Assembly: GCF_000214355.1 (NCBI RefSeq)
Contig: NC_015577.1
Coordinates: forward strand, 806,001-870,000
Length of the DNA: 64,000 nucleotides
Source of the DNA: Leadbettera azotonutricia ZAS-9
Lineage (GTDB): Bacteria > Spirochaetota > Spirochaetia > Treponematales > Breznakiellaceae
Direction: 5' to 3'
Part shown: positions 1 through 64,000 of the stretch, piece after piece
Position numbering within the stretch: position 1 is the stretch's first letter
Layout of the letters: every line of letters begins with the position of its first letter
Position numbers and translations under genes: made by a program
The notes under the pieces: generated by a model
Seen by the model: only the letters and a program-made list of their open reading frames with translations
What the model was told of the DNA's origin: nothing
Databases searched by the model: none

Positions 1-372
1 TCTGATCTTATCAAAGATGGTGATTGGTTAGGCGGGATTCTATCTGCTCTGAATGGCCACTATATTTCTCTTGACTTGGGCGGTGTTGCAGGAACTGCGA
101 TTCCTGACAGTACTTCCCGGCCTGCAGATGACAAAATTAAAAGTATTACCTTGCCTGCCGGTATTACCTCTATCGGGGCAAATGTGCTTGTTAATTTGAC
201 AGGACTCACCGGTCTAACCGTTAACGTTGTTAACCCACCTGTTTTGGCTGGTTCACTGGGTTCTGGTTTGACCCCCAGTATCTATGTGCCTTCGGCATCT
301 GTTGTCGCATATCAAAACGCCGAAACTTGGAAGAATTATACAATAGTGGCTATAAGTAGCATTCTTCCCTAA
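1..372 (+). CDS. BspA-type leucine-rich repeat protein, C-terminal part (5' end outside window)
   Basis: The frame is open from base 1 to the TAA at 370-372, so only the last 123 residues are visible. They contain one recognisable BspA/LRR_5 repeat (KSITLPAGITSIGANVL) followed by the ending IYVPSASVVAYQNAETWKNY, which is the usual cap of treponemal BspA-like surface proteins. These proteins are generally secreted or surface-exposed and bind host or matrix ligands; some are C-terminal parts of signalling proteins. The signal peptide and other domains are outside the window, so location and role cannot be judged. The TIR-LRR gene at the other end of the window carries the same repeat type, so this could be the tail of a similar protein. 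Confidence 0.75.
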   Translation, partial: SDLIKDGDWLGGILSALNGHYISLDLGGVAGTAIPDSTSRPADDKIKSITLPAGITSIGANVLVNLTGLTGLTVNVVNPPVLAGSLGSGLTPSIYVPSASVVAYQNAETWKNYTIVAISSILP

Positions 373-392
373 AAGGACGAAGGCCGAGGATA

Positions 393-422
393 TTGACAAA
401 AAATGGGCTTCTATGCCATAGT
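393..422 (+). promoter_or_regulatory. Promoter of purB, apparently leaderless
   Basis: TTGACA at 393-398 and CATAGT at 417-422 are 18 bases apart. The last base of the -10 box is only six bases before the purB ATG at 428, and there is no Shine-Dalgarno sequence. A 16-base imperfect direct repeat starting CATAGTT occurs at 417-432 and again at 437-452 (three mismatches, 20-base period), and 9-base inverted arms flank the region. The promoter call is inferred from spacing only. Confidence 0.5.
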
Positions 423-427
423 TTGAC

Positions 428-1894
428 ATGGAAGCCCATAGTTCAACACGGACAATTTTTCAAAATATAAGCTCTATCGATCACCGGTACTCAATTTCTG
501 AAGCGGCTGTTTTTGACGCCCTGGTTCCCTGGATTTCCGAGGAAGCTTCGGTAGGGGCATGCGTCAGGGCGGAAATAGCCCTGGTCGTGGCCCATCTAAA
601 AGTCAGGGGCCAGCTTAATGATTCTCTAAGGAAGAACCTCGAACACGCTACGGAAATTATAAGCCCTGAGGAAGTGTACGCCGAGGAAGAAAAAACCCGC
701 CACAATATACGCGCCCTGGTGAATGTTATAAAGAAGAAAGTCCCTTCCGAGGTCGCCCCCCTGGTTCATCTGGGGGCTACCAGCGTTGACATTCTGGACA
801 CAAGCCTTTCGTACCGCATGAAGGGCGTTACCCTGGCGGTGGTACTCCCGGAACTCAAGAAACTCGAGGTCCTGCTCTGCAATTTTGCCGAGAAGGAAGC
901 GGAGACCCCCCAGGTTGGCCGCACCCATGGCCAGCACGCGGTGCCCATCACTGTGGGTTTTGCCGTGGCGGAATATATTTCCCGCCTGGGCAAGTCCATA
1001 CTCGAAATTGAGCGCCTTGCGGGGAACCTCAAAGGCAAGCTTGCCGGCGCTGTGGGGGCTTACAATGCCACCAGCATGATAGTCAAAGACCCCGAAGAGC
1101 TTGAACGTATCTACCTCGCTGAACTCGGCCTTGAACCATCCGAACATTCGACCCAGCTTGTAGAGCCGGAATACCTTCTCCGGCTGCTTCTGGAATTCAA
1201 CACCGCCTTCGGTGTCATTGCCAATCTGGCGGACGATCTCCGCAACCTCCAGCGCAGCGAAATCGGCGAACTCCGTGAAGGCTTTGGGGCTGACCAGGTG
1301 GGATCTTCCACCATGCCCCAAAAGCGCAACCCATGGAATTCCGAGCATGTCAAAAGCCTCTGGAAGGCTTTCATGCCCAGGGTGATGACCTTTTTCATGG
1401 ATCAAATCAGCGAGCACCAGCGGGATCTTTCCAATTCCGCAAGCCAGCGTTTTATTGCCGACTATGTTGCGGGCTTCAGCCTCGCAGTGTCCCGCATGTC
1501 CGGCGTAATCGAAGGCCTCGGCGCCGACCATGAGCGGCTTTTAGCCAACCTCAGGGGCAACACCGGCATCCCAGGCGGTGTCCTTGCCGAACCCGCATAC
1601 ATACTGTTGGCCGAAAGCGGCGTCTCGGACGCCCACGAAGTGATACGCAAGATCACCCTTGCTGCAGAAAAAGAAAAACTCTCCTTTGCCCAGGCCCTAT
1701 CAAGGGAAAGCGATGTGCTTGCCCGTATTGGCAATAAAATGCTGGAACTTGGGTTGATATCAGCATCAGGCGAAGTCTCAAAAGCCGCCTTGGCATGGTT
1801 TGAGAAACCTGAACAATATTGCGGTTTGGCAGTAAAGAAAGCTAAAACTCTTTCTGCTAAATATAGAGAATTAATGGAGACAAAAAATGTTTGA
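428..1894 (+). CDS. purB: Adenylosuccinate lyase
   Basis: PurB cleaves adenylosuccinate to AMP plus fumarate, and SAICAR to AICAR plus fumarate, in cytosolic purine synthesis. The 488-residue product has the fumarase/aspartase-superfamily signature GSSTMPQKRNP near residue 292, the conserved GRTHGQHAVP near residue 163 and the substrate-loop histidine region. Length is normal for the family. The homology starts almost at once (IFQNISSIDHRYS), so the ATG at 428 is a good start even though no Shine-Dalgarno site precedes it. It overlaps guaB by eight bases and leads a run of purine genes that together convert IMP to AMP and GMP. Confidence 0.95.
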   Translation: MEAHSSTRTIFQNISSIDHRYSISEAAVFDALVPWISEEASVGACVRAEIALVVAHLKVRGQLNDSLRKNLEHATEIISPEEVYAEEEKTRHNIRALVNVIKKKVPSEVAPLVHLGATSVDILDTSLSYRMKGVTLAVVLPELKKLEVLLCNFAEKEAETPQVGRTHGQHAVPITVGFAVAEYISRLGKSILEIERLAGNLKGKLAGAVGAYNATSMIVKDPEELERIYLAELGLEPSEHSTQLVEPEYLLRLLLEFNTAFGVIANLADDLRNLQRSEIGELREGFGADQVGSSTMPQKRNPWNSEHVKSLWKAFMPRVMTFFMDQISEHQRDLSNSASQRFIADYVAGFSLAVSRMSGVIEGLGADHERLLANLRGNTGIPGGVLAEPAYILLAESGVSDAHEVIRKITLAAEKEKLSFAQALSRESDVLARIGNKMLELGLISASGEVSKAALAWFEKPEQYCGLAVKKAKTLSAKYRELMETKNV

Positions 1895-3323
1895 CGAAGC
1901 CTATTCCTACGATGACGTGCTCCTCCTTCCGGGGTATTCGGAAATACTTCCCAAGGAATGCGACATCGCAACTACCCTTTGTGCCGATATACGGCTCAAC
2001 GTGCCTATCATTTCCGCGGCTATGGATACGGTAACTGAAGAGAAACTCGCCATCGCAATAGCCCTTGAAGGCGGCGCAGGCGTGATACACCGGAACCTCA
2101 GCCCCGAGGAGCAAGCCCGGCAGGCTGCTTCGGTGAAGCGTTTCCTTAACTGGGTTATTGAGACCCCGGTGACCGTGGGTGAGGATGCGAAAGTAAAAGA
2201 CGTTAAAGCAGTGATGAACCGCTTCAACGTTTCGGGCCTTCCGGTGCTGGATACCAATAACCGGCTTGTAGGGATTATCACCGGGCGGGACCTGCGTTTC
2301 TGCAATGACGATACCCTCAATGTAGTTGATGTGATGACCAGAAATCCCGTGGTGGAGCAGGGGGAGCCTTCGGTCTCCAGCGCCAGGGAAAAATTCGACA
2401 AGCACCGCATCGAGAAACTTCCCGTGGTGGATGCCGAAGGGAGGCTCACCGGACTTATCACTGTCAAGGATATGGAGAAACATGCCTTCTACCCCAAGGC
2501 AGCCACCGACAAGGGCGGGAGGCTTATCGTAGGGGCGGCAGTTTCGCCCCAGGATTACAATGTGCGCATGCCCCTCCTAAAAGATGCCAAGATTGATTTT
2601 GTCGTTCTTGATACTGCCCATGGGGATTCAAAGAATGTAATGGCGGCGATACAGGGCATAAAAGAAAAATACGGCGTTCCGGTGATAGGCGGAAACGTGG
2701 CGACCAAAGAAGGGACCCGCAGGCTCATCGAAGCGGGGGCGGACGCAGTAAAAGTGGGCATAGGCCCAGGCTCCATCTGCACCACCCGGGTTGTATCGGG
2801 CATAGGGGTTCCTCAGTTTACCGCTGTATGGGACTGCGCCGAGGAAGCCGCCAAATCGGGCATTCCCGTCATTGCTGACGGCGGCATTAAATTCTCCGGT
2901 GACATCACCAAAGCCATAGGCGCTGGTGCAAATGTGGTAATGATAGGAAATCTCTTTGCGGGCCTTAAAGAAGCGCCGGGCAGCGAGGTTATTTTTGACG
3001 GCAGGATTTACAAGGAATACCGGGGCATGGGCAGCATGGGCGCCATTGCGGACGGTTCAGGCGATCGCTACCAGATGGGCAAGGACGAAACTCCCGTACC
3101 CGAGGGCATTGAGGGCCGGGTGCCTTATCGGGGCGAACTCCGGGAATACCTTAACCAGCTTAGCTCGGGGCTGCGCAAAGGCATGGGGTATTGCGGGTGT
3201 AAGGATATCGATGATCTCAAGAAGTACCGGAAATTTGTGAAGATAACCGCAGCAGGCCTCCGGGAAAGCCATGCCCACGATATTACCATTACCCAGGAAG
3301 CGCCTAACTATTCGAGGAGCTAG
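1887..3323 (+). CDS. guaB: Inosine-5'-monophosphate dehydrogenase
   Basis: GuaB oxidises IMP to XMP with NAD, the committed step to GMP. The 478-residue protein begins with the typical YDDVLLLPG, has two CBS modules at about residues 90-205, and the catalytic loop GPGSICTTR with the cysteine near residue 298; the flap and [14 protein letters not shown] region are intact. It is translationally coupled to purB by an eight-base overlap, with a ribosome-binding site (taatggaga) inside the end of purB. The CBS pair usually gives allosteric control by adenine or guanine nucleotides, but that is family knowledge, not visible here. Confidence 0.96.
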
Positions 3324-3326
3324 CCG

Positions 3327-4088
3327 CTGCAGACTGACATAAAATCAAGGCTCGATCTTTGGTACAAAAAGATCAATCGTCCTGAATTTATCCCTTTGGA
3401 TCCGGTGCAGTTTCCCCATCGGTTTTCCAAAAGGGAAGATATCGAAATTGCCGCCTTTCTTGCCAGCGCCATTGCCTGGGGCCGCCGCGATCTCATCATC
3501 AAGTCCGCAGAGCGCATGTTCTCCCTTCTGGGCCTGAGCCCTCATGCTTTTATAATGGATGGCGATTATAAAAAACTGAAAGAAAATTGCGTTCACCGGA
3601 CTTTTTTTGAAAAAGATCTGAAATATTTCTGCAAGGGATTTAAAGCCTGTTACAAAAAATACGGAAACCTGGAAAATCTTTTTGCGTCAGCGTTAAATGC
3701 ACCGGGCGGTTCCGGCGATATATGGGAAGGCATCGTTTTGTTCCGCGAAGAGATGGCCAAAGGGAATGGCGGCGTCTATACCAAGCACATCGCCAACTCC
3801 GAAGCCAACTCAGCCTGTAAACGCATCAACCTGAGCCTGCGCTGGCTCGTCCGCCGTGAGGGACCAATCGACCTTGGTATCTGGAAAGGTATTTCTCCTT
3901 CTTTGTTAATTATTCCCCTGGATGTCCATGTGGGGCGGGTTTCACGTTCGTTGGGGCTTCTGGCTTCGGGCCGCCAGGCAAATGACAAAAAGACGGCTAT
4001 TGCGCTGACAGAGAAACTGCGAGGCTTTTGCCTGGAAGATCCTATAAAATACGATTTGGCGCTTTTTGGGATGGGGGCAGCATTATAG
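3327..4088 (+). CDS. TIGR02757/DUF2400 family protein with probable CTG start
   Basis: The product matches the TIGR02757 (DUF2400) family of unknown function, recognisable by FPHRFSKREDIEIAAFLASA near the N-terminus and by the conserved PLDVHVGRVSR segment. Family members begin about 25 residues before FPHRF with a helix of the type seen here upstream of TTG 3396 (KSRLDLWYKKINRPEF). No ATG, GTG or TTG supports that extension, but CTG at 3327 follows the Shine-Dalgarno AGGAG (3315-3319) by seven bases, so CTG is chosen, giving 253 residues. TTG 3396 is the fallback. It sits three bases after guaB inside the purine cluster, which hints at a nucleotide link but does not prove one. Confidence 0.8.
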   Translation: MQTDIKSRLDLWYKKINRPEFIPLDPVQFPHRFSKREDIEIAAFLASAIAWGRRDLIIKSAERMFSLLGLSPHAFIMDGDYKKLKENCVHRTFFEKDLKYFCKGFKACYKKYGNLENLFASALNAPGGSGDIWEGIVLFREEMAKGNGGVYTKHIANSEANSACKRINLSLRWLVRREGPIDLGIWKGISPSLLIIPLDVHVGRVSRSLGLLASGRQANDKKTAIALTEKLRGFCLEDPIKYDLALFGMGAAL

Positions 4089-4171
4089 GCCATCCATTGA
4101 AAAGAAAGCGGCCTTGGTGTATCCTGAAAAGGGTACAGCCCCAAAACGATTTTTTTCTCTAAGGAAGAAAC

Positions 4172-5398
4172 ATGAAAGTAGTGGTGATAGGCGCCCAGTG
4201 GGGCGATGAAGGGAAGGGCAAGATCGTGGATTATCTGGCGAATGAAGCCCAGATAATCGTCCGTTTTTCAGGCGGCGCCAATGCGGGGCATACCATCGTT
4301 ATTGGCGACCAGCAGTACGCCCTGCACCTGATCCCTTCGGGGATACTGTACCCTGACAAGATGGTCATTCTGGGGGCGGGCATGGTCATTGACCCTGTGG
4401 CGCTCTTTACCGAAATCAAGATGCTCCAGGACAGGGGCATTGATACTTCGGGGCGGATTCTGATTTCCGACCGTGCTCACATTGTGCTTCCCCGTTATAT
4501 CCAGATTGACAAGGAGCGGGACGAGGCGCGGAAAAAGCCCATCGGCACTACGGGGCGGGGCATAGGCATCACCTATTCCATGAAGAGCGATCGCGACGGC
4601 ATACGCCTGGCGGATCTTTCGTGGAAAGAAAAGATGGACGAGCTTGACAAAGCCGACCTGGACTTTTTGGCGCCCTACCTCGACAGGCTTGAAGCCATGA
4701 GCATAGACCTTTCGGCTTTCCTTGTGCATCACAAAAATTCCCAGATACTTTTTGAAGGCGCCCAGGGAACACTCCTCGACCTTGACCTTGGAACTTACCC
4801 CTATGTTTCGAGCGGCATGTCATGCGCTGCTGGCGCTGCCATAGGGGGCTGTGTTGGCCCCCGCGCTTTGGACAAGGTGCTGGGTGTTTTTAAGGCTTAC
4901 AGCACCCGGGTTGGGAACGGGCCTTTCCCCAGCGAGTTTGATCCCAGCGGCGAGGATGAGCTTTGCAAATTTGTCCGGGAGACCGGGCGTGAATACGGCG
5001 TTACTACCGGGAGGCCCCGGCGCTGCGGTTATCTTGACCTTGTGGCCCTTCGTTACGCCTGCCTTACCAATTCCATCGACAGTCTCGTGATGACCCACCT
5101 GGACGTGTACGACACCCTCGATGAGATCAAGGCCTGCGTGGCGTACAGGCTTGGCGACAAGATGATCGAAAATTTCCCCGCATCCATTGCGGCTTTGAAC
5201 AGCGCAACCCCGGTGCTTCGTACTTTTCCGGGGTGGAAAAAGACGCTCTCCAATGCCCTGACCTATGAGGAATTCCCCATAGCGGCCATGGAGTACATTG
5301 AGTTCATTGAGCGTTTCTGCGAGACTCCTATTCACATTGTTTCTGTGGGCTATGACAGGAAGGAAACGATTATTCGAAAGTCGCCCTGGACTATATAA
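4172..5398 (+). CDS. purA: Adenylosuccinate synthetase
   Basis: PurA joins aspartate to IMP using GTP to give adenylosuccinate, the substrate of PurB. The protein opens with the GTP-binding signature GAQWGDEGKGK and contains the IMP and aspartate loop VTTGRPRRCGYLD near residue 272. At 408 residues it is slightly shorter than the usual 425-430, with no key motif missing. An AAGGAAG ribosome-binding site precedes the ATG. An 83-base gap separates it from the DUF2400 gene, so it may have its own promoter; guaA follows 21 bases after its stop. Confidence 0.96.
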   Translation: MKVVVIGAQWGDEGKGKIVDYLANEAQIIVRFSGGANAGHTIVIGDQQYALHLIPSGILYPDKMVILGAGMVIDPVALFTEIKMLQDRGIDTSGRILISDRAHIVLPRYIQIDKERDEARKKPIGTTGRGIGITYSMKSDRDGIRLADLSWKEKMDELDKADLDFLAPYLDRLEAMSIDLSAFLVHHKNSQILFEGAQGTLLDLDLGTYPYVSSGMSCAAGAAIGGCVGPRALDKVLGVFKAYSTRVGNGPFPSEFDPSGEDELCKFVRETGREYGVTTGRPRRCGYLDLVALRYACLTNSIDSLVMTHLDVYDTLDEIKACVAYRLGDKMIENFPASIAALNSATPVLRTFPGWKKTLSNALTYEEFPIAAMEYIEFIERFCETPIHIVSVGYDRKETIIRKSPWTI

Positions 5399-5419
5399 AA
5401 GCAGTAACGGGAGGGTTAT

Positions 5420-7009
5420 ATGGATAAAATTCTGGTTTTGGACTTCGGCAGCCAGACCACGGCCCTCATCGGGCGGCGCATCAGGGAACTTGGGGTCTAT
5501 TCTGAAGTTATCCCCGGCGATACTCCTCTTACTGATGAGTTTCTTGCAAGCGATACATGCAAAGGTGTTAAGGGGCTTATTCTCTCGGGATCTCCTGAGT
5601 CGGTGTATACCAAAGAGGGCAGCGTGCCCGACCCTAAAGTGTATTCCTGCGGCCTTCCGCTTTTGGGGATCTGTTACGGCCTCCAGCGCATGACATACGA
5701 CAACGGCGGCAAAGTCGAAGCTCTCCCCAAGCGTGAATACGGCGGGGTAGGTGTTACACTTGATGATGCAGATCCGCCCCCCCATGCACTTTCTTTTATC
5801 AATGGTTTTAAGAAAAAAAGTTTTACTGCCTGGATGAGCCATGGCGATACGCTGACAAGACTTGCCCCTGGTTTTCTGCAATTCGGCACGAGTGAGACTG
5901 GCTTCCCTGCGGTAGTGATCCACGAATCCAAATCCTGGTTCGGCCTACAGTTCCACCCCGAGGTTACCCACTCAGAAGGGGGCCTCGACATACTCGCTGC
6001 GTACACCTTCGGTGTGTGCCGTTGCGAAAAAAATTGGACCATGGAACATTATGTTGAAGAAGTACGCCGTAGCCTCGCAGCCAGGGTTGAAAAAAATCCG
6101 GTGCTGCTTCTCATTTCCGGCGGCGTGGATTCTACTGTCGCGGGGGCGCTGCTCCTCAAGACCCTCGACCCTGACCATGTTCACCTTATGTACATGGACA
6201 CGGGCCTTATGCGCAAGGATGAAACCAAAACAGTAAAAGTGGCGCTTGAAAAACTCGGTGCCAGGCACCTTCATATTATCCACTGCGAAGATGAATTCCT
6301 CGCCAAGCTCAAAGGGCTGGAAGATCCCGAGGCTAAGCGTAAGGCTATCGGCGATCTTTTTATTACCATACAGGAGCGGGAAGTTGCCCGTCTTGGCCTT
6401 CCTGATTCCTACTTTCTTGCCCAGGGAACTCTCTACACCGATCTTATCGAAAGCGGCAAAGGTGTGGGGAAGAAAGCCCACCTCATCAAGAGCCATCACA
6501 ATGTGGGGAGTCCTCTGGTAGACGCCAAACGCAAGGCGGGCCGCATCATCGAGCCTTTGGACAAACTATACAAAGACGAAGTCCGTGCCCTTGGCCGTCT
6601 TCTTGTTGTGGATGAAGAAGTTGTGCGCCGCCATCCCTTCCCCGGCCCCGGCCTTGGGGTGCGCATACTGGGTGAAGTTACTAAAGAGAAGTGCGATATA
6701 CTCCGCGAGGCCGACGCCATTTTTATTTCCGAATTGAAAAAACGCAATTTGTACGATGAAATATGGCAGGCTTTTGCGGTGCTGCTCCCCATACGCTCGG
6801 TGGGCGTTGCGGGCGATGTTCGTAAGTACGGCTGGGTGCTTGCCCTGCGGGCTATTACTTCTGCTGACGGCATGACCGCCGATGTGTATCCTTTCCCCAC
6901 CAAGGATCTGCTTGAGATTTCTACGCTCATTACCAATGAAGTGCAGGACATTGGACGGGTGACGTACGATATTTCATCAAAGCCGCCGGCCACCATTGAG
7001 TGGGAGTAG
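5420..7009 (+). CDS. guaA: GMP synthase (glutamine-hydrolysing)
   Basis: GuaA aminates XMP to GMP with glutamine and ATP. The 529-residue protein has an N-terminal class I glutaminase domain with the nucleophile in LLGICYG near residue 85 and the catalytic His/Glu in FHPEVTHSE near residue 178. The ATP pyrophosphatase P-loop LLISGGVDST follows near residue 230 and the dimerisation domain ends in the typical KPPATIEWE. GGGAGG precedes the ATG. With purB, guaB and purA it completes both branches from IMP. The 214 bases downstream to mgtE hold no gene I can support. Confidence 0.96.
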   Translation: MDKILVLDFGSQTTALIGRRIRELGVYSEVIPGDTPLTDEFLASDTCKGVKGLILSGSPESVYTKEGSVPDPKVYSCGLPLLGICYGLQRMTYDNGGKVEALPKREYGGVGVTLDDADPPPHALSFINGFKKKSFTAWMSHGDTLTRLAPGFLQFGTSETGFPAVVIHESKSWFGLQFHPEVTHSEGGLDILAAYTFGVCRCEKNWTMEHYVEEVRRSLAARVEKNPVLLLISGGVDSTVAGALLLKTLDPDHVHLMYMDTGLMRKDETKTVKVALEKLGARHLHIIHCEDEFLAKLKGLEDPEAKRKAIGDLFITIQEREVARLGLPDSYFLAQGTLYTDLIESGKGVGKKAHLIKSHHNVGSPLVDAKRKAGRIIEPLDKLYKDEVRALGRLLVVDEEVVRRHPFPGPGLGVRILGEVTKEKCDILREADAIFISELKKRNLYDEIWQAFAVLLPIRSVGVAGDVRKYGWVLALRAITSADGMTADVYPFPTKDLLEISTLITNEVQDIGRVTYDISSKPPATIEWE

Positions 7010-7226
7010 CTTGATGATATGTACTTACCTTATATAGGTTATGCGTGTGGATAAATCCGCTGCCGGTCTTTGACCCAAAGGGCTGCTTTAGCTCCTTTTT
7101 CCATTCAATTGCTTCTTTCCCAATAGGGACAGGATCGGGCTTGAAGAACATTTAAGCGGTGAACACTCTCTAATAGCCAAACTTCCTCAAATCTGCTATC
7201 ATAACTTTGAATCGGAGAGGCTTTTG

Positions 7227-8564
7227 ATGGACGAAATAATAGAAATCATTAATGGAACCCCAATTGACATAAAGAGGCTTCATGCTATTTTTGCGGGGAT
7301 GAATCCTGTGGATATAGCCGGGTTGTTCGAAGATATGGATAAGGACAGCATTGGACAGGTGTTTCGGGTGCTGCCCAAGGCCATTGCGGCTGAGGTTTTT
7401 GCGTATATAGAGCCTGACGAGCAGCAGCTGATTGTCGAGAACCTTACGGATAAGGAAATCAGTGAAATCATCAATAAGCTGTTCATGGACGATACGGTGG
7501 ACTTTATCGAGGAGATGCCTGCCAATGTGGTGAAACGGGTATTGCAGAATGTAGGGGTGGAAAAAAGGAAGCTCATCAATCAAATATTGAGGTATCCTGA
7601 GGATTCTGCCGGCAGTGTCATGACCACTGAGTACATCAACCTCGGGGAAGACATGACGGTTGCCGAGGCCTTTGATTTTATACGAAAAACTGGCGTTAAC
7701 AAGGAAACCATATATACCAGCTATGTCATCACTCCGGACAGGAAGCTCATAGGCAGCCTGTCTGCCAAGACCCTCATGCTTGCGCAGCCGGGGGAAAGGG
7801 TGAGCGATATAATGGAGAAGAATGTTATTCATACCCATACTACAGACGATCAGGAAATGGTGGCTGGGCTGTTTAAAAAGTATGACCTCCTTTCCATGCC
7901 CGTTGTTGATAATGACGACAGGCTTGTGGGTATTGTTACGGTTGATGATGTGCTCGAGATCATAGAAGAGGAGAGCACCGAAGATATCGAAATAATGGGC
8001 GCCTTGCAGCCGTCTGAAGAGCCTTATATGAAAACAGGGATTATTCAGCTTGCAAAAAACCGTATGCTTTGGCTTCTGGTGCTGATGCTTTCTGCAACTG
8101 TCACCGGCGCTGTGCTGTCGGGTTTTGAAGACGCTCTTGCGGTTCTGCCTATACTGGTTATTTTTATCCCAATGCTGATGGACACGGGAGGTAACGCAGG
8201 TTCTCAAAGTTCTACACTGATTATTCGCGGTATGGCCCTTGGGGAAATCGAAAGCAAGAATCTTTTGGAAGTTTTATGGAAAGAGGTGCGTATAGGTTTT
8301 CTCTGTGGTATTGTTCTTGGATTTATCAATTTTATCCGCGTTTATTTAATGAACGGCAGGAATGCGGTTCTTGCCTTTGCTGTAACGATGAGTTTGTTTT
8401 GTACAATCATAATTGCAAAAATGGTCGGCTGTATGCTTCCCATTGTTGCCAAGAAAATAAAAGTTGATCCGGCCATAATGGCAGCGCCTCTTATAACTAC
8501 TATCGTTGATGCCGCCTCGCTGCTTATTTATTTTTCCATTGCCAAATTGATTTTTAAAATATAG
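7227..8564 (+). CDS. mgtE: Magnesium transporter MgtE
   Basis: MgtE is an inner-membrane Mg2+ channel gated by cytoplasmic magnesium. Domains in order: a helical MgtE N domain (about residues 1-130), a CBS pair (about 135-255, ending VGIVTVDDVLEIIEEE), a connecting helix and five membrane helices with the ion-path motif PMLMDTGGNAGSQSS. Length of 445 residues is normal. A TTG three bases upstream is in frame, but GGAGAGG at 7214-7220 is best spaced for ATG 7227. It converges on the EndoQ-helicase gene with nine bases between the stops, with no obvious terminator between them. Confidence 0.93.
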   Translation: MDEIIEIINGTPIDIKRLHAIFAGMNPVDIAGLFEDMDKDSIGQVFRVLPKAIAAEVFAYIEPDEQQLIVENLTDKEISEIINKLFMDDTVDFIEEMPANVVKRVLQNVGVEKRKLINQILRYPEDSAGSVMTTEYINLGEDMTVAEAFDFIRKTGVNKETIYTSYVITPDRKLIGSLSAKTLMLAQPGERVSDIMEKNVIHTHTTDDQEMVAGLFKKYDLLSMPVVDNDDRLVGIVTVDDVLEIIEEESTEDIEIMGALQPSEEPYMKTGIIQLAKNRMLWLLVLMLSATVTGAVLSGFEDALAVLPILVIFIPMLMDTGGNAGSQSSTLIIRGMALGEIESKNLLEVLWKEVRIGFLCGIVLGFINFIRVYLMNGRNAVLAFAVTMSLFCTIIIAKMVGCMLPIVAKKIKVDPAIMAAPLITTIVDAASLLIYFSIAKLIFKI

Positions 8565-8573
8565 GGTTTTGAA

Positions 8574-11500
8574 TTAAAACAGCCTTAGTTGTGAATCCCT
8601 TTTCAGTATTTTTTGTTCCTGTGCGAGGGGGATTATTTTTTCAAGCTCTGAAAGAAAACGGCTTGGCCCGCCGGAAAGTGTTCTGCCCTGGAAAATCCTT
8701 GATTTTGCCCAAGAAAGCCAAAGACCTTGTTTGGCCCTGGTCATGGCAACGTAGAGTATGCGGCGTTCTTCTTCAATATCTTCATCTTTGTCATAGAGGG
8801 TGAAGGGAAGTATGCCTTCCTCAAGGGATGGCAGAAACACTTGATTGAATTCCAAACCTTTGGACGCATGTATGGTCATAATCCGCACACCTTCACGCTT
8901 GACACCGGGCATGCCTTCGGCTTCTATTGATGAAAGGCTGTCAAGGAGAGAGGGAATATCGCCAAATAAATTAGCAAGTTGTATGAGTTCTTTTAAATCC
9001 GGATGATTTTTATCCGATATGGTTTTGCAGGCTTTTTCTATTTCTTCTGATGGGGCTGAATTAAGGGAAGATCTATTTTCACGAAGGATATCCAACACTG
9101 TTTTAACAGGCTCTTCTTCCCACCAAGGCGTTTCGGCCTCATAAATATAGGGAAGCCCATGATCCGCTAAAGCCTTTATGATAGGTTCTGCCAATGCAGA
9201 AGCACGGATAAGGACAGCGCAATCGCTCAGACTTATATTGAAGCCTTCGCCGTTGACCGCATTGGCATTGCCTGCTGCATTGCTATCCATGGCGAAGAAG
9301 CTTGCTCCGCCCAAAAACCCGGCAATGGTTCTGGCTATACCTTCGGCCTCGGATGCAGCGCTGGGATATTCCGCGCGGAAAAGATTCACCCCTTGGCCGT
9401 CAACAGGAACACCGCGAAGATTTGCCCCTGCAAGCCGGGAAGCAGCTTTAATAATAGGTTCAGAACATCGGAAACTGCGAATAAGACTGAAGCTGTGGGC
9501 TTTGGGATAATCATCCATAAAGCGATCGATAAAATGTTTGTCCGACCCCCTAAAGCCATAAATAGCTTGATTGGGATCGCCTATAACCCAGAGAGGAGGG
9601 GAATTTTCGTCCTCTGCGGGGGCCAGTAATTTTACGAGCATATATTGGGCAAAATTTATATCTTGGTATTCATCAACAAAAATATGCTGAAATTTTTTGC
9701 GGTAATGATTAACAATTTTTTCTTTGAGCATTAAAAGGCGGACAGTGCCGGAAACAAGATCGTCAAAATCTATTCCCTTTTTTTCTCTAAGTTTATCCCT
9801 GTAAATGCTATAGAGCCGTTCCAATTCAGAAATTGGCTCAGGATATTGGGCTTCAATGTTTTTAAATGAGGTTTCATCGGGAAGGAGGAGGTATCGTTTT
9901 CTTTCTTCGATATATGTTCCCAGGCGGCGGGGCTGTACCTTTTTTCCTATGGCAGAGCTGCATATCTCTTTGAGCAGGATACTGCGTTCATTGTCACCGA
10001 GAATCGAAAAATCTTCAGAAAGGCCTGCTGCGATGTTTTGTTCCCTTAATATGGATCTGCAGAGGGAATGGAATGTTGAGATCGTGGGAGTGGCGGTTGT
10101 GTCTGTATTATCAATTTTAATCCCCGAAAGCGAGAGCGCCCGTTCCTTAAGCTCTGCTGCTGCCTTTACCGTAAAGCTTAGTGCGAGGATAGAAGGGGGA
10201 TTAATTCCATCTCGGATAAGGCGTGCTATCCGGGCTGCAAGGAGCATTGTTTTCCCTGTTCCTGGTCCTGCAATGATGACGGCATATTTGCCGGAGTATG
10301 AAATAATTTCATCCTGAACCGCATCCGGGGTAAATAACTGCTTTACTGCTGTCTTTTGTTTTGCCTTAGAAGTATCAGTATTATTTTTTTTGGGCGATTC
10401 GCGTGCCTTTGGCTTTTCTTTCATCAGGGGCATTTTTTCTGCTGGCAGCATTTCTTCAAAAAGCCCGCCCCCGCTTTCCCTTGATTTCCCTTCAAGGACC
10501 TTGATGACGCCATATTCGCCGTCATAGCCGGGGCTCATCGAAACTTTCCCTGAACGCATATGCCTTATGGCAATAGAAAGCAATTCGCCTGAAATGCCTG
10601 GGGCAGAAAGCTTTTCAATATCCTTTAAGCTCATGTCCATGAGGATGGCGAATTCATTCCCCCCATTTTGAATAAGCCTTGTATATGCGGCGTCAACTTT
10701 TTTTGAAGCCGAACCGGTTCCCAGAATTTCTGCGCATATCTCTTTTAACGGGATAAGGGAATAATAGGGCCGTTTATTGGTGCTTTCTGCATTATCGGGG
10801 CATGGCTGCTTTTCATCTACCGGCCAATCTGCAAGTTCAAGCACCCTGCCCATGACTCCTCGGGTAAGCGGTTTGCCGCATACAGGGCAGATGCCCGACG
10901 AGTTCACGGCTTCATCAGGGCTGAGGTATATATTGCATTTCCTGTGTCCATCGTAATGGTACTTGCCTTCCTGGGGGAAAAACTCGATAGTGCCACGTAT
11001 GCGTTCGTTTCTGCTGCCGGGTGCGAGGGCATGGACAAATGAAGAATATGAAAGATCCATTTCCAATAAAGTAGCTTCCCTGCCAAGTTTGTCCGGGGAA
11101 TGGGCATCGGAATTGGAGATGATGGAATATTTGTCCAGGCTTTTTAGCGCCCAGTTCATGGGAGGGTTGGACGAAAGGCCCGTTTCTATCGCAGGTATAT
11201 GCACACTCAGCTTGCCATAACATTCTTCGATGGAATCAAAACCCGATTTTGCGCCAAGGGCCGAAAACCATGGTGTCCAGATATGGGCTGGTATAAGCAG
11301 GGAACGGCTGTCGGTTTCGACGAGCATATCGAGGAGGTCTGCAGAATCGATACCGAGAATAGGCCTGCCATCAGAATTGATGTTTCCGATCTTTTCGAGT
11401 TTCGCATTAAATGAAGCCGCAGCTTTGAAATCGGGCAATATGATAAGGTGGTGTATTTTACGGGTTCTACCATCTTTATTATAAATAGTGCTGATTTCCC

Positions 11501-11801
11501 CGGTAAGCACAAAGCGGGGTTCATCAAAAGTGCCAAAGGGCTGGGGCAGCCCTTCTTCGAGAGCGGGGCCTGTGTCAAAAATGGCTCTCGCTTTTTTCTT
11601 CAAACTATAGAAGCCCTCTTCTGCATCATTAAAAGATTCACGCAATTCAGCCAGCCAGCGGGGGTGGGTACAGTCGCCGGTTCCCAAAAGGTTTATCCCC
11701 TTGATCCTGGCCCAGCGTTCAAGGGAAGCCGGGGTAAGCCTCGGACTGGTTGCCCGGGAATAGCGGGAATGGATATGGAGGTCGGCTGTAATTTTCATCA
11801 T
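8574..11801 (-). CDS. Endonuclease Q fused to a UvrD/PcrA-type helicase
   Basis: This 1075-residue protein joins two repair enzymes. Residues 1-290 are a PHP-type metal phosphoesterase (starts ADLHIHSRYS; later SNSDAHSPDKLG), followed by GTIEFFPQEGKYHYDGHRKC, a zinc-ribbon-like CPVCGKPLTRGV near residue 320, and PGYDGEYGVIKVLE near 430. That order is characteristic of endonuclease Q (TIGR00375), which nicks DNA 5' of deaminated bases such as uracil and hypoxanthine. From about 490 to the end is a full superfamily 1A helicase: GPGTGKT, VDEYQDIN, GDPNQAIYGFRGSD, TIHASKGLEF and VAMTRAKQG. Both enzymatic halves look intact. Fusion would couple lesion nicking to strand unwinding. Two starts are possible, ATG 11801 or ATG 11798; both follow a TATACT box directly. 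Confidence 0.9.
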   Translation of the reverse strand: MMKITADLHIHSRYSRATSPRLTPASLERWARIKGINLLGTGDCTHPRWLAELRESFNDAEEGFYSLKKKARAIFDTGPALEEGLPQPFGTFDEPRFVLTGEISTIYNKDGRTRKIHHLIILPDFKAAASFNAKLEKIGNINSDGRPILGIDSADLLDMLVETDSRSLLIPAHIWTPWFSALGAKSGFDSIEECYGKLSVHIPAIETGLSSNPPMNWALKSLDKYSIISNSDAHSPDKLGREATLLEMDLSYSSFVHALAPGSRNERIRGTIEFFPQEGKYHYDGHRKCNIYLSPDEAVNSSGICPVCGKPLTRGVMGRVLELADWPVDEKQPCPDNAESTNKRPYYSLIPLKEICAEILGTGSASKKVDAAYTRLIQNGGNEFAILMDMSLKDIEKLSAPGISGELLSIAIRHMRSGKVSMSPGYDGEYGVIKVLEGKSRESGGGLFEEMLPAEKMPLMKEKPKARESPKKNNTDTSKAKQKTAVKQLFTPDAVQDEIISYSGKYAVIIAGPGTGKTMLLAARIARLIRDGINPPSILALSFTVKAAAELKERALSLSGIKIDNTDTTATPTISTFHSLCRSILREQNIAAGLSEDFSILGDNERSILLKEICSSAIGKKVQPRRLGTYIEERKRYLLLPDETSFKNIEAQYPEPISELERLYSIYRDKLREKKGIDFDDLVSGTVRLLMLKEKIVNHYRKKFQHIFVDEYQDINFAQYMLVKLLAPAEDENSPPLWVIGDPNQAIYGFRGSDKHFIDRFMDDYPKAHSFSLIRSFRCSEPIIKAASRLAGANLRGVPVDGQGVNLFRAEYPSAASEAEGIARTIAGFLGGASFFAMDSNAAGNANAVNGEGFNISLSDCAVLIRASALAEPIIKALADHGLPYIYEAETPWWEEEPVKTVLDILRENRSSLNSAPSEEIEKACKTISDKNHPDLKELIQLANLFGDIPSLLDSLSSIEAEGMPGVKREGVRIMTIHASKGLEFNQVFLPSLEEGILPFTLYDKDEDIEEERRILYVAMTRAKQGLWLSWAKSRIFQGRTLSGGPSRFLSELEKIIPLAQEQKILKRDSQLRLF

Positions 11802-11805
11802 TTAG

Positions 11806-11813
11806 AGTATAAT
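11806..11813. promoter_or_regulatory. Overlapping divergent -10 boxes
   Basis: On the minus strand TATACT (11811 to 11806) lies five to eight bases before the two ATGs of the EndoQ-helicase gene. On the plus strand TATAAT (11808-11813) lies before the adenosyltransferase gene. The two boxes share four base pairs, so RNA polymerase can serve only one direction at a time. The -35 elements are weak (TTGGTT for the minus strand). Confidence 0.45.
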
Positions 11814-11837
11814 ATGAATAAAGAGGATAACCAATAT

Positions 11838-12359
11838 ATGAAAGTGCTGTCCAAAAAACCTGAGCATAAAACCCATCTCGCAGGGAACCGCCTTGTTTCC
11901 AAGAGTCATGGCCGCATTGCTTTTCGGGGCATGATCGATGTCCTCGAGGCGGAGGTCCTGGAAGCCCAGGTTTTGGCATCTGGTCTTGGCGAAGAATGGT
12001 ACTGTACTTGCCTTGGCGAAGTCCTGGATTACCTCAGGGCAATCATGATCGCCGAGGTGAAGTCAGAGCCCTTCCCCAGCCTCAAGCTTTTCGGCCTTGC
12101 CCTCGACGAGATTCACCAACAAAGCCACGATGTAAAGGCCGCCTTCGGCTTGGCACGCCATCCCCTGCCGGATCAGTCCATGGGGCCCCTTGTTGCACGG
12201 ATCAATTACCTTAGGGCAAGGGTGAGGGAAGGGGAGCTTTTGGCTGTCAGGATTTTTGGGAGGCTCACAGGCCGTAGGCAAGACCTTATCACTGCCATGA
12301 ACCGGCTTTCGAGCGCCCTCTGGTGGCTTTGCTGCAAAAAGATCGCCGCTACCCCATGA
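11838..12359 (+). CDS. Cobalamin adenosyltransferase family protein (EutT/PduO-like)
   Basis: The 173-residue product resembles the C-terminal adenosyltransferase-type helical domain (Cob_adeno_trans) of EutT-like proteins: it begins with HLAGNRLVSKSHGRIAFRG and continues as a four-helix bundle with VLEAEVLEAQVLA and LDYLRAIMIAEV. The family transfers the adenosyl group of ATP to cob(I)alamin. ATG 11838 is chosen because AAGAGG (11821-11826) lies upstream of it; ATG 11814 is possible but abuts the -10 box. The ribonucleotide reductase in this window needs adenosylcobalamin, so a supply role is plausible. I see no cysteine-rich EutT metal motif, so substrate specificity is uncertain. Its stop overlaps the end of the lysoplasmalogenase gene by 11 bases. 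Confidence 0.7.
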   Translation: MKVLSKKPEHKTHLAGNRLVSKSHGRIAFRGMIDVLEAEVLEAQVLASGLGEEWYCTCLGEVLDYLRAIMIAEVKSEPFPSLKLFGLALDEIHQQSHDVKAAFGLARHPLPDQSMGPLVARINYLRARVREGELLAVRIFGRLTGRRQDLITAMNRLSSALWWLCCKKIAATP

Positions 12360-12990
12360 GCCCTATGATTATCCCCGCCTGGGCAAGTGCATAGAAAACC
12401 ATTATCAGAATTGCACCGTACCTTGGCAGGGTTCTGAAGGTGAAATACGCAAGTATAGCATCGGAAACCATGAAGCAGAGGCAGCCTGCAAAAATGAGAA
12501 AGCCGTACAGATCCATGCGGGACAGGAAAAGCTGAAGCCCGATTATGTTCATGGTTTCGAGAATCGCCATATACACAATTACCGGAATGATGAGTTCTTT
12601 TTCCGGATGTATTAAGCGGAATGCTGCGATGCCGTATGGAACGGCGATAATCGCAGAGATTATCAAAGCCGGGAAATGTATGCTTCCTGTAACTGTAACA
12701 AATGTAATTATGTACGCGATATGCCCCAGAAGAAAAGCCCCAAGCCCAAGTTTGAAAAAGAGCCTGTCATTAAGCTTGAGGAGCAGTATATCTCCGGTCC
12801 ATCCGAGAAGCAGGGCTAGCGCCGGCAGTATGCTTATAGCATCAGTTCCAGTCAGGTAATAAGCCAGGAGGGGCGGAATGATGAATATTTTGGTGATGCG
12901 CCTTAGCTGCTCTTTCCGGAAAAAAATAGCAATGGCATGTATAAGGCTGACAAGCATAAAAAGGGCAAGGAAGATTTTGGTATAGGTCAT
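12349..12990 (-). CDS. Lysoplasmalogenase (YhhN/TMEM86 family)
   Basis: A 213-residue integral membrane protein with about eight hydrophobic segments and the YhhN-family signatures LGWTGDILLL and CFMVSDAILAY, whose aspartates form the likely active site. The family hydrolyses the vinyl-ether bond of lysoplasmalogens in the membrane. Plasmalogens are common in strict anaerobes, which fits the host. The ATG is nine bases from a TATGAT -10 box with a TGn extension, and no Shine-Dalgarno site is present. Confidence 0.88.
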   Translation of the reverse strand: MTYTKIFLALFMLVSLIHAIAIFFRKEQLRRITKIFIIPPLLAYYLTGTDAISILPALALLLGWTGDILLLKLNDRLFFKLGLGAFLLGHIAYIITFVTVTGSIHFPALIISAIIAVPYGIAAFRLIHPEKELIIPVIVYMAILETMNIIGLQLFLSRMDLYGFLIFAGCLCFMVSDAILAYFTFRTLPRYGAILIMVFYALAQAGIIIGLMG

Positions 12991-12998
12991 GTTATTGA

Positions 12999-13049
12999 AT
13001 CATACCATAAAAAACAGGGGCTGTCCGGAAAATATTCCCTGACAGCCCC
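12999..13049 (-). promoter_or_regulatory. Interlocked terminator (of the upstream gene) and promoter (of the lysoplasmalogenase)
   Basis: Read on the minus strand, nine-base arms GGGGCTGTC (13049-13041) and GACAGCCCC (13025-13017) are followed by a run of T (13014-13009), a standard intrinsic terminator for the outer-membrane protein gene. The next gene's -10 TATGAT (13004-12999), with extended TGG, and its -35 CGGACA (13027-13022, 17-base spacer) overlap this structure, so the -35 lies partly inside the terminator stem. Confidence 0.75.
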
Positions 13050-13073
13050 AAAAGTTTTTAGCAAAAACCGTTT

Positions 13074-14114
13074 TTAGCTAGACGAGCCAATCTTAAAATA
13101 GGCGCGGATCTGCAGAACGATTGTGTTAGTGGCAGGGGTGTTTACCCCCCAAAGCGGAAGGGTATAACCCAGCTGGAATTGCAGAGGCAGGGGCATTTGG
13201 GTAAAGAAAACCGATACATTGGGTTTAAGGCTTAGACTTTGCATACCGCTGTCATCCCGAGTTGTTCCATTTACCTTTACATCCGGGGATGTCTTATAAG
13301 TAACCGGCAGCCCGGCATGGAAAAGAATCGCATTCCCAAACACCGTGTCAAAATGGGGCTCGAATTCAAAGGTTAAGTCATAACCGTAAGCTACATCCAC
13401 ACTGGAAGGAACGCCCATCGCATATTTGTTTCCCTTGGCCTTTATGGGATAGTAAAGAAATTCGTTATACAAATTCAATGAGAAATGGCTGTTAATGATA
13501 TAGTCAAAGTAAGACCTTAATCCAAAACTAAATACATGCTTGTCAAGCCTGCTTACAGTGATGGTTTCGCTGGGATCGCCTCCAGTCATGACACTTCCAA
13601 TATCCTTACTCAGTTTAGCATACTCATCTTCAAAATCAGGACCCGGCAGGGGAATTTTGACCCCCGGGCCAAAGGCGAGACGGAACATCTCACTTTGTAC
13701 TGGCGCAGCAGGACCGATTATCTGTATTTTGGCGCCAAGGAAAATATCTCCAAAATCCTTCAGATTGGCCTCTATTTCTTTATCACTCGGTGCTACTCCC
13801 CCAGTTATTTGACGTAGGTTAAAATCCAGGTCGGACCAGACATTCCAGCCTGGCGCCCACTGTATAGCCCCGGTGATCCAGCTGATAATTCCATATTCCA
13901 GGGCAAATCCCAGGTTGAACATCTTGACGGCGCCTTTGCCATCTGTCGTGTCCTGACGTTCCCCATCCTTATCAAAGGTCTGATTTGCAAAGGAAAAACT
14001 TGGCGCAAGATAGAAGCGCCCCATCCGGGCTGGCATGGCCTTGGCATCTTCGGCGAAGATTGCCATGGTACCACAGAGGATACCAAGGACAACTAATGAA
14101 ACAATTTTCTTCAT
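13074..14114 (-). CDS. Predicted outer-membrane beta-barrel protein
   Basis: The 346-residue product has a clear signal peptide (KK-start, hydrophobic core, AIFAED cleavage region near residue 21). The rest alternates short amphipathic stretches rich in aromatic residues and glycine (FNLGFALEYGII, FSFGLRSYFDYIINSHFSLN), as in transmembrane beta strands. I do not recognise a named family; treponemal genomes carry many such hypothetical barrels. It ends KIGSSS rather than the usual terminal aromatic residue, so insertion by the BAM machine would need an internal signal. AGGAGG precedes the ATG and a strong terminator follows, so it is probably transcribed alone. Confidence 0.65.
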   Translation of the reverse strand: MKKIVSLVVLGILCGTMAIFAEDAKAMPARMGRFYLAPSFSFANQTFDKDGERQDTTDGKGAVKMFNLGFALEYGIISWITGAIQWAPGWNVWSDLDFNLRQITGGVAPSDKEIEANLKDFGDIFLGAKIQIIGPAAPVQSEMFRLAFGPGVKIPLPGPDFEDEYAKLSKDIGSVMTGGDPSETITVSRLDKHVFSFGLRSYFDYIINSHFSLNLYNEFLYYPIKAKGNKYAMGVPSSVDVAYGYDLTFEFEPHFDTVFGNAILFHAGLPVTYKTSPDVKVNGTTRDDSGMQSLSLKPNVSVFFTQMPLPLQFQLGYTLPLWGVNTPATNTIVLQIRAYFKIGSSS

Positions 14115-14321
14115 AATTTCCTCCTGTTAAAAACGTAAATATAGCCTATCCGATAATTTATCAAAATTCAAGTGCCATTATCACAAAATTCGAAAGAATG
14201 TCATTCTTGGGCAGGATGTATATCCTATTTTTGCCTCAGTTTTGCTTCAATATGGTACGGGCCCATTGCTCTTCGCTGCGGCTTATCTTCCTCGCTACCT
14301 TCTCGGCATCGCTGGCGCAGG

Positions 14322-17300
14322 TTAAGAATGATCCTCGGCGGGTGCATCTTCCACTGCCGGCGCCCCTTCTGCCGCCGCTCGCGACCTAATCGGGCGCAGT
14401 TCGGCTTCGGTCACCTGGGAAGGATCGTCTATGCCCGGGGGCAGCTCGCGGCCTTCTTCAATTTCGACCTCTTCATCTTCGAAAAGGCCCTGCTGGGGGG
14501 CCTCGTCAACCTGGCTTAGCTCCTCATTCTCGAGACGGACGGAGATGACCTTGGTTATGCCGGATTCTTCCATAGTGACGCCCAGGAGGGTGGAAGCGCC
14601 GGTAACGGTTTTTTTGTTGTGGGTGATAACGATGAATTGGCTCTTTGCGCCGAATTCCCTGAGGAGCTGGACAAAACGCATGACGTTCTGTTCGTCCAGG
14701 GCTGCGTCTATCTCATCCAAAAGGCAGAAAGGCGAGGGCTTTACCATGTAGGTCGCAAAAAGAAGGGCAACGGCGGTCATGGATTTTTCGCCTCCCGAGA
14801 GGAGGGTGATGTTTTCAAGCTTTTTGCCGGGGGGCTGGGCATAAATTTCTATGCCCGATTCCAGCACGTGGTTGGGATCCGAAAGCCGAAGCTCGGCCCT
14901 ACCGCCGCCGAAGAGACGGCGGAACATGTTGTGGAAATTCCTCTTTATTTTGTTGTAGGTGGCAGTGAAGATCTGGGAGGATTCGTCCCGGATTTCGGCG
15001 GTGAGGTTTTCAAGGTCCTCCCGGGCTTTGGCTATGTCGGCTAATTGGCCGGAAAGGAAGTCGTAGCGCTCCTTGGTTTCGGCAAATTCTTCGGGGGCCG
15101 CAAAGTTGACGGAGCCGAGGTCTTTCAGGGCCTGCCTGCCTGCCGCAAGTTTTTCCCGCAGTTCCCCTGTGGGCTTTGTGATGGTAAAAGTGCGTTCCTC
15201 AAATTCCATGAGATCCCGGGAATGGGTGTCCCGGAAATTGTCCTGTATGTTCTTGATTTCCATTTCGGACTGGGCCGCTTCAAGCTGGATCTTTTCGAGG
15301 GTTTCCTGCATGCGGGCAAGGTCGGTCATGCGTTTTTTGATGGCGGCCTGCTTCCCGGCCAGGTCGCCGTTCTTTTTGGTGATGTCTTTTTCAATCTTTT
15401 CCAGATCGGAAGTGAGCTGCTTGCCCTTCTTTTCGATATCGGCCATTTCGGATTCGGCATCGTCGATGCGCTCGTCGATTTCTTCGGAACGCCTTCTATC
15501 GAGGAAGAGTTCATCCTGTATAGTTTTAAGGAGGCTTTCCTGGCCTGCGAGCTCGCGCCGAATGAGGCGGGCCTGCTCCTCGGCTGCCTGGGCCTGGGTG
15601 GCCATTTTCATGCGGTTTACCCTGAGATCTTCCAGGGTAGCCCGGTATTCTTCAATTTTGGCGCCCAGGTCTTCGTTGGTTTTCCTCAGATCCGCAATGC
15701 GTTCGCGGCGTTCGCCAACGCCCTCGCGGCAGGCGCGGATCTTGGCATCCAGGGCGCGTTTTTTGGTAATGATGCCTTCGGGAGCCAAAAAGTCATCGAT
15801 GAAGGAGGGGGTGCTCTTGCGGTAGGCTTCGAAGAGGGCGAGGGCTTTTTCAGAATGGGCGGCGGCCTCTGCCAGGCCTGTTGCAAGGCTTTCAGCCATG
15901 CGTTTGAGTTCGTCGGGGCTCAAGCCGCTTTGGGAGGACCCGCCCCCGGAGGCTGCCCTGTCGGCTGCGGCGCCGAGGTCGCGGATAAGAGTTTCCCTTC
16001 CTGAAAGGATGGTTTTGAGCACTGAGAGGGTCTCCCGCAGAGAGGCTTCGCTGCTGCGCCGTTCCACAGCCGAGTAGCCCGCTTCTTTGAGCCCTGCGTC
16101 AAGGGCTGCCACGATGTCATCGGTGATAGCCTCCAGGTCTTTTTCATGGGCGGCCCGCTCTTCTTCAAGGCGGCGGATGTCTTCCTCGGCCCTGCGTACG
16201 CCGTTTTCGTTTTCCCCTATGCGGGACGCGGTGATCTGTATGTTTTCTTCGAAGGATTTGATGTTTTCTTCAATATCGGTAACTTTTTTGCGCAGATCCC
16301 GGACTACGCTGTCCTGCTCCTCGGCATCATCGTTGAGTTCTTCAATCTTGATGTTTGCGGCCCGTTCGCGGCCCTCGTTCTGGGAGATTTTTGCCTTGCT
16401 TTCGGCCCGCTGCTCCGAGAGGAGGCGGATTTCCTTTTCCCTGGAGTTTTTTTCCACCGCAAGCCCGTAGATGTTCTTTTGATACTCCGCAAGCTGGGCT
16501 TCCAGGGAGTTTACCAGATCCATGTTCTCTTCGAGGGCCTTGTTGGCGGCTTCCATGTCCGCATTGATGGCGTCCCGCTCGGCCCGCTTCTTTCTGAGGG
16601 CTTCTTCCCGATCGCTATGGTCGTAACGGGCTTGCTTGAGCCTTAAAAGCTGAATATCAAGCTCATACTCGAAAACCTCGTCCTTTAAGGTGCGGTATTT
16701 GAGGGTTTTATCGGCCTGGATCTTGAGGGTGTCGTAGGAACGCTTCACTTCCCCCAGAATTCCCTCTACCTGTCGCATGTTTTCTTCGGTTTTGGCGAGT
16801 TTTCGCTCAGCCTCTGCGCCCTTTACCTTGAATTTGGTGATTCCCGCGGCTTCTTCGAAAAGATAACGCCTTTCATCGGGCTTGGAAGACAGGATCTGAT
16901 CGATTTTCCCCTGTTCCATCACGGAATAGGCCGCTTTGCCGACGCCTGTATCCCAGAAAAGTTCCCGCACTTCCTTGAGGCGCACCGGCGCGGCGTTGAT
17001 AAAGTACTCGCTCTCACCCGAGCGGTAAAGGCGACGCTTTATTTCGATTTCCGGCACGTCCAGGGGGAGAAGGCCCTCGTCATTGGCTATGGTGAGGGTA
17101 ACTTCCGCCACATTGAGGGGCTTGCGGGTCTCGGTCCCGTTGAAGATGACGTCTTCCATCTTTTCCGCGCGCATGGCTTTGGAGGCTTGTTCCCCCAAAA
17201 CCCATTTCACCGCGTCTACTACATTGGACTTTCCGCAACCGTTGGGGCCCAACAGGGCGGTGATCCCGGCGGCGAATTCCACCCGGGTCTTGTCTGCGAA

Positions 17301-17339
17301 GGATTTGAAACCGAATATGTCAAGGCTTTTAAGGAACAA
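14322..17339 (-). CDS. smc: Chromosome segregation protein SMC, short form without a standard hinge
   Basis: SMC is the ATP-driven DNA loop-forming protein of bacterial condensin. Residues 1-170 form the N-terminal head (FGFKSFADKT, Walker A GPNGCGKS at 32-39). Two long coiled coils follow, and the C-terminal head has the ABC signature LLSGGEKS and Walker B FCLLDEIDAALDE, so the ATPase looks complete. At 1005 residues it is well below the usual 1150-1200. The centre (about 415-560) lacks the glycine-rich hinge and instead holds helical sequence with a GGGSSQSG linker. An acidic tail of about 70 residues follows the head. TTG 17339 is the start, with GGAG six bases upstream. No ScpA or ScpB gene is nearby. 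Confidence 0.9.
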   Translation of the reverse strand: MFLKSLDIFGFKSFADKTRVEFAAGITALLGPNGCGKSNVVDAVKWVLGEQASKAMRAEKMEDVIFNGTETRKPLNVAEVTLTIANDEGLLPLDVPEIEIKRRLYRSGESEYFINAAPVRLKEVRELFWDTGVGKAAYSVMEQGKIDQILSSKPDERRYLFEEAAGITKFKVKGAEAERKLAKTEENMRQVEGILGEVKRSYDTLKIQADKTLKYRTLKDEVFEYELDIQLLRLKQARYDHSDREEALRKKRAERDAINADMEAANKALEENMDLVNSLEAQLAEYQKNIYGLAVEKNSREKEIRLLSEQRAESKAKISQNEGRERAANIKIEELNDDAEEQDSVVRDLRKKVTDIEENIKSFEENIQITASRIGENENGVRRAEEDIRRLEEERAAHEKDLEAITDDIVAALDAGLKEAGYSAVERRSSEASLRETLSVLKTILSGRETLIRDLGAAADRAASGGGSSQSGLSPDELKRMAESLATGLAEAAAHSEKALALFEAYRKSTPSFIDDFLAPEGIITKKRALDAKIRACREGVGERRERIADLRKTNEDLGAKIEEYRATLEDLRVNRMKMATQAQAAEEQARLIRRELAGQESLLKTIQDELFLDRRRSEEIDERIDDAESEMADIEKKGKQLTSDLEKIEKDITKKNGDLAGKQAAIKKRMTDLARMQETLEKIQLEAAQSEMEIKNIQDNFRDTHSRDLMEFEERTFTITKPTGELREKLAAGRQALKDLGSVNFAAPEEFAETKERYDFLSGQLADIAKAREDLENLTAEIRDESSQIFTATYNKIKRNFHNMFRRLFGGGRAELRLSDPNHVLESGIEIYAQPPGKKLENITLLSGGEKSMTAVALLFATYMVKPSPFCLLDEIDAALDEQNVMRFVQLLREFGAKSQFIVITHNKKTVTGASTLLGVTMEESGITKVISVRLENEELSQVDEAPQQGLFEDEEVEIEEGRELPPGIDDPSQVTEAELRPIRSRAAAEGAPAVEDAPAEDHS

Positions 17340-17503
17340 GCTAAACTCCGTATTGTGCGATAGAGTATCACTTTACCATTGAGGGCTAGCCCCATTCAAG
17401 CGGTCTAGGCGGTTTTTTAAAGGATTTTTCATTTATATATTGATAAAATAGTCAGGAATACTCGGTTTTTTTATCTATCTTCAAATTTGGCGCCTCTTTT
17501 TTC

Positions 17504-17532
17504 TTGACAATTCATTCTAATGGCCTTAGACT
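17504..17532 (+). promoter_or_regulatory. Promoter of the sugar-ABC ATPase gene
   Basis: TTGACA (17504-17509) and TAGACT (17527-17532) are spaced by exactly 17 bases. A leader of about 30 bases then carries AAGGGAGG before ATG 17568, so this gene has a conventional 5' leader. Confidence 0.75.
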
Positions 17533-17567
17533 ATATTTATAAACTAACCCCTAAGGGAGGCCATAGA

Positions 17568-18686
17568 ATGGCAAAAGTAGAGTTAAAAGGTATTAGCAAA
17601 GTGTACGAAGGCAATGTCCGGGCCGTGGATAATGCCAACATCGTGGTAGAGGACAAGGAATTCGTCGTATTTGTCGGTCCTTCCGGCTGTGGAAAGTCCA
17701 CTACCCTCCGTATGGTCGCCGGTTTGGAAGACATAACCGAAGGTGAACTCTATATCGACGGCGAGCTCATGAATGATGTTCCCCCGAAAGACCGGAATAT
17801 CGCCATGGTGTTCCAGAATTACGCCCTGTATCCCCATATGACGGTCTATGAAAACATGGCTTTTGGCCTCAGGATCAAGAAAGTGGCCAAAGATGAGATC
17901 GATCGCCGTGTCCACGAGGCTGCCCGTATCCTGGACATCGAAAAATTCCTCGACAGGAAGCCCAAGGCCCTGTCCGGCGGCCAGCGCCAGCGTGTCGCTG
18001 TAGGCCGCGCCATTGTCCGTAACCCCAAGGTATTCCTTTTCGACGAACCCCTTTCCAACCTGGATGCCAAGCTCCGTGTGCAGATGCGCGCCGAGCTTTC
18101 CGAGCTGCACCTCCGGCTCAATGCCACCATGATCTATGTAACCCATGACCAGGTAGAAGCCATGACCATGGCCAACAAGATCGTCGTCATGAAAGACGGA
18201 AAGATCCAGCAGATTGGTTCCCCTCTCTTCCTTTATAATCACCCGGTCAACAAGTTCGTAGCTGGTTTCATTGGTTCCCCTGCCATGAACTTCCTCTCCA
18301 CCAAAGTAAACGAAGAAGGCGGACAGGTCGTGCTGGACGAAGGTACGTTCAAGATCAAACCCGCTGCCGAACATGTGGAATACCTCCGCAAGTATGTTGG
18401 CAAGGAAGTGTTCTTTGGCATCAGGCCCGAAGATCTCCTCTACCAGACTTCACCGGCTGCCGAAAACAACATGGCCGTAAAGATCACTGTAGTTGAGCCT
18501 CTGGGTGCTGACATCCACCTCTGGCTGACCACTAGTAATCAGCCCCTGGTTGCCCGTACCGAGCCCCACTACACTTTCAAGGTCGGCGATATAGCCAACT
18601 TTGTCCCCAGGCTGGAGAAAGCCCGGTATTTCGACAAGGAAACCGAACTCTCCATTCTGGCTGAACTGGATACTGCTGCGAAATAA
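17568..18686 (+). CDS. ugpC: ABC transporter ATP-binding protein, MsmK/UgpC/MalK type
   Basis: A 372-residue ATPase of the carbohydrate-uptake class 1 family. It has Walker A GPSGCGKST, Q-loop VFQNYALYPHMTVYEN, signature LSGGQRQRVAVGRA, Walker B VFLFDEPLSNLD and the H-loop in YVTHDQVEAM. A C-terminal TOBE/regulatory domain starts near residue 240. Such ATPases often serve several sugar permeases encoded elsewhere, and no permease or binding protein adjoins it here. ATG 17568 is chosen over an upstream in-frame ATG because of its AAGGGAGG site. Codon use is very even, as in a highly expressed gene, and it has its own promoter and terminator, consistent with a shared ATPase. Confidence 0.9.
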   Translation: MAKVELKGISKVYEGNVRAVDNANIVVEDKEFVVFVGPSGCGKSTTLRMVAGLEDITEGELYIDGELMNDVPPKDRNIAMVFQNYALYPHMTVYENMAFGLRIKKVAKDEIDRRVHEAARILDIEKFLDRKPKALSGGQRQRVAVGRAIVRNPKVFLFDEPLSNLDAKLRVQMRAELSELHLRLNATMIYVTHDQVEAMTMANKIVVMKDGKIQQIGSPLFLYNHPVNKFVAGFIGSPAMNFLSTKVNEEGGQVVLDEGTFKIKPAAEHVEYLRKYVGKEVFFGIRPEDLLYQTSPAAENNMAVKITVVEPLGADIHLWLTTSNQPLVARTEPHYTFKVGDIANFVPRLEKARYFDKETELSILAELDTAAK

Positions 18687-18708
18687 GGCCGCTTGCGCGT
18701 AAACCGGA

Positions 18709-18741
18709 ACCGTCCTGCACAATGCGCGGGACGGTTTTTTT
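18709..18741 (+). terminator. Intrinsic terminator
   Basis: Arms ACCGTCC (18709-18715) and GGACGGT (18729-18735) close a 13-base loop and are followed by seven T, 23 bases after the ATPase stop. Confidence 0.9.
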
Positions 18742-18788
18742 GTGCCTTGCAACAATATCCTGCAAATGCTACCATATAATAGAAAATT

Positions 18789-20690
18789 ATGACAAATGAT
18801 AACAATTCTTCCTTTTCCTCTTTCGGTTTATCCGATGCCGTGCTTGACGCCTTATCCCGCAAGGGTTTTACCGCCCCAAGTTCAATCCAAACCATAGCCC
18901 TGCCCCGGCTTTTGGCCGACGAAGGCCATCTCATCGTCAAGGCCAGGACGGGTACGGGCAAGACTGCCGCCTTCGGCATTCCCCTGGTGGAGCGTTTTGT
19001 CCGGGGCGAGTTGACAAAGGGCCATGCGCCCAGAGCGCTCATACTTACCCCCACCCGTGAACTCTGCCTTCAGGTTTCCCGGGAAATCGCCTCCTTTGTC
19101 CCTCCGGGAACCGGCGTGCCCCGCATCACCGCAGTTTACGGGGGAGCATCAATCCGAACTCAGATACTCGACCTTAAACGGGGCACGGAGCTTGTTGTCG
19201 GGACTCCCGGCCGGGTGATGGATCTTATGGAGCGGAAGGTGCTGGAGCTTTCCTCTGTGGATTGGTTTATCCTGGACGAAGCCGACGAAATGCTGGACAT
19301 GGGCTTTTTTGAAGATGTCGAAAAAATCATGACCCAGGTGAAGAGCGAGCGCAGGGTGGCGCTTTTTTCGGCCACCATGCCCGATCCTATATTAAAGATA
19401 ATACGCAAGAACATCGGGGAAGTCGAAATCCTTGAGGATGAAGCCCCTGAAGATGAAAAGCCTGCGGTTGACCAATACTACCTGGTGCTTAAGCGGGAGG
19501 ATCGCCTCGAAGTGTTGCGGCGCATCATAGACGGGGCTGAGGATTTTTATGGCCTCATCTTCTGCGCCACCAAGGCTGGAACGGACGAGCTTGCCCGCCG
19601 TCTTGTGGAATCGGGTTTTGCCGCCGAAGCAATACACGGCGACCTGACCCAGGAAGCCCGGGAGCGCACCCTGAGGCGTTTCCGTTCCAAGCAGACCGCG
19701 ATACTGGTAGCCACCGATGTTGCTGCCCGGGGCCTCGATATAGAGCGGCTGACCCACGTAATAAATTGGGATCTCCCCAACGACAGGGAAACCTACGTGC
19801 ACCGCATAGGCCGCACTGGCAGGGCAGGCCGGAGGGGCAGAGCTATCAGCCTTACCCTTCCCGCAGAACGGGGCCGTATGACCCAGCTTTCCCGGAGCAT
19901 GGAAAAAATCCTCGGAAGCAAGATCCAGTTCATGAAGGTTCCGACAGTCAAGGCAGTGATGAAGGCAGTGCGGGCCAGGATTGTTGCCGATGTCTGCTCG
20001 GCCTTGCCCGAACCGGAAGAAATTGAGACTGAAAGCCAAAGCGTTGAACCTGTCGCTGAAATTGTCGCGGCGGAAATTCCGGCGAAGCTTCCCACAGAAG
20101 TTGCAGAGGAAAATTCCTCCTCCCCTTTCCTTGGAAAAGTCTGCCATCAGCTTATAGAAACCCTGGGCGCCGAGAAAGCGGTAGAGGCCCTTATCAGCGC
20201 AAGCTATGGGGAACTTCTCGACCCCTCCCGTTACGGGACAGTCACTGAATTCGCCGAAGAAGATTTCCAAAAGGGAGGCTTCGGCGTTTCTCGTTTTGGC
20301 GGAACAGAGGGGGGCAGAAAGAGCGCATATCGGGACAAGAGGCAGGGCTTTGGATCAGGCCGCTCGCCGGGGCGCGAAGGGCGTCCCCCGGTTCATGAAG
20401 GCCGCCCCCAGCGCCATGAAGGGGCCCGCCGTGACAGCCCCGATGCCTTGAGCGATGCTTCTGCCCGTGTATATGTTGGCCTTGGGCGCCAGCATGGAGC
20501 AGGTGCCAAGGAAGTGGCGAATCTGCTTATGAAGGCAGGGGGCGTGCCCGGGCGGCTTGTGGATGCCATCGAGATGAAAGATTTTTGCGCCTTTGCTTCC
20601 CTGCCCGCCGAGGCAGCCCGCAAGGCCTGTGCCTTTTCGCGCAATGCTCCAAACGATCCGCCTATACGGCTTGCATCTCCGAGAAATTAA
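18789..20690 (+). CDS. DEAD-box RNA helicase with DbpA-type RNA-binding tail
   Basis: This 633-residue protein unwinds RNA, probably in ribosome assembly or mRNA decay. The helicase core (about 1-380) has the Q motif region, ARTGTGKT, LDEADEML, LFSATMP and HRIGRTGRAGR. A flexible segment rich in Gly, Arg and Pro (about 490-555) leads to a DbpA-like RNA-binding domain at the end (VYVGLGRQHGAGAKEVANLL). This layout is that of CsdA/DeaD or DbpA, and the two cannot be told apart by eye. TATAAT at 18775-18780 ends nine bases before the ATG, with no ribosome-binding site between. The end overlaps the convergent corrinoid-protein gene by 29 bases. Confidence 0.92.
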   Translation: MTNDNNSSFSSFGLSDAVLDALSRKGFTAPSSIQTIALPRLLADEGHLIVKARTGTGKTAAFGIPLVERFVRGELTKGHAPRALILTPTRELCLQVSREIASFVPPGTGVPRITAVYGGASIRTQILDLKRGTELVVGTPGRVMDLMERKVLELSSVDWFILDEADEMLDMGFFEDVEKIMTQVKSERRVALFSATMPDPILKIIRKNIGEVEILEDEAPEDEKPAVDQYYLVLKREDRLEVLRRIIDGAEDFYGLIFCATKAGTDELARRLVESGFAAEAIHGDLTQEARERTLRRFRSKQTAILVATDVAARGLDIERLTHVINWDLPNDRETYVHRIGRTGRAGRRGRAISLTLPAERGRMTQLSRSMEKILGSKIQFMKVPTVKAVMKAVRARIVADVCSALPEPEEIETESQSVEPVAEIVAAEIPAKLPTEVAEENSSSPFLGKVCHQLIETLGAEKAVEALISASYGELLDPSRYGTVTEFAEEDFQKGGFGVSRFGGTEGGRKSAYRDKRQGFGSGRSPGREGRPPVHEGRPQRHEGARRDSPDALSDASARVYVGLGRQHGAGAKEVANLLMKAGGVPGRLVDAIEMKDFCAFASLPAEAARKACAFSRNAPNDPPIRLASPRN

Positions 20691-21327
20691 GCTCTTTCCT
20701 GCAATAATCCACAGCAATCTCCGCTATGCTTATGGCGTCCGGGGCGTAGAAGTCGGCCCCTATGCCCCTGCAGAGCAGCTGTGTTACCGGTCCGCCTGAA
20801 AAAAGCGTTTTTATCCTTTCCTTTAAGTTTGCTGCATTCAGGGCCGTTACAAGGTGCTTCATTTGGGGCAGATGGGTGGTCAGGGCTGTGGAGCAGGCTA
20901 TGATGCGGGCTTCTTCATCCATAGCAGCGTTGATAAAACTTTCTATGGGGACGCTGGTTCCCAGATCAATCACGGTGATGCCCATGCTCTGTATCAAAAC
21001 TGAAATGAGGTTTTTTTCCCATTCCCTGATATCCCCTTTGACTGTTCCGGTGACGACTTTTCCATATTGGGAATTATCCTCGTTTTGCATTGATGAGCGT
21101 AAAATTTTTATGCTTTGGTTCAGGGCCCGCTCCGCTGCCAGAATATCGGGAATGAGGATCTCTTTGTCGCGGTACTGTTTTTCTGCCGCCATTATGCCGG
21201 GATAAAGGCCCTCCCTGATGATGCATTCGATGCTGCAGTTTTCTTCTACAGCCATGGCGACCATGCTTGATGTTTCCCCTGATTTGCAGTTCTTCAGGCT
21301 TGATGCAATTTCGTGCAGATTTATCAT
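20662..21327 (-). CDS. Corrinoid (B12-binding) protein of the MtaC/MtbC type lacking the axial histidine
   Basis: The 221-residue product has the two-domain form of methyltransferase corrinoid proteins: a helical cap (about 1-88, with LYPGIMAAEKQYRDKEILIPDIL) and a B12-binding Rossmann domain. The usual cobalt-binding motif D-x-H-x-x-G is D99-I-R-E-W-E here, so the lower-ligand histidine is arginine and the glycine is lost. The later STALTTHLPQMK and SGGPVTQ loops that cradle the corrin tail are kept. It may bind cobalamin without His ligation, or act as a sensor rather than a methyl carrier. It lies 30 bases after two PocR-AraC regulator genes on the same strand, and no methyltransferase gene is next to it. 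Confidence 0.8.
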   Translation of the reverse strand: MINLHEIASSLKNCKSGETSSMVAMAVEENCSIECIIREGLYPGIMAAEKQYRDKEILIPDILAAERALNQSIKILRSSMQNEDNSQYGKVVTGTVKGDIREWEKNLISVLIQSMGITVIDLGTSVPIESFINAAMDEEARIIACSTALTTHLPQMKHLVTALNAANLKERIKTLFSGGPVTQLLCRGIGADFYAPDAISIAEIAVDYCRKELNFSEMQAV

Positions 21328-21357
21328 GCTAATAACCTTTAACCTCGTTGAGGCCCT

Positions 21358-22737
21358 TTATTTTTTAATTATTTCGTTGTAATAGGTTGAAAAATTGATC
21401 TCTTGCGTTTCCGGGAGCTTCATGCCTCCTTTTGTTCTGAATCTGCCGGGGCTCATGCCCGCATAATTTTTAAAAATTTTCGAGAACCAGCTTTGATCCT
21501 CAAAACCGCAGTCCCCTGCAATTTTGCTCAGGGGATAATCGGTTTTTAAAAGCAATTCCTCTGCTTTTTCCACCCTCATGCGGTTGATGTAACAGGAAAG
21601 ATTTTCGCCCATCTCCTCTTTGAAGATAGTGCTGAAGTATGGGGGCGAAAGCCCCGATGCATTGGCAATTTCGGACAGGCTTATTTTGCGGGTATAGTTG
21701 TCCCAGATAAAGTGTTCTGCCTTTTTTAGGGATGTCCCATGATATATTCCCTGATACGAATAATTCCGCCATGCAAAATGAGCTGCTGCAAGGTGCAGGA
21801 TATCTGCCACATCTTCGATGGTTTTTGAATCCTCTATGCATCTATAAAAATAATTGTTGGTCCTGAGCAGGGCTTCAGGATCATAACCGGGACTGATGAC
21901 GGTGCGGGATAGCAGGGCTATTAATTCTATGGCACGCAACTGCATAATTTTAAACTGGCCTGGGCCCGAGAGGAGAAGGAGGATGGCCAAAAGTTTGTTA
22001 AGCATATCCCGCGCATTTTTCATGTCACCCTTGCGCATATAGGAGAGAAGCAGGCGTTCTTCGTCCAGTGGATAATTAGGTGTTGTTTCGTCTGCCTTAA
22101 AGCTGTTTTTAATGGCTTCAATTTTCAGGGATATGCCGCTTTGCTGTTCGGCTTTGCGCCTAAGGGCTTTATAATATTCACTGCCGTTAGGCGAAAGCGA
22201 TTCAGCGCAGATGAGGAGAATCTCCGCCAGGGACTGTATCGTCTTTGAATCGCCTTTGGAAAAATTGGAAAGCCGTTTTTTGATTTCCGGCTCAGGCACA
22301 GCCCCTTTTCCCATGCGGAACATCAGGGCGGCGACCTCTTTTTTGTCTATTCCCAGGAAACCTGTGGAGAGGAATGCTCCCTGAAATTCTCCTTCCGTAT
22401 AGAGAGGGCTTGTCCAAAAAAGAAAACCCAGATCGCACATATAGATATACGTGCCGCCATACCGGTAAGATTCCCTGACAGCATTGCTGTGCAATTCATT
22501 GCAGGGATGGAGTTTTTCAGGGCATTTTTCCGGATCCATGTATTGAGCGCAATAGAGGCAGATATTTTTTTCCACGCTTATTTCAGTGCGGGATTCTGTG
22601 ATTATTTCCAATTTTTTGTCGAGGACGCAGCATATGGTTCCCATGGCCTTTGCATAATTGGCAAGGAGCTTATAGGCCCTTTTTAGGAATGGATCTGTTT
22701 CTAATTGAATGGAAGAATTAGGATTATTTTTTTTCAT
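21358..22737 (-). CDS. AraC-family regulator with N-terminal PocR sensor domain
   Basis: The 459-residue protein has an N-terminal PocR domain (about 15-175) with the cysteine set ICLYCAQYMDPEKCPEKLHPC and the family stretch GGTYIYMCDLGFLFWTSPLY. A helical middle follows, then a C-terminal AraC double helix-turn-helix (about 345-445: SLSEIANASGLSPPYFSTIF and DYPLSKIAGDCGFEDQSWFS). PocR domains are thought to bind small hydrocarbon derivatives, as in propanediol control. It overlaps the next upstream regulator gene by four bases, so the two are co-translated. The two are clear paralogues in the AraC part. Confidence 0.85.
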   Translation of the reverse strand: MKKNNPNSSIQLETDPFLKRAYKLLANYAKAMGTICCVLDKKLEIITESRTEISVEKNICLYCAQYMDPEKCPEKLHPCNELHSNAVRESYRYGGTYIYMCDLGFLFWTSPLYTEGEFQGAFLSTGFLGIDKKEVAALMFRMGKGAVPEPEIKKRLSNFSKGDSKTIQSLAEILLICAESLSPNGSEYYKALRRKAEQQSGISLKIEAIKNSFKADETTPNYPLDEERLLLSYMRKGDMKNARDMLNKLLAILLLLSGPGQFKIMQLRAIELIALLSRTVISPGYDPEALLRTNNYFYRCIEDSKTIEDVADILHLAAAHFAWRNYSYQGIYHGTSLKKAEHFIWDNYTRKISLSEIANASGLSPPYFSTIFKEEMGENLSCYINRMRVEKAEELLLKTDYPLSKIAGDCGFEDQSWFSKIFKNYAGMSPGRFRTKGGMKLPETQEINFSTYYNEIIKK

Positions 22738-23843
22738 GATAAAATATGGCCGCCTCCATTTTTTCGGTATTTTCCCGGACTCATACCCGCATAGATCTTG
22801 AATATTTTTGAGAACCAGCTCTGATCCTCAAAACCGCAAGCCCCTGATATGTTGCGCAGAGAAAGCCCGGTTTCTGTCAGCATCACTGCGGCTTTCTCGA
22901 CTCTGAGACGGTTGAGGTAAACGGATAAATTTTCCCCCATCTCATCCTTGAATATGGTGCTGAAATAAGGCGCCGAAAGCCCTGAAGCATCGGCAATCTC
23001 CTTGAGGCTTATCTTGCGGGTGTAGTTTTCCCAGATGAAACGTTCGGCCCTGCGAAGGGCCGAGGCGTGCCGTATGCCCTGGAACGAAAATATCTTGGCC
23101 GAAAGATCCTCTGTAATGAGGTGGAGGTTTTCTTTCAAGTCTTCCGGGGTCTCCGATTCCTGCAGGCGTTTTAAATAGCGGTTGTTCATTTCCAGGGCAA
23201 CCATCGTATCATAGGGCTCTGCTGTTTCTCTCGAGAGAAGTATAACCAGTTCCATGGCCCTGAAACGCAGTTGTTCGATATTCACAGCTTGGCTGGCATG
23301 TATGCTTCCTAAAAGGCTGTTCAGCATTTTTCTGCTTTTTTCATTATCCCCCCGGCGCAGGGCTGCCAACAGGAGCCTTTCCCTGTCCAGGGAATAGCCA
23401 TGCAAAATCGCCTCCGGGTGCTTCTTTTTTGCAAGCCTGTCGATTGCTGTCATGGAATCCCTGGACGGATCCGAAATTCTTTCGGCTGCCAGGAGGAGTA
23501 TGCGGGCCAGGGATTTTACCTCGTCGGGATTTTTCCCTCGGACATGGCCGGCGATTATGGCCCCTGCATAGCGGCCTGCTGTATAGATAGGGCTTGTCCA
23601 ATAGACAAAGCCCTTCTCGCAGGCATAGACATAGGAAGACCCCGCACAGTGGGATCTTTCAAGGGCTTTGCGGTGAATCTCTGTGTTAAAATATTCAGGA
23701 TGGGACAGGGCATGGCCCGAACTGTCAACTACTGCTGCTGTACAACCGGAAGCTTTGGCATAGAATTCCGCCGTTTTTTGAGCCTTGATCAAAAGAGGCT
23801 TTATATCCCGTCTGCTTATGATATCCCGGCCTTCTTTTTCCAT
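22734..23843 (-). CDS. AraC-family regulator with shortened PocR-like domain
   Basis: The 369-residue protein is a paralogue of the following gene: the AraC domain is nearly identical in layout (SLKEIADASGLSAPYFSTIF, CGFEDQSWFSKIFKIYAGMSPG). Its sensor domain is cut down to about 120 residues. The cysteine-rich stretch of the neighbour is absent, although HCAGSSYVYACEKGFVYWTSPIYTAG remains. Loss of that stretch suggests the two proteins differ in ligand or metal use, or that they act as a heteromer. GGAGG precedes the ATG. It is the first gene of a probable operon ending with the corrinoid protein. Confidence 0.82.
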   Translation of the reverse strand: MEKEGRDIISRRDIKPLLIKAQKTAEFYAKASGCTAAVVDSSGHALSHPEYFNTEIHRKALERSHCAGSSYVYACEKGFVYWTSPIYTAGRYAGAIIAGHVRGKNPDEVKSLARILLLAAERISDPSRDSMTAIDRLAKKKHPEAILHGYSLDRERLLLAALRRGDNEKSRKMLNSLLGSIHASQAVNIEQLRFRAMELVILLSRETAEPYDTMVALEMNNRYLKRLQESETPEDLKENLHLITEDLSAKIFSFQGIRHASALRRAERFIWENYTRKISLKEIADASGLSAPYFSTIFKDEMGENLSVYLNRLRVEKAAVMLTETGLSLRNISGACGFEDQSWFSKIFKIYAGMSPGKYRKNGGGHILS

Positions 23844-23926
23844 GATCCGCCTCCTGTTATTATTGTCAGGTGCTCAAGAAGGGCGGGATACACCCAAATG
23901 GAGGAAAATTTTTATTTATGGAATTC

Positions 23927-26437
23927 TTACGATTTTATTATGCCTGCATCAATTCCGAGCCTTATGGCATCTGCACGGTTAACAGCGCCCAGCTTGTTGT
24001 AGATGCTTCTGATAGTGCTTTTGATGGTATTCGGCGAGAGGGTTGAGGCTACGGCAATTTCTTCCCTTGTAAGGCCCTGTGAGAGCCATATCAGCACGTC
24101 CCGTTCACGGGGGGAGAGTGGTGGGTACATCAATTTATTCTGGAGGGTGTTTTGCCTGTTTGCCCCCTGGGAGTTTTCATTGAAAAGATGGATTTTTTTT
24201 GCATACGCCGAAGAAGCACGGTGAATTTTTTCCAGCCATTCAAGGGGAAGGACATTCTCTTTAATGGCAGCCCCGGTGAGGGTTCTCATATCCTTGCCGA
24301 GTTCGGCAAAAGGCATGATAAGCCCCGCAGGGGAAGCAAGCTCGTAAGCCGCCTTAAGGCTTTTAAACGCGCCTTTCTTGTCATCCAGACGGTAACAGCA
24401 GCAGGCTTCGAGGACCCTGGTTTCTATGCGGCCTAAAAACAGGTTGTCCTCTTTGATGTTTTCCAGGGCTGCCAGGGCTGTAGGATAATGACGTTCGGCA
24501 AAGTGGTATTTAGCCTTTACCAAAATCTCAAGTTCCCTCGATCTGGACAGGAGATCGTTTTCTTCAAATTCATCCTTAAGCCATAATGGTACTTTTTCTG
24601 CCTGCCCTGTATGGGCATAGTACCAGCCCATAACGATATCATAATGCATCACCCGGTTGAGGTAGAAGGGTTTTTCGAGGATTGCATCAAGCTGCTTGAA
24701 TATTTTTTCCTTCTCGTCAAGGCGCCCACGGCACAGATATATTCTGAGAAGATAATAGAGGCAACAGTTTTCGATTTCGTACTGATCTTTTTCACGGGCT
24801 TTTGCAAGGGCTTTAAGCAGGTCCATTTCTGCGGTTTCCAGTTCCATGGAAAAGAAAGCAAGCTCCCCCCTGGCAAGATCGTCACAGCCGTACAGGCATC
24901 CCGCCATTACCGAAACGGTATAGGGAATTATGGCAGTAAGGTTATTGATGTAGTGCTCGAATTCTTCCCGCTCGGGGTTTTTGATACTGATGACGTATGA
25001 TCCGACTGAAGCTACTGAAACGGGAAGGCCTGAAACATGGCCGCAAAGCTTGCGGTACTGTTCGGCCTTTTCAAAATAGTGGACAAAGTTATAATCTCCC
25101 GTACAGCTGACATTGAGAATGCAGCTGAAGCCCAGATTGATATAGCATCCCATGAGGATCCTGTAACCAAGCTGATCTTTTTTCTTTTCGAGTCCAGGGA
25201 TGATTTCTTCCAGTTCGCTTTTTGTTTTTGAGTAGAGCCCCATGCTATTAAGCGTACGGCTGCGTATGATAAAGAGGATAGGGTGTTTTTGATAAATATC
25301 ATCCGGTGTTCTCTCTAATATCTCCAGAAGAAGTTTTGCAATACGGCTGGGAAGCATAAGAGGCATGGCAAAAAGGAGTGCGGCAATATCGTTATAATTG
25401 CCGGCCTTTTCATAATAAATAAGGGCGTCAACCTGCCTGTTGTTATTGGCGCACCATTTTGCCGCAGTATCCCAGATGTCAATTTTCTCTTCTTCCATCA
25501 ATTTATTTTGAAACTCCTGGAGGTATTCCAGAAAGAGGTGATGTATCATCCATGAATTAAGGTAAGTATCAAACCGGATAAAGGGGCCGATAGTTTCAAT
25601 CTTTTCATCCAGTCCTGTATCATGCGCAAGCTCCTTCAGAAGTTCAGGCGCCCAATAATCGATGAGTGAAAGTTTAATGCAAAATTTCTTAAGATCCGCG
25701 GGTATTTTTGCCATTACTTCGCTTTCTATCAGTTTGAAGATGTTCGAGCGCAGTGCCCTGGGTGCATAAGCCTCGTCGTCCCTGGCTGACAGGGCTGAGA
25801 GATGTATGGCAAAAGCCCAGCCTTCGGTGTCACGGCATATCTCGTCCACGATCTGGGGCGGGAATTTGATTTTCCGTAAGCAGAAGTAGTCCTCGGTTTC
25901 TTCCCTGCTGAACCTGAGATCCTCCTGGGTAATTTCAGCAACCATGCCTCGGGATTTGAGGCTCATCAGATTAATGGGAATTTCATTCCTGGATATCAGG
26001 ATCGAAGAGATATTGGGAAACGGGCTGGTAACAGAATGCTCAAGATAGCGGAGCACTCGTTTGTCTTTGAGGAGATGGAAATCATCGTACACAAAAATGT
26101 ATTTCTGCCGTGGGTCTATATCCTCTTTGGGTATGGCAACATAGCGTTCAAACTGCCGTTCGGATTCGGGGAAGCTCTCTGACCTTAGCCTTGCGGCTGA
26201 ATCGGGATTTATGCTGGATACGGCGGCGGTGAAATTTTCCCAAAAGCGCTCCGGTATATTGTCCCGTTCGGATAGCTGAACCCATACCGCCTGTACGGGC
26301 TGGGTTTTTATAAATGCATAAACAGCCTGGGTTTTGCCGTATCCTGCCCCGGCAATTACGGTAACCACCGGACGCTGTATCGCTTCTTCAAGAAGATGAC
26401 CGAGCCCCGGCCGCTCTATTAAATTTTTTGTTATCAT
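23927..26437 (-). CDS. MalT-like (LAL) ATP-dependent LuxR-type transcription activator
   Basis: An 836-residue STAND-type regulator. An N-terminal NTPase has the P-loop VIAGAGYGKT near residue 30 and Walker B IFVYDDFH. Winged-helix and long TPR-like helical repeats fill the middle. A LuxR helix-turn-helix (about 770-836) reads LSPRERDVLIWLSQGLTREEIA and NTIKSTIRSIYNKLGAVNRADAI. Such proteins bind an inducer and ATP, oligomerise and activate transcription. TATACT (26451 to 26446) ends nine bases before the ATG and no Shine-Dalgarno site exists. It lies 83 bases upstream of the PocR-AraC pair on the same strand and may control it. Confidence 0.9.
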   Translation of the reverse strand: MITKNLIERPGLGHLLEEAIQRPVVTVIAGAGYGKTQAVYAFIKTQPVQAVWVQLSERDNIPERFWENFTAAVSSINPDSAARLRSESFPESERQFERYVAIPKEDIDPRQKYIFVYDDFHLLKDKRVLRYLEHSVTSPFPNISSILISRNEIPINLMSLKSRGMVAEITQEDLRFSREETEDYFCLRKIKFPPQIVDEICRDTEGWAFAIHLSALSARDDEAYAPRALRSNIFKLIESEVMAKIPADLKKFCIKLSLIDYWAPELLKELAHDTGLDEKIETIGPFIRFDTYLNSWMIHHLFLEYLQEFQNKLMEEEKIDIWDTAAKWCANNNRQVDALIYYEKAGNYNDIAALLFAMPLMLPSRIAKLLLEILERTPDDIYQKHPILFIIRSRTLNSMGLYSKTKSELEEIIPGLEKKKDQLGYRILMGCYINLGFSCILNVSCTGDYNFVHYFEKAEQYRKLCGHVSGLPVSVASVGSYVISIKNPEREEFEHYINNLTAIIPYTVSVMAGCLYGCDDLARGELAFFSMELETAEMDLLKALAKAREKDQYEIENCCLYYLLRIYLCRGRLDEKEKIFKQLDAILEKPFYLNRVMHYDIVMGWYYAHTGQAEKVPLWLKDEFEENDLLSRSRELEILVKAKYHFAERHYPTALAALENIKEDNLFLGRIETRVLEACCCYRLDDKKGAFKSLKAAYELASPAGLIMPFAELGKDMRTLTGAAIKENVLPLEWLEKIHRASSAYAKKIHLFNENSQGANRQNTLQNKLMYPPLSPRERDVLIWLSQGLTREEIAVASTLSPNTIKSTIRSIYNKLGAVNRADAIRLGIDAGIIKS

Positions 26438-26503
26438 CTGCGTACAGTATAATTATTAATTATGGTTATTGCCAGTAGATAGGCGAATAGTTTATTATTA
26501 TTC

Positions 26504-27712
26504 ATGGGTAAGCTTAAAATTCCTGCTGATGATACACCCTCCCGGGACGCCTTTGTGCCCCTGAACGCAGGCTTGGCCGCCTATAGGCAGATACTTACGC
26601 AAAGGGACAATCCCATTCCTCCGGAGCGCTCCGCTGATGGCCTTGTGAAGACCGGTGAAGGGCTTTCCAAGACCGTAAGGCCAGCGAAGAAGAAAGACAC
26701 CGGTACAGAGCCGGTGTCCAGGTATCGGCGGGTGGCACAGTTTTTGGTTCTTGTGGGCAGCGACAAGGCTGCCGAGATCCTCTCCTACCTTGATCCTGAT
26801 CAGGTTGAAGCTGTTTCCAAAGAGATAGTCAGCATCAAGGGCATCACCCCCGAAGAAGGAGAGGCGGTGCTGGACGAATTTCGTTCCCTCCTTTCTTCGC
26901 CTTACGCCTATTCCGGCTCGTCCCAGGGCGGGATAGAGGCTGCCCGGCGTCTTCTCTATGCAGCATTCGGCCCTGAAAAGGGCGAGAGTTTTTTGGTAAA
27001 GACCGTTCCCGAGGCTGCTGAAAACCCTTTCGATTTTTTGAAGGATTATAGCGGCGAACAGCTGGCTTTGTTTTTCCGTGACGAAAGCCCTGCGGCTATG
27101 GCAATGGTGCTTTCGCGCCTCCCCTCCCGGCTTTCCGCCGCAGCCCTTGCCAATACCGCCCCGGCCCGCAAGCTGGAGGTGGTGAAGCGTATTGCCCGCA
27201 TGGGCGAGACCCACCCCGAGGTGATCGAGCGGGCAGCCGCCGCCATGAAGGAAAAGGCCCGCCACTTTGGGCGCAGCGACGATACAGCGGAGATGGACGG
27301 CATGGGGGCCCTCACGGCTATACTCAGACATTCGGATATATCCTTTGGCGACAGGCTTTTGGACGAATTAAGCTATGAAGATCCTGAATTAAGCAAAGGC
27401 CTTAAAGACAGGCTCTATACCCTGGATGACGTAGTTTTGGCTTCCGACCGGCCCATACAGGAAAAGCTCCATTCCATGCCGGATATGGACATAGCCCTGC
27501 TCATCAAAGGCCGTTCCGAAGCTTTTGTCAAAAAGATCATGGGCAACCTTTCTTCGGGAAGGGGGGAGCGGATCAGGGAAGAAGGCGAAATTATGGGGGC
27601 AGTCCCTAAAATTGAAGCAGAAGCAGCGGCCCGTGAATTTCTTGGATGGTTCAGGTTGAACCGTGAAGAAGGCCGCATACTAATGATGAACGATGAGGAT
27701 GTGATTTTATGA
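26504..27712 (+). CDS. fliG1: FliG-like flagellar motor switch protein (spirochaetal FliG1 type)
   Basis: The 402-residue product matches FliG over its N, middle and C domains: an RYRRVAQFLVLVGSDKAAEILSYL-type start near residue 72, an EHPQ-like site written as ESPAAMAMVLSRLP near 197, and a C-terminal torque-helix region near 310-370. It has an unusual 70-residue N-terminal extension. Spirochaetes carry two FliG proteins; FliG2 drives rotation and FliG1 has a more specialised role in the periplasmic flagellum. The altered EHPQ motif and extension argue for FliG1. No other flagellar gene is near. It overlaps the protease gene by four bases. Confidence 0.72.
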   Translation: MGKLKIPADDTPSRDAFVPLNAGLAAYRQILTQRDNPIPPERSADGLVKTGEGLSKTVRPAKKKDTGTEPVSRYRRVAQFLVLVGSDKAAEILSYLDPDQVEAVSKEIVSIKGITPEEGEAVLDEFRSLLSSPYAYSGSSQGGIEAARRLLYAAFGPEKGESFLVKTVPEAAENPFDFLKDYSGEQLALFFRDESPAAMAMVLSRLPSRLSAAALANTAPARKLEVVKRIARMGETHPEVIERAAAAMKEKARHFGRSDDTAEMDGMGALTAILRHSDISFGDRLLDELSYEDPELSKGLKDRLYTLDDVVLASDRPIQEKLHSMPDMDIALLIKGRSEAFVKKIMGNLSSGRGERIREEGEIMGAVPKIEAEAAAREFLGWFRLNREEGRILMMNDEDVIL

Positions 27713-30700
27713 TTCAAGCTTTAAAGAAAGGGCAAATTTTAGACAGCGGTTTTGAAATTCTGGAAGTAAAGGATCTTGCGGAGCTCGAAGCAATTGGCAT
27801 TTGGGCCAGGCATCAAAAAAGCGGCGCTGAAGTTTTCCATGTCCTTAATGACGACAGCGAAAATCTTTTTGGTTTTTCCTTTGCCACCGCTCCCGATGAT
27901 TCCACCGGTGTGGCCCATATAATTGAGCACTCGGTTCTCTGCGGGTCAAAAAATTATCCCCTAAAAGACGCATTTTTAGTGTTGGCCCAGGGAAGCCTCC
28001 AGACCTTCCTCAACGCCTGGACTTTTCCGGACAAGACCGTCTACCCTGCAAGCTCGATTAACGAAAGGGACTATTTTAATCTCATGGGGGTTTACGGCGA
28101 TGCGGTGTTCAGGCCCACCCTTTCCGAATGGACCTTTATGCAGGAAGGGCACCGGTTTGAATACGCTGAAGACAAGCTTTCCATTACCGGGGTTGTTTAT
28201 AATGAGATGAAGGGCAATTACTCTTCACTGGATTCTTATGCGGGCGACTGGTCGATAAGGGCTGTGCTTCCCAATACAGCCTACGATTTTGATTCAGGCG
28301 GCGATCCTGATTGTATCCCCGGTTTAAGCTGGGAACAATTTAAGGAATTCCACCGTTCCCGCTATTCACCGGCAAATTGCAAGGTTTTTCTGGCAGGAAA
28401 TATACCCACAGAAAAACAATTGACTTTTTTGAACGACAAGTTCTTTTCCTCCCTTCCTGCGGGCAAAGCTGCAGCCCCCGTTTCCAAAGTTGAAGCCTGG
28501 ACAGAACCCCGAGCTTTCACCGTTGTCTGCCCCGCAGGAGCAGAAACAAAATCCACAGTATTGCTGTCATGGCTCTGCGGAGACAGTACAGACCCTATGG
28601 AGACTTTGAGTCTTGGGGCTCTTGTCGAAACCCTGCTCGGCCATGACGGCTCCCCCTTGACCAGGGCCCTGATTGATTCGGGCCTTGGGGAAGATCTTTC
28701 ACCGGCAACAGGCCTTGAAGGGGAAATCAGGGAATCCGTTTTCTGCGCGGGTCTCAGGGGCGTTGACGGAAAAGAAAAGGAAACCGAAACCCTCATACTT
28801 GGCGAACTCGAAAGGCTTGCAAAAGAAGGCATCCCCAAAGAGGAAATCGAAGCTGCCCTTTTGTCCATGGAATTTTCCCATCGTGAGATACGCCGTTCAG
28901 GCGGGCCTTTCTCCCTGGTGTGGATGCGCCGTTCTCTGCGCGGCTGGCTCCATGGGGCCAATCCCTGGAGCAGCCTCCTTTTTGCGCCTTACTTTGCGGA
29001 GCTGAAACAGAAATTGGCTTCCGATCCTCATTATTTCGAAAAACTGATCAAAAAATATTTTATTGATAATCCTCACCGCGCTTGCGTTATTATAAAACCC
29101 GAGAAAGATTTTCTTGAAAAAAAAGAAGCGGCCTTATCCGGAATGCTGGCGGAAAAAGAAGCGTCATTATCAACCGCGGAAAAAGAAGCAATTCAAAAAA
29201 AATCCGCAGAGTTGCTGCGCATACAGGAAGAAAGCGACAGCCCCGAAGCCCTGTCAACAATCCCCCACCTTTCGCGGAAAGATCTTTCCGCGGAAATCGA
29301 AAAAGTCCCCAGGGATCTCTATACTGCAAACGGCACACCTGTGCTTGCGCATCCGCTTTTTACGAATGGCATAACATATGCTGATCTGGCTTTCCCTGTT
29401 GATGTACTTGAACCTGAGGATTACCCCTGGCTTCCCTTCTTTTCGAGGGCTGTCGTTTCAGTAGGTTTGCCGGGCCTTGATTACGGAGAAGTGTCCAGCC
29501 TTCTGGCGCAGACTGTGGGCGGATTCCATGCCACTCTCCAGGGCGGAACTTCTGCGCCCGGCGCCGCCAAAGCAGCTGTCTTTCCCTCGGGTATTTTTGA
29601 CATAGGAGGAAGGGACTGGCTGGTGTACCATCTCAAAGCCCTGGACGAGAAATTCGGATCTTCATTGGATCTGGCCTTGCGCCTTGTCAGCGAAGCTGAT
29701 TTTACGGATCTTAAACGCATACGGGATCTGGCAGTGGAAATGAAGAACGATGCTGATTCGAGCCTTGCCCCAGCCGGGCACATGTTCGCCTCGCTCAGAT
29801 CAAGCCGGGGCTGTTCCCGTGCAAAACTGATAGATGAGATATGGGGCGGCCTTGATTCTATCCTTTTTGCCCACCGTCTTGTCGAAATGGGCAGCGCTGA
29901 AATCAGGGATCGCCTTGTCAGCATCAGGGACAGGCTCGTCGGAGGCGGCATGCTGGGGAATTTATGCGGCAGCTCTTCTTCAATAGAAAAAGGGCTTGGC
30001 GAATTAGGGCAGCGTTTTGGCAGATTCGGCGCCCCCAGGCCCAGGAAGGCCGCAAATGCCGAGGCCTCTGCCTTTGCCCCCCATTCCAGCCTGCCTTTAG
30101 GCCTTTCAGGCCGCCCTGAAGTTTTCTCCTCTCCTTCGCTTCAGGTAGGTTTTGCATCCTTTACACTTCCTGCCGCTCCTTTCGGTTCCAAAGGCCAAGC
30201 CGCAGAACTGGTGCTTTCCCACCTGCTTTCGACCGGCGCCCTCTGGGAAACCATACGCATGAAGGGCGGGGCCTACGGCGCTTTTGCCCAAAGCGACAAC
30301 CTTGAAGGCGTCTTTGCTTTTTCTACTTACCGCGATCCCGATCCCCAGCGTTCACTGGAAGCCTTTTCGTCAATTATAAAAGAGCTTGCAACCCCGATGG
30401 GGGCATGGGATGAAAACGACGAGCTGGAGAAAGCGATAATCGGTTCTTACTCAAAAGAAACCCGTCCCCGTACCAGCGCCGAAAAAAGCCTTTCGGACTT
30501 TTACCGCTTCCTCTATGGTATTGAGGATCGTCACCGTTCAAAACGGCTCAAATCCCTCGTTGCTGTCTCGGGAAATGACATCAGCGCTGCACTTGAAAGG
30601 CTTGCTGCTTCAATTGACAGCAATACTGCGACAGGCGGGAAGGGTCCTTTCCCCCATCCTGTGATCATAGCAGGGCGCACAGAGGCCGAAAAAGCCGCCG

Positions 30701-30738
30701 CCCAGCTGGGGACGGGGGTAACGGAATTGCCGGTGTAA
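27709..30738 (+). CDS. M16C metallopeptidase (presequence protease/Cym1 family)
   Basis: This 1009-residue zinc protease has the inverted HxxEH motif (GVAHIIEHSVLCGS, about residues 65-78) with the downstream glutamate region NAWTFPDKTVYP. It continues through the four M16 domains plus the M16C-associated linker to the inactive C-terminal half. The family degrades short peptides inside a closed chamber. No signal peptide is visible, so it is likely cytosolic. The ATG overlaps the fliG1 stop by four bases, so the two are translated together even though their functions have no clear link. Confidence 0.9.
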   Translation: MIQALKKGQILDSGFEILEVKDLAELEAIGIWARHQKSGAEVFHVLNDDSENLFGFSFATAPDDSTGVAHIIEHSVLCGSKNYPLKDAFLVLAQGSLQTFLNAWTFPDKTVYPASSINERDYFNLMGVYGDAVFRPTLSEWTFMQEGHRFEYAEDKLSITGVVYNEMKGNYSSLDSYAGDWSIRAVLPNTAYDFDSGGDPDCIPGLSWEQFKEFHRSRYSPANCKVFLAGNIPTEKQLTFLNDKFFSSLPAGKAAAPVSKVEAWTEPRAFTVVCPAGAETKSTVLLSWLCGDSTDPMETLSLGALVETLLGHDGSPLTRALIDSGLGEDLSPATGLEGEIRESVFCAGLRGVDGKEKETETLILGELERLAKEGIPKEEIEAALLSMEFSHREIRRSGGPFSLVWMRRSLRGWLHGANPWSSLLFAPYFAELKQKLASDPHYFEKLIKKYFIDNPHRACVIIKPEKDFLEKKEAALSGMLAEKEASLSTAEKEAIQKKSAELLRIQEESDSPEALSTIPHLSRKDLSAEIEKVPRDLYTANGTPVLAHPLFTNGITYADLAFPVDVLEPEDYPWLPFFSRAVVSVGLPGLDYGEVSSLLAQTVGGFHATLQGGTSAPGAAKAAVFPSGIFDIGGRDWLVYHLKALDEKFGSSLDLALRLVSEADFTDLKRIRDLAVEMKNDADSSLAPAGHMFASLRSSRGCSRAKLIDEIWGGLDSILFAHRLVEMGSAEIRDRLVSIRDRLVGGGMLGNLCGSSSSIEKGLGELGQRFGRFGAPRPRKAANAEASAFAPHSSLPLGLSGRPEVFSSPSLQVGFASFTLPAAPFGSKGQAAELVLSHLLSTGALWETIRMKGGAYGAFAQSDNLEGVFAFSTYRDPDPQRSLEAFSSIIKELATPMGAWDENDELEKAIIGSYSKETRPRTSAEKSLSDFYRFLYGIEDRHRSKRLKSLVAVSGNDISAALERLAASIDSNTATGGKGPFPHPVIIAGRTEAEKAAAQLGTGVTELPV

Positions 30739-30739
30739 T

Positions 30740-30790
30740 GCAATTCCCCGAAGGGGAATTGCTTAGGAGTTTCCACTATGTGGAAACTCC
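30740..30790. repeat. Tandem perfect hairpins between convergent genes
   Basis: Two perfect inverted repeats lie three bases apart. The first has ten-base arms starting GCAATTCCCC (30740-30749) around GAA; read on the minus strand its tip is a CUUCGG-type tetraloop. The second has 11-base arms starting GGAGTTTCCAC (30766-30776) around a TAT loop. Neither is followed by a T run. The second covers the last codons of the DUF3783 gene. They may act as bidirectional transcription or decay barriers, or be a repetitive palindrome. Confidence 0.85.
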
Positions 30791-31005
30791 CTTCCTTGTC
30801 CCTTTCTCGCCATAGCCTCGTGCTCTTTTGTCACTTCGCGGATGAGCTTTCGTATCTTCCATTCCATGTTGTTCACCGTGGAGGAGGCGAAGGCTATGGA
30901 AGCAGGATCGAGCCCTTCTTCCTTAACGGTTTTTTTGACGGCGTCCACAATTTTGAAGAGCAGCTCCCTGCTGAAGCCATGCACAAAAATAACAGGCGTT
31001 TCCAT
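30763..31005 (-). CDS. DUF3783 family protein
   Basis: A small 80-residue protein of the DUF3783 family, seen mostly in spirochaetes and Firmicutes, with the typical start VIFVHGFSRELLFKIVDAVKK and the middle SSTVNNMEWKIRKLIREV. Its function is unknown. AAGGGGA precedes the ATG. The 3' end runs into the tandem hairpins shared with the protease gene, and the gene diverges from comM. Confidence 0.75.
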   Translation of the reverse strand: METPVIFVHGFSRELLFKIVDAVKKTVKEEGLDPASIAFASSTVNNMEWKIRKLIREVTKEHEAMARKGQGREFPHSGNS

Positions 31006-31124
31006 ATAATCCCCTTGCTCTAATAATATACGAATTTTTACGATTTTTGCACTTTTTTTGCGATTTTTCCTAAAATTTCAAAGCGCCCTGCATCCCAATG
31101 CCATATAGGGTTATAGGGGGAAAT

Positions 31125-32732
31125 ATGTTTGTAACAGCTTATGCGCCTTACGGGGCCGAAGGGATCATCATCAGGGTTGAGGCGGATATACGCCGGGGCA
31201 TACCGGGCATAGATATCACGGGCCTTGCCGAAGGGGCAGTGCGGGAAGCCAGGGAACGGGTCAGGGCAAGCTTCCGCAATTCCGGCTATGCCTTTCCCGC
31301 CGACAGGATACTCATCAATCTTGCGCCGGCGGGTGTGCGCAAGGAAGGGGCCTCTCTGGATCTGCCCATAGCAGTCGCAGTGATGGCCGCCGCAGGCCTG
31401 GTTCCCCAACCCGAGAACCTCATGGTTATGGGGGAGCTTGAACTCTCGGGCAGATTACGGCCTGTGCGGGGCGTTCTTGCCGCTGCTGCGGCGGGTCTTA
31501 AGGCGGAGATCAGGGATTTTATCGTTCCCGCAGAAAACGCACGGGAAGCTGCCATTTTGGCTGGGGATAATTTTTTCGCTGCCGCCACTTTATGCGAGGC
31601 AGTGCACGCCCTGCAGGTGAGGGCCGAAACAGGAAAGCTGCCGCCCTATAGTTACGATCCTGATGAAGCTGATCCCTGTGCTGGTGTTTCTTTTGGCCTT
31701 AATCGCTCAAGGGATTGCAATCCTGCCGAATACTGCGGCGACTTTTCCGAAGTAAAGGGCCAGGCCCGGTACAAGCGGGCCCTGGAAATCGCAGCCGCAG
31801 GGGGCCATAACCTCCTTGCCTTCGGTCCGCCCGGATCGGGGAAGACTATGCTCGCAAGGCGTATCCCGGGCATCATGCCTCTTTTGGATTCTGACGAGGC
31901 AGTGGAAGTGACCAGGCTCCACAGCCTCGCGGGGCAGCTCAAAACAGATCCCGGCGGCGGAGGGGGACTTATAACCCAGCCGCCCTTCCGTTCCCCCCAC
32001 CATTCTGCCAGCACCGAAGGCATACTTGGCGGGGGCAGGGTCGTTAGGCCCGGAGAAATCACCCTGGCCCATTGGGGTGTCCTTTTCCTTGACGAAGCCC
32101 CCGAATTCCGCAGCAATGTACTGCAATCCCTCAGGGAACCCCTGGAAGACAGGGTGATAACCATAGCCAGGGCAGAAGGGCCGGTACGCCTCCCTGCCGA
32201 TTTCCAGCTCCTCATGGCGGCCAATACCTGCCCCTGCGGCAGGCTTGGCATGGCCTCGTCCGATGCCCAGGCCTGCTTTTGTACCGCCGAAGAGATACAC
32301 CGCTACTGGCGCAGGATAGGCGCCGCCCTTCTCGACAGGGTAGAACTCAGAGCCCCTGCTCCGGCCCCAGGCCTCGATGCCTTTAGCATGGGTCAGGAAG
32401 AACCTTCCGTGGAAATCGCTCTCAGGGTTGAACGGGCCGCGGCAATTCAGAAGGAACGCTTCAAGGGATTGGGTATCCGCAGGAATGCCCGAATGTCCCC
32501 CTCTCTCATTGATCAATATTGCCCTCTGACCCCCAGGGCCAGGGAGGCGTTCCATACGGCGGCGGCAAAACTGGGACTTTCCGGCAGGGCGTATCATGGA
32601 ATATTACGGGTTGCCCGCACCATCGCAGACCTGGAGGGGAAGGAAATGCTGGACACAGTCCACATCCTGGAAGCGGTGGAGCATCGCCGCCTGGGCGAGG
32701 ATCCTTATGACATTTTTACCGTAGGGAAATAG
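31125..32732 (+). CDS. comM: YifB/ComM-family Mg-chelatase-like AAA ATPase
   Basis: The 535-residue protein has an N-terminal Lon-like (ChlI) domain (about 15-170), a Mg-chelatase AAA core with Walker A FGPPGSGKTMLARRIP near 232 and Walker B LFLDEAPEF, the NTCPCG zinc loop and a C-terminal Mg_chelatase_C domain. ComM is a hexameric helicase that promotes branch migration when foreign DNA is integrated. ATG 31125 is chosen over a start 27 bases upstream because AGGGGG precedes it and family members begin MFVTAYA. It stands alone, diverging from the DUF3783 gene. Confidence 0.9.
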   Translation: MFVTAYAPYGAEGIIIRVEADIRRGIPGIDITGLAEGAVREARERVRASFRNSGYAFPADRILINLAPAGVRKEGASLDLPIAVAVMAAAGLVPQPENLMVMGELELSGRLRPVRGVLAAAAAGLKAEIRDFIVPAENAREAAILAGDNFFAAATLCEAVHALQVRAETGKLPPYSYDPDEADPCAGVSFGLNRSRDCNPAEYCGDFSEVKGQARYKRALEIAAAGGHNLLAFGPPGSGKTMLARRIPGIMPLLDSDEAVEVTRLHSLAGQLKTDPGGGGGLITQPPFRSPHHSASTEGILGGGRVVRPGEITLAHWGVLFLDEAPEFRSNVLQSLREPLEDRVITIARAEGPVRLPADFQLLMAANTCPCGRLGMASSDAQACFCTAEEIHRYWRRIGAALLDRVELRAPAPAPGLDAFSMGQEEPSVEIALRVERAAAIQKERFKGLGIRRNARMSPSLIDQYCPLTPRAREAFHTAAAKLGLSGRAYHGILRVARTIADLEGKEMLDTVHILEAVEHRRLGEDPYDIFTVGK

Positions 32733-32770
32733 GCCGGTTTTATGAAGCATTATTGGATAAAGTGCAGAAT

Positions 32771-32790
32771 GTCAATACAAAAGTATTGAC
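32771..32790 (+). promoter_or_regulatory. Operator-like inverted repeat before brnT
   Basis: Perfect eight-base arms GTCAATAC and GTATTGAC flank AAAA. The right arm supplies a TTGACA -35 (32786-32791), and TATTAT (32809-32814) is 17 bases away. BrnT/BrnA pairs are known to repress their own promoter, so this is the expected operator. The -10 overlaps the brnT start region, so transcription may start near ATG 32819, or a second promoter lies upstream. Confidence 0.7.
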
Positions 32791-32812
32791 AAAAATCCAT
32801 AGGAGCTGTATT

Positions 32813-33121
32813 ATGAAGATGGAATTTGAGTGGGACGAAGAAAAGAACATGGCAAATATCCAAAAACATGGTGTTGCCTTTGAGGACGCCATATATGTGT
32901 TTCTTGATCCCCTGTATTGCGAGATTTTTGACTGGGAACATAGCAGCGAATTTGAAGAACGATGGATAGCTTACGGATTGGTTAATCGGGTGCTAATGGT
33001 AAGCTTTATCGAACAAAATGACATAACCCGCGTAATTTCGGCCCGAAGGGCAACCCGGTCTGAAGAGGAGGCATATTATTATGGCTATTATGGTACGAAC
33101 GATTTTACAGGAAGGGGATAA
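32813..33121 (+). CDS. brnT: BrnT-type toxin (RNase), type II toxin-antitoxin system
   Basis: The product is a DUF497/BrnT toxin, about 102 residues, with the family start FEWDEEKNMANIQKHGVAFEDA and the C-terminal RVISARRATRSEEEAYY. BrnT has a RelE-like fold and cuts mRNA, stopping translation. ATG 32813 has AGGAG seven bases upstream; ATG 32819 would give the more usual MEFEWDE start and could be read from a short leader. Its end overlaps brnA by 41 bases, in a toxin-first order typical of this pair. Confidence 0.9.
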   Translation: MKMEFEWDEEKNMANIQKHGVAFEDAIYVFLDPLYCEIFDWEHSSEFEERWIAYGLVNRVLMVSFIEQNDITRVISARRATRSEEEAYYYGYYGTNDFTGRG

Positions 33122-33386
33122 TCCTTCCCCTGAAGCCCTGGCGCGGTTGGCCGCCCTCGACGGACGTCCGGTTGACACTTCCGATATTTCCGAAGCGACA
33201 GATGAGGAACTAAAAGAAATTGCCCGGCAGGTGCGGGAAAAACGCCGAAAAAAGATGTTTTCCCTCCGCTTGTCCAACGAGACAATCGAATGGTGGCAGC
33301 AACTCGGGGAGGGGTATACCGGCATTATGGCCCGGCTGCTCGAAAAGGCCAAAAGCCACCCCGAATGGATCAAGCAATGCTTGTAA
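33081..33386 (+). CDS. brnA: BrnA-type antitoxin
   Basis: A 101-residue antitoxin of the BrnA/DUF4415 family. The acidic N-terminal part (PVDTSDISEATDEELKEI) should mask the toxin. The ribbon-helix-helix C-terminus (KKMFSLRLSNETIEWWQQLGE, then GYTGIMARLLEKA) should bind the operator palindrome upstream of brnT. Its 3' end converges on and overlaps the PHP gene by 17 bases. A remnant of a similar antitoxin lies at 38752-38899. Confidence 0.88.
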   Translation: MAIMVRTILQEGDNPSPEALARLAALDGRPVDTSDISEATDEELKEIARQVREKRRKKMFSLRLSNETIEWWQQLGEGYTGIMARLLEKAKSHPEWIKQCL

Positions 33387-34221
33387 GCGGCGGAATAGCC
33401 TCCAGCACCGAATCTTCAATCTTCTTGTCCCCCGCAGTGATGCCGAGCCTGCGATCAGGCCGTGCCTCCCCATGGAAGTCGCTCCCTGCGGTAATATAAA
33501 GCCCCAGGGTCTTGCCCAGTTCCTCAAGGCGCTTGCAGGAACGGGGTTTGGCTGTAGGGTGCCAGGCCTCAAGCCCGTCGAGCCCCCGCTCCTTGAGGTT
33601 CTTGACGAGCTCAGGCAGACGTCCCCAGGCCACAAAAAGCGACATGGGGTGTGCCAGTACCGCTATGCCCCCGGATTCCTTGATGAGGGGCACAATCTTG
33701 TCGAATTCCAGCCCTTTCTTGGGCGCATAGAGGGGCTTCCCCCTGCCTAGATAACGGCGGAATGCCTGCTCCCGGTTTTTTACGATTTTGCGCTGTACCA
33801 GGATGGCGGCAAAATGGGGCCTCCCCACCGAGTGCCCTCCGGAGAGCGCCCGGATTTCTTCATAGGTAGCGTCGATGCTGAGTTCATGCATACGCTCCAA
33901 TATTTCAAGGTTCCGCTCTTCCCTGCCTTTGGCAAGGCTTGCCACAGCCTCAAGAAAGGCAGGGCTGGGCTGGCGTATGCCCAGGCCCAGGAGGTGGAAT
34001 TCACCGCCCGATTCCTGGTTCCATTCAATTTGAAGCTCAATGCCCGGGATAAAATGGAGCCCCAGTTTTCTGGCGGTTTTTTCGGCTTCGCCAAGGCCGT
34101 TGATGGTGTCGTGGTCTGTCAGGGCAAGGGCTGTAAGGCCCCGTTTGGAAGCTTCTTCAACCAGCGCCTGAGGACTCAGGCTGCCGTCGGAGGCAGTAGA
34201 ATGGGTATGCAAATCGATCAT
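33370..34221 (-). CDS. PHP-domain phosphoesterase (TrpH/RNase AM type)
   Basis: The 283-residue protein carries the PHP metal motifs IDLHTHSTASDGSLSP at the start, LTDHDTINGL near 36, an HP pair in AVLAHPMSLF and SDFHGEARPD near 255. The family includes 3',5'-nucleoside bisphosphate phosphatases and 5'-3' exoribonucleases that trim rRNA ends (RNase AM). ATG 34221 places the metal motif at residue 3, as is usual; a GTG 18 bases upstream is possible. No ribosome-binding site is clear. Confidence 0.85.
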   Translation of the reverse strand: MIDLHTHSTASDGSLSPQALVEEASKRGLTALALTDHDTINGLGEAEKTARKLGLHFIPGIELQIEWNQESGGEFHLLGLGIRQPSPAFLEAVASLAKGREERNLEILERMHELSIDATYEEIRALSGGHSVGRPHFAAILVQRKIVKNREQAFRRYLGRGKPLYAPKKGLEFDKIVPLIKESGGIAVLAHPMSLFVAWGRLPELVKNLKERGLDGLEAWHPTAKPRSCKRLEELGKTLGLYITAGSDFHGEARPDRRLGITAGDKKIEDSVLEAIPPLTSIA

Positions 34222-34275
34222 TGAGCGGAATTTTAGCACATTTTGCTTGTTTTGCCCCTATCCCCCGCAGAAAGA

Positions 34276-34323
34276 TGCCGCCGCGAAACCGAAATTTTTG
34301 CCAGGCGGCGGCACCCTTTTTTC
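34276..34323 (+). terminator. Intrinsic terminator oriented for the plus strand
   Basis: Arms TGCCGCCGC (34276-34284) and GCGGCGGCA (34305-34313) are followed by a T run (34317-34323). Both flanking genes are on the minus strand, so its T tract fits a plus-strand transcript, presumably brnTA read-through running antisense to the PHP gene. For the minus strand (end of the rubredoxin-PTPS gene) the T tract is poor. Confidence 0.7.
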
Positions 34324-34327
34324 GTTG

Positions 34328-34933
34328 TTAGACACTAAATGAAGCAGCATTGTCGCCGGATGTGAATGTGAGTTTCTTGATATTGAGGGTATCCTTTAAT
34401 AGAGAATAGAAAACCTCAATCAAGTTCTCGACGGTTGCGACTTTCTTGACAACCACAAGGCGGCATTCAGGATAGGCTTTTGCAAGCTCCGTATCAAAGG
34501 CTATGCCGACGCTGGTATTCCATGTTGAGCCACCCTTGATTCCCTGCGCCTCGTATACCTTGAGAAGCTCAGGAAGAATCGGGTCTTCTTTTTGCAAAAT
34601 AATCGCGTGGTCAAAGTTTACCAAATATTCCCACGCATGGTTTTTTATGCTGTTGCAAGCCACAACAAAACCATTTTTGCTGTTTACCTCGCCTTCCACT
34701 TCAAGCGTTAGTGTTCCCGTATGTCCGTGAAGATACTGCGCCTCGCCAATGTAACCCAAGAATCGATGCGCATACTGGATATTGAGTTTTGTTATTGACG
34801 TCAGCACTCTTTTTTCCCCGCCCGCCTGTTTTTCTTTGAACTCCGAAGATGCAACATGGCACACCGGACATTGAGACGGCGCGCTTTCACCCGCATGAAC
34901 ATACCCGCATTTTGAGCAAATCCATTGTTTCAT
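34328..34933 (-). CDS. Rubredoxin-like domain fused to a 6-pyruvoyl-tetrahydropterin synthase/QueD-family domain
   Basis: Residues 1-35 form a rubredoxin/rubrerythrin-type iron site (Cys6, Cys9, Cys22, Cys25: CSKCGY and CPVC). From about residue 45 the protein is a T-fold PTPS/QueD enzyme, with the first zinc histidine in YAHRFLGY and the pair in LHGHTGTL, plus NFDHAIIL and TVENLIEVFYSLL. The catalytic cysteine normally four residues before HGH is alanine here (EAQYLHGH), so the usual QueD reaction is doubtful; a glutamate lies one position earlier. An N-terminal redox site suggests electron transfer or oxygen sensing. It lies downstream of a Fur gene on the same strand. Confidence 0.82.
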   Translation of the reverse strand: MKQWICSKCGYVHAGESAPSQCPVCHVASSEFKEKQAGGEKRVLTSITKLNIQYAHRFLGYIGEAQYLHGHTGTLTLEVEGEVNSKNGFVVACNSIKNHAWEYLVNFDHAIILQKEDPILPELLKVYEAQGIKGGSTWNTSVGIAFDTELAKAYPECRLVVVKKVATVENLIEVFYSLLKDTLNIKKLTFTSGDNAASFSV

Positions 34934-34978
34934 TTTTTGTACTCTCCCTCGCGCTTAAAGTCCGCCGACTTTTATTAA

Positions 34979-35030
34979 GCGCTCTGACGAGCGCAACGTT
35001 CTATGAACGTTTCTATCAATAATCGAAACG
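34979..35030. repeat. Cluster of three short inverted repeats
   Basis: GCGCTC and GAGCGC (34979-34994) flank TGAC. Immediately after, AACGTTC and GAACGTT (34995-35011) flank TAT, and CGTTTC and GAAACG (35008-35030) overlap the second. The layout, a hairpin directly followed by one with a TAT loop, matches the element at 30740-30790. It lies between the Fur gene and the rubredoxin-PTPS gene, both on the minus strand, and could attenuate or protect that transcript. Confidence 0.7.
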
Positions 35031-35068
35031 ATTACCAATATACACTAAAAAAACCGCACCCGGGGATT

Positions 35069-35482
35069 TCACCTGATGTTTTGGCAAACGCCGCATAACC
35101 CTTCAAAGGTAATTGCGTGCGAATCAATGATGAAGCCGCTTTCTTGCGCCGCTTCTATATCGAATTCCGGGCGATAGGGAACGAAAACATCAAACACCTT
35201 CCCGCATTTCCGGCAGTGCAAGTGGTGATGGCGCTCCAGCCTCCGATCATAATGCAGTAGTTCAGGATCTGTCTTGATGGCGACTATTTCACCTTCTTCT
35301 TCAAGAATTTGAAGATTCCGGTAAACCGTGCCAAAACTCATGCGCTTTTTAGCCGAAACAAGCTCAAAAATCTCCCGTGCCGATAAATGATTTCCCTTGC
35401 AAACAGCATCCAATACCAGGTCGCGCTGGCTGGTGTTGCGCCGAATAGTCTTTTGATTGGCCTTATTCATAATCGGTATCAT
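35069..35482 (-). CDS. Fur-family metal/peroxide regulator (PerR-like)
   Basis: The product of about 137 residues is a Fur-family repressor: a winged helix (TSQRDLVLDAV, FGTVYRNLQILEEEGEI), the metal-site stretch LERHHHLHCRKCGKVFDV and a C-terminal CGVC pair forming the structural zinc site CxxC...CxxC. PerR, Zur and Fur cannot be separated safely by eye; HHHLHC and the short C-terminus resemble PerR. ATG 35482 lies eight bases after the -10 box and is chosen as a leaderless start; ATG 35470 is the alternative. Neither has a Shine-Dalgarno site. The downstream rubredoxin-PTPS gene may be a target. Confidence 0.85.
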   Translation of the reverse strand: MIPIMNKANQKTIRRNTSQRDLVLDAVCKGNHLSAREIFELVSAKKRMSFGTVYRNLQILEEEGEIVAIKTDPELLHYDRRLERHHHLHCRKCGKVFDVFVPYRPEFDIEAAQESGFIIDSHAITFEGLCGVCQNIR

Positions 35483-35484
35483 TA

Positions 35485-35518
35485 TTATTAGTATAGTCAT
35501 AATATGCTTTCTTGTCAA
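35485..35518 (-). promoter_or_regulatory. Promoter and probable autoregulatory operator of the Fur-family gene
   Basis: On the minus strand TTGACA (35518-35513) and TATACT (35495-35490) are exactly 17 bases apart. The -10 box lies inside an 18-base imperfect palindrome (35485-35502, outer arms TTAT and ATAA), AT-rich like Per/Fur boxes, so repressor binding would block the promoter directly. Confidence 0.7.
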
Positions 35519-35655
35519 GGATATTTTTAGCTTTTCGTTAAAAAGACGGCATTTGCCTTTTTTTTGCTGAAAATAGAGCGAAGAGGGCAAAGGATCGTTG
35601 ACTGTTATGCCTTACGATTATAAAATAAAGGTATAAAGCTGGAGGACAGTTCAGA

Positions 35656-36882
35656 GTGCCTGATTTTATATTGAAGAACGGGGTAATTGTTACTGCCGGA
35701 AAAAAGCCCAGGGCAGGGAGTCTGGCTGTATTGGGGGACAAGATTGCCGCCAAAGGCAAAGGGCCCGAGGCTGACCTTGGAGGCAAGTCTTTCGTCTATC
35801 CCTCCCTTATAAACACCCACGATCATCTTCAGGGGAATTACCGTCCTGCCGTAGGTCCCAAAAAAGGCGAGTTCTATCTCACATGGCTTCCCTGGGACAA
35901 TGATCTCAAAGCCTCGGATACCTTCAAAGAACGCTCTCAGCTGACCCGTGAGAACTTATATGCCCTTTCAGGCTACAAGTGTCTTTTCTCGGGTGTTACC
36001 ACGGTAAACGACCATTTCCCCCAAAAGCTCAATGGCGCCATCCTGCCTACCCTGCCCATCAGGGCTATACTCGAATACGGCCTTGCCCACGAGGCTACTT
36101 CCTACGACCTCAAATGGGGAGACGGTGTGGATGTCGAATACAAGCGGGCAGTCAAGAACAAGTGGCCCTTCATTACCCATCTTTCAGAGGGCTTTGACGA
36201 AGAGGCCATGCACGGGGTAGAAACCATCGAAAAGCTGGGCATACTCGATAATCATTGCCTTTTTGTCCACTGTATTGGCTTCAGCGATGGGGATATCAAA
36301 AAAGTCGCCAAAGCGGGGGCATCAGTCTCATGGTGCGGCTTTTCCAATATGTTCATGTTCAACACCACCTGCAAGATACGCAAGATGATCAAGGCGGGGG
36401 TGAATGTTACCTTGGGCACCGACTCGTCCGCTACAGGTTCGGCAAACCTTCTGTCCGAAATCAAATACGACAGGGAGCTTTACCGTAGGCTCTACGGCGA
36501 GGATCTTCCCGCCAAGACCATTTTCGAGATGGCCACTGTCAACGCCGCAAAAGCCTTCTGGATGGACGACCGCATCGGTACCCTGGAAGAGGGCAAGCTT
36601 GGGGACATACTGGTTCTTAAAGGGAAGGCGGACGATGCCTACGAAAACCTCGCCTCTGCTTCCATGCAGGATATAGAATTGCTTGTGCTGGCGGGGAAGC
36701 CCATTTTGGGTGAACTCCGCTTTTTGGATTTTTTGGGAGGTTCCCTGCCTTCAGGTTACAGTCAAATCAAAATAGGCCGGAGGCCCATGTTCGTCATTGG
36801 CGATCCGGCGGGGCTTTATGCAGAATGCCGCAGCAAAATCGGCTTCAAGAAAGTCCTTGATTATCTCCCCTTTGAGCCGTGA
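35656..36882 (+). CDS. Amidohydrolase (SsnA/cytosine-deaminase-like family)
   Basis: A 408-residue metal-dependent hydrolase. The N-terminal beta sandwich leads to the metal motif INTHDHLQGN near residue 54. Later come FITHLSEGFDEEA, LFVHCIGFSDGD and the metal aspartate in TLGTDSSATG near 255, as in chlorohydrolase, 5'-methylthioadenosine deaminase and SsnA proteins. Substrate is unknown; deamination of a heterocycle is most likely. GTG 35656 is preceded by GGAGGA. The gene is followed 12 bases later by two cyclic-nucleotide-binding protein genes, so it may lead an operon. Confidence 0.82.
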   Translation: MPDFILKNGVIVTAGKKPRAGSLAVLGDKIAAKGKGPEADLGGKSFVYPSLINTHDHLQGNYRPAVGPKKGEFYLTWLPWDNDLKASDTFKERSQLTRENLYALSGYKCLFSGVTTVNDHFPQKLNGAILPTLPIRAILEYGLAHEATSYDLKWGDGVDVEYKRAVKNKWPFITHLSEGFDEEAMHGVETIEKLGILDNHCLFVHCIGFSDGDIKKVAKAGASVSWCGFSNMFMFNTTCKIRKMIKAGVNVTLGTDSSATGSANLLSEIKYDRELYRRLYGEDLPAKTIFEMATVNAAKAFWMDDRIGTLEEGKLGDILVLKGKADDAYENLASASMQDIELLVLAGKPILGELRFLDFLGGSLPSGYSQIKIGRRPMFVIGDPAGLYAECRSKIGFKKVLDYLPFEP

Positions 36883-36894
36883 GGAAGGATAGGA

Positions 36895-37887
36895 ATGCCC
36901 AAGCCGCTTCAGTACAGATCAGGTTCTCTTATCTACTTCCAGGGGGATCCTGCAAACCAGGTGTTCATCCTGCAGAAAGGCCAGGTGAACCTGGTCTACC
37001 AGGATATTGAGACCGGACAGGATGTGCACGATCTCGTGCAGCCCGGCGAATTCTTTGGCGTCAAGTCGGCCCTGGGCCGCTATCCCCGTGAAGAAAACGC
37101 CGTAGCCCTTATGGATGCCTCCATCATGGCTTTTACAGTGCCCGAGTTTGAAGCCCTGGCCATGGCGAATACCCGTATTGTTATGAAGATGCTCAAGGTT
37201 TTCTCCAACCAGATGAGGCGCATACATCACCAGGTCTCGAACCTCATGGAGAAGGATGAGCTGCTCAGCCCCGAGGCAGGCCTTTTCAACGTAGGCCAGT
37301 ATTACCTCAAAAACAAGCGCTTTGCCCAGGCAAAGTACGTCCTTTCCCGCTATCTTACCTATTACCCCTCGGGGAGAAACGCAGTCCAGGCTGCCAAAGA
37401 TCTTGAAGTCGCCGAGATAGCCATTGCGCGCGGCGGGGGAGGGGACAAGGCTTCGGTTTTCGCAGCCCCTGGGTCCGCTGCTTCCAGCTCTTCGGAAAGC
37501 CTTACGGATACCGCAAAGTTGTACTATGACGCAGTAAGTCTCATAAGCCAGCAGAAATACCAGCAGGCCTACCTGGGCTTTAAAAAGATAGTGGACGCCA
37601 ACGAAGACGCCGAGTACTCTGCCAAGAGTTCTTTCGAGATTGGCCGCTGCCTCTTTTTGTTGAACAAATTCGAGGACTGCATCAAATACTACACCATGAT
37701 GATTACCCGGTACCCCAAACATCCCGATCTGGGGGATGCCCTCTTCTTCATGGGCCAGTCTTACGAGAAAAACAACCGCAAGGATCAGGCCGCGACCTTC
37801 TACAAGAAAATACTCTCCATGCCTGGGGACGAGGACGACGGCACCCATATCAAGGCCAGGCGGGCCCTCAAGGCATTGGAGGAATAG
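36895..37887 (+). CDS. Cyclic nucleotide-binding domain protein with TPR repeats
   Basis: The 330-residue protein begins with a Crp-type cNMP-binding beta barrel (about 1-115: IYFQGDPANQVFILQKGQVNLV, VQPGEFFGVKSAL). In place of a DNA-binding domain it carries two sets of TPR-like repeats (about 125-170 and 210-325: AKLYYDAVSLISQQKYQQAYLG, DALFFMGQSYEKNNRKDQAA) joined by an Ala/Ser/Gly linker. It therefore looks like a cyclic-nucleotide-responsive scaffold rather than a transcription factor. Its stop is directly followed by the ATG of a Crp-like regulator, implying paired production. Confidence 0.85.
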   Translation: MPKPLQYRSGSLIYFQGDPANQVFILQKGQVNLVYQDIETGQDVHDLVQPGEFFGVKSALGRYPREENAVALMDASIMAFTVPEFEALAMANTRIVMKMLKVFSNQMRRIHHQVSNLMEKDELLSPEAGLFNVGQYYLKNKRFAQAKYVLSRYLTYYPSGRNAVQAAKDLEVAEIAIARGGGGDKASVFAAPGSAASSSSESLTDTAKLYYDAVSLISQQKYQQAYLGFKKIVDANEDAEYSAKSSFEIGRCLFLLNKFEDCIKYYTMMITRYPKHPDLGDALFFMGQSYEKNNRKDQAATFYKKILSMPGDEDDGTHIKARRALKALEE

Positions 37888-38532
37888 ATGGCAGGCATGG
37901 ACATGTCGGCCTTTGGCCGCTTCACAAGGACCTTTCAGGCCGGGGAGATGATCTTTTCGGAATTCGAGCCCGGCGACACCTTCTACCTCATCCAGTCGGG
38001 ACGCGTGGAGCTGGTCAAAATAATCGGCGATATCGAACGCACCCTGGACATACTCCAGCCCTCAGAAATGTTCGGCGAAATGGCGATACTCGAAAATTCC
38101 CCGCGCTCCGCCACTGCCATAGCCCTGGACAAGGTAAGCGTGCTGGAATTCAACAGCCAGAACTTCGAGATTCTCATGCTGGGCAATCCCCAGATAGCCC
38201 TGAAGCTCCTCCGTATGTTCACCAAGCGCATCTACGATTCCAAGCGCCGCTTCATGATCCTCACCCTGGAAGATCCCCAGGCAAAAATAGCCGACGTTTT
38301 CCTCATGCTGGACGAAAGCCAGGCGGATATAGACAAAACCACCGAAACCCGTATTTTCAAAACCTCTGTAGACGATATTGCCCACTGGGCCGGCATGGGC
38401 GTCAGCGAAACCCGCGAAGCCCTAAGCCACTTTGTGACCCAGCGCCGCCTTGAGATGTACCCCGACCGCATCGTGGTCAAGAACATCAACGACTTCTCCC
38501 GCTTTGTCAATTCAAAAAGGAAGAAGGGGTGA
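37888..38532 (+). CDS. Crp/Fnr-family regulator
   Basis: A 214-residue protein with a cNMP-binding domain (about 10-125: IFSEFEPGDTFYLIQSGRVELV, MFGEMAILENSPRSATAIAL), the dimer helix and a C-terminal winged helix-turn-helix (about 155-205: TSVDDIAHWAGMGVSETREALS). The FGEMAILENSPRSA phosphate-binding cassette is close to consensus, so cAMP or a similar ligand is plausible. It starts on the base after the stop of the TPR partner. Confidence 0.87.
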   Translation: MAGMDMSAFGRFTRTFQAGEMIFSEFEPGDTFYLIQSGRVELVKIIGDIERTLDILQPSEMFGEMAILENSPRSATAIALDKVSVLEFNSQNFEILMLGNPQIALKLLRMFTKRIYDSKRRFMILTLEDPQAKIADVFLMLDESQADIDKTTETRIFKTSVDDIAHWAGMGVSETREALSHFVTQRRLEMYPDRIVVKNINDFSRFVNSKRKKG

Positions 38533-38585
38533 TACGCCGGGAAGCGCGCCTAATCTGAAAAAACCATAAAAAACAGTAATTTTTG

Positions 38586-38638
38586 AATTCATCAGATAAG
38601 ATGAATTTAATTCAGCAAATTCATCAGATAAGATGAAT
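38586..38638. repeat. Two identical 21-bp palindromic repeats, 32 bp apart
   Basis: Copies lie at 38586-38606 and 38618-38638. Each has perfect seven-base arms ATTCATC and GATGAAT around AGATAA. A centre-to-centre distance of 32 bp is three helical turns, so dimers bound at both copies would face the same side. No gene with a start nearby obviously uses them. The rest of the 421-base gap between the Crp gene and cfpA is described in the next three entries. Confidence 0.85.
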
Positions 38639-38660
38639 CAAAAAAATACCAATGCGTGGC

Positions 38661-38734
38661 CAAATAAAACCGCAAAGTAAAAGACGTTGAAGAAGTAAGA
38701 ATTCAATTACGATTCCTTCTTCGACCTTGCGGTT
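38661..38734 (-). terminator. Long imperfect hairpin, probable minus-strand terminator
   Basis: Outer arms AACCGCAA (38668-38675) and TTGCGGTT (38727-38734) enclose inner arms GTTGAAGAAG (38686-38695) and CTTCTTCGAC (38716-38725, one G-U pair). Read on the minus strand the stem is followed by TTTTATTT, which fits a terminator for the antitoxin remnant just upstream. Confidence 0.55.
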
Positions 38735-38751
38735 AAAAATTTCTATATCCT

Positions 38752-38899
38752 CTATCGAACCTTGGCGAAGATTTCCGGGTTATTGGCTGCATAATTCAAC
38801 ACATCAGCCATAACGCCGGTATAGCCCTTTCTTAAAGATTTGAACATCTTAATCCGTTTCAGTTCTTCTTTGGTCGGCTTTTGACCAACCCCTCGCCGC
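38752..38899 (-). pseudogene. Remnant of a BrnA-like antitoxin gene
   Basis: The minus strand is open from about 38899 to TAG at 38754-38752. It encodes TKEELKRIKMFKSL then RKGYTGVMADVLNYAANNPE, closely matching the end of the intact BrnA at 33081-33386 (GEGYTGIMARLLEKAKSHPE). Only the last 50 or so residues remain; the toxin and the antitoxin start are missing, the space upstream being taken by the cfpA terminator. Translation from the internal ATG would give about 32 residues. Confidence 0.65.
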
Positions 38900-38900
38900 G

Positions 38901-38932
38901 AATAAAAAAGGCTCCCGAAATTCGGGAGCCTT
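38901..38932 (-). terminator. Intrinsic terminator of cfpA
   Basis: On the minus strand twelve-base arms AAGGCTCCCGAA and TTCGGGAGCCTT (38932-38908) are followed by a T-rich run (38909-38901), 21 bases after the cfpA stop. Confidence 0.9.
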
Positions 38933-38953
38933 CATTTTACCTAAAAATCAGTC

Positions 38954-41005
38954 TTAAACTTCTTTGAGTCCTGCGCTCGGGCGGCCTCTTTTTCCTGCTG
39001 CACCGGGCTTGCGGCCCCGTTTACTGGCAGCTTTTCCTGCAGCAGCGGCCTTGGCTTTTTTGGGCGCAGGCAGCGCTTTTGGGGCGGCTGATGTTGAGGC
39101 AGGGGCGTCATCGGAGTTGATCAAATCCAGATAGGCCGAGCCTGATGCTTCGGCAGCATGGGGTTCAGGGTTGTCCACTGCGCTGAAGGACTGGTTGATG
39201 TCCTCGCGCACTGTGGAGCGCCTGCGGCTGAAGGATGCAAATGCGGCGTCCTGGAAGCCCTTGCTTACGCCGTGGAGGAATTCGTTGAGCACGTTCGCCA
39301 TGGCGTCGAGAGTGGCCTTCTTCCTCTTGATGGAGGTAATGTCCACGTCGAGGATAATACCGGGCTGAATATGGTAGGGATTGATCATGTAATCGAACTT
39401 GAAGTAGTCCCTCTCCAGGAAATGGAGGCGATCCTCAATGACCCGCCTTTCAACGGGGTATTGATAATCGTACATTTTGACGAGCTTTTCCCTCATCAGG
39501 ATAATCCGGCTCCGTATCTTGTCTTTTTCGTAGACATAGGTACGGTTGGAGCGTTCCACTTCGGTTTCTGCGGGCTTCACAAAGGAGATTTCGTCCCAAA
39601 CCTTGTCGATATCTTCGTAGAGGGGTTCGCCGGTTTTGTCTTTGATGGTGGTCTTGATGCGGTTCTTCTTCTTTTTGGCCAGATCGTCAAAGTCAGTGAC
39701 CTTGCCGCCGGGTTTGCGGTCTTCGTAGATGACCGTAACGATATCCCAGACATGCTGGACTTCGGTTTCGAAGCTCTTGAGCTGCACATCGTAGGCCTTG
39801 CGTTCCTCGATGAGCTGGGCATGATCCAGGTACTTCATCTTGATCTGGTAACGCTCGTCGGGGAGGTTGGAAACATCGCTGTCTTCGTATTCGCGAATCA
39901 GGAGTTCCCTGCCATTCTTGAGGTTTTCAATGTACTGGTAGCCCATGCGGGAGGTGTCCAGAATGGAAGTAATGGAGTTAATGGCGGTATTGAAGCCCCG
40001 GTTGCGGATGTTTTCGATGTCGATGATTTTTTTGAGGTTCTCACGTATGTTGAGCTGATCGAACTCGGCGGGGTCGATTTCGGCCCTGAGCTGCCCCAGC
40101 TTCTCCATGATATTCTTGGCAACCAGCTTATAGCGCTTGGATTTTTCATTTTCAACGTTGTCATCGGTAAAATCTTCGACTTTTCCGATTTTGGAGAAGA
40201 GGATCTCGCTGTCGGCGAGTTCTTCAAGACCCTGATCCACCCGTTCGTCCTTGAGCTTCTCGACTTCCTTGTCGATGGAATCAACGATATGCTTGGAAAG
40301 CATGTCTTTGACGAGGTATTCCATGGTTACCTGATAATGGAATATGGGGGAAATCAGCTCTGAATCGAGGATATTGACCGAAAGCTTTACATCGGTAACG
40401 GTCTTGGGCTTGTAAAGGTTGTCCTTGAAGGCGCATTTTACGATGGAATAGGCATTTTCGCCCCGCACAAAGGCGCCTACGTCAGTTTTCTGGCGGAGTA
40501 TGCTGTTGGTGTGGGTCTCGAGCTCGTTGACGCCCCGCTGAATATGGCCCTGGAGGTGACCGTACATGTTAACAACGGATTTTTCAATCTCGCCGGTGTT
40601 GAACTTGTCGGCTCCGCCGACTTCATCAAGCAGTTTGGCGATTTCTTTCGGACTGTACCGGGCAAGGACCTGGGTTTCTTCCTTGTCGATGAAATTCCGG
40701 ACTTTCTTGACCATTTCATCTTCAGAAGTGGTCATGTACCGGTTGAACATGTTCTGGAAGTTCTGGTTGAAATAGTTATAGAGCTTTTCCTTGAGGCCGC
40801 CCATCACATCGAGCCGCTCCAGCACGTCCTTGGGCAGCCTGGAGGTCAGATGGTGGATAACCTTGTTGGTTTCCTCTTCCAGCAGCTGATTAACCTCATT
40901 CTGCTGATCCCGGTACTCCTGGGCCAATGAGTTCCTTGAACCCACAGCGCTCGGCTTTTCGGGGTGAAATACATTAGGACTCTTGGGTAGATCTAAATTT
41001 CCCAT
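38954..41005 (-). CDS. cfpA: Cytoplasmic filament protein A with AT-hook-like tail
   Basis: CfpA forms the ribbon of filaments that runs under the inner membrane along the treponemal cell and is needed for normal division. The 683-residue product has the family start [20 protein letters not shown], a length matching the known 78-kDa protein, and long charged helical stretches. The last 45 residues are different: rich in Lys, Ala and Pro, with RGRKP (663-667) and RGRP (673-676), which are AT-hook-like minor-groove binding motifs. AGGAG precedes the ATG and a strong terminator follows, so it is a single-gene unit. Whether other CfpA proteins have this tail I cannot check here. Confidence 0.93.
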
Positions 41006-41135
41006 ATCTTTGCTCCTTTATATAGAATCAATTGGCAATATACACAAATACATCATAGAGTATAGTCTATGTTTCAAAAGAAAGTCAAACCCTATTCGCA
41101 TTAAATAAGAAAAAACGATGAAAATTCGTAGATCC

Positions 41136-41714
41136 CTATATGGATTTGCCTGCTTCCCTGCCCTCGGCCATGGCCCTTGCCGCAGCATAGATAGCCTTCT
41201 TCTTGTAATCGTGGTTCCAGCGGTTTACCCCTATATAGTCGAAAATTTGGGCCCCTGTATGACGGCAGAAGCGGTCCATCTGCTCCAGGCAGGAGAGGAG
41301 GCCGTTGCCCGACCCTCCCGGGGAAGCTACAAGGAGTACCTGCTTGCCCCCAAAGGCTGATTCAGCGGCTTTCCCTTCAAACTGCCATGTGGCTTCGCAG
41401 CGGCGGAGGCGGTCAAAGAAGCTTTTGAGCCCTTCAGCCATTTCACCCCAGTACACAGGGGTGATAAAGCAGAACGCGTCCGCCTGTTTCACCTTTTCCC
41501 GGGCTTCGTCGAAGCCGTCGCCTCCGAATGAACATCGATGCTCCGTGCGACAGCTTCCCCAGCCATCGCCGCACACATGGCAGCGTCCGAGTTTCCCCAC
41601 ATTGAGGGTTTCCGCATCCGCGCCGCCGTCTTTGCAGCCCTTTATAAGTTCTTCTTCCTCCAGATGGCAGAGGCCGTCCTTTTTAGGGTTTCCGGTAATG
41701 ATAAGGTACTTCAT
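41136..41714 (-). CDS. Flavodoxin-fold NAD(P)H-dependent oxidoreductase (iron-sulphur flavoprotein-like)
   Basis: The product of 192 residues begins KYLIITGNPKKDGLCH, the FMN phosphate loop of the NADPH-dependent FMN reductase/flavodoxin-2 group. It has a cysteine-rich insert CHVCGDGWGSCRTEHRC and the typical ITPVYWGEMAEGLKSFFDRL. ATG 41714 is chosen because upstream sequence is hydrophobic noise outside the family. It diverges from the rrf2 gene by 116 bases, so it may share control with the CO dehydrogenase unit. Confidence 0.82.
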   Translation of the reverse strand: MKYLIITGNPKKDGLCHLEEEELIKGCKDGGADAETLNVGKLGRCHVCGDGWGSCRTEHRCSFGGDGFDEAREKVKQADAFCFITPVYWGEMAEGLKSFFDRLRRCEATWQFEGKAAESAFGGKQVLLVASPGGSGNGLLSCLEQMDRFCRHTGAQIFDYIGVNRWNHDYKKKAIYAAARAMAEGREAGKSI

Positions 41715-41790
41715 AGCATGATCATGGATCATAGCCTGGAATTTATCAATCCATAAAATCTCCAAAAAAATAAAAAAACGAAGAAAAAAC

Positions 41791-41820
41791 TTGACAAATT
41801 TTATCCAGTATATGTATATT
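41791..41820 (+). promoter_or_regulatory. Promoter of rrf2 with a half operator
   Basis: TTGACA (41791-41796) and TATATT (41815-41820) are 18 bases apart. TTATCCAGT, one half of the large palindrome upstream of cooS, lies between them, so the Rrf2 protein may also repress itself. The -10 box is 11 bases from the ATG and there is no Shine-Dalgarno site. Confidence 0.65.
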
Positions 41821-41830
41821 GTATAATACA

Positions 41831-42229
41831 ATGTTTATCACCAAGGAATCTGATTACGCCGTGCGCATCATACGGGAGCTTTCGAGAAGCGGCAGGGAAT
41901 CTGTCAAGGCTATCTGCGAAAGCGAAAGCATACCCATGCAGTACAGTTACAAGATACTCAAAAAACTTGAAAAAGGCGGCCTTGTGCAGGGCTATAGGGG
42001 GGCTAGCGGCGGCTATGAGCTTGCCAAAGCCCCCAAAAACATGAGCCTTTACGACGTGATAACCGCGGTTGACGAGGAAATCCTCCTCTCCGAATGTCTG
42101 GGCCACGGTTTCCGCTGCCCCATGAAGGGCAAGGGAAGGAAGGGCTGCGGCGTTCACGGGGAATTCGCGCGTATTCAGGGGCTCATACTTTCCCATCTAA
42201 AGGAAAAGTCCCTTTCAGATATAATCTGA
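41831..42229 (+). CDS. Rrf2-family transcription regulator
   Basis: A 132-residue winged-helix regulator (MFITKESDYAVRIIRELSRSG, MQYSYKILKKLEKGGLV, GASGGYELAKAP). Three cysteines (ECLGHGFRC and GCGVHG) lie near residues 88-110, where IscR/NsrR-type proteins bind an Fe-S cluster, so redox or CO/NO sensing is plausible. ATG 41831 matches family starts. The palindrome 20 bases after its stop, before cooS, is the likely target site. Confidence 0.87.
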   Translation: MFITKESDYAVRIIRELSRSGRESVKAICESESIPMQYSYKILKKLEKGGLVQGYRGASGGYELAKAPKNMSLYDVITAVDEEILLSECLGHGFRCPMKGKGRKGCGVHGEFARIQGLILSHLKEKSLSDII

Positions 42230-42249
42230 AAGCAATTTTTTTGTTATAT

Positions 42250-42276
42250 GAAACTGGATAATCATTATCCAGTTTC
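42250..42276 (+). promoter_or_regulatory. Perfect 27-bp palindrome upstream of cooS
   Basis: Thirteen-base arms GAAACTGGATAAT and ATTATCCAGTTTC flank a single C at 42263. The site lies 19-45 bases before the cooS ATG and 21 bases after the rrf2 stop. Its half TTATCCAGT recurs inside the rrf2 promoter. It is the best candidate operator for the Rrf2 protein. Confidence 0.8.
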
Positions 42277-42294
42277 CAATTTACGGAGGTTACT

Positions 42295-44181
42295 ATGAAC
42301 GAGAGTTGTTACGGATGCAGCACCTGCGCCAGCGCGGACAAACCCCTTGAAGGGTTTATCGCGGGACTGCCGATGGAGACTTCCCACCACCGCGTGGAAA
42401 GCCAGGAGACAAAGTGCGGCTTCGGCCTGCAGGGGGTATGCTGCAGGCTCTGTGCCAACGGCCCCTGCCGCATCACCCCTGAATCGCCCAGGGGCATTTG
42501 CGGCGCTACCGCCGATGTGATGGTTACGCGCAATTTATTGAGGGCGGTGGCCTCGGGATCGGGCTGCTATATCCACGTGGTGGAAAACACCGCCCTGAAC
42601 CTCAGGAACACGGCCATCGAAAAGGGCAAGTTCAAAGGCCCAGGCGCACTCGAACGGCTCTGCAAGCTTTTCGGCGTTTCGGGCAAGGACGATTACGAAA
42701 AAGCCCTCAATGTGTCGAACGCGGTTTTGAACGATCTTTACAAACCCGAATATGTCAAAATGGATCTGGTAGAAAAGATGGCCTATCCTCCCCGCTTCAA
42801 AGTGTGGAAAGAACTTGGCATACTCCCCGGAGGCGCCAAGTCAGAAGTGTTCAAGGGCGTGGTTAAGTGTTCCACCAACCTCAATTCGGATCCGGTGAAC
42901 ATGCTCCTCGACTGCCTCAAGCTGGGCATCTCCACAGGAATCTACGGCCTTACCCTTACGAACCTTTTGAACGACGTGCTTCTTGGGGAACCTGAAATCC
43001 GTATGGCCCCTGTGGGGCTGCGCGTCATCGATCCCGATTATATCAACATCATGATCACAGGCCACCAACACACGATGTTCGTGCATCTCCAGGAGAGGCT
43101 TACCGAGCCCGATGTGGTTGCCAAGGCAAAAGCTGTAGGCGCAAAAGGTTTTAAGCTCGTGGGCTGTACCTGCGTAGGCCAGGATCTCCAGCTCCGGGGC
43201 GCACACTACACGGAGATCTTCGACGGGCACGCGGGGAACAACTACACCTCCGAGGCCATACTGGCCACAGGCGGCATCGACGCGGTGATTTCCGAATTCA
43301 ACTGCACACTTCCGGGCATCGAGCCTATCTGCGATGAACTTTTGATTAAGCAGATTTGTGTTGATGATGTAGCGAAAAAGGCCAACGCGGAATATGTGCC
43401 TTTCACCTTTGCCGATAGAGGTAAACAGAGCGAAATCATCATCGACAAGATTATTGCGGCTTATAAAGAACGGCGGCCCAAGGTAAAGCTCAACCTTCTG
43501 CCCGAACACGGCTACGAAAACAACCTTACGGGCGTGAGCGAAGTATCGCTCAAAAAATTCCTGGGTGGCAGCTGGAAGCCCCTCATCGATCTCATCGTAT
43601 CAGGCGACATCAAAGGTGTTGCCGGTGTGGTGGGCTGTTCAAGCCTGGTTGCCGGAGGCCACGATGTGCTCACGGTGGCCCTCGTAAAGGAACTTATCGC
43701 CAAAGATATTATCGTCCTTACTGCGGGCTGTTCCTCAGGGGGTATCGAAAACTGCGGACTCATGGTTCCCGAAGCTGCCGAGCTTGCTGGCCCGAAGCTC
43801 AAGGCGGTGTGCAAAAAGCTTGGGATTCCTCCTGTGCTGAATTTCGGTCCTTGCCTTGCCATAGGACGCCTTGAGATTGTTGCTACCGAACTTGCGGAGG
43901 CCATAGGCATAGACATACCCCAGCTTCCCCTGGTGCTGTCCGCGGCTCAGTGGCTTGAAGAGCAGGCCCTGGCCGATGGCTGTTTCGGCCTTGCCCTGGG
44001 GCTTCCCCTGCATCTCGGGCTTCCTCCCTTTGTAACGGGCAGCAAAGTTGCGACACAGGTTCTCTGTCAGGATATGAAGGCCCTGACAGGAGGACAGGTG
44101 ATCATCAATGGGGATGCCAAAGAATCAGCGGAGCTGCTTGAGAAGGTCATTCTCGAAAAACGCGCGGCCTTGAAGATATAG
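42295..44181 (+). CDS. cooS: Anaerobic carbon monoxide dehydrogenase, catalytic subunit
   Basis: CooS interconverts CO and CO2 at a nickel-iron-sulphur C-cluster. The 628-residue protein has the N-terminal cysteine sets for the D and B clusters (CYGCSTC, then CGFGLQGVCCRLCANGPC). It also has VGCTCVGQDLQLRG near 290 and later C-cluster cysteines (EFNCTLPG, GVVGCSS, LTAGCSSGGIENCG). Length is that of the monofunctional CooS/Cdh type rather than the acetyl-CoA synthase-bound form, and no acsB, cooC or corrinoid methyltransferase gene lies here. GGAGG precedes the ATG. It is followed by a ferredoxin and an FAD oxidoreductase gene. Confidence 0.95.
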   Translation: MNESCYGCSTCASADKPLEGFIAGLPMETSHHRVESQETKCGFGLQGVCCRLCANGPCRITPESPRGICGATADVMVTRNLLRAVASGSGCYIHVVENTALNLRNTAIEKGKFKGPGALERLCKLFGVSGKDDYEKALNVSNAVLNDLYKPEYVKMDLVEKMAYPPRFKVWKELGILPGGAKSEVFKGVVKCSTNLNSDPVNMLLDCLKLGISTGIYGLTLTNLLNDVLLGEPEIRMAPVGLRVIDPDYINIMITGHQHTMFVHLQERLTEPDVVAKAKAVGAKGFKLVGCTCVGQDLQLRGAHYTEIFDGHAGNNYTSEAILATGGIDAVISEFNCTLPGIEPICDELLIKQICVDDVAKKANAEYVPFTFADRGKQSEIIIDKIIAAYKERRPKVKLNLLPEHGYENNLTGVSEVSLKKFLGGSWKPLIDLIVSGDIKGVAGVVGCSSLVAGGHDVLTVALVKELIAKDIIVLTAGCSSGGIENCGLMVPEAAELAGPKLKAVCKKLGIPPVLNFGPCLAIGRLEIVATELAEAIGIDIPQLPLVLSAAQWLEEQALADGCFGLALGLPLHLGLPPFVTGSKVATQVLCQDMKALTGGQVIINGDAKESAELLEKVILEKRAALKI

Positions 44182-44191
44182 GGGGCCGGAT

Positions 44192-44659
44192 ATGCTGAAT
44201 ACCATGAAACGAATTTTTATTGACAGGGAAAAGTGCGACGGCTGTAAAAACTGCACTGTCGCCTGTATGCAGGCTCACAGGGCAACGCCCGGAACGGTCT
44301 ATGACCTTGACCTTCTGGATCGCAAAAATGAAGCCCGCCATACCATTGTGAGCGACGGCAAAGGCAGGTACACTCCTGTCTTCTGCCGCCACTGCGCGGT
44401 ACCGGACTGTGTCGGCGCCTGCATGTCGGGGGCTCTTAAAAAAGAGCCCGATACAGGCCATGTGCAGTACGACGAAAAACGCTGCGGCACTTGCTTCATG
44501 TGCGTTATGAGCTGTCCCTATGGCAATGTCAAGCCTGATAAGGCCACCCGCTCAAAGATCCTCAAATGCGATTTCTGCAAAGACGATCCCGAGGGTCCCA
44601 ACTGCGTGAGGGCTTGTCCAAAAAAGGCCATCTGGGTTGAAGAAGTGGAGGTTTTGTAG
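44192..44659 (+). CDS. cooF: CooF-like 4Fe-4S ferredoxin protein
   Basis: A 155-residue polyferredoxin of the DMSO-reductase B-subunit/CooF type with four cysteine clusters: CDGCKNCTVAC, CRHCAVPDCVGAC, CGTCFMCVMSC and CDFCKDD...CVRAC. It should carry electrons from CooS to the next enzyme. GGGGG six bases upstream favours ATG 44192; a second ATG at 44204 is possible. It lies ten bases after cooS. Confidence 0.85.
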   Translation: MLNTMKRIFIDREKCDGCKNCTVACMQAHRATPGTVYDLDLLDRKNEARHTIVSDGKGRYTPVFCRHCAVPDCVGACMSGALKKEPDTGHVQYDEKRCGTCFMCVMSCPYGNVKPDKATRSKILKCDFCKDDPEGPNCVRACPKKAIWVEEVEVL

Positions 44660-44660
44660 A

Positions 44661-45884
44661 ATGAAACATCTCATTATCGGCGCAGGAGCCGCTGCTGTCA
44701 GCGCAGTCAGAAGAATCCTCAAGGAAAAACCCGAGGACACGGTAGTAATAGTGTCCCAGGATGAGGAAGTCTACTCCCGCTGCATGCTCCACAAATTTAT
44801 TTCAGGCGAGCGCGACGCCCCGAGCATCAATTTTATTAACGATGATATCTTTGCTCACAAGAATGTCCAGTGGATCAAGGGCAAAACCATTACCCGCCTT
44901 GATGGCGCGACAAAGACTGTGTACGCGGGGGACGAAAAAATCGCTTCAGGCGACACTGTTCTTATCGCCACAGGCAGCAACAGTGTTACACCTCCCATCG
45001 GCGAACTCAAAACCGCGAAGAACGCCTTCGGCCTCCGCCACCTTTCAGACGCGCGGGCCATTGCCGGCAGCGCTAAAAGCGCCAAAGAAGTGGTCATCAT
45101 AGGCGCGGGCCTCGTGGGCCTCGATGCCGCCTATGCGCTTTTGGAATTGGGGAAGAAGCTCACCATTATCGAAATGGCCCCCACCGCCCTTGCCATTAAC
45201 CTCGACGCCCACGGCGCCGAGGCTTACCAGAAGCTCTTTGAAGCCAAGGGCGTGACTTTCCATCTGGCGCGTAAAGTGGTTAACACTAAAGGTGACGGCG
45301 CCGGTAACATTACAGGCGTGGAAATGGACAACGGCGTTACTGTCCCCTGCGATATGGTGGTCATGGCAGTGGGCGTGCGCGCCGCCATTGCCTTCCTCGA
45401 AGGCTCCGGCGTGAAAACCGAAAGGGCAGTGGTAGTGGATGATTATCTCGCAACCAGCGTACCCGGCATTTATGCCGCCGGCGACGTAGCGGGCCTTTCG
45501 GGTATTTGGCCCAATGCCCAGAAGCAGGGAGAGATGGCGGCCTACAACATGACCGGCACCAAGTGGGCTTATGACGACAGGTTTGCCATCAAGAACACCA
45601 TCAATTTTTTCGGCCTTCCTTCGCTTTCGCTGGGGGCGATAAATCCCCAGGAGGGTGATACGGTGCTTGTCAAGGAAGATCGCGGCAATTACCGCAAGAT
45701 CATACTCCGCGACGGCGCCCCTGCGGGGGTTATACTCCAGGGTGAAATCGGCGGCTCAGGTTTCTGGCTCCATCTCATCAAGAACAAGATCCGTATCGAC
45801 AAGCTGGGGAAATCCCCTTGGAAAGTGACGTATGCGGACTTCTTCGGGCTGGAGGCTAATGGCGAGTACAAGTACGTGGTTTAG
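44661..45884 (+). CDS. FAD-dependent NAD(P)H oxidoreductase of the CODH unit
   Basis: The 407-residue flavoprotein has two dinucleotide folds (LIIGAGAAAVSAVRR at the start, VVIIGAGLVGLDAAYALLELG near 140) and the FAD-site ending TSVPGIYAAGDVAG near 265, as in rubredoxin or NADH-oxidase-like reductases. Clusters of cooS, cooF and such a reductase are known in other anaerobes and are thought to pass CO-derived electrons to NAD(P). GGAGG precedes ATG 44661, one base after the cooF stop, so the three genes form one unit. Confidence 0.87.
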   Translation: MKHLIIGAGAAAVSAVRRILKEKPEDTVVIVSQDEEVYSRCMLHKFISGERDAPSINFINDDIFAHKNVQWIKGKTITRLDGATKTVYAGDEKIASGDTVLIATGSNSVTPPIGELKTAKNAFGLRHLSDARAIAGSAKSAKEVVIIGAGLVGLDAAYALLELGKKLTIIEMAPTALAINLDAHGAEAYQKLFEAKGVTFHLARKVVNTKGDGAGNITGVEMDNGVTVPCDMVVMAVGVRAAIAFLEGSGVKTERAVVVDDYLATSVPGIYAAGDVAGLSGIWPNAQKQGEMAAYNMTGTKWAYDDRFAIKNTINFFGLPSLSLGAINPQEGDTVLVKEDRGNYRKIILRDGAPAGVILQGEIGGSGFWLHLIKNKIRIDKLGKSPWKVTYADFFGLEANGEYKYVV

Positions 45885-45892
45885 CGACTTTC

Positions 45893-45922
45893 GGGAGAAG
45901 CCGGAAAATTCCGGCTTCTCCC
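45893..45922 (+). terminator. Long perfect hairpin after the CODH unit
   Basis: Fourteen-base arms (GGGAGAAGCCGGAA at 45893-45906 and its complement at 45909-45922) enclose two bases. There is no T run, so it may stabilise the mRNA end or act with Rho rather than stop transcription alone. Confidence 0.65.
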
Positions 45923-46027
45923 AGCACGCCAAGGAATATGCCGGGAGAAAAACATCAGCGTCTCAAAAAATTGTGGAATGCTTCATAAGGAAAGCAGCCT
46001 TTTTTATGTACGACTCTTTTGATTCGA

Positions 46028-46100
46028 AGCCAAGACGGGGAATCGAACCCCGGACCTGCACATTACGAGTGTGCCGCTCTGCCAACTGAGCCATCTTGGC
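46028..46100 (-). tRNA. tRNA-Thr (CGT anticodon)
   Basis: Read on the minus strand, the seven-base acceptor arms GCCAAGA and TCTTGGC pair perfectly. The D arm is GCTCAGTTGGCAGAGC, the anticodon arm GCACA-CTCGTAA-TGTGC with anticodon CGT, and the T arm has GGTTCGATTCC. CCA is not encoded. A TATAAT box (46119-46114) lies 13 bases upstream of the mature 5' end. Confidence 0.97.
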
Positions 46101-46182
46101 GTATAGAAACTGAATTATACCCAAAAAGGGGATTGGATTTCCAGTACCAAAGGCCTATAATGGGGGAGTTCAGGAGGATCTC

Positions 46183-46704
46183 ATGTCAGATTTGGATAAC
46201 CCCTATCAAAGCCCTGAAGCGGCAGCAACACCTGAAACGCCTTTGGTGTCCCAGACAGGGCTCACCGAGGCCATGCTGGCTCACCTTAAAGGGGCTTCCC
46301 CGTGGCTCAGGTTCATTGGGATCATGGGTTTTATATGCTGCGGGCTTTTGGTTCTTGGCGGCATCGTGTTCCTTGCCATGATCCCTACTATGACTTCTGT
46401 GTGGGGCAACATTCCCGGGCTGCAGAGTTTTTCCAATGTTCTCGGGGCGGCTTTCAGCGGTTCGATGGGGATATACTTCTTTATTTGCGCGGTCATCGGT
46501 TTCTTCCCTTCCCGTTTTGCGTACGCTTTTGGGAGCAAGATACGTTCCTATTTGCGGAGCGGTGCAGATGGGGATCTCGAAGAGGCTTTTAAGAACAATA
46601 AATCCCTCTGGAAGTTTGCGGGCATTGTTACAATCATTTCCCTTGCTTTTATCCCCATTATGATAATTGTGGGGATAGTCATTGCCGTTGCCATGGCGAT
46701 TTAA
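46183..46704 (+). CDS. Small membrane protein, DUF5362-like
   Basis: A 173-residue protein with a Pro/Gln/Ala-rich cytosolic N-terminus (NPYQSPEAAA) and three or four hydrophobic helices (about 45-70, 90-112, 143-172). It resembles DUF5362 membrane proteins of unknown function. A TATAAT (46154-46159) and AGGAGG precede the ATG, making this the probable first gene of the MoxR-type operon; its stop overlaps the next ATG (TAATG). Confidence 0.68.
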   Translation: MSDLDNPYQSPEAAATPETPLVSQTGLTEAMLAHLKGASPWLRFIGIMGFICCGLLVLGGIVFLAMIPTMTSVWGNIPGLQSFSNVLGAAFSGSMGIYFFICAVIGFFPSRFAYAFGSKIRSYLRSGADGDLEEAFKNNKSLWKFAGIVTIISLAFIPIMIIVGIVIAVAMAI

Positions 46705-47453
46705 TGACCGGGTTTGACCACAGAGGCGCAGATTCTTCTCTCGGGGTGCAGACCCCGGAAGGCATTGAATTTGTCATTTTTCCTGCTGGCTTCCCCATAC
46801 GGGCCTGTGCCTGGGGCATAGACTGCCTTATCAAGGGGGTCCTTGTTATCGGCCTCGTTATTATGGCCAATGCTCTGCATCAGGTTTTGGGGATATGGCT
46901 CTATCTCATTTCCAATTTTATTCTCGACTGGTTTTACCACGTGGGCTTTGAAGTCTTTTGGAATGGCCAGACGCCGGGGAAGCGCATCATGGGTATCAGG
47001 GTGGTGCGCAGCGACGGTTCGCCGGTAAATCCGGGTGCGTCTTTTTTGCGCAACCTTCTCCGTTTTGCCGATGGGTTTCTTTACCTCTATCTGATTGCGT
47101 TCCTCTGCATGGCCGGGAGCAAGGGCTTCAGGCGTTTTGGCGATTGGGCTGCCGATACCCTGGTTGTCTACACTGCCCGCACCCGCCTGCCTGCGCGTTT
47201 TACTTCTCCGGCTTTAAGGCAGCAGGCCATTCCCTGGCTGGCGGATATTCCTGCTGTTGTACCCCCGTATCCCCTTGATTATGAGGAGAAGCAGGGTCTT
47301 CTCATGTTTGCCCGGCGTTATCCTCTTTTGGGGAGGGAACGGGCTGATGAGATTGCAAAGCCCTGGGCAGCGAAGTTAAAGAAAGGGGATGAACAAATTT
47401 CTGATGCCGAATACCTCCTTGGGGTTGCCCATACTTTGAGCGGCATCACATGA
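46704..47453 (+). CDS. RDD-family membrane protein
   Basis: The 249-residue protein has the RDD domain (about 25-155): IRACAWGIDCLIKG with the Arg-Asp pair, WNGQTPGKRIMGIRVV and FGDWAADTLVVY. Family roles range from ion exchange to unknown. The C-terminal 90 residues are soluble. It overlaps spoIIM by four bases (ATGA). RDD next to SpoIIM, MoxR and DUF58 genes is a recurrent arrangement in bacteria. Confidence 0.86.
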   Translation: MTGFDHRGADSSLGVQTPEGIEFVIFPAGFPIRACAWGIDCLIKGVLVIGLVIMANALHQVLGIWLYLISNFILDWFYHVGFEVFWNGQTPGKRIMGIRVVRSDGSPVNPGASFLRNLLRFADGFLYLYLIAFLCMAGSKGFRRFGDWAADTLVVYTARTRLPARFTSPALRQQAIPWLADIPAVVPPYPLDYEEKQGLLMFARRYPLLGRERADEIAKPWAAKLKKGDEQISDAEYLLGVAHTLSGIT

Positions 47454-48406
47454 CCCAGCAAACCTTTATAAAAGGCCGCGAGGCTTTTTGGAATGAATTT
47501 GAGCAGCTTGTCCGTGGAGGAAGAAAAGCCCTAAAAGCCAAAGCCGCATGGTTTCCCAAAGGCTACAGGGAGCTTACCCAGGATCTCAATACCGCCAGGG
47601 CCCACGGTTTTGATCCTTCTATTATAGAAAGATTAAACACGTTGGTGCTTGAAGGAAATCAGATACTCTACAGCCAGAGATCTTTTTCGCTCCCCAGTGT
47701 TGCGGATTTTATACTCCGCATTTTTCCCCGGGCAGTGCGTTCCCAATGGCGAAGCCTCGGCGCAGCAATGCTCATATTTTACGGCATTGCGTTTTTTTTT
47801 GGGTGTCTTTGCGTGCGTTATCCATCCATGGTGTATGAGGTAATGGGGGAGGATCAGGCCTGGAGTATTGAAAATATGTATGATCCCGAGAGCTACCATT
47901 TTCTTACCCCCCGTGAAGTAAGTTCTGACGCCGACATGTTTGGTTTTTACATTTATAATAATATTTCCATCGCTTTTAGGACTTTTGCGGGGGGCATACT
48001 TGCAGGTTTTGGAAGTCTGCTTATTCTTTGTCTTAATGCGCTTTTCCTCGGGGCTGCTGCCGGTCATATTATCAACCTTGGTTATGGCGGCACCTTTTTT
48101 CCTTTTATCATAGCCCATAGCGCTTTTGAATTGACAGCGATAGTGTTCAGCGCCCAGGGCGGCCTGCTCCTGGGATATAGCCTTTTTGTTGCAAAAGGCC
48201 GTTCGAGAGCAGCATCCGTAAAAGAAGCGGGCAAAACAGCCCTTCCCATTATCTCAGGCGCCGGTATCATGCTGGTCATAGCTGCATGCCTTGAAGCCTT
48301 TTGGTCATCCCGGCATACCCTCCCCATTATGCTCAGGTACGGTGTTGGCGCTTCCCTTTGGGTTCTCCTTTTGTGTTACTTTGTTTTTGCGGGGAGGAAG
48401 AATTGA
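47450..48406 (+). CDS. SpoIIM-family (stage II sporulation protein M-like) membrane protein
   Basis: A 318-residue membrane protein with a helical N-terminal part (about 1-85) and five hydrophobic segments, including the family core FYIYNNISIAFRTFAGGILAGFGSLL and FFPFIIAHSAFELTAIV. The host does not sporulate; SpoIIM-like proteins occur widely in MoxR operons and probably act in membrane or envelope remodelling. Overlaps at both ends (ATGA and TTGA) show tight translational coupling. Confidence 0.87.
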   Translation: MTQQTFIKGREAFWNEFEQLVRGGRKALKAKAAWFPKGYRELTQDLNTARAHGFDPSIIERLNTLVLEGNQILYSQRSFSLPSVADFILRIFPRAVRSQWRSLGAAMLIFYGIAFFFGCLCVRYPSMVYEVMGEDQAWSIENMYDPESYHFLTPREVSSDADMFGFYIYNNISIAFRTFAGGILAGFGSLLILCLNALFLGAAAGHIINLGYGGTFFPFIIAHSAFELTAIVFSAQGGLLLGYSLFVAKGRSRAASVKEAGKTALPIISGAGIMLVIAACLEAFWSSRHTLPIMLRYGVGASLWVLLLCYFVFAGRKN

Positions 48407-49887
48407 CCATTCCCAATCTTGACAGTGCCCTGGTTTTGCGGCGGAGAAATGCCTGGGAGGCAGCCGACTCGGGCCTCTTGCTTTGGCGTGAGAATTTTCT
48501 TTACCTTATTCCTGTTTTTGCAATTCCCGTGTGGGTTGCGGCCTGCGGCCTGCGCTTTATACCTGAACATTTACGCTGGCTTTCGTGGGTTGCCCTTTGG
48601 TGGCTTAAACCGCTTTTTGACAGGCTGGCATTGCAGGTAGTTTCTTCCCGCTTCTTTGGGGGGAGGGTGATGAAAGGCTTTTGGGGGAATTTCTGCCGCG
48701 GCCTTATGGGGGATCTGCTGTGGAGGCGTTTCAGCCCTTTTCGTTCAGCTTCCATGCCTCTGCGTATTCTTGAGCGGCTAAAACACAAACAATACAGAAA
48801 GAGGAAAAAAGCCCTTGGCGCCGGGGGGCTTGATTTTTGTTTTCTCTTAAGCATACTTGGCCTCATTGCGGAAGCAGGCCTCCTTGGGGGCGAAAGTATT
48901 TTTACTCTTGCAACAGTGGAGATACTATTTCCCAATATTTCGTATTCCTTTTGGGACAACCTGGTTGATACTGAACTTTTGCTTTATATAGGATACTGCT
49001 TTAATTATATTATTGTTGAAACCATGTATGTATGTATGGGGTTTGGCCTTTATATCAATAGCCGTGTAGAAGTTGAAGGCTGGGATTTGCAGATCCTCTT
49101 TCAGAAATTTACCCGGAAATTGGCTGCAGGGGCAAAAGTTTTGCTTTTGGTCTGCGGTCTTTTATTGTTCGTATTTCCCCTTAATGCTCAGGAGGAGGAA
49201 GCGGAAAAAAGGGAATATTTTCCCGAGGGTTTTATGCTGCCTGATTCCTACCCCCGGCATACCCTGGATGAAATTCTCGAATCAGATGATTTCGGCGGTT
49301 ATAAAGACGGGTGGAAAATCAGGCTAAAGAATGAAAATGATGACGAAGCAGATCCGCTGCCTGAAATAGATTTGGCTCCCTGGGTAAAAACCTTAAAAGA
49401 AATTTTTGCCTTTGCCTTAAGGCTTCTCATTATTCTGGTTGTTGCAGCCTTTGCTGTCTTTGCCCTCTTAAGGCTTTATAAAATACGCAGTTCTTCTTCC
49501 CCTGGTAAAAGAAGCAGGGGAAAGGCTTATATTGAATCGCCGGCTTCTCCGGGAAACCCTGAAAGCCTTTTTGGAAAGGCAGAGGAGTTTTTCCGTCATG
49601 GCAATATACGCGAGGCCTGGGCTGCCTGTCTTTCGGGAACAATAGGCTCTTATGCCCTTTACAGGGATGTTTCGTTTCCCCCTGATGCCACCGAATATGG
49701 CTGTCTCAGGATTGTGCGTTCCTGTGTCGGCATGGAAAGTGAACAATTCGCGGCAATGGTGCAAGACTGGGTTTCTCTCGCATACGGCGGGAGGCTTCCC
49801 CAAGAGGGAAAATTTGAACAGGCATTGGAATTTGGTAGGAATGTTAGTACTAATACTGCTAACTCACCGGGAGATCCGATTGCGTAA
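48403..49887 (+). CDS. Membrane protein with C-terminal DUF4129-type domain
   Basis: The 494-residue product has several N-terminal membrane helices (about 15-75, 175-240), a second hydrophobic stretch near 240 that reads like an internal signal (LLLFVFPLNAQ), a periplasmic part, a helix near 335-355 and a C-terminal soluble DUF4129-like domain (SLFGKAEEFFRHGNIREAWA). The real start is TTG 48403, which overlaps the spoIIM stop (TTGA) and follows GGGGAGG; earlier in-frame ATGs lie inside spoIIM. DUF4129 is often linked to transglutaminase-like proteins in these operons. Confidence 0.75.
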   Translation: MTIPNLDSALVLRRRNAWEAADSGLLLWRENFLYLIPVFAIPVWVAACGLRFIPEHLRWLSWVALWWLKPLFDRLALQVVSSRFFGGRVMKGFWGNFCRGLMGDLLWRRFSPFRSASMPLRILERLKHKQYRKRKKALGAGGLDFCFLLSILGLIAEAGLLGGESIFTLATVEILFPNISYSFWDNLVDTELLLYIGYCFNYIIVETMYVCMGFGLYINSRVEVEGWDLQILFQKFTRKLAAGAKVLLLVCGLLLFVFPLNAQEEEAEKREYFPEGFMLPDSYPRHTLDEILESDDFGGYKDGWKIRLKNENDDEADPLPEIDLAPWVKTLKEIFAFALRLLIILVVAAFAVFALLRLYKIRSSSSPGKRSRGKAYIESPASPGNPESLFGKAEEFFRHGNIREAWAACLSGTIGSYALYRDVSFPPDATEYGCLRIVRSCVGMESEQFAAMVQDWVSLAYGGRLPQEGKFEQALEFGRNVSTNTANSPGDPIA

Positions 49888-50998
49888 ATATTTACTGTTT
49901 TTCGGTATAGGCATTGCGGTACTCGGCATCATAGGCTTTGTCTGTTGGTCCCTTTTTGAGATAGTTCCCAATGAGGAGTATTTCCCTCCTGTGCGGGAAG
50001 CCAGGATAAATAAATATTTGGCCCTGGATCGCTGGCTTAACCAGACAGGCCATACAGTGAGGATTGCGGATTCCGGTGATTTTGAAACTTTGAAAAAATC
50101 CGGCGAGGGGACTATATTCATTCAGAATAGCCTTTTCAATTGGACAGAAGATGCTGCGGCTTATCTTGCAGAATGGATCGAGCAGGGTGGCAATCTTGTT
50201 TTAAGCCTGGGGTATTCCTGGGAATGGGGCGATGATGAAGCCCTGGGCGGTTTACTTCGCAGTTTCGGGATTGAAGAAGGCGAAGAACCCGAGGATTGGG
50301 AGTATCATTATGATCCGGATCAACCCTCTTTTGGAATGGAAGTGGTTTTTCTTGCTTCCGATGATCCCGAATCACTTGCCTTTATGAGCAGTGACGGTCT
50401 AGTCCGCATTGTTCAGCAAAAGAAAGGGATGGGTAAATTTACTGTTATGGGGCGCCCCTTGTTCATGACATCAGACGAACTTTTAACCGAACAAAACGCC
50501 CGGCTTTCATGGTATCTCCTGGCCGATTCCGGCGATCCCGGTGTTTTTTTTATACGTGGGCGGGAGCGTGCCAAAGGGCTCATTGGCAGGCTTTTCCAAA
50601 GGGGCAATTTCTCCGCATTGATCATCTCGGCTCTTGCCCTCATTATAATAGGGTTGTGGACAGTGATCCCTGTCTTCGGCATAGCAGCCAGGAGCGAAGA
50701 AAAACCTGGGCGACCTTTGGGCGAACGTTTTTTGGCAGAGGGCCGTTTCTTAAAACGCTTTGGCGCATTGGAAAGCTATAGGGCGGCTTATATCAAGGAG
50801 ATTAAGGGAAAGCTGCTCAGAAAAGAAAACATTAAAACTGAAAGCGGAATAATCCTCAGGGCTATAGAACTGTGGAAAGAAGCTTCGGGCGGCGGGGATT
50901 ATAAAGACGTGGAAAAGGCTATGTCCTCTTCCCGTCAAAAAAATAAAGAATTCCCAAGAATGATAGCAATACTGAAAACCATATTGGAGCGTATATGA
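49880..50998 (+). CDS. DUF4350-type membrane protein
   Basis: The 372-residue protein has an N-terminal anchor (about 5-25), a periplasmic DUF4350 domain (about 35-235: NKYLALDRWLNQTGHTVRI, LAEWIEQGGNLVLSLGY), a second helix near 255-275 and a cytosolic tail. The domain has a glutamine-amidotransferase-like fold in relatives. TTG 49880 is chosen because GGGAG lies six bases upstream; it overlaps the preceding gene by eight bases. Its stop overlaps the moxR ATG. Confidence 0.78.
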   Translation: MRKYLLFFGIGIAVLGIIGFVCWSLFEIVPNEEYFPPVREARINKYLALDRWLNQTGHTVRIADSGDFETLKKSGEGTIFIQNSLFNWTEDAAAYLAEWIEQGGNLVLSLGYSWEWGDDEALGGLLRSFGIEEGEEPEDWEYHYDPDQPSFGMEVVFLASDDPESLAFMSSDGLVRIVQQKKGMGKFTVMGRPLFMTSDELLTEQNARLSWYLLADSGDPGVFFIRGRERAKGLIGRLFQRGNFSALIISALALIIIGLWTVIPVFGIAARSEEKPGRPLGERFLAEGRFLKRFGALESYRAAYIKEIKGKLLRKENIKTESGIILRAIELWKEASGGGDYKDVEKAMSSSRQKNKEFPRMIAILKTILERI

Positions 50999-52002
50999 TG
51001 GAAGCTGAAGCGTACGGGATTGAAGAAGCATGCGCAGTACTCGAAAGAATCAGGACCGAGATTGGGAAGGTTTTTATAGGCCAGAAAGATCTGGTGGAGC
51101 ATGCGCTCATTGCCTTTTTGGCAGGGGGGCATCTTCTTGTAGAAGGCGTTCCGGGGTTGGGGAAGACCTTGCTCGTCAGGGCTTTGGCAAAAGCCATTGG
51201 GGGCGAATCCAAACGGGTGCAATTTACGCCTGACCTCATGCCCAGCGACATTACAGGCAATATTATGCTGGATGTCAAGGAAGGGAAGTTCATCACCAGG
51301 AAGGGGCCGGTGTTTGTCAATGTTTTTATTGCCGATGAAATAAACCGTTCCCCTGCAAAAACCCAGGCAGCCCTTTTCGAGGCCATGCAGGAATTTCAGG
51401 TGAGCCTTGACGGGACCGCTTATCCTCTGCCTGATCCCTTTATGGTGCTGGGTACAGAAAACCCATACGAGCATGAAGGTACTTATCCTCTGCCGGATGC
51501 ACAGAAAGATCGTTTCCTCATGAAACTCCTGGTGGATTATCCAGATTTTAACGATGAAAAAGCCATGGTGACCCAGGTGCTTCAAGACAGCTCCGGCGCC
51601 GAGCTTTGCCTTGAAGGCGTTTCTACTGTGCTGAGCCCTGAAGGTTTTACCCGTCTGCGCAAGCTTGTTTCGCAGATACGCACTGATGCTGCGGTTGTTG
51701 ATTATGCGGTGCGCCTTGCAGCTGCCACGAGAAACGATCCTTCCATGGAAACCGGAGCCGGCCCCCGTGGCAGCCTTGCCCTGGTACGCTGCGCTCGAGG
51801 ACGTGCCCTGCTTGAAGGCAGGGACTTTGTCATCCCCGATGACATACAGGCCCTGGCAGTACCTGTCCTGATGCACCGCATCGTTATTTCCGCAGAGAGC
51901 GAACTTGAAGGCTTTGATGAAGTAAGGGCAGTGGAAAATCTCCTTACAAAGATTGAAGCTCCCCGTGGCGATTTTGGCAGCAATCCTGACGGAGAAGCTT
52001 AA
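50995..52002 (+). CDS. MoxR-type AAA+ ATPase
   Basis: A 335-residue AAA+ ATPase with Walker A GVPGLGKTLLVRALA near residue 46, Walker B VFIADEINRSPAKTQAALFEAM near 110, sensor region GTENPYEHEGTYPLPDAQKDRF and the C-terminal lid (about 240-330). MoxR proteins act as chaperones that mature or activate von Willebrand/DUF58 partners. Two ATGs in tandem (50995 and 50998) could serve; the first overlaps the DUF4350 stop. Confidence 0.93.
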   Translation: MMEAEAYGIEEACAVLERIRTEIGKVFIGQKDLVEHALIAFLAGGHLLVEGVPGLGKTLLVRALAKAIGGESKRVQFTPDLMPSDITGNIMLDVKEGKFITRKGPVFVNVFIADEINRSPAKTQAALFEAMQEFQVSLDGTAYPLPDPFMVLGTENPYEHEGTYPLPDAQKDRFLMKLLVDYPDFNDEKAMVTQVLQDSSGAELCLEGVSTVLSPEGFTRLRKLVSQIRTDAAVVDYAVRLAAATRNDPSMETGAGPRGSLALVRCARGRALLEGRDFVIPDDIQALAVPVLMHRIVISAESELEGFDEVRAVENLLTKIEAPRGDFGSNPDGEA

Positions 52003-52008
52003 TACGCT

Positions 52009-53349
52009 ATGAAACCGGGGAAGGCTCTTTTTATCACCGCCCTGCTCTGGCTCTTCCTTGGGGCAGGGGCTTTTTTTTCAGATGCCCTTTCCCTGGTCTG
52101 GCTTTTTGCGGGCCTCATTCTCCTTCCTGTTATTGCGGCAGATGCGCTGTTTTTATATTTTCTGGTGGACCGGCTTGAAGTAAAGAGGGAACTTCCCATT
52201 ACCCTGGCTCAGGGGGCAAATGCAAAAGCAAGGATCGATATTAAGCGGGGACAGCGGCCAATGCTGCCATTTAAGATCACCCTTTTTGATCTTTATCCGG
52301 AAGGGATGGAATGCAGGGATTTTCCTGCTGTTATCGATCGTAAACTGTTTAGCACTAATAGTACTATCCATTTTGATTATACCCTTATCCCCAAAGAACG
52401 GGGTTTTTGGTTTTTCAGAGGAGTTGAGATCCTCCTTGCTTCCCCGCTGCGGTTTTGGAATTTGAAAGCCTTCCATAAATGCGAAAGTGCGGGCCGTACC
52501 TATCCTGACTTTACCAAGATCAAAGCCGCTGCCGGCGTCGAGCTGCGCGGCCTTCTTGAAATGACAGGGATAAAGAATATACGCCGCCGGGGACAGGGCA
52601 TGGAGTTCAGGAACCTCAGAGATTATCAGGAAGGGGATTCCATACGGGACATTGACTGGCGGGCCACAAGCCGGAGACGCAGGATCGATGGCGGTGCTAA
52701 ACTTATTATTCGGGAATACCAGGAAGAACAAGATCAGCAGGTACTGTTTTTGCTGGATTCCGGCTATAGGCTTCATCGCAGGGAAGGGGAGAGGATGCAG
52801 TTTGACAGCGCCCTTGAAGCGGTGCTGCTTCTTTCGTGGGTGAGCCTGAAGCACGGGGACAGCGTATCGGTGGGAACTTTTGGCAATGTTAGACGCTGGA
52901 TATACCCCCGCAAGGGTTTGAGTACATTCCCGAGGCTTATGAACGGCCTCTGCGATATTTTCAGCGCCCCTGTTCCCTCGTCGCCTTTCTCATGCCTTGA
53001 GGATGCTTTGGCCCGCCTTAAGCGCAGGACTTTTATCATTCTCATAAGCAATTTCAGGGAAGAAGATGGCGAATCCCTTTCGTGGATTTTAAAGCGCATC
53101 GAAAAGCGGCATCTCCTCCTTTTGGTAAGCTTGCGGGAAAAGGAATCAGAAACCCTTTCTGCCCGCAAGCCTTTGAATGCTGATGAAGCCCTTGAAACCG
53201 CAGCGGCTTTTTCTTATCTCGCCTCCCGCAAAGCACTGTACCAGCATTGGGAACACCTGGGCCTCCTCACCCTCGAGACTTCGGCAGGGGGGCTTTCTTC
53301 AGCCTTGATTAACCGCTATCTGCAGGTTAAGCGTTCAGGTAAACTTTAA
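52009..53349 (+). CDS. DUF58 (von Willebrand-like) membrane-anchored protein
   Basis: The 446-residue protein has two N-terminal helices (about 5-50), a beta-rich periplasmic-type segment, then the DUF58 motif GMEFRNLRDYQEGDSIRDIDWRATSRR near residue 205 and a von Willebrand A-like domain (VLFLLDSGYRL near 247) with the first metal-site residues DxG rather than the full DxSxS. It is the usual MoxR partner. It lies six bases after moxR and ends the operon. Confidence 0.88.
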   Translation: MKPGKALFITALLWLFLGAGAFFSDALSLVWLFAGLILLPVIAADALFLYFLVDRLEVKRELPITLAQGANAKARIDIKRGQRPMLPFKITLFDLYPEGMECRDFPAVIDRKLFSTNSTIHFDYTLIPKERGFWFFRGVEILLASPLRFWNLKAFHKCESAGRTYPDFTKIKAAAGVELRGLLEMTGIKNIRRRGQGMEFRNLRDYQEGDSIRDIDWRATSRRRRIDGGAKLIIREYQEEQDQQVLFLLDSGYRLHRREGERMQFDSALEAVLLLSWVSLKHGDSVSVGTFGNVRRWIYPRKGLSTFPRLMNGLCDIFSAPVPSSPFSCLEDALARLKRRTFIILISNFREEDGESLSWILKRIEKRHLLLLVSLREKESETLSARKPLNADEALETAAAFSYLASRKALYQHWEHLGLLTLETSAGGLSSALINRYLQVKRSGKL

Positions 53350-53361
53350 TTAGGAGTGATA

Positions 53362-53952
53362 ATGCGGATCTTTATTGTATACGCCCATCCCAGCGAAGAT
53401 AGTTTTACCCGCCATATCAGGGATCATTTTATCCGTGGTGTTGAAAGCGCGGGTCATAGCTATATTCTTTCGGATCTTTATAAGATGAATTTTAAAACCG
53501 ATATGAATGAAGCTGAATATCTGCGGGAAGCTTTTTACAGTCTCGATACCCCCGTGCCGGATGATGTGCTGGCCGAGCAAAACAAGATCAATGCCAGCGA
53601 TGCCATTGTTTTCATCTATCCTGTGTTTTGGTCCGACGTCCCTGCAAAACTCAAGGGCTGGTTTGACAGGGTATGGACTTACGGTTTTGCCTATGGGCTA
53701 AACCGCAGCATGAAGCAGCTTGAAAAAGCGTTAGTAATGGTGTCGGCCGGGAATAACAGCGAATATTTTGATCGTACCGGCCTTCTCGACGCTATGAAAA
53801 AAGTAATTTTGAACGATCGCCTTTTCGACAGGGTTAAGACGAAGGAGATGATCGTTTTTGATTCAACAAGCCGCGAGCTTCCCGAACGCAAATTCAATTG
53901 GGATAAACATTTGCGGCGCGCTTTTGAAACCGGGGCAAAATTTTGGCAGTAA
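53362..53952 (+). CDS. NAD(P)H dehydrogenase (quinone), MdaB/YwrO-like
   Basis: A 196-residue flavodoxin-fold enzyme (PF02525) with the FMN loop [15 protein letters not shown], the middle [25 protein letters not shown] and [20 protein letters not shown]. It transfers two electrons from NAD(P)H to quinones or similar acceptors. AGGAG precedes ATG 53362. It lies 12 bases after the MoxR operon and 17 bases before thiM, so it may be co-transcribed with both. Confidence 0.86.
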
Positions 53953-53969
53953 ATTTATATGGAGGTTTT

Positions 53970-54779
53970 ATGATTACAGCCCAGTCAGTTTACAGGGATC
54001 TGGCAAAAATACGGGAGCAATCCCCCCTGGTGCACAATATCACCAACTTTGTGGTAATGAACAATACCGCCAATGCCCTTCTGGCCATTGGCGCTTCCCC
54101 GGTAATGGCCCATGCAGAAGAAGAGGCCGGCGATATGGCTGCCATAGCGTCCGCCCTGGTGATCAACATAGGCACTCTTAGCCCCGTCTGGATAAGGGGA
54201 ATGGAAAAAGCCATGGCCAAAGCCGCAGAACGGGGCATACCCGTTGTTTTCGATCCCGTGGGGGCAGGCGCCACCCCTTACAGGTCGGAGACCTGCAGCA
54301 AGCTCCTCTCCGGCTGCCCGGTGAGTATCATCAGGGGGAATGCCTCCGAGATTAATGCCCTGGTTTTCATGGGCAAGCCGGGGGCTGCTAAAACCAAGGG
54401 TGTGGATTCTACTATCTCATCGGATAGTGTTTCCGATTCTGCTAAGGCCTTGAGCAGCCTATACAATTGTGTAGTCTCTTTGAGCGGGGCTACGGATTAT
54501 ATTGTGAAGTCATCAGGGCAGATCCTGATCCATAATGGCCACCCCCTGATGCCCAGGGTTACCGGCCTTGGCTGTACTGCAACAGCGCTTACCGGGGCTT
54601 TTGCGGCGGTAAACAGCAATTATATGGAAGCTGCTGCCGAAGCTATGGCTGTTATGGGGATAGCGGGGGAGCTTGCGGCCAGAAATTCGAAAGGGCCGGG
54701 GAGTTTTCAGGTTAATTTCCTGGATGCCCTTTATAACCTGAGCGAGGGGGAGATTCAGAGCCTGCTCAAGGCGGAATGA
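53970..54779 (+). CDS. thiM: Hydroxyethylthiazole kinase
   Basis: ThiM phosphorylates 4-methyl-5-(2-hydroxyethyl)thiazole for thiamine salvage. The 269-residue protein has the family segments [49 protein letters not shown] and the ATP/anion-hole region [15 protein letters not shown]. Length is normal. GGAGG eight bases upstream fixes ATG 53970. No TPP riboswitch is visible in the 17 bases before it and no thiE or thiD gene adjoins it. Confidence 0.93.
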
Positions 54780-54793
54780 CAGACGCTTGTTAA

Positions 54794-54822
54794 TTGCATG
54801 CTTTTTCAGGTTATGGTATAAT
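54794..54822 (+). promoter_or_regulatory. Promoter placing the start site at the ATG of the next gene
   Basis: TTGCAT (54794-54799) and TATAAT (54817-54822) are 17 bases apart, with a TGn extension (54814-54816). The expected transcription start is base 54829, the A of the ATG, so the mRNA should have no leader. Confidence 0.65.
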
Positions 54823-54828
54823 CCTGTT

Positions 54829-55203
54829 ATGGGATTATTGATAAAGAGAAAATTCCCGCATCTCATTTTAGCTGCATATCTTGCTATAGCTATAATAGGG
54901 GCGTTTTCTTTTTCAGCCATAGAACCCCTCCGGGAGATTGATTTTTGGGTGGACAAACCGGCTTCAAGCAATTTCCTTGAACCTATAGATCATAGCATTA
55001 ACTGCCTGGCTGAGGGCACTGCAATAATGAGCAGGGCAAGGGGATATTCTTTTTCCCTCTTGCGCAATGGTTCGCTGCGGGTTCTCATGGCCTTTGGGTT
55101 AAAAAATACCGGTTCGTCCTTCTTCCATGCCTCATTAGCCCATGCCGAAAAGATGAATTCCCTTAGTACCAAATATACAATTCCCTTAAAACTCCGAATT
55201 TAG
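54829..55203 (+). CDS. Unrecognised small membrane-anchored protein
   Basis: A 124-residue product with a basic start, one hydrophobic helix (about 10-28, LILAAYLAIAIIGAFSF) and a soluble remainder that should lie outside the inner membrane. I recognise no family. It has a strong promoter of its own and lies 49 bases after thiM. ATG 54829 is chosen because it coincides with the predicted transcription start; an upstream in-frame TTG at 54787 lies before the promoter. Confidence 0.55.
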   Translation: MGLLIKRKFPHLILAAYLAIAIIGAFSFSAIEPLREIDFWVDKPASSNFLEPIDHSINCLAEGTAIMSRARGYSFSLLRNGSLRVLMAFGLKNTGSSFFHASLAHAEKMNSLSTKYTIPLKLRI

Positions 55204-55295
55204 AATCTATTTTCCTTTTAATCAAGTTTTCTCATTTAAACTCCATGCAGCAAAGGTTGTATGGAAAAAAGGTATATAGATATCAGGAGTATAAT

Positions 55296-55559
55296 ATGAC
55301 TATTAGTGAAATGCTGCAGCAAAGCGCAGTTTTAACTTTTTTTGGAATGACTGTGGTTTTTATTTTTCTTTGGTTCATGATTGTTTGCGTCAACTGGGTA
55401 GGGAAATTGGTTCACAAGATGGGCTGGGACAAGGATATCCAGGAAACGGAAAATAAATTTTCTGTGCGCCAAAGCGGATCAGTGTCGCCACAGGTTACCG
55501 CTGCCATATCAGCGGCTGTTTCAGAATATCAGCAAAAAGAAGAGATCGATCATGTCTAA
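55296..55559 (+). CDS. oadG: OadG-like gamma subunit of a sodium-pumping decarboxylase
   Basis: An 87-residue protein with one membrane helix (about 12-38, LTFFGMTVVFIFLWFMIVCVNW) and a charged cytosolic tail, typical of OadG. In the oxaloacetate decarboxylase pump OadG helps assemble the alpha and beta subunits. AGGAG precedes ATG 55296. No oadA or oadB gene lies in the window, so the partners must be elsewhere or the protein serves another complex. Confidence 0.72.
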   Translation: MTISEMLQQSAVLTFFGMTVVFIFLWFMIVCVNWVGKLVHKMGWDKDIQETENKFSVRQSGSVSPQVTAAISAAVSEYQQKEEIDHV

Positions 55560-55635
55560 AGGAAGCGTAATTTTTATGGGTGTGTTGATCCTTCTGATTA
55601 TTGGTTTGTTTTTTTTATACAAAATGGTTTTCTAA
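55552..55635 (+). CDS. 27-residue single-helix membrane protein coupled to oadG
   Basis: ATG 55552 overlaps the end of the oadG-like gene by eight bases and the frame runs to TAA 55633-55635. The peptide is MSKG followed by a hydrophobic helix (VIFMGVLILLIIGLFFLY) and KMVF. A Shine-Dalgarno-like AAGAAGAGA lies within the end of oadG. Overlap, composition and position point to a real small gene, perhaps a further subunit of the same complex. Its end overlaps the convergent methyltransferase gene. Confidence 0.55.
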   Translation: MSKGSVIFMGVLILLIIGLFFLYKMVF

Positions 55636-56640
55636 CACAAACACTGCCGCCTTTTTCCCTGATACCAGAACAGGAATAGTACGGATCAGGGAAAAGGCCG
55701 GCGTTTTGTCCACCGCCTGCCTGAATTCCTCCTGCTTGGCAGTGAGCACGACTGCCAAGCCTCCTGCTTTCAGCAGCCGCGAGAATATTCCGACCATGTC
55801 ATCATAGAATTTTTGCAGCGGAATTTCCGTTTCCCTGAACATTCCCCAAGGCGGATCTGTGATAATAGCATCAGCTTCGCCCCGGGGAAGCACATCGAAA
55901 ATCGAGTAAATATCCGCTTGTTTTATTTCGCATGGCTGCTTTGCCGTAATTTTTTTCTTTGCGAAGGCAAGGGGCGCTTTATCAATGTCGAAAGCATAGA
56001 ATTTTTTCAGAGGGAAATATTTTATTCGCTGCCCAGGGATTGATCCGTAACCACAGAAGGGATCGATAACCGTGTCAGTATGTTTTGGATTTGAAAGCCT
56101 GCATAAAAGCCATGCCAGCTGGGGGCTAAGCTCTCCGGGGTGAAGGCTTTTTTCGAAAGAGGCATGGCGGGTGAGGCGTTTCATAAAAAGGGAAAAGCCT
56201 TCCCTGCGGTATAAATACCAAAACTCCGTGTCAGGATTGCTGCGATCAATTTTAAGCCCCGAGGCATGGGAAATAAAATTTTCTGCTTCCTGCTTTGCAG
56301 CCTCGTTTACAGCGCTAGGCTTATTCTCTATGGAAAAAATAATCCTAAAACTTCGTATTTTGCTGTTGTTCTCCGAGATAATGCTGCTCGGTTTTCCCAG
56401 GGTTTTTCTAATATGCGCTTCAAGAGCTTTGTCTTTGGCTGCGTTTTCAAGAACATCAATCACCGCAAAGATATTGTTGAAGCAGAAAAAATTCAGTTTA
56501 TCGTAGGTACATTCGGTTTCAAAAAGTATAGCCCCTTCGAGCAGTTTTTTGATTGCTGCATCGGCGAGGCGTTCTTTTACCAGTTCTGCGATATAGTCCT
56601 GAAAACCCGGAACAAAGGCAGCATAAAACAAATTAGCCAT
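55615..56640 (-). CDS. THUMP-like/Trm14-type RNA guanine-N2 methyltransferase
   Basis: A 341-residue protein with a C-terminal Rossmann methyltransferase (VIDPFCGYGSIPGQRI near 192, and the catalytic TDPPWGMF near 262). The N-terminal half (about 1-160) resembles the RNA-binding part of THUMP-type tRNA/rRNA methyltransferases. The DPPWG motif marks amino-group methylation, probably of guanine in tRNA or rRNA. It starts 18 bases after nrdJ on the same strand, with no ribosome-binding site in the gap. Confidence 0.72.
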   Translation of the reverse strand: MANLFYAAFVPGFQDYIAELVKERLADAAIKKLLEGAILFETECTYDKLNFFCFNNIFAVIDVLENAAKDKALEAHIRKTLGKPSSIISENNSKIRSFRIIFSIENKPSAVNEAAKQEAENFISHASGLKIDRSNPDTEFWYLYRREGFSLFMKRLTRHASFEKSLHPGELSPQLAWLLCRLSNPKHTDTVIDPFCGYGSIPGQRIKYFPLKKFYAFDIDKAPLAFAKKKITAKQPCEIKQADIYSIFDVLPRGEADAIITDPPWGMFRETEIPLQKFYDDMVGIFSRLLKAGGLAVVLTAKQEEFRQAVDKTPAFSLIRTIPVLVSGKKAAVFVLENHFV

Positions 56641-56658
56641 GTGTGTTTTCAGCGCGGA

Positions 56659-59600
56659 TCAACTGCAGCCTGTAGTCCCGCCGCAGGTGTCGCACTTCAT
56701 GCAAGTACCGTTCCTCACCAGGGTAAAGGAACCACAGGCAGGGCAGGGGTCTCCTTCATAACCCTTGATCCTTGCCTGCATGATTTTTGCAGCCTCCGAC
56801 TGCTGGGCATTGTCAGCAGAGGCTGTTTCTTTAGGCATGGAGGAAGCTGCGGCTTTGCCATGCGGCTTAAACCCCGCGCTTGCTTTTGCCGATCCTTTAG
56901 CCTCGCCGGAATCATTCTTGGTTCCTGTTGAAATAAGATCGTCAGGCTTGACCTGCCCCAGATCGGCGCGCTTGAGGTAAGAAATGGCCAAATCGCGGAA
57001 AATGAAATCGATGACACTGGTAGCCATTTTCACATAATCATGGCCCTGCACCATGCCGTTCGGTTCAAAGCGGCTAAAGGTAAAGGCGTCCACATATTCG
57101 TCAAGGGGCACACCGTATTGGAGGCCCAGGGAAACAGCAATGGCAAAACTGTTAAGGAGGCTCCTGAACGCAGCCCCTTCCTTGTGCATGTCAAGGAAAA
57201 TTTCGCCCAGGCTGCCGTCCTCGTATTCCCCGGTGCGGATAAAAATCGAGTGCCCGCCGATCTTTGCCTTCTGTGTATAGCCAGCCCTGCGGTTAGGCAA
57301 GGGATGGCGGATGTTTCGCGAATCTGCGGAAGCTGCATTGCTGCCGGCAGCAGAAGCCGCCGGTTTTTCCGGAGAAGCCATAGTCCGTTCTACGTTCAGG
57401 ATAGTATCCGCCAGAGGATCTGTCCCGGGCGCAAAAGATGAGAGGGGCTGGGATAATTTTGACCCGTCCCGGTACAAAGCCACTGCCTTGAGCGCCTTCC
57501 TCCATGCCATCATATACGCGCCCTTTACATCCTCGTAATCAGCGGAATTAGGCATATTAATGGTTTTGGAAATTGCCCCGCTGACAAAAGGCTGAACCGC
57601 AGCCATCATCTCCACATGAGCAGTCCAGGGAATGGAACGCTTGCCGTTCTTCCCCGAAGGGGTGGCGGTATCAAAAACCCAGTAGTGTTCCTTCTTTAAA
57701 CCCGGCGCCCCTTCAAGCCCCATAGTGCCGCAGGCAAAAAGATCAGCAGCGCCGATATCACCCTGGGTAAACCCCAGATGCCTAAGCAGGCTGAAACCCG
57801 GAAGGGACCAGGTCGATTCAGGCACTTTTAGGACTTTTTCGACAAAATCCCGGCCAAGAATCCATGGATTGAATACCCCGTCAAGGCTAAGGGCTGTCTT
57901 GACCGCCTCCTCCGCCGCAGCCAGGGCCTGGGCAGTAAAGCCTTTTTCCGAGAGGCTTGCAGGATTAATAGCAGGCGCCCCAATAAAGGATTTGTGCCCT
58001 GTGGCGTACGCAATAATACTGTCGATTGTATCGCTCTTATAACCAAGGGCTTCAAGCGCAGGAGGCACCGACTGGTTGATTATCTTGAAGTACCCGCCGC
58101 CCGCAAGCTTCTTGAATTTCACCAGCGCAAAGTCAGGCTCCACGCCGGTAGTGTCGCAATCCATGAGGAGCCCTATGGTTCCCGTAGGCGCAATGGCGCT
58201 TACCTGGGCGTTGCGGAAACCGTGCTGTGTCCCAAGATCGAGAGCCCTGTCCCAAGCCTGTTTCGCCGCATCCAAAAGATACGGCGGGCATTTAGCAGCA
58301 TCAATACTGACAGGAACAGTGTTAAGCTTTTCATATTCGGTAGCAGGGGCATTATTGCAGGCCCGCCTGTGATTGCGTATCACCCTGAGCATGTGGGAGG
58401 CGTTTTCCCTGTACCGTGCAAAAGGCCCCAGCCCCTTTGCCATACGAGCCGACTGGGCATAGGCCTCGCCTGTGAGCAGAGCCGAAAGCGCCCCTGCCAC
58501 AGCCCGCCCCTCAGCGGAATCATAGGCAAGCCCCATCACCATCAAGAGGCTTCCCAGATTGGCATAGCCAAGCCCCAAAGTGCGGTACTCGTAGGAAAGT
58601 TCCGCGATATTTGATGCAGGGAACTGCGCCATCACCACGGAAATTTCGAGTATGGCAGTCCAAACGCGGATCGCGTGGAGATAAGAGGCAACATTAAAAG
58701 TTTTAGTTTTCTTGTCATAGAAAAGCGCCAGGTTGATAGAGGCCAGATTGCAAGCCGTATCGTCCAGGAACATATATTCCGAGCAGGGATTGGAGGCCCG
58801 GATCTCCCCGCCCTCGGGGCAGGTGTGCCAGTCGTTGATGGTCGTATGGTACTGCAGGCCCGGGTCGGCGCAAGCCCATGCAGAACGGGCGGCATCCTCC
58901 CAGATCTTCCGGGCCTTGATAGTCCTTTCAATCTTGCCCGTAACCCTGCCGTTAAGGTTCCATTCCGCATCGTCCAGCACAGCCTTCATAAAATCGTCGC
59001 TCAAGCGGAGGCTGTTGTTGGACGACTGCCCCGACACCGTGTTATACGCCTCGCTGTCCCAGGCAGTAGAGAACACCGCCGGATTCACTTCCTCGTCCCC
59101 CTGCTCAAGCCGCCTCAGCAGCTGGTAGAGGTACGAGGCAGGAACCTTGTCGCTCAGGGCATTTTTTAAAGAAGCCGCAAGCTCATGGTTTTTTTCAGCG
59201 TTGAACTTGTCTTCCTCCGGACCCCTGAACGCCGCCAGCGCCTTCTTTACCGATTCAAGGTGCTTCTTCACCACCAGTGAACCCGTAACCATGGAAGCCA
59301 CCTTGTGTTCCTCTTCCTGCTTCCACGAAATATATTTTTCAACATCCGGATGATCCGCATCAAGGGTAACCATCTTGGCAGCACGCCGCGTAGTCCCCCC
59401 GCTCTTAATCGCCGACGCCGACCTGTCGCCAATCTTCAAAAATGACAGCAACCCCGACGACACCCCGCCGCCGGAAAGCCTCTCGTTTATAGCCCTGAGC
59501 CTGGAAAAATTGGACCCCGTCCCCGACCCGTACTTGAAAAGCCGCGCTTCCCGGGTTACGAGATCCATAATGCCACCTTCATTCACGAGGTTGTCGTCTA

Positions 59601-61281
59601 TGGAGAGGATAAAGCAGTTGTGGACAACAATATTGCCAGCAAGGAAGTTCCCGCTTTTTGTTTGAATATCATATACCGGCATTTCTCCGAGATATTCAAT
59701 TCTATTGATGATTTCAAAACGCTGTTCAGGAATTTCTTTACCCTTTATTTCCGCAGCAAGGGAATTAGTCAGTTTTTCCTGTTTTTCAGAAGAAACAAAT
59801 CCAATTAATTCCTGGAATTTTTTTCGTTCACTCTTATAGGCAATTATCAAATGGTAATAGGTATGCCTGTCATCGCGGCTGTCATTGCAAATACTAATAC
59901 GGCTATAGATACCCAGGTTTGCCAACAGTTTTTGTGCATCCCATATTAAATCTTTAGATATACTCCCCAGTACCACATCAAAAGAGTCGCTTGGCCCTGC
60001 GTGGGAACGAACAGTCCCATCAGATTGAAAAAGAGATCGCAAATAGACAGTCGAGATCGCTCTCCCCCCATTTAGAATAGCTTCGGGAATCCGCATATCC
60101 AGGCCGCGTTTTTCAGATTCATATTTATCAACAAAGGGGCGGAGCTTTTCTCCATACAGGCGAATCCGCCGTAACGTGAGATTTTCATTTACGGTTTCTA
60201 CATTCGTAACATGATAATGAACACCGTCAAAAACCTTCTGAATATGGGGAAGGAGAAAATTATATTCTTCATCATCGGCGGTCATAAATTCTATAATCAG
60301 CGATTGGTTAGTATTTTTTTTATATTGTCCTGCAAATCCATCTCCTGTGATCCATCCTGCCAATACCGCCTCGCTGACCGCCAATTCATCGTCTTTGGCC
60401 ATTTCTGCAATAGTAGTATTGGTAATCTGTACCAGCCGCATATTGTTTTGCAGTTTTCCTGCCTCAATCCATTGGGGCTTTTCAGTATTATCAATATCGG
60501 CAAAAACCAGATGATCCGCTGTAGCCTCAAGAGTATTCCCATTTTTCAGGGCAATACGAAGAACAGGCTTGGTGCCATTTTCTTTGACCGCCAGTATTTC
60601 GGTAATACCGTCTTTGTCGTAAACCCTTGCGCCGATTCTTTTTTGCTCCACAAGTTTCCCGATCGGGATAGGTCCCTGAGGCGTACTTACCAGTGCATGA
60701 TACGGGAGGCACGCATGCGGCTGCGGCCTCTTGTACGCACTGTCGGACTTCTTCACCTTGCCGTCGGCAGGGTCAAAGTAATAATGCCCCTGGGCAGGAC
60801 CATCAATCCCGTAGACCGCGTAAAGCCCCGTGTTGAACCACTGGGGGCTGTTGGGCGCCGCTATCTGGTGGGCCAGCATATAGCAGGTTTCGTCGTAAAA
60901 AGCCTTGGCATCCCCTTCGCTGTCGAAGTAGCTGTTTTTCCTCCCCCAGTCCATCCAGGTATAGGCAAGCCTGTGGAAAACCTGGCGTGCGTCATGCTCC
61001 GCCCCGTCCTTGGGCAGTTCCATGCCAGGGTCGGCAGTCCCCGGGTCAACGGCCCACGCCTTCCAGTCATAAACCTTGTCCGCAGGCACCCCCGCCTTGC
61101 GGAAATACTTCTGGGCAATAATATCCGCCGCAATCTGGCTCCAGAAAGCCGGCACAATCACGCAATCCTCAGAAAAAATCGCCTTCCCGTCAGGATTGCG
61201 GATTTCGCTCTTCCGCCTCTCCCAAACAATATCCTTATACGGCCCCGAAGCCGCATCCGTAAAGAGCCTTTCAATTTTCAT
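56659..61281 (-). CDS. nrdJ: Adenosylcobalamin-dependent (class II) ribonucleotide reductase with intein
   Basis: NrdJ makes deoxyribonucleotides using a B12 radical and works without oxygen. The mature host protein would be about 1175 residues. It has [36 protein letters not shown] with the radical-site Cys/Glu region, [21 protein letters not shown] and a C-terminal zinc-ribbon-like tail ([23 protein letters not shown]). ATG 61281 starts the known N-terminus (KIERLFTD); the open frame runs 162 bases further upstream but those codons lie across the promoter. The 365-residue insertion at 59617-60711 is an intein. A methyltransferase gene follows. Confidence 0.93.
59617..60711 (-). other. Intein with LAGLIDADG homing endonuclease, inside nrdJ
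   Basis: The insertion encodes 365 residues. It starts with Cys ([20 protein letters not shown], block A), has the block B histidine region [11 protein letters not shown] and the two dodecapeptide motifs of a LAGLIDADG endonuclease ([10 protein letters not shown] and [10 protein letters not shown]). It ends with block F/G ([19 protein letters not shown], then IVVHN) before a Cys in the host. This is a class 1 intein with all splice residues present. It splits the conserved HACFILS of class II reductases just before the cysteine expected to be part of the redox pair, so the enzyme is inactive until splicing. Confidence 0.95.
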
Positions 61282-61294
61282 TCCCAAATCCTTA

Positions 61295-61326
61295 GCCCCG
61301 CCTATAGCGGAGCATTTTAAAGTATA
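61295..61326 (-). promoter_or_regulatory. nrdJ promoter -10 and 5'-end stem-loop
   Basis: TATACT (61326-61321) puts the start of transcription near 61314. Directly at that point the RNA can fold GCTCCGC (61313-61307) with GCGGGGC (61301-61295, one G-U pair) over a TATAG loop, so the mRNA would begin with a hairpin. AAGGA then precedes the ATG. I see no B12 box, so a cobalamin riboswitch is unlikely. Confidence 0.55.
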
Positions 61327-61626
61327 CACTATATAAGGGGTAAGGATCAATAGACTTCTGCATAAAAATTTGGCAGAAAGCCTTCCATAATAATGCAAGG
61401 AGGGGAAGCGCATTGGACGGGAGATAGGGCATTGGTCAGCCAAAGCGACCGCTTCCTTCTACGCTGCTCCCCCTGGGCTCCGAACTCCTCGCAAAAACCT
61501 TCGGTTTTTGCTGCGGTGTTCTACGCCCACCCCCACGTCGGTTATGCGGGTAACGCGACTATTGTTTTTACCAAGGTCTTTGAATAATGCCAAGGCTGCA
61601 ATATAATACCATAAAAGGTAGGGATT
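61327..61626. other. Non-coding gap with a UUCG hairpin
   Basis: These 300 bases hold no supportable gene. They contain an inverted pair GGAAGCG/CGCTTCC (61405-61456) enclosing TTGG-TCAG-CCAA, and a perfect hairpin with nine-base arms GCAAAAACC (61491-61499) around TTC, giving a CUUCGG tip on the plus strand. TATAAT near 61603 probably belongs to the promoter of the following genes. Confidence 0.5.
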
Positions 61627-61836
61627 ATGCCGACAAACCCCATTGAAGAACGTCAGATCCGTGTGTTCATCTCGTCCACATTCCGGGACATGCAGGCCGA
61701 ACGGGATTACCTTGTGATGAAGATATTCCCCTCCATACGCCGTTACTGCGAAGAGCGGGACATTTCCTTTGTGGAGCTTGATCTCCGGACTTTACCAAAA
61801 AAGCAGAAGACCTTCGTGAAAGCCCTGGAGGAATAA
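61627..61836 (+). CDS. Truncated DUF4062 protein
   Basis: The 69-residue product is the start of a DUF4062 domain: RQIRVFISSTFRDMQAERDY, then KIFPSIRRYCEERDISFVELDLR. In full proteins this is followed by WGVT-type sequence and often NACHT or TPR parts; here it changes abruptly to TLPKKQKTFVKALEE and stops. The stop is directly followed by the ATG of the TIR gene and supplies its ribosome-binding site (GGAGG). It is either a shortened remnant or a minimal partner of the TIR protein. DUF4062 proteins are common in bacterial conflict systems. Confidence 0.7.
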   Translation: MPTNPIEERQIRVFISSTFRDMQAERDYLVMKIFPSIRRYCEERDISFVELDLRTLPKKQKTFVKALEE

Positions 61837-63153
61837 ATGTTGGAAAAAGATGTGAATATTTTTGTAAGTCTCCATCCAGACGACGAAAGATCCGTGTTGC
61901 TTGCATTGGAGCAAGTCCGATCGGCAGGATGGCACAATATTGATATTTCCGGACTACAAACCGGACAAGCGGCAATATTGGAGTCTATCCAGCAAAGCGG
62001 CATGGCATTAATATTCCTGAGCAAAGCGTATGTACGGGATCAGCGCTTGATGCTTGAAGAATTCGCTTATGCCGCCACTGTTGTGCGAAAACCATTTATC
62101 CCGGTCTGGTTGGATAGCCTTGTGGATATACAGCAAGATTGCCAAAATATAGATGGTGACCGGCATCTTCTCAGTGCTTTGGAAATGCTTACAGCCAAAT
62201 ATTCATGTACTGCCATCGATGAACTCATTGCCGAGTTGGAACGATTTACGCCTGATAATACACCTTATACACCTTCAACCCCGCAGATATGCGATAAACC
62301 TTGTGAGGCTTATGAGGGGGATGAGCCATATATATTCATCAGCTACGCCCATGATGACGCAATACAGGTCTATCCAGAAATAAAGGAACTATACGAATCC
62401 GGCTGGGATTTGTGGTACGACGAGGGTATTAAAGTAACAGAGCGTTATTTGCCCGTTATTGCCGATAATATCAGGCATTGCTCGGTATTTGTATTAATGC
62501 TGACAAATCGCTGCTTAGTTCGGCCATTCGTGATGAATTATGAACTGGAGTATGCACGCCAGCGGGGAGTTCCCATTATTCCGGTCTTGTTAGAAGAATT
62601 AACTCCGCAGCCATGGTCAGAGGAAAATGCTGCGAAGCTTTTAAAGGCGGCAATTGCACCGGATGTATTAATTGAACACATAAGTCGTGCCAGCTTGACG
62701 AACCGGGGAACACGTATTGCTGTTCCACCTGCCATTAAACAAAATGTAGTATACGACGTTAATCTGCCGCTGGAAATGCCGGGGTTCAAGATCCTGGTAC
62801 AGGGGGATGAGATAACCATTGTAAGGTATGTTGGTGATGACAGGGATGTTGTTATTCCCAGCACAGTTACATCGGTTGATGGAAAAATAACATTTCAGGT
62901 TACTGCTATTTGTGACTATGCTTTTACAGGTGGCGGCAGCGGCATTTCCGGAATTGGAGTAAATATTGACTTGATGGCTTCCGGTATGTTTAATAAGAAA
63001 ATAAAGATTAACAAAGAATCCCTTGAGAATTGTAAATTATTGACAAGTGTTACGATTCCGGACAGTATTACCAATATTGGACAAGGTGCTTTTTCAGGCT
63101 GCAAATTACTAAAGGGAACCTCTAAAAACCACTTATTAAATATCCTGACATAG
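61837..63153 (+). CDS. Double TIR-domain protein with C-terminal BspA-type LRR
   Basis: The 438-residue protein has a first TIR-like domain (about 5-100: VNIFVSLHPDD, GMALIFLSKAYVRD, LMLEEFAYAA) and a second, more typical one (about 163-265: PYIFISYAHDD, WDLWYDEGI, FVLMLTNRC, NYELEYARQRGVPIIPVLLE). Acidic residues sit where the NADase glutamate of TIR enzymes lies (E74/E75 and E236). From about 315 there are BspA/LRR_5 repeats (SLENCKLLTSVTIPDSITNIGQGAFSGC). The last repeat breaks off after CKLLK, so the end looks truncated. TIR plus a sensor repeat, next to DUF4062, suggests an immune-type sensor; the function is inferred only. Confidence 0.82.
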   Translation: MLEKDVNIFVSLHPDDERSVLLALEQVRSAGWHNIDISGLQTGQAAILESIQQSGMALIFLSKAYVRDQRLMLEEFAYAATVVRKPFIPVWLDSLVDIQQDCQNIDGDRHLLSALEMLTAKYSCTAIDELIAELERFTPDNTPYTPSTPQICDKPCEAYEGDEPYIFISYAHDDAIQVYPEIKELYESGWDLWYDEGIKVTERYLPVIADNIRHCSVFVLMLTNRCLVRPFVMNYELEYARQRGVPIIPVLLEELTPQPWSEENAAKLLKAAIAPDVLIEHISRASLTNRGTRIAVPPAIKQNVVYDVNLPLEMPGFKILVQGDEITIVRYVGDDRDVVIPSTVTSVDGKITFQVTAICDYAFTGGGSGISGIGVNIDLMASGMFNKKIKINKESLENCKLLTSVTIPDSITNIGQGAFSGCKLLKGTSKNHLLNILT

Positions 63154-63244
63154 CTTATTAAATAATTTTTTTTGGAATTGATAAGAAAAAAACGAAAAAT
63201 TGATATAATTGGGCTTATTTATTGCCTCATTCATTCGCTCTTGC

Positions 63245-64000
63245 CCACAATCGTGTGTCGTGGACAGACTCCCCTTATGCATATGCCCGCTTTCCCCTCA
63301 TAAGAAATATATACCGCCAGAAATTATAGGTCAAATTCATAAGCGCTATATTAGCGTGTGCCCGTGCCATCCCTATACTCCGGACCACTATCCCTCTCAT
63401 CGTATTCGTCATCGTGGCAAATACATGCTCAACCCGCGCCCGTATTTTCGATTTCCGCGTGTTGTTCGCTTTTTGTGTCTTTGTTAACGGCCGGTTCCGG
63501 TATCCTTTCTCATGTATCCGATTTTTTGCCTTCCTGGGTATGCATTTCTGTATCTCTTCCCCAACATAGGCACTATCCGCATACAAAATGTTATCTTTCT
63601 CATCCACCAATTTTGATAATTCCTGACTGTCATGTACTGCTGCACTGGTCGTACTGAACTTCGTTATCAGTTTGCTTTCCGCGTCTATTTTTATATGGTC
63701 TTTATATCCGTAATGCCGTTCCTTGTTTTTGGTCGCCCACCGGGCATCAATGTCCTTTTGTGACTTTTTATGCTTTTTCTTTTTTCCTTCCCATTCTTCA
63801 GGCACCTTGCCTTCCTTTATCTTCTGGTTTTCCGCCTTGCTGTTCCGCTGCCGCGGCGCATCCACAAAGGTCGCGTCCACTATGCTTCCGCTGTAGCTTA
63901 TTATTTCCTGCTCCTCAAGCTGCCTGACAAATCGGTAAAATATCGTATCCAATATGTTTGCCTTTACCAGTTCTTCCCGAAAATGCCATATCGTTTTCGC
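63245..64000 (-). mobile_element. IS5-type insertion sequence, one end
   Basis: Downstream of the transposase stop, the stretch around 63248-63270 (minus strand GGGGAGTCTGTCCACGACAC) resembles an IS5-group terminal repeat and marks the probable edge. The other end is outside the window, so neither the inverted repeat pair nor a target duplication can be confirmed. Confidence 0.6.
63275..64000 (-). CDS. IS5-family transposase (5' end outside window)
   Basis: The frame is open from base 64000 (TIWHFREELVKANI, the typical N-terminal region) to TAA 63277-63275, 241 residues visible. It has the DDE elements SIVDATFVDAPRQR (first D), ILYADSAYVG (second D) and RARVEHVFATM with the E, plus YGYKDHIKIDAESKL. 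It appears intact in this part. It lies 121 bases after the truncated TIR-LRR gene. Confidence 0.92.
   Translation of the reverse strand, partial: AKTIWHFREELVKANILDTIFYRFVRQLEEQEIISYSGSIVDATFVDAPRQRNSKAENQKIKEGKVPEEWEGKKKKHKKSQKDIDARWATKNKERHYGYKDHIKIDAESKLITKFSTTSAAVHDSQELSKLVDEKDNILYADSAYVGEEIQKCIPRKAKNRIHEKGYRNRPLTKTQKANNTRKSKIRARVEHVFATMTNTMRGIVVRSIGMARAHANIALMNLTYNFWRYIFLMRGKRAYA

Follow-up and report, generated by a model that had tools for sequence, protein, structure and literature searches.

The window, the whole stretch of 64,000 nucleotides that was analysed, carries on its minus strand a gene in which an endonuclease Q (EndoQ)-type nuclease is joined to a UvrD-like helicase. We consider it rather likely that the encoded protein acts in the repair of deaminated bases as a nuclease-helicase tethered to the sliding clamp, which would first nick the strand and then displace it while the gap is filled in.

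Architecture of the fusion gene

The fusion gene (8574..11801, minus strand, read from 11801 to 8574) is a single open frame of 1075 amino acids plus stop, recognized from the frame itself and from Pfam, NCBIfam and PDB searches, in a source genome that consists of a single closed contig of 3,855,671 bases. A preliminary description of this DNA had reported EndoQ and a UvrD-type helicase in one frame of 1075 residues, which is confirmed here together with the strand that it had left unstated; the KYHYDGHRKC and PGYDGEYGVIK segments and all SF1A motifs are present as it quoted them. The second ATG (11798) is closer to the family consensus start than the first. Residues 1-437 (10491..11801, minus strand) form the EndoQ-type half, assigned by alignment with PfuEndoQ (E 4.6e-53), by the columns of 55 aligned fusions and by comparison of the structural model with 5zb8. 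Residues 495-1075 (8577..10319, minus strand) form the SF1A UvrD-like helicase half, assigned by domain searches for UvrD/PcrA/Rep (PF00580, 4.7e-64; PF13361, 1.1e-31), by motif columns and by comparison of the model with 2is1. The two are connected by a disordered linker (residues 440-487; 10341..10484, minus strand) with pLDDT below 50.

The AlphaFold model of the fusion (pLDDT 87.3, pTM 0.86) is disordered in this linker and in the tail (1067-1075). Structure prediction of both halves had been proposed as a check, and the predicted folds match PfuEndoQ and DNA-bound UvrD. The EndoQ half superimposes on PfuEndoQ (5zb8) with a Z of 45.9 and an rmsd of 2.1 over 381 residues (TM 0.89 of target), and on PfuEndoQ with a dU duplex (7k30) with a Z of 44.6; the helicase half matches UvrD-DNA (2is1) with a Z of 36.3 over 540 residues.

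The gene neighbours of the fusion in the window are mgtE and yhhN, the surrounding genes are housekeeping genes, and the 64-kb window holds no repair-related operon partner. About 10 bases (window 8564-8574) separate the end of the fusion gene from that of mgtE, which is convergent with it.

Distribution and evolution

A genome scan with the EndoQ half yielded at least 80 relatives, and the figures given here are those among the matches listed. Single-frame fusions account for 65 of these 80, six are split pairs (neighbouring separate EndoQ and UvrD-like helicase genes), five are EndoQ alone and four lie at loci running off the contig. This homologue survey, also suggested in the preliminary description, shows that the fusion is not confined to one organism. 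Because the same two-part frame recurs at 65 independent loci, a chance, frameshift or assembly artefact is excluded as its origin. The 65 fusions and six adjacent split pairs among the 80 loci also argue that the nuclease and helicase are functionally linked, their activities working together.

The relatives listed span at least 12 phyla, including Spirochaetota, Calditrichota, Elusimicrobiota, Bacteroidota, Cloacimonadota, Planctomycetota, Thermodesulfobacteriota, Myxococcota, Chloroflexota and KSB1, although many come from metagenome bins, so that single placements may be wrong. Within Spirochaetota, 44 of 247 genomes contain a TIGR00375-type match, and 30 of these 44 matches lie in open frames of at least 980 aa, as judged by frame length only. 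In the tree, the bacterial fusion-containing clade (84 rows) is set apart from an EndoQ-only group of other Spirochaetota with support of 100/100, although long branches meet at the join of the two groups and the bootstrap is not fully settled. Since fusions, split pairs and EndoQ-only forms are intermixed within this one well-separated clade, and the fusion label changes about 14 times on the tree, both fusion and fission events have probably occurred in the history of the family. A second, distant EndoQ-only type (L097, L098, L099, L100 and L101), from other Spirochaetota families, is about 30-33% identical to the window protein; most of its members stop at the GYDGEYG element and lack a clamp motif.

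The EndoQ-type half

EndoQ nicks DNA 5' of uracil, hypoxanthine, xanthine and abasic sites. The PHP metal motifs reported earlier are present in the fusion, and every catalytic and lesion-pocket residue tested is kept; the EndoQ metal residues, whose loss on alignment the preliminary description had named as decisive against its reading, are all retained. The PHP nuclease residues are H9, H11, D43, E102, H117, H173, D232 and H234. By alignment, H9, H11 and D232 are identical to H8, H10 and D193 of PfuEndoQ, and E102, H117, H173, G208 and S210 are identical to its E76, H84, H139, G169 and S171, which are essential or lesion-sorting residues (PMC8307549). The lesion pocket of the fusion is formed by H173, G208 and S210, and the equivalent PfuEndoQ residues (H139, G169 and S171) exclude T and A sterically (PMC8307549). 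In 55 aligned fusions, the columns of H9, H11, E102, H117, H173, G208 and S210 are invariant, and D232 is kept in 54, with N in the remaining one. The zinc knuckle ligands H286, C289, C305 and C308 are invariant throughout the same alignment; the first of them is a His in the fusion, whereas PfuEndoQ has a Cys at this position and four Cys in all.

Identity of the EndoQ half to PfuEndoQ is about 31-35%. Its score against TIGR00375 is 167.5 bits, below the equivalog cut-off of 326.6 bits, which is reached in none of the 247 Spirochaetota genomes. As the cut-off is missed both here and in all 247 genomes, the half is named an EndoQ-type domain and not a TIGR00375 equivalog, and its membership in EndoQ, judged from alignment and model, extends no further than fold and active site.

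The helicase half

The SF1A motifs are intact, comprising I (GPGTGKT, 512-518), II (DEYQD, 710-714), III (742-752), V (978-985) and VI (1011-1022), and the columns tested for these five motifs are invariant in the 55 fusions except for one E984G. Scores for PF00580 (217.1 bits) and UvrD_C (111 bits) are above the curated cut-offs, but the NCBIfam equivalog cut-offs are missed for pcrA (307 vs 911 bits), uvrD (260 vs 1144) and rep (271 vs 951). Three other UvrD-family proteins are encoded in the genome besides the fusion.

The preliminary description had spoken of a full UvrD-type helicase. This holds for the core, where all SF1A motifs are found, but not for the 2B-like region (residues 884-972; 8886..9152, minus strand), which occupies 89 alignment columns and is modelled as helices without a full 2B domain. 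At 88-89 aa, it has about half the length seen in the longest fusions (169-175 aa), and the family range is 17-175 aa. Given these lengths, the 2B domain, which is regulatory in UvrD, is reduced in the window protein, and some relatives can do without it; repeated loss or truncation seems to have taken place within the fusion family. The nuclease and linker may have taken over part of its control. The length of 2B is highly variable among fusions that are otherwise well conserved.

The C-terminal clamp motif

The window protein ends in KRDSQLRLF, a feature that the preliminary description had missed. The last five residues (QLRLF, 1071-1075; 8577..8591, minus strand) lie in the low-pLDDT tail and agree with the QLxLF consensus for beta-clamp binding, a motif that is commonly C-terminal (PMC4549789). 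The second L of the motif is present in all 55 aligned fusions, the Q in 54 and the F in 51. A strict Q[LM]x[LM]F stands at the protein end in 39 of 56 fusions vs none of 555 background frames (other frames of at least 200 aa at the same loci), and a relaxed QxxLF in 49 of 56 vs two of 555. Five of the six split pairs (L043, L056, L066, L072 and L073) have a QLxLF-type or relaxed clamp motif at the end of both the EndoQ and the helicase. Many fusions contain a second QxxLF in the linker, where a stand-alone EndoQ would end; the linker of the window protein has only a degenerate GGGLF at this site.

Archaeal EndoQ carries a C-terminal PIP box that binds PCNA, and PCNA stimulates EndoQ (Shiraishi et al., PMC4858679). 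That bacterial EndoQ homologues end in a beta-clamp consensus has already been pointed out (PMC4858679); the present analysis adds the fusion itself, the position of the motif behind the helicase and the finding that both proteins of split pairs carry it. Judging from its sequence, QLRLF probably docks the fusion on the DnaN beta clamp. Since archaeal EndoQ has its PIP box at the same place as the conserved QLxLF, we infer clamp-tethered incision repair and not the self-contained machine of the preliminary description, a term that is not supported: the conserved motif points to a sliding clamp and polymerase as partners, and a flap nuclease and ligase would still be needed.

Proposed mechanism and alternatives

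To our knowledge, the events that follow the EndoQ nick have been an open question since the discovery of EndoQ in 2015. Strand displacement or removal by a helicase after the nick was already proposed in the discovery paper, without a helicase being named (PMC4357722). In the mechanism proposed here, QLRLF would dock the fusion on the DnaN clamp, and the EndoQ half, as its conserved residues and fold suggest, would flip out a uracil, hypoxanthine or abasic site. From EndoQ biochemistry, a nick would be expected at the phosphate 5' of the lesion, so that one side ends in a 3'-OH and the lesion stays on the 5' end of the other. The UvrD-like half, presumably a 3'-to-5' motor like other SF1A members, would load onto the undamaged strand at the nick, and its translocation there would peel the lesion-bearing 5' end away as a flap. 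A clamp-bound polymerase would meanwhile extend from the 3'-OH, and cutting of the flap and sealing are assumed to be left to a 5' nuclease and a ligase. Points that weigh against this reading are the score below the TIGR00375 cut-off, the His in place of one zinc Cys, the uracil-DNA glycosylase that most fusion carriers keep, and mgtE and yhhN as neighbours.

The order of the two activities could be reversed: travelling along single-stranded or freshly opened DNA, for instance on the clamp in the wake of the fork, the helicase would present bases to the EndoQ pocket, so that unwinding precedes nicking. Uracil and hypoxanthine in single-stranded DNA are cut by EndoQ (PMC11354406; PMC6202378), and the clamp motif would place the fusion at replication sites, yet a nicked duplex is both the direct product of EndoQ and a classic entry point of UvrD. 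The sequence itself fits either order, and we regard the reversed one as unlikely. Lower still is the probability we assign to a changed substrate, in which the EndoQ domain would serve another excision pathway and cut a different base lesion, a structured intermediate or an RNA-DNA junction. A change of this kind would fit the sub-cut-off TIGR00375 score, the low identity to PfuEndoQ and the substituted zinc ligand; however, the equivalents of the T- and A-excluding residues H139, G169 and S171 are all kept and invariant, and Bacillus EndoQ has ordinary activity (PMC6202378).

A role in defence, with the fusion attacking foreign DNA that contains uracil or hypoxanthine as a Gabija-like anti-phage or anti-plasmid nuclease-helicase, appears highly improbable. 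GajB profiles are numerous among the matches of the helicase half (best 8.3e-80), and a review mentions that Bacillus EndoQ might act against viruses (PMC8307549). However, general UvrD homology accounts for the GajB matches, PcrA matching better at 2.1e-91, and the EndoQ half matches no PADLOC family among the 25 listed. The locus lacks the arrangement of GajB adjacent to GajA, its neighbours being mgtE and yhhN among housekeeping genes, and the deep inheritance of the fusion within clades is unlike that of a mobile defence gene. The EndoQ half has no match in the phage and plasmid collections, and an origin as phage or plasmid cargo is rejected.

Relation to known systems

The fusion shares with EndoQ (PfuEndoQ, TkoEndoQ and Bacillus EndoQ) the fold, the PHP metal ligands, the lesion-sorting pocket, the zinc-binding domain and a clamp-binding motif at the C-terminus, which is a PIP box in archaea and the beta-clamp consensus in bacterial homologues (PMC4858679). 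However, known EndoQ is a nuclease alone, of about 400-425 aa, whereas the fusion adds a UvrD helicase with the clamp motif at the helicase end, replaces one zinc Cys by His and scores below the TIGR00375 cut-off. With the SF1A helicases UvrD, PcrA and Rep, the fusion has every core motif and the overall fold (Z 36.3 against UvrD-DNA) in common, but it falls under the equivalog cut-offs, has a short and length-variable 2B and carries its helicase behind a nuclease. AddA/RecB and AdnAB also combine an SF1A helicase and a nuclease on one chain, but their nuclease is C-terminal, of RecB type and directed at double-strand ends, whereas that of the fusion is an N-terminal lesion-specific PHP enzyme. 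The glycosylase-free nick 5' of the lesion predicted for the fusion is shared with Mth212/ExoIII-type dU endonucleases (nucleotide incision repair) and with UVDE, which have unrelated folds and no attached helicase.

Any domain search must reveal the fusion. No published description of an EndoQ-helicase fusion was found in the open-licence papers searched, and within these papers the earlier label of a poorly described system is apt. The fusion, together with the clamp motif on both split partners, offers a concrete answer to the post-nick question in the form of clamp-coupled strand displacement, and it would make EndoQ, until now largely a curiosity of archaea, a repair enzyme of bacteria at large.

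Uracil glycosylases in fusion-bearing genomes

A match to the uracil-DNA glycosylase (UDG) superfamily is found in 240 of 247 Spirochaetota genomes, and UDG is present in 13 of the 15 fusion-bearing genomes checked. As nearly all Spirochaetota, fusion carriers included, have UDG, the fusion is rejected as a general UDG replacement, and since most carriers keep UDG, replacement is not its usual role. The earlier suggestion that the fusion would bypass glycosylases thus fails as a general rule, yet it is plausible for the source genome, where UDG is degenerate and endonuclease V is absent.

The only UDG-superfamily match in the source genome is weak (E 2.8e-10) and belongs to a family-4 relative of 187 aa that scores 70.6 bits vs a cut-off of 125.3. 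This UDG remnant (G000:C1:1732297-1732659; L086 1444..2007; minus strand) was assigned by profile match and family alignment and compared with intact genes from three genomes of the same family. Through in-frame gaps it has lost its iron-sulphur cysteines, namely those of the N-terminal CxxC and of KCRPP, together with most of motif A (GEGPGxDED..GRPFVG), whereas another genome of the family (L090) keeps an intact copy. The closest relatives of the window protein come from L002 and L008, and neither UDG nor endonuclease V is found in these two genomes, although the assemblies may be incomplete.

Since the sole UDG gene is degenerate, the fusion is probably the main uracil route in the source genome, which represents a natural case of apparent loss of the ordinary uracil glycosylase. 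More tentatively, the fusion may belong to a glycosylase-independent, clamp-coupled incision pathway of many phyla, in which one polypeptide both nicks and displaces and which in this lineage would have replaced a decayed UDG. The source genome also encodes three HhH-GPD proteins.

Follow-up and report, generated by a model that had tools for sequence, protein, structure and literature searches.

The rrf2-cooS locus and its two palindromic elements

The window, by which we mean the whole 64-kb stretch of DNA analyzed here, is part of a genome of 3,855,671 bases in a single contig and contains a cluster in which an Rrf2-family regulator gene (rrf2) precedes the genes for a CO dehydrogenase (CODH), an electron-transfer protein, and an oxidoreductase (Table 1). 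For comparison, a CooS search provided 80 loci from 168 relatives. The divergent flavodoxin-like gene (41136-41711) was rejected as a partner of the cluster, since it was found beside none of the 80 relative loci.

Table 1. Positions of the genes and sequence elements of the rrf2-cooS cluster in the window
Feature	Position	Strand	Description
Operator 1, predicted autoregulatory	41787..41811	+	AAACTTGACAAATTTTATCCAGTAT, 25 bp, imperfect palindrome overlapping the rrf2 promoter; right half, TTATCCAGT
rrf2 promoter	41791..41820	+	-35 TTGACA 41791-41796, spacer 18, -10 TATATT 41815-41820; sigma-70-like, 11/12 consensus positions
rrf2	41831..42229	+	132-aa Rrf2-family regulator; Pfam Rrf2 1.2e-24
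Terminator-like hairpin, rrf2 end	42212..42243	+	stem 42212-42232, then T run; RNA fold
Operator 2, cooS side	42250..42276	.	perfect 13-1-13 palindrome GAAACTGGATAATCATTATCCAGTTTC; cooS start codon 18 bp on
cooS, monofunctional Ni-Fe CO dehydrogenase	42295..44181	+	TIGR01702 2.7e-222, above cut-off
cooF-like 4Fe-4S electron-transfer protein	44192..44659	+	adjoins 79/80 relative cooS genes
FAD/NAD oxidoreductase (FNOR), same cluster	44661..45884	+	adjoins 77/80 relative cooS genes

The 65-bp gap between rrf2 and cooS holds the 27-bp palindrome that the initial annotation had described as perfect, with 13-base arms centered on C42263; this was confirmed, the arms (42250-42262 and 42264-42276, 13 nt each) being 100% complementary. 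Odd perfect palindromes with 13-nt arms are expected about 0.001 times per 64 kb at the composition of the window and up to 0.01 times at an AT-rich composition, and 0.06 to 0.6 times over the whole 3.86-Mb genome. Thus, a palindrome of this length stands out in the 65-bp gap and in the window but less so genome-wide. The palindrome (operator 2) lies between the terminator-like hairpin at the rrf2 end and the cooS ribosome site, and a consensus search made no sigma-70-like promoter visible for cooS itself.

Three copies of TTATCCAGT are present in the window, one at 41801-41809 and one in each arm of the palindrome; shuffled sequences gave 0.32 on average and at most 2. The copy at 41801-41809 had been taken for a half site in the rrf2 promoter; the arm sequence is there, but it belongs to the full 25-bp operator AAACTTGACAAATTTTATCCAGTAT (operator 1), in which 18 of 25 positions are symmetric in the 25-bp register and whose left half includes the -35 TTGACA. 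In a repeat search, 41787-41809 paired with 42251-42273 at 78% over 23 nt.

Two other repeats were seen in intergenic parts of the window. At 38908-38932, a second perfect odd palindrome with 12-nt arms (AAGGCTCCCGAA A TTCGGGAGCCTT) lies between convergent genes and looks like a shared two-way terminator. The other, TTCATCAGATAAGATGAA, has the form of an inverted repeat and is present in two nearby copies at 38580-38640.

Conservation of the motif and its relation to the regulator

A full rrf2 ortholog (37-64% identity) was found directly upstream of cooS in 37 of the 80 relative loci, and the rrf2-cooS pairs with these sites span Spirochaetota, Bacillota and Synergistota. With the window counted, 36 of the 37 usable rrf2 promoters have one motif (consensus AAACTTGACAAAAATnGTCCAGTAT) with the -35 box inside; L071 was left out of this count because its upstream stretch is only 17 bp, and the site of L104 was missed at the threshold (10 bits, set after the scores were seen). 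A -10 hexamer of 4/6 or better at a spacing of 16-19 is kept beside 30 of the 36 sites (shuffled tails, mean 15.9, maximum 23). When a window-free motif trained on the 35 relative rrf2-promoter sites was scanned over the 64 kb, position 41787 ranked first (31.8 bits), 42251 second (17.5 bits), and the next unrelated place had 6.0 bits, scores that favor rrf2 sites by construction and carry no information on affinity.

On the cooS side, a site of at least 10 bits was found in 24 of the 38 rrf2-cooS gaps, for each of which only 0 or 1 of 200 shuffles was as good, and the other 14 gaps had none at this threshold. None of the six gaps that are at most 50 bp long has the site, which leaves the rrf2 promoter as the only one that cooS can follow in these loci. 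The palindrome of L050 has a shorter center. A -10-like hexamer just ahead of the cooS-side site was seen in 10 of the 24 gaps, which is not convincing (shuffles, mean 5.0, maximum 11), and a linked module of terminator and operator was not evident in the 38 gaps (10/12 vs 14/26, p = 0.15). Since the rrf2-promoter site is nearly universal and the cooS-side site is not, autoregulation appears to form the conserved core, to which the cooS-side site was added. In the initial annotation, control of CooS had been suggested to be strong and autoregulation weaker; the weighting in the relatives (36/37 vs 24/38) is the reverse.

If the palindrome instead acted as an RNA hairpin in the rrf2-cooS transcript (a terminator, processing site or leader structure), the strong RNA folding of the gap (z = -4.4), in which the palindrome forms a 12-bp hairpin, would be explained. 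However, no T run follows the palindrome, and in relatives the cooS-side site is often symmetric at only 12-18 of 25 positions while the DNA motif is kept, so that the hairpin is not conserved as such. Furthermore, the same motif lies over the rrf2 -35 boxes, where it would not be transcribed as a unit. We consider this explanation very unlikely.

In another explanation, one of two FUR-family proteins binds a Fur-family box of the 7-1-7 type in the palindrome core GGATAATCATTATCC, the likeness to the rrf2 promoter being secondary. The core matches 12 of the 14 letters of TGATAATnATTATCA, the Fur-box consensus, and the genome has two FUR-family genes, both PerR/Fur-like, one of them in the window (35105-35440, within the gene at 35069-35590). 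However, there are 53 Fur-like sites (two mismatches or fewer) in the genome, and of the 12 that were inspected among the 52 others, 11 lie in ORFs and only that at 2095063 is outside ORFs of at least 90 aa; no group of Fur boxes was seen ahead of iron or peroxide genes among these 12. In addition, the letters of the core change in relatives (GGACTAAATTAGTCAAG, CTATACTAAAATAGTATAG) while the Rrf2 motif persists. On the basis of the 12 inspected sites and the changing core letters, a Fur box is improbable. The PerR/Fur-like gene of the window adjoins an ORF (34328-34933) in which a rubrerythrin-type rubredoxin domain is fused to a 6-pyruvoyl-tetrahydropterin synthase (QueD-like) domain.

Binding of the palindrome and of its own promoter by the adjacent Rrf2 is consistent with a concerted change of protein and operator. 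Of the 36 rrf2-promoter sites, 10 have A at position +6 and 26 have C or T (L104 was left out of this count). All 10 with A go with Ile, Val or Met at residue 38 of the protein, and 25 of the 26 with C or T go with Phe or Tyr; L100 has Asn at this residue. In the cooS-side sites, G-6 and C+6 were found in 16 of 16 in one clade, and T-6 in 7 of 8 and A+6 in 6 of 8 in the other. Residue 38 is within helix 36-48, the recognition helix (AlphaFold2 model, pLDDT 92.6). That the sites of both genes switch with residue 38 supports a single protein reading both sites. On a protein tree built without the recognition helix, the letter switch needs one or two changes; it corresponds to one split and thus represents one event over many rows, not an independent replicate.

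A later ortholog search matched 24 of 391 genomes, one already known, and gave 23 further orthologs. Three of these have a strong upstream site (more than 20 bits) and all three obey the clade rule, two of them being followed by an acyl-CoA dehydrogenase-like gene; the other 20 are without such a site. More distant Rrf2 relatives (L230-L232, L238, L239, L241 and L243) were seen before a rubrerythrin-like gene (one gene was HMM-tested and the rest were judged by eye), and some of these distant relatives have TGTAC...GTATACA-type repeats upstream. A Spirochaetota protein search for close Rrf2 orthologs matched 71 of 392 genomes at 1e-10, at 26-42% identity for all but the window's own; these loci were not used.

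The site and the regulator also occur together when they are not adjacent. In many Blautia-like genomes, rrf2 is away from cooS, yet cooS bears ATACTTGACTAATTTAATCCAG with the -35 box inside. Among clostridial genomes without an adjacent rrf2, an unlinked ortholog (162-177 bits) was found in 15 of the 18 with the cooS site and in none of the 11 without it, in which the best paralogs reached about 65 bits or less (Fisher p = 1e-5, ignoring the kinship of the genomes). With ten spirochaete genomes added, the counts are 15 of 21 and 0 of 18. The search behind these counts covered 41 genomes for 43 loci, with L035 and L043 left out, and used an ortholog cut of more than 160 bits chosen after the scores were seen; the three clostridial genomes with the site and no strong ortholog scored 67, 86 and 101 bits. 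In three spirochaete genomes an operator-like site was seen but no ortholog: L036, L044 (where a remnant of rrf2 is kept) and L052 (where a 26% Rrf2 relative lies downstream of cooS). The stretch upstream of the unlinked ortholog has the motif in 8 of 15 cases (15.8-18.9 bits). In 12 of the 15 loci (L149-L163, Blautia-like genomes) this ortholog adjoins a pyruvate:ferredoxin oxidoreductase (PFOR) gene, and the 12 upstream stretches of PFOR have no operator site of at least 10 bits.

In the related termite spirochaetes L035, L036 and L044, rrf2 is a remnant or gone and an operator-like site still stands before cooS, as if the control were being lost. In L069 (Synergistaceae), the rrf2 promoter is covered by an inverted repeat of 31 bp, TATATACTTGACTAATTTTGTCAAGTATATA, whose sequence comes close to the IscR type-1 box.

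The genome scan proposed in the initial annotation was run with patterns. With these patterns, no other convincing intergenic operator site was found in the whole genome. There is one other full match. This operator-like sequence (G000:C1:3184660-3184681, 23.4 bits) lies within an ORF whose product, judged by eye, resembles a periplasmic binding protein, and may be a chance match or a real intragenic site. Eleven of the other pattern hits, in 10 regions, were checked, of which eight are in ORFs and three are intergenic with three mismatches; the hits at 3790518 and 3790656 are within a small ORF, possibly spurious.

Taken together, motif conservation, co-occurrence with the unlinked ortholog, and the concerted change with the recognition helix bear out the link drawn earlier between the palindrome and the neighboring Rrf2, which very probably binds both the palindrome and its own promoter, as predicted from sequence.

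Properties of the Rrf2 protein

The protein belongs to the Rrf2 superfamily (PF02082, 87.4 bits vs a cut-off of 30; TIGR00738, 92.7 vs 73.3) and did not reach the models for IscR (TIGR02010, 57.4 vs 207.55 bits), NsrR (NCBIfam NF008240, 25.3 vs 182), RirA (56.6 vs 193), CymR (41.1 vs 195) or the SUF regulator (78.9 vs 110.65). In fold searches, IscR, CymR, RsrR and NsrR chains ranked close together; thus, the fold does not choose among them.

D8, R12, Tyr40, Lys41, C89, C96, C106 and H109 are invariant in 26 aligned orthologs, a chosen subset of the 37 plus the window, and in the alignment of all 38 the three Cys and the His are visible by eye. The NsrR cluster is held by three Cys of one subunit together with Asp8 of its partner, to which Arg12 bridges (PMC5411485), and in IscR three Cys and His107 hold the cluster, the holo form binding the type-1 box (PMC6599224, PMC12594620). 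At the residue level, the window Rrf2 has the [4Fe-4S] ligand set of NsrR from Streptomyces coelicolor (Asp8 and three Cys, with the salt-bridge residue Arg12), as well as the three Cys and the CxxH His of IscR (C89, C96, C106 and H109). The conservation of the three Cys, Asp8, Arg12 and the CxxH His makes a redox- or gas-labile Fe-S cluster likely. Unlike that of NsrR, the predicted target of the window Rrf2 is not NO detoxification, and the protein has the IscR-type His in addition.

The 36 rrf2-promoter sites match the type-1 box ATASYYGACTRWWWYAGTCRRSTAT at 16-24 of 25 positions (mean 19.3), compared with a best match in random 120-bp sequences of 15.5 on average (95% at 17, maximum 20 among 500 sequences). 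Operator 1 fits at 20 of 25 positions; the palindrome fits at 16 of 25, which is no better than chance in 120 bp. IscR autoregulation of iscR in E. coli and P. aeruginosa likewise uses a 25-bp type-1 site of similar letters over the regulator's own promoter. However, the Glu43-Gln44 of the IscR recognition helix was not found, invariant Tyr40-Lys41 being at the aligned places, and the IscR target is isc, in contrast to the CODH operon predicted here. The genome encodes four Rrf2 proteins, the other three of which carry Arg at the Asp8 place (by eye). Although this number and the likeness of the operator to the type-1 box would allow a paralog, such as the IscR-like one at 1888855, to be the true binder, this is a very improbable reading, as the site tracks the ortholog of the neighboring gene in presence and letters and weak paralogs are present alike in genomes with and without the site.

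CooA and RcoM, which control anaerobic CODH genes, as is predicted for the window Rrf2, are heme-based sensors of families other than Rrf2. Pfam found only the Rrf2 domain in the window regulator, with no CRP-like or PAS-LytTR domain as in CooA and RcoM, so the system differs from theirs, as had been proposed. The heme-based nature of RcoM is described in PMC4703632.

A possible mode of control and its meaning

We think it fairly likely that this Rrf2 is a dedicated, autoregulated Fe-S repressor of the clade C CODH operon, acting at the two operators and relieved by damage or oxidation of the cluster. In this model, the protein would be a winged-helix homodimer whose Fe-S cluster is held by Cys89, Cys96 and Cys106, with a fourth ligand provided either by Asp8 of the partner subunit (the NsrR arrangement) or by His109 (the IscR arrangement). 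Bound to operator 1, holo-Rrf2 would cover the -35 box and spacer and shut its own promoter; this position of the operator points, as with IscR site B in P. aeruginosa, to repression. Bound to operator 2, immediately ahead of the cooS ribosome site, it would block transcription into cooS-cooF-FNOR. Since no promoter is evident for cooS, operator 2 may either occlude a weak promoter or halt transcription that reads through from rrf2. Once oxygen, NO, redox stress or a poor Fe-S supply had led to loss or oxidation of the cluster, the protein would be released and the operon turned on.

Regarding the signal, PMC7494833 lists the homologous genes of Clostridioides difficile among those induced by aerobic stress or connected with oxidative/nitrosative stress and sigma-B. 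This listing, together with the ligand set and the rubrerythrin-type genes beside distant orthologs, favors a redox or nitrosative signal. C. difficile cooS is also reported to go down at low iron (PMC6311696), which, if that species has this Rrf2, would argue against simple derepression by cluster or iron loss. A further possibility is that a distinct Rrf2 subgroup with mixed NsrR/IscR ligands and the Tyr-Lys helix senses CO or NO at a site-differentiated cluster, so that Spirochaetota, Bacillota and Synergistota would share a non-heme sensor of gases dedicated to CODH control; we regard this as unlikely. A CO sensor, in which CO binding to the cluster turns the operon on, is also very unlikely. 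CO dehydrogenase is the main conserved target of this Rrf2 here, and a diatomic gas might displace Asp8, following the NsrR precedent (PMC5411485). However, no benefit of CO was reported for Treponema azotonutricium (PMC3082573), orthologs are also found before PFOR or acyl-CoA dehydrogenase genes, and the stress and sigma-B association of the C. difficile homologs (PMC7494833) also speaks against it. CO sensing by the window Rrf2 is thus not supported.

The linkage of rrf2 and cooS is not new. In 2011, an Rrf2 regulator gene was noted ahead of several clade C cooS genes (PMC3082573), and a figure legend of 2015 marks an Rrf2 gene in similar clusters (PMC4703632). The neighborhood described in PMC3082573 has the same cooS, 4Fe-4S protein and FAD/NAD oxidoreductase genes, in several bacteria after an Rrf2 gene, but unlike the present case the relevant passages of that paper give no operator, residues or mechanism. 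A limited literature search found no published operator or function for the cooS-linked Rrf2.

The role of clade C CODHs has been called enigmatic (PMC3082573), and for those of gut bacteria and termite spirochaetes there is no agreed role. The signal that releases the repressor would tell when the enzyme is wanted, and a regulator with two defined operators would make the role of the clade C CODH testable. It would also add to the Rrf2 family a naturally evolved change of DNA specificity for which a candidate residue and base can be named.
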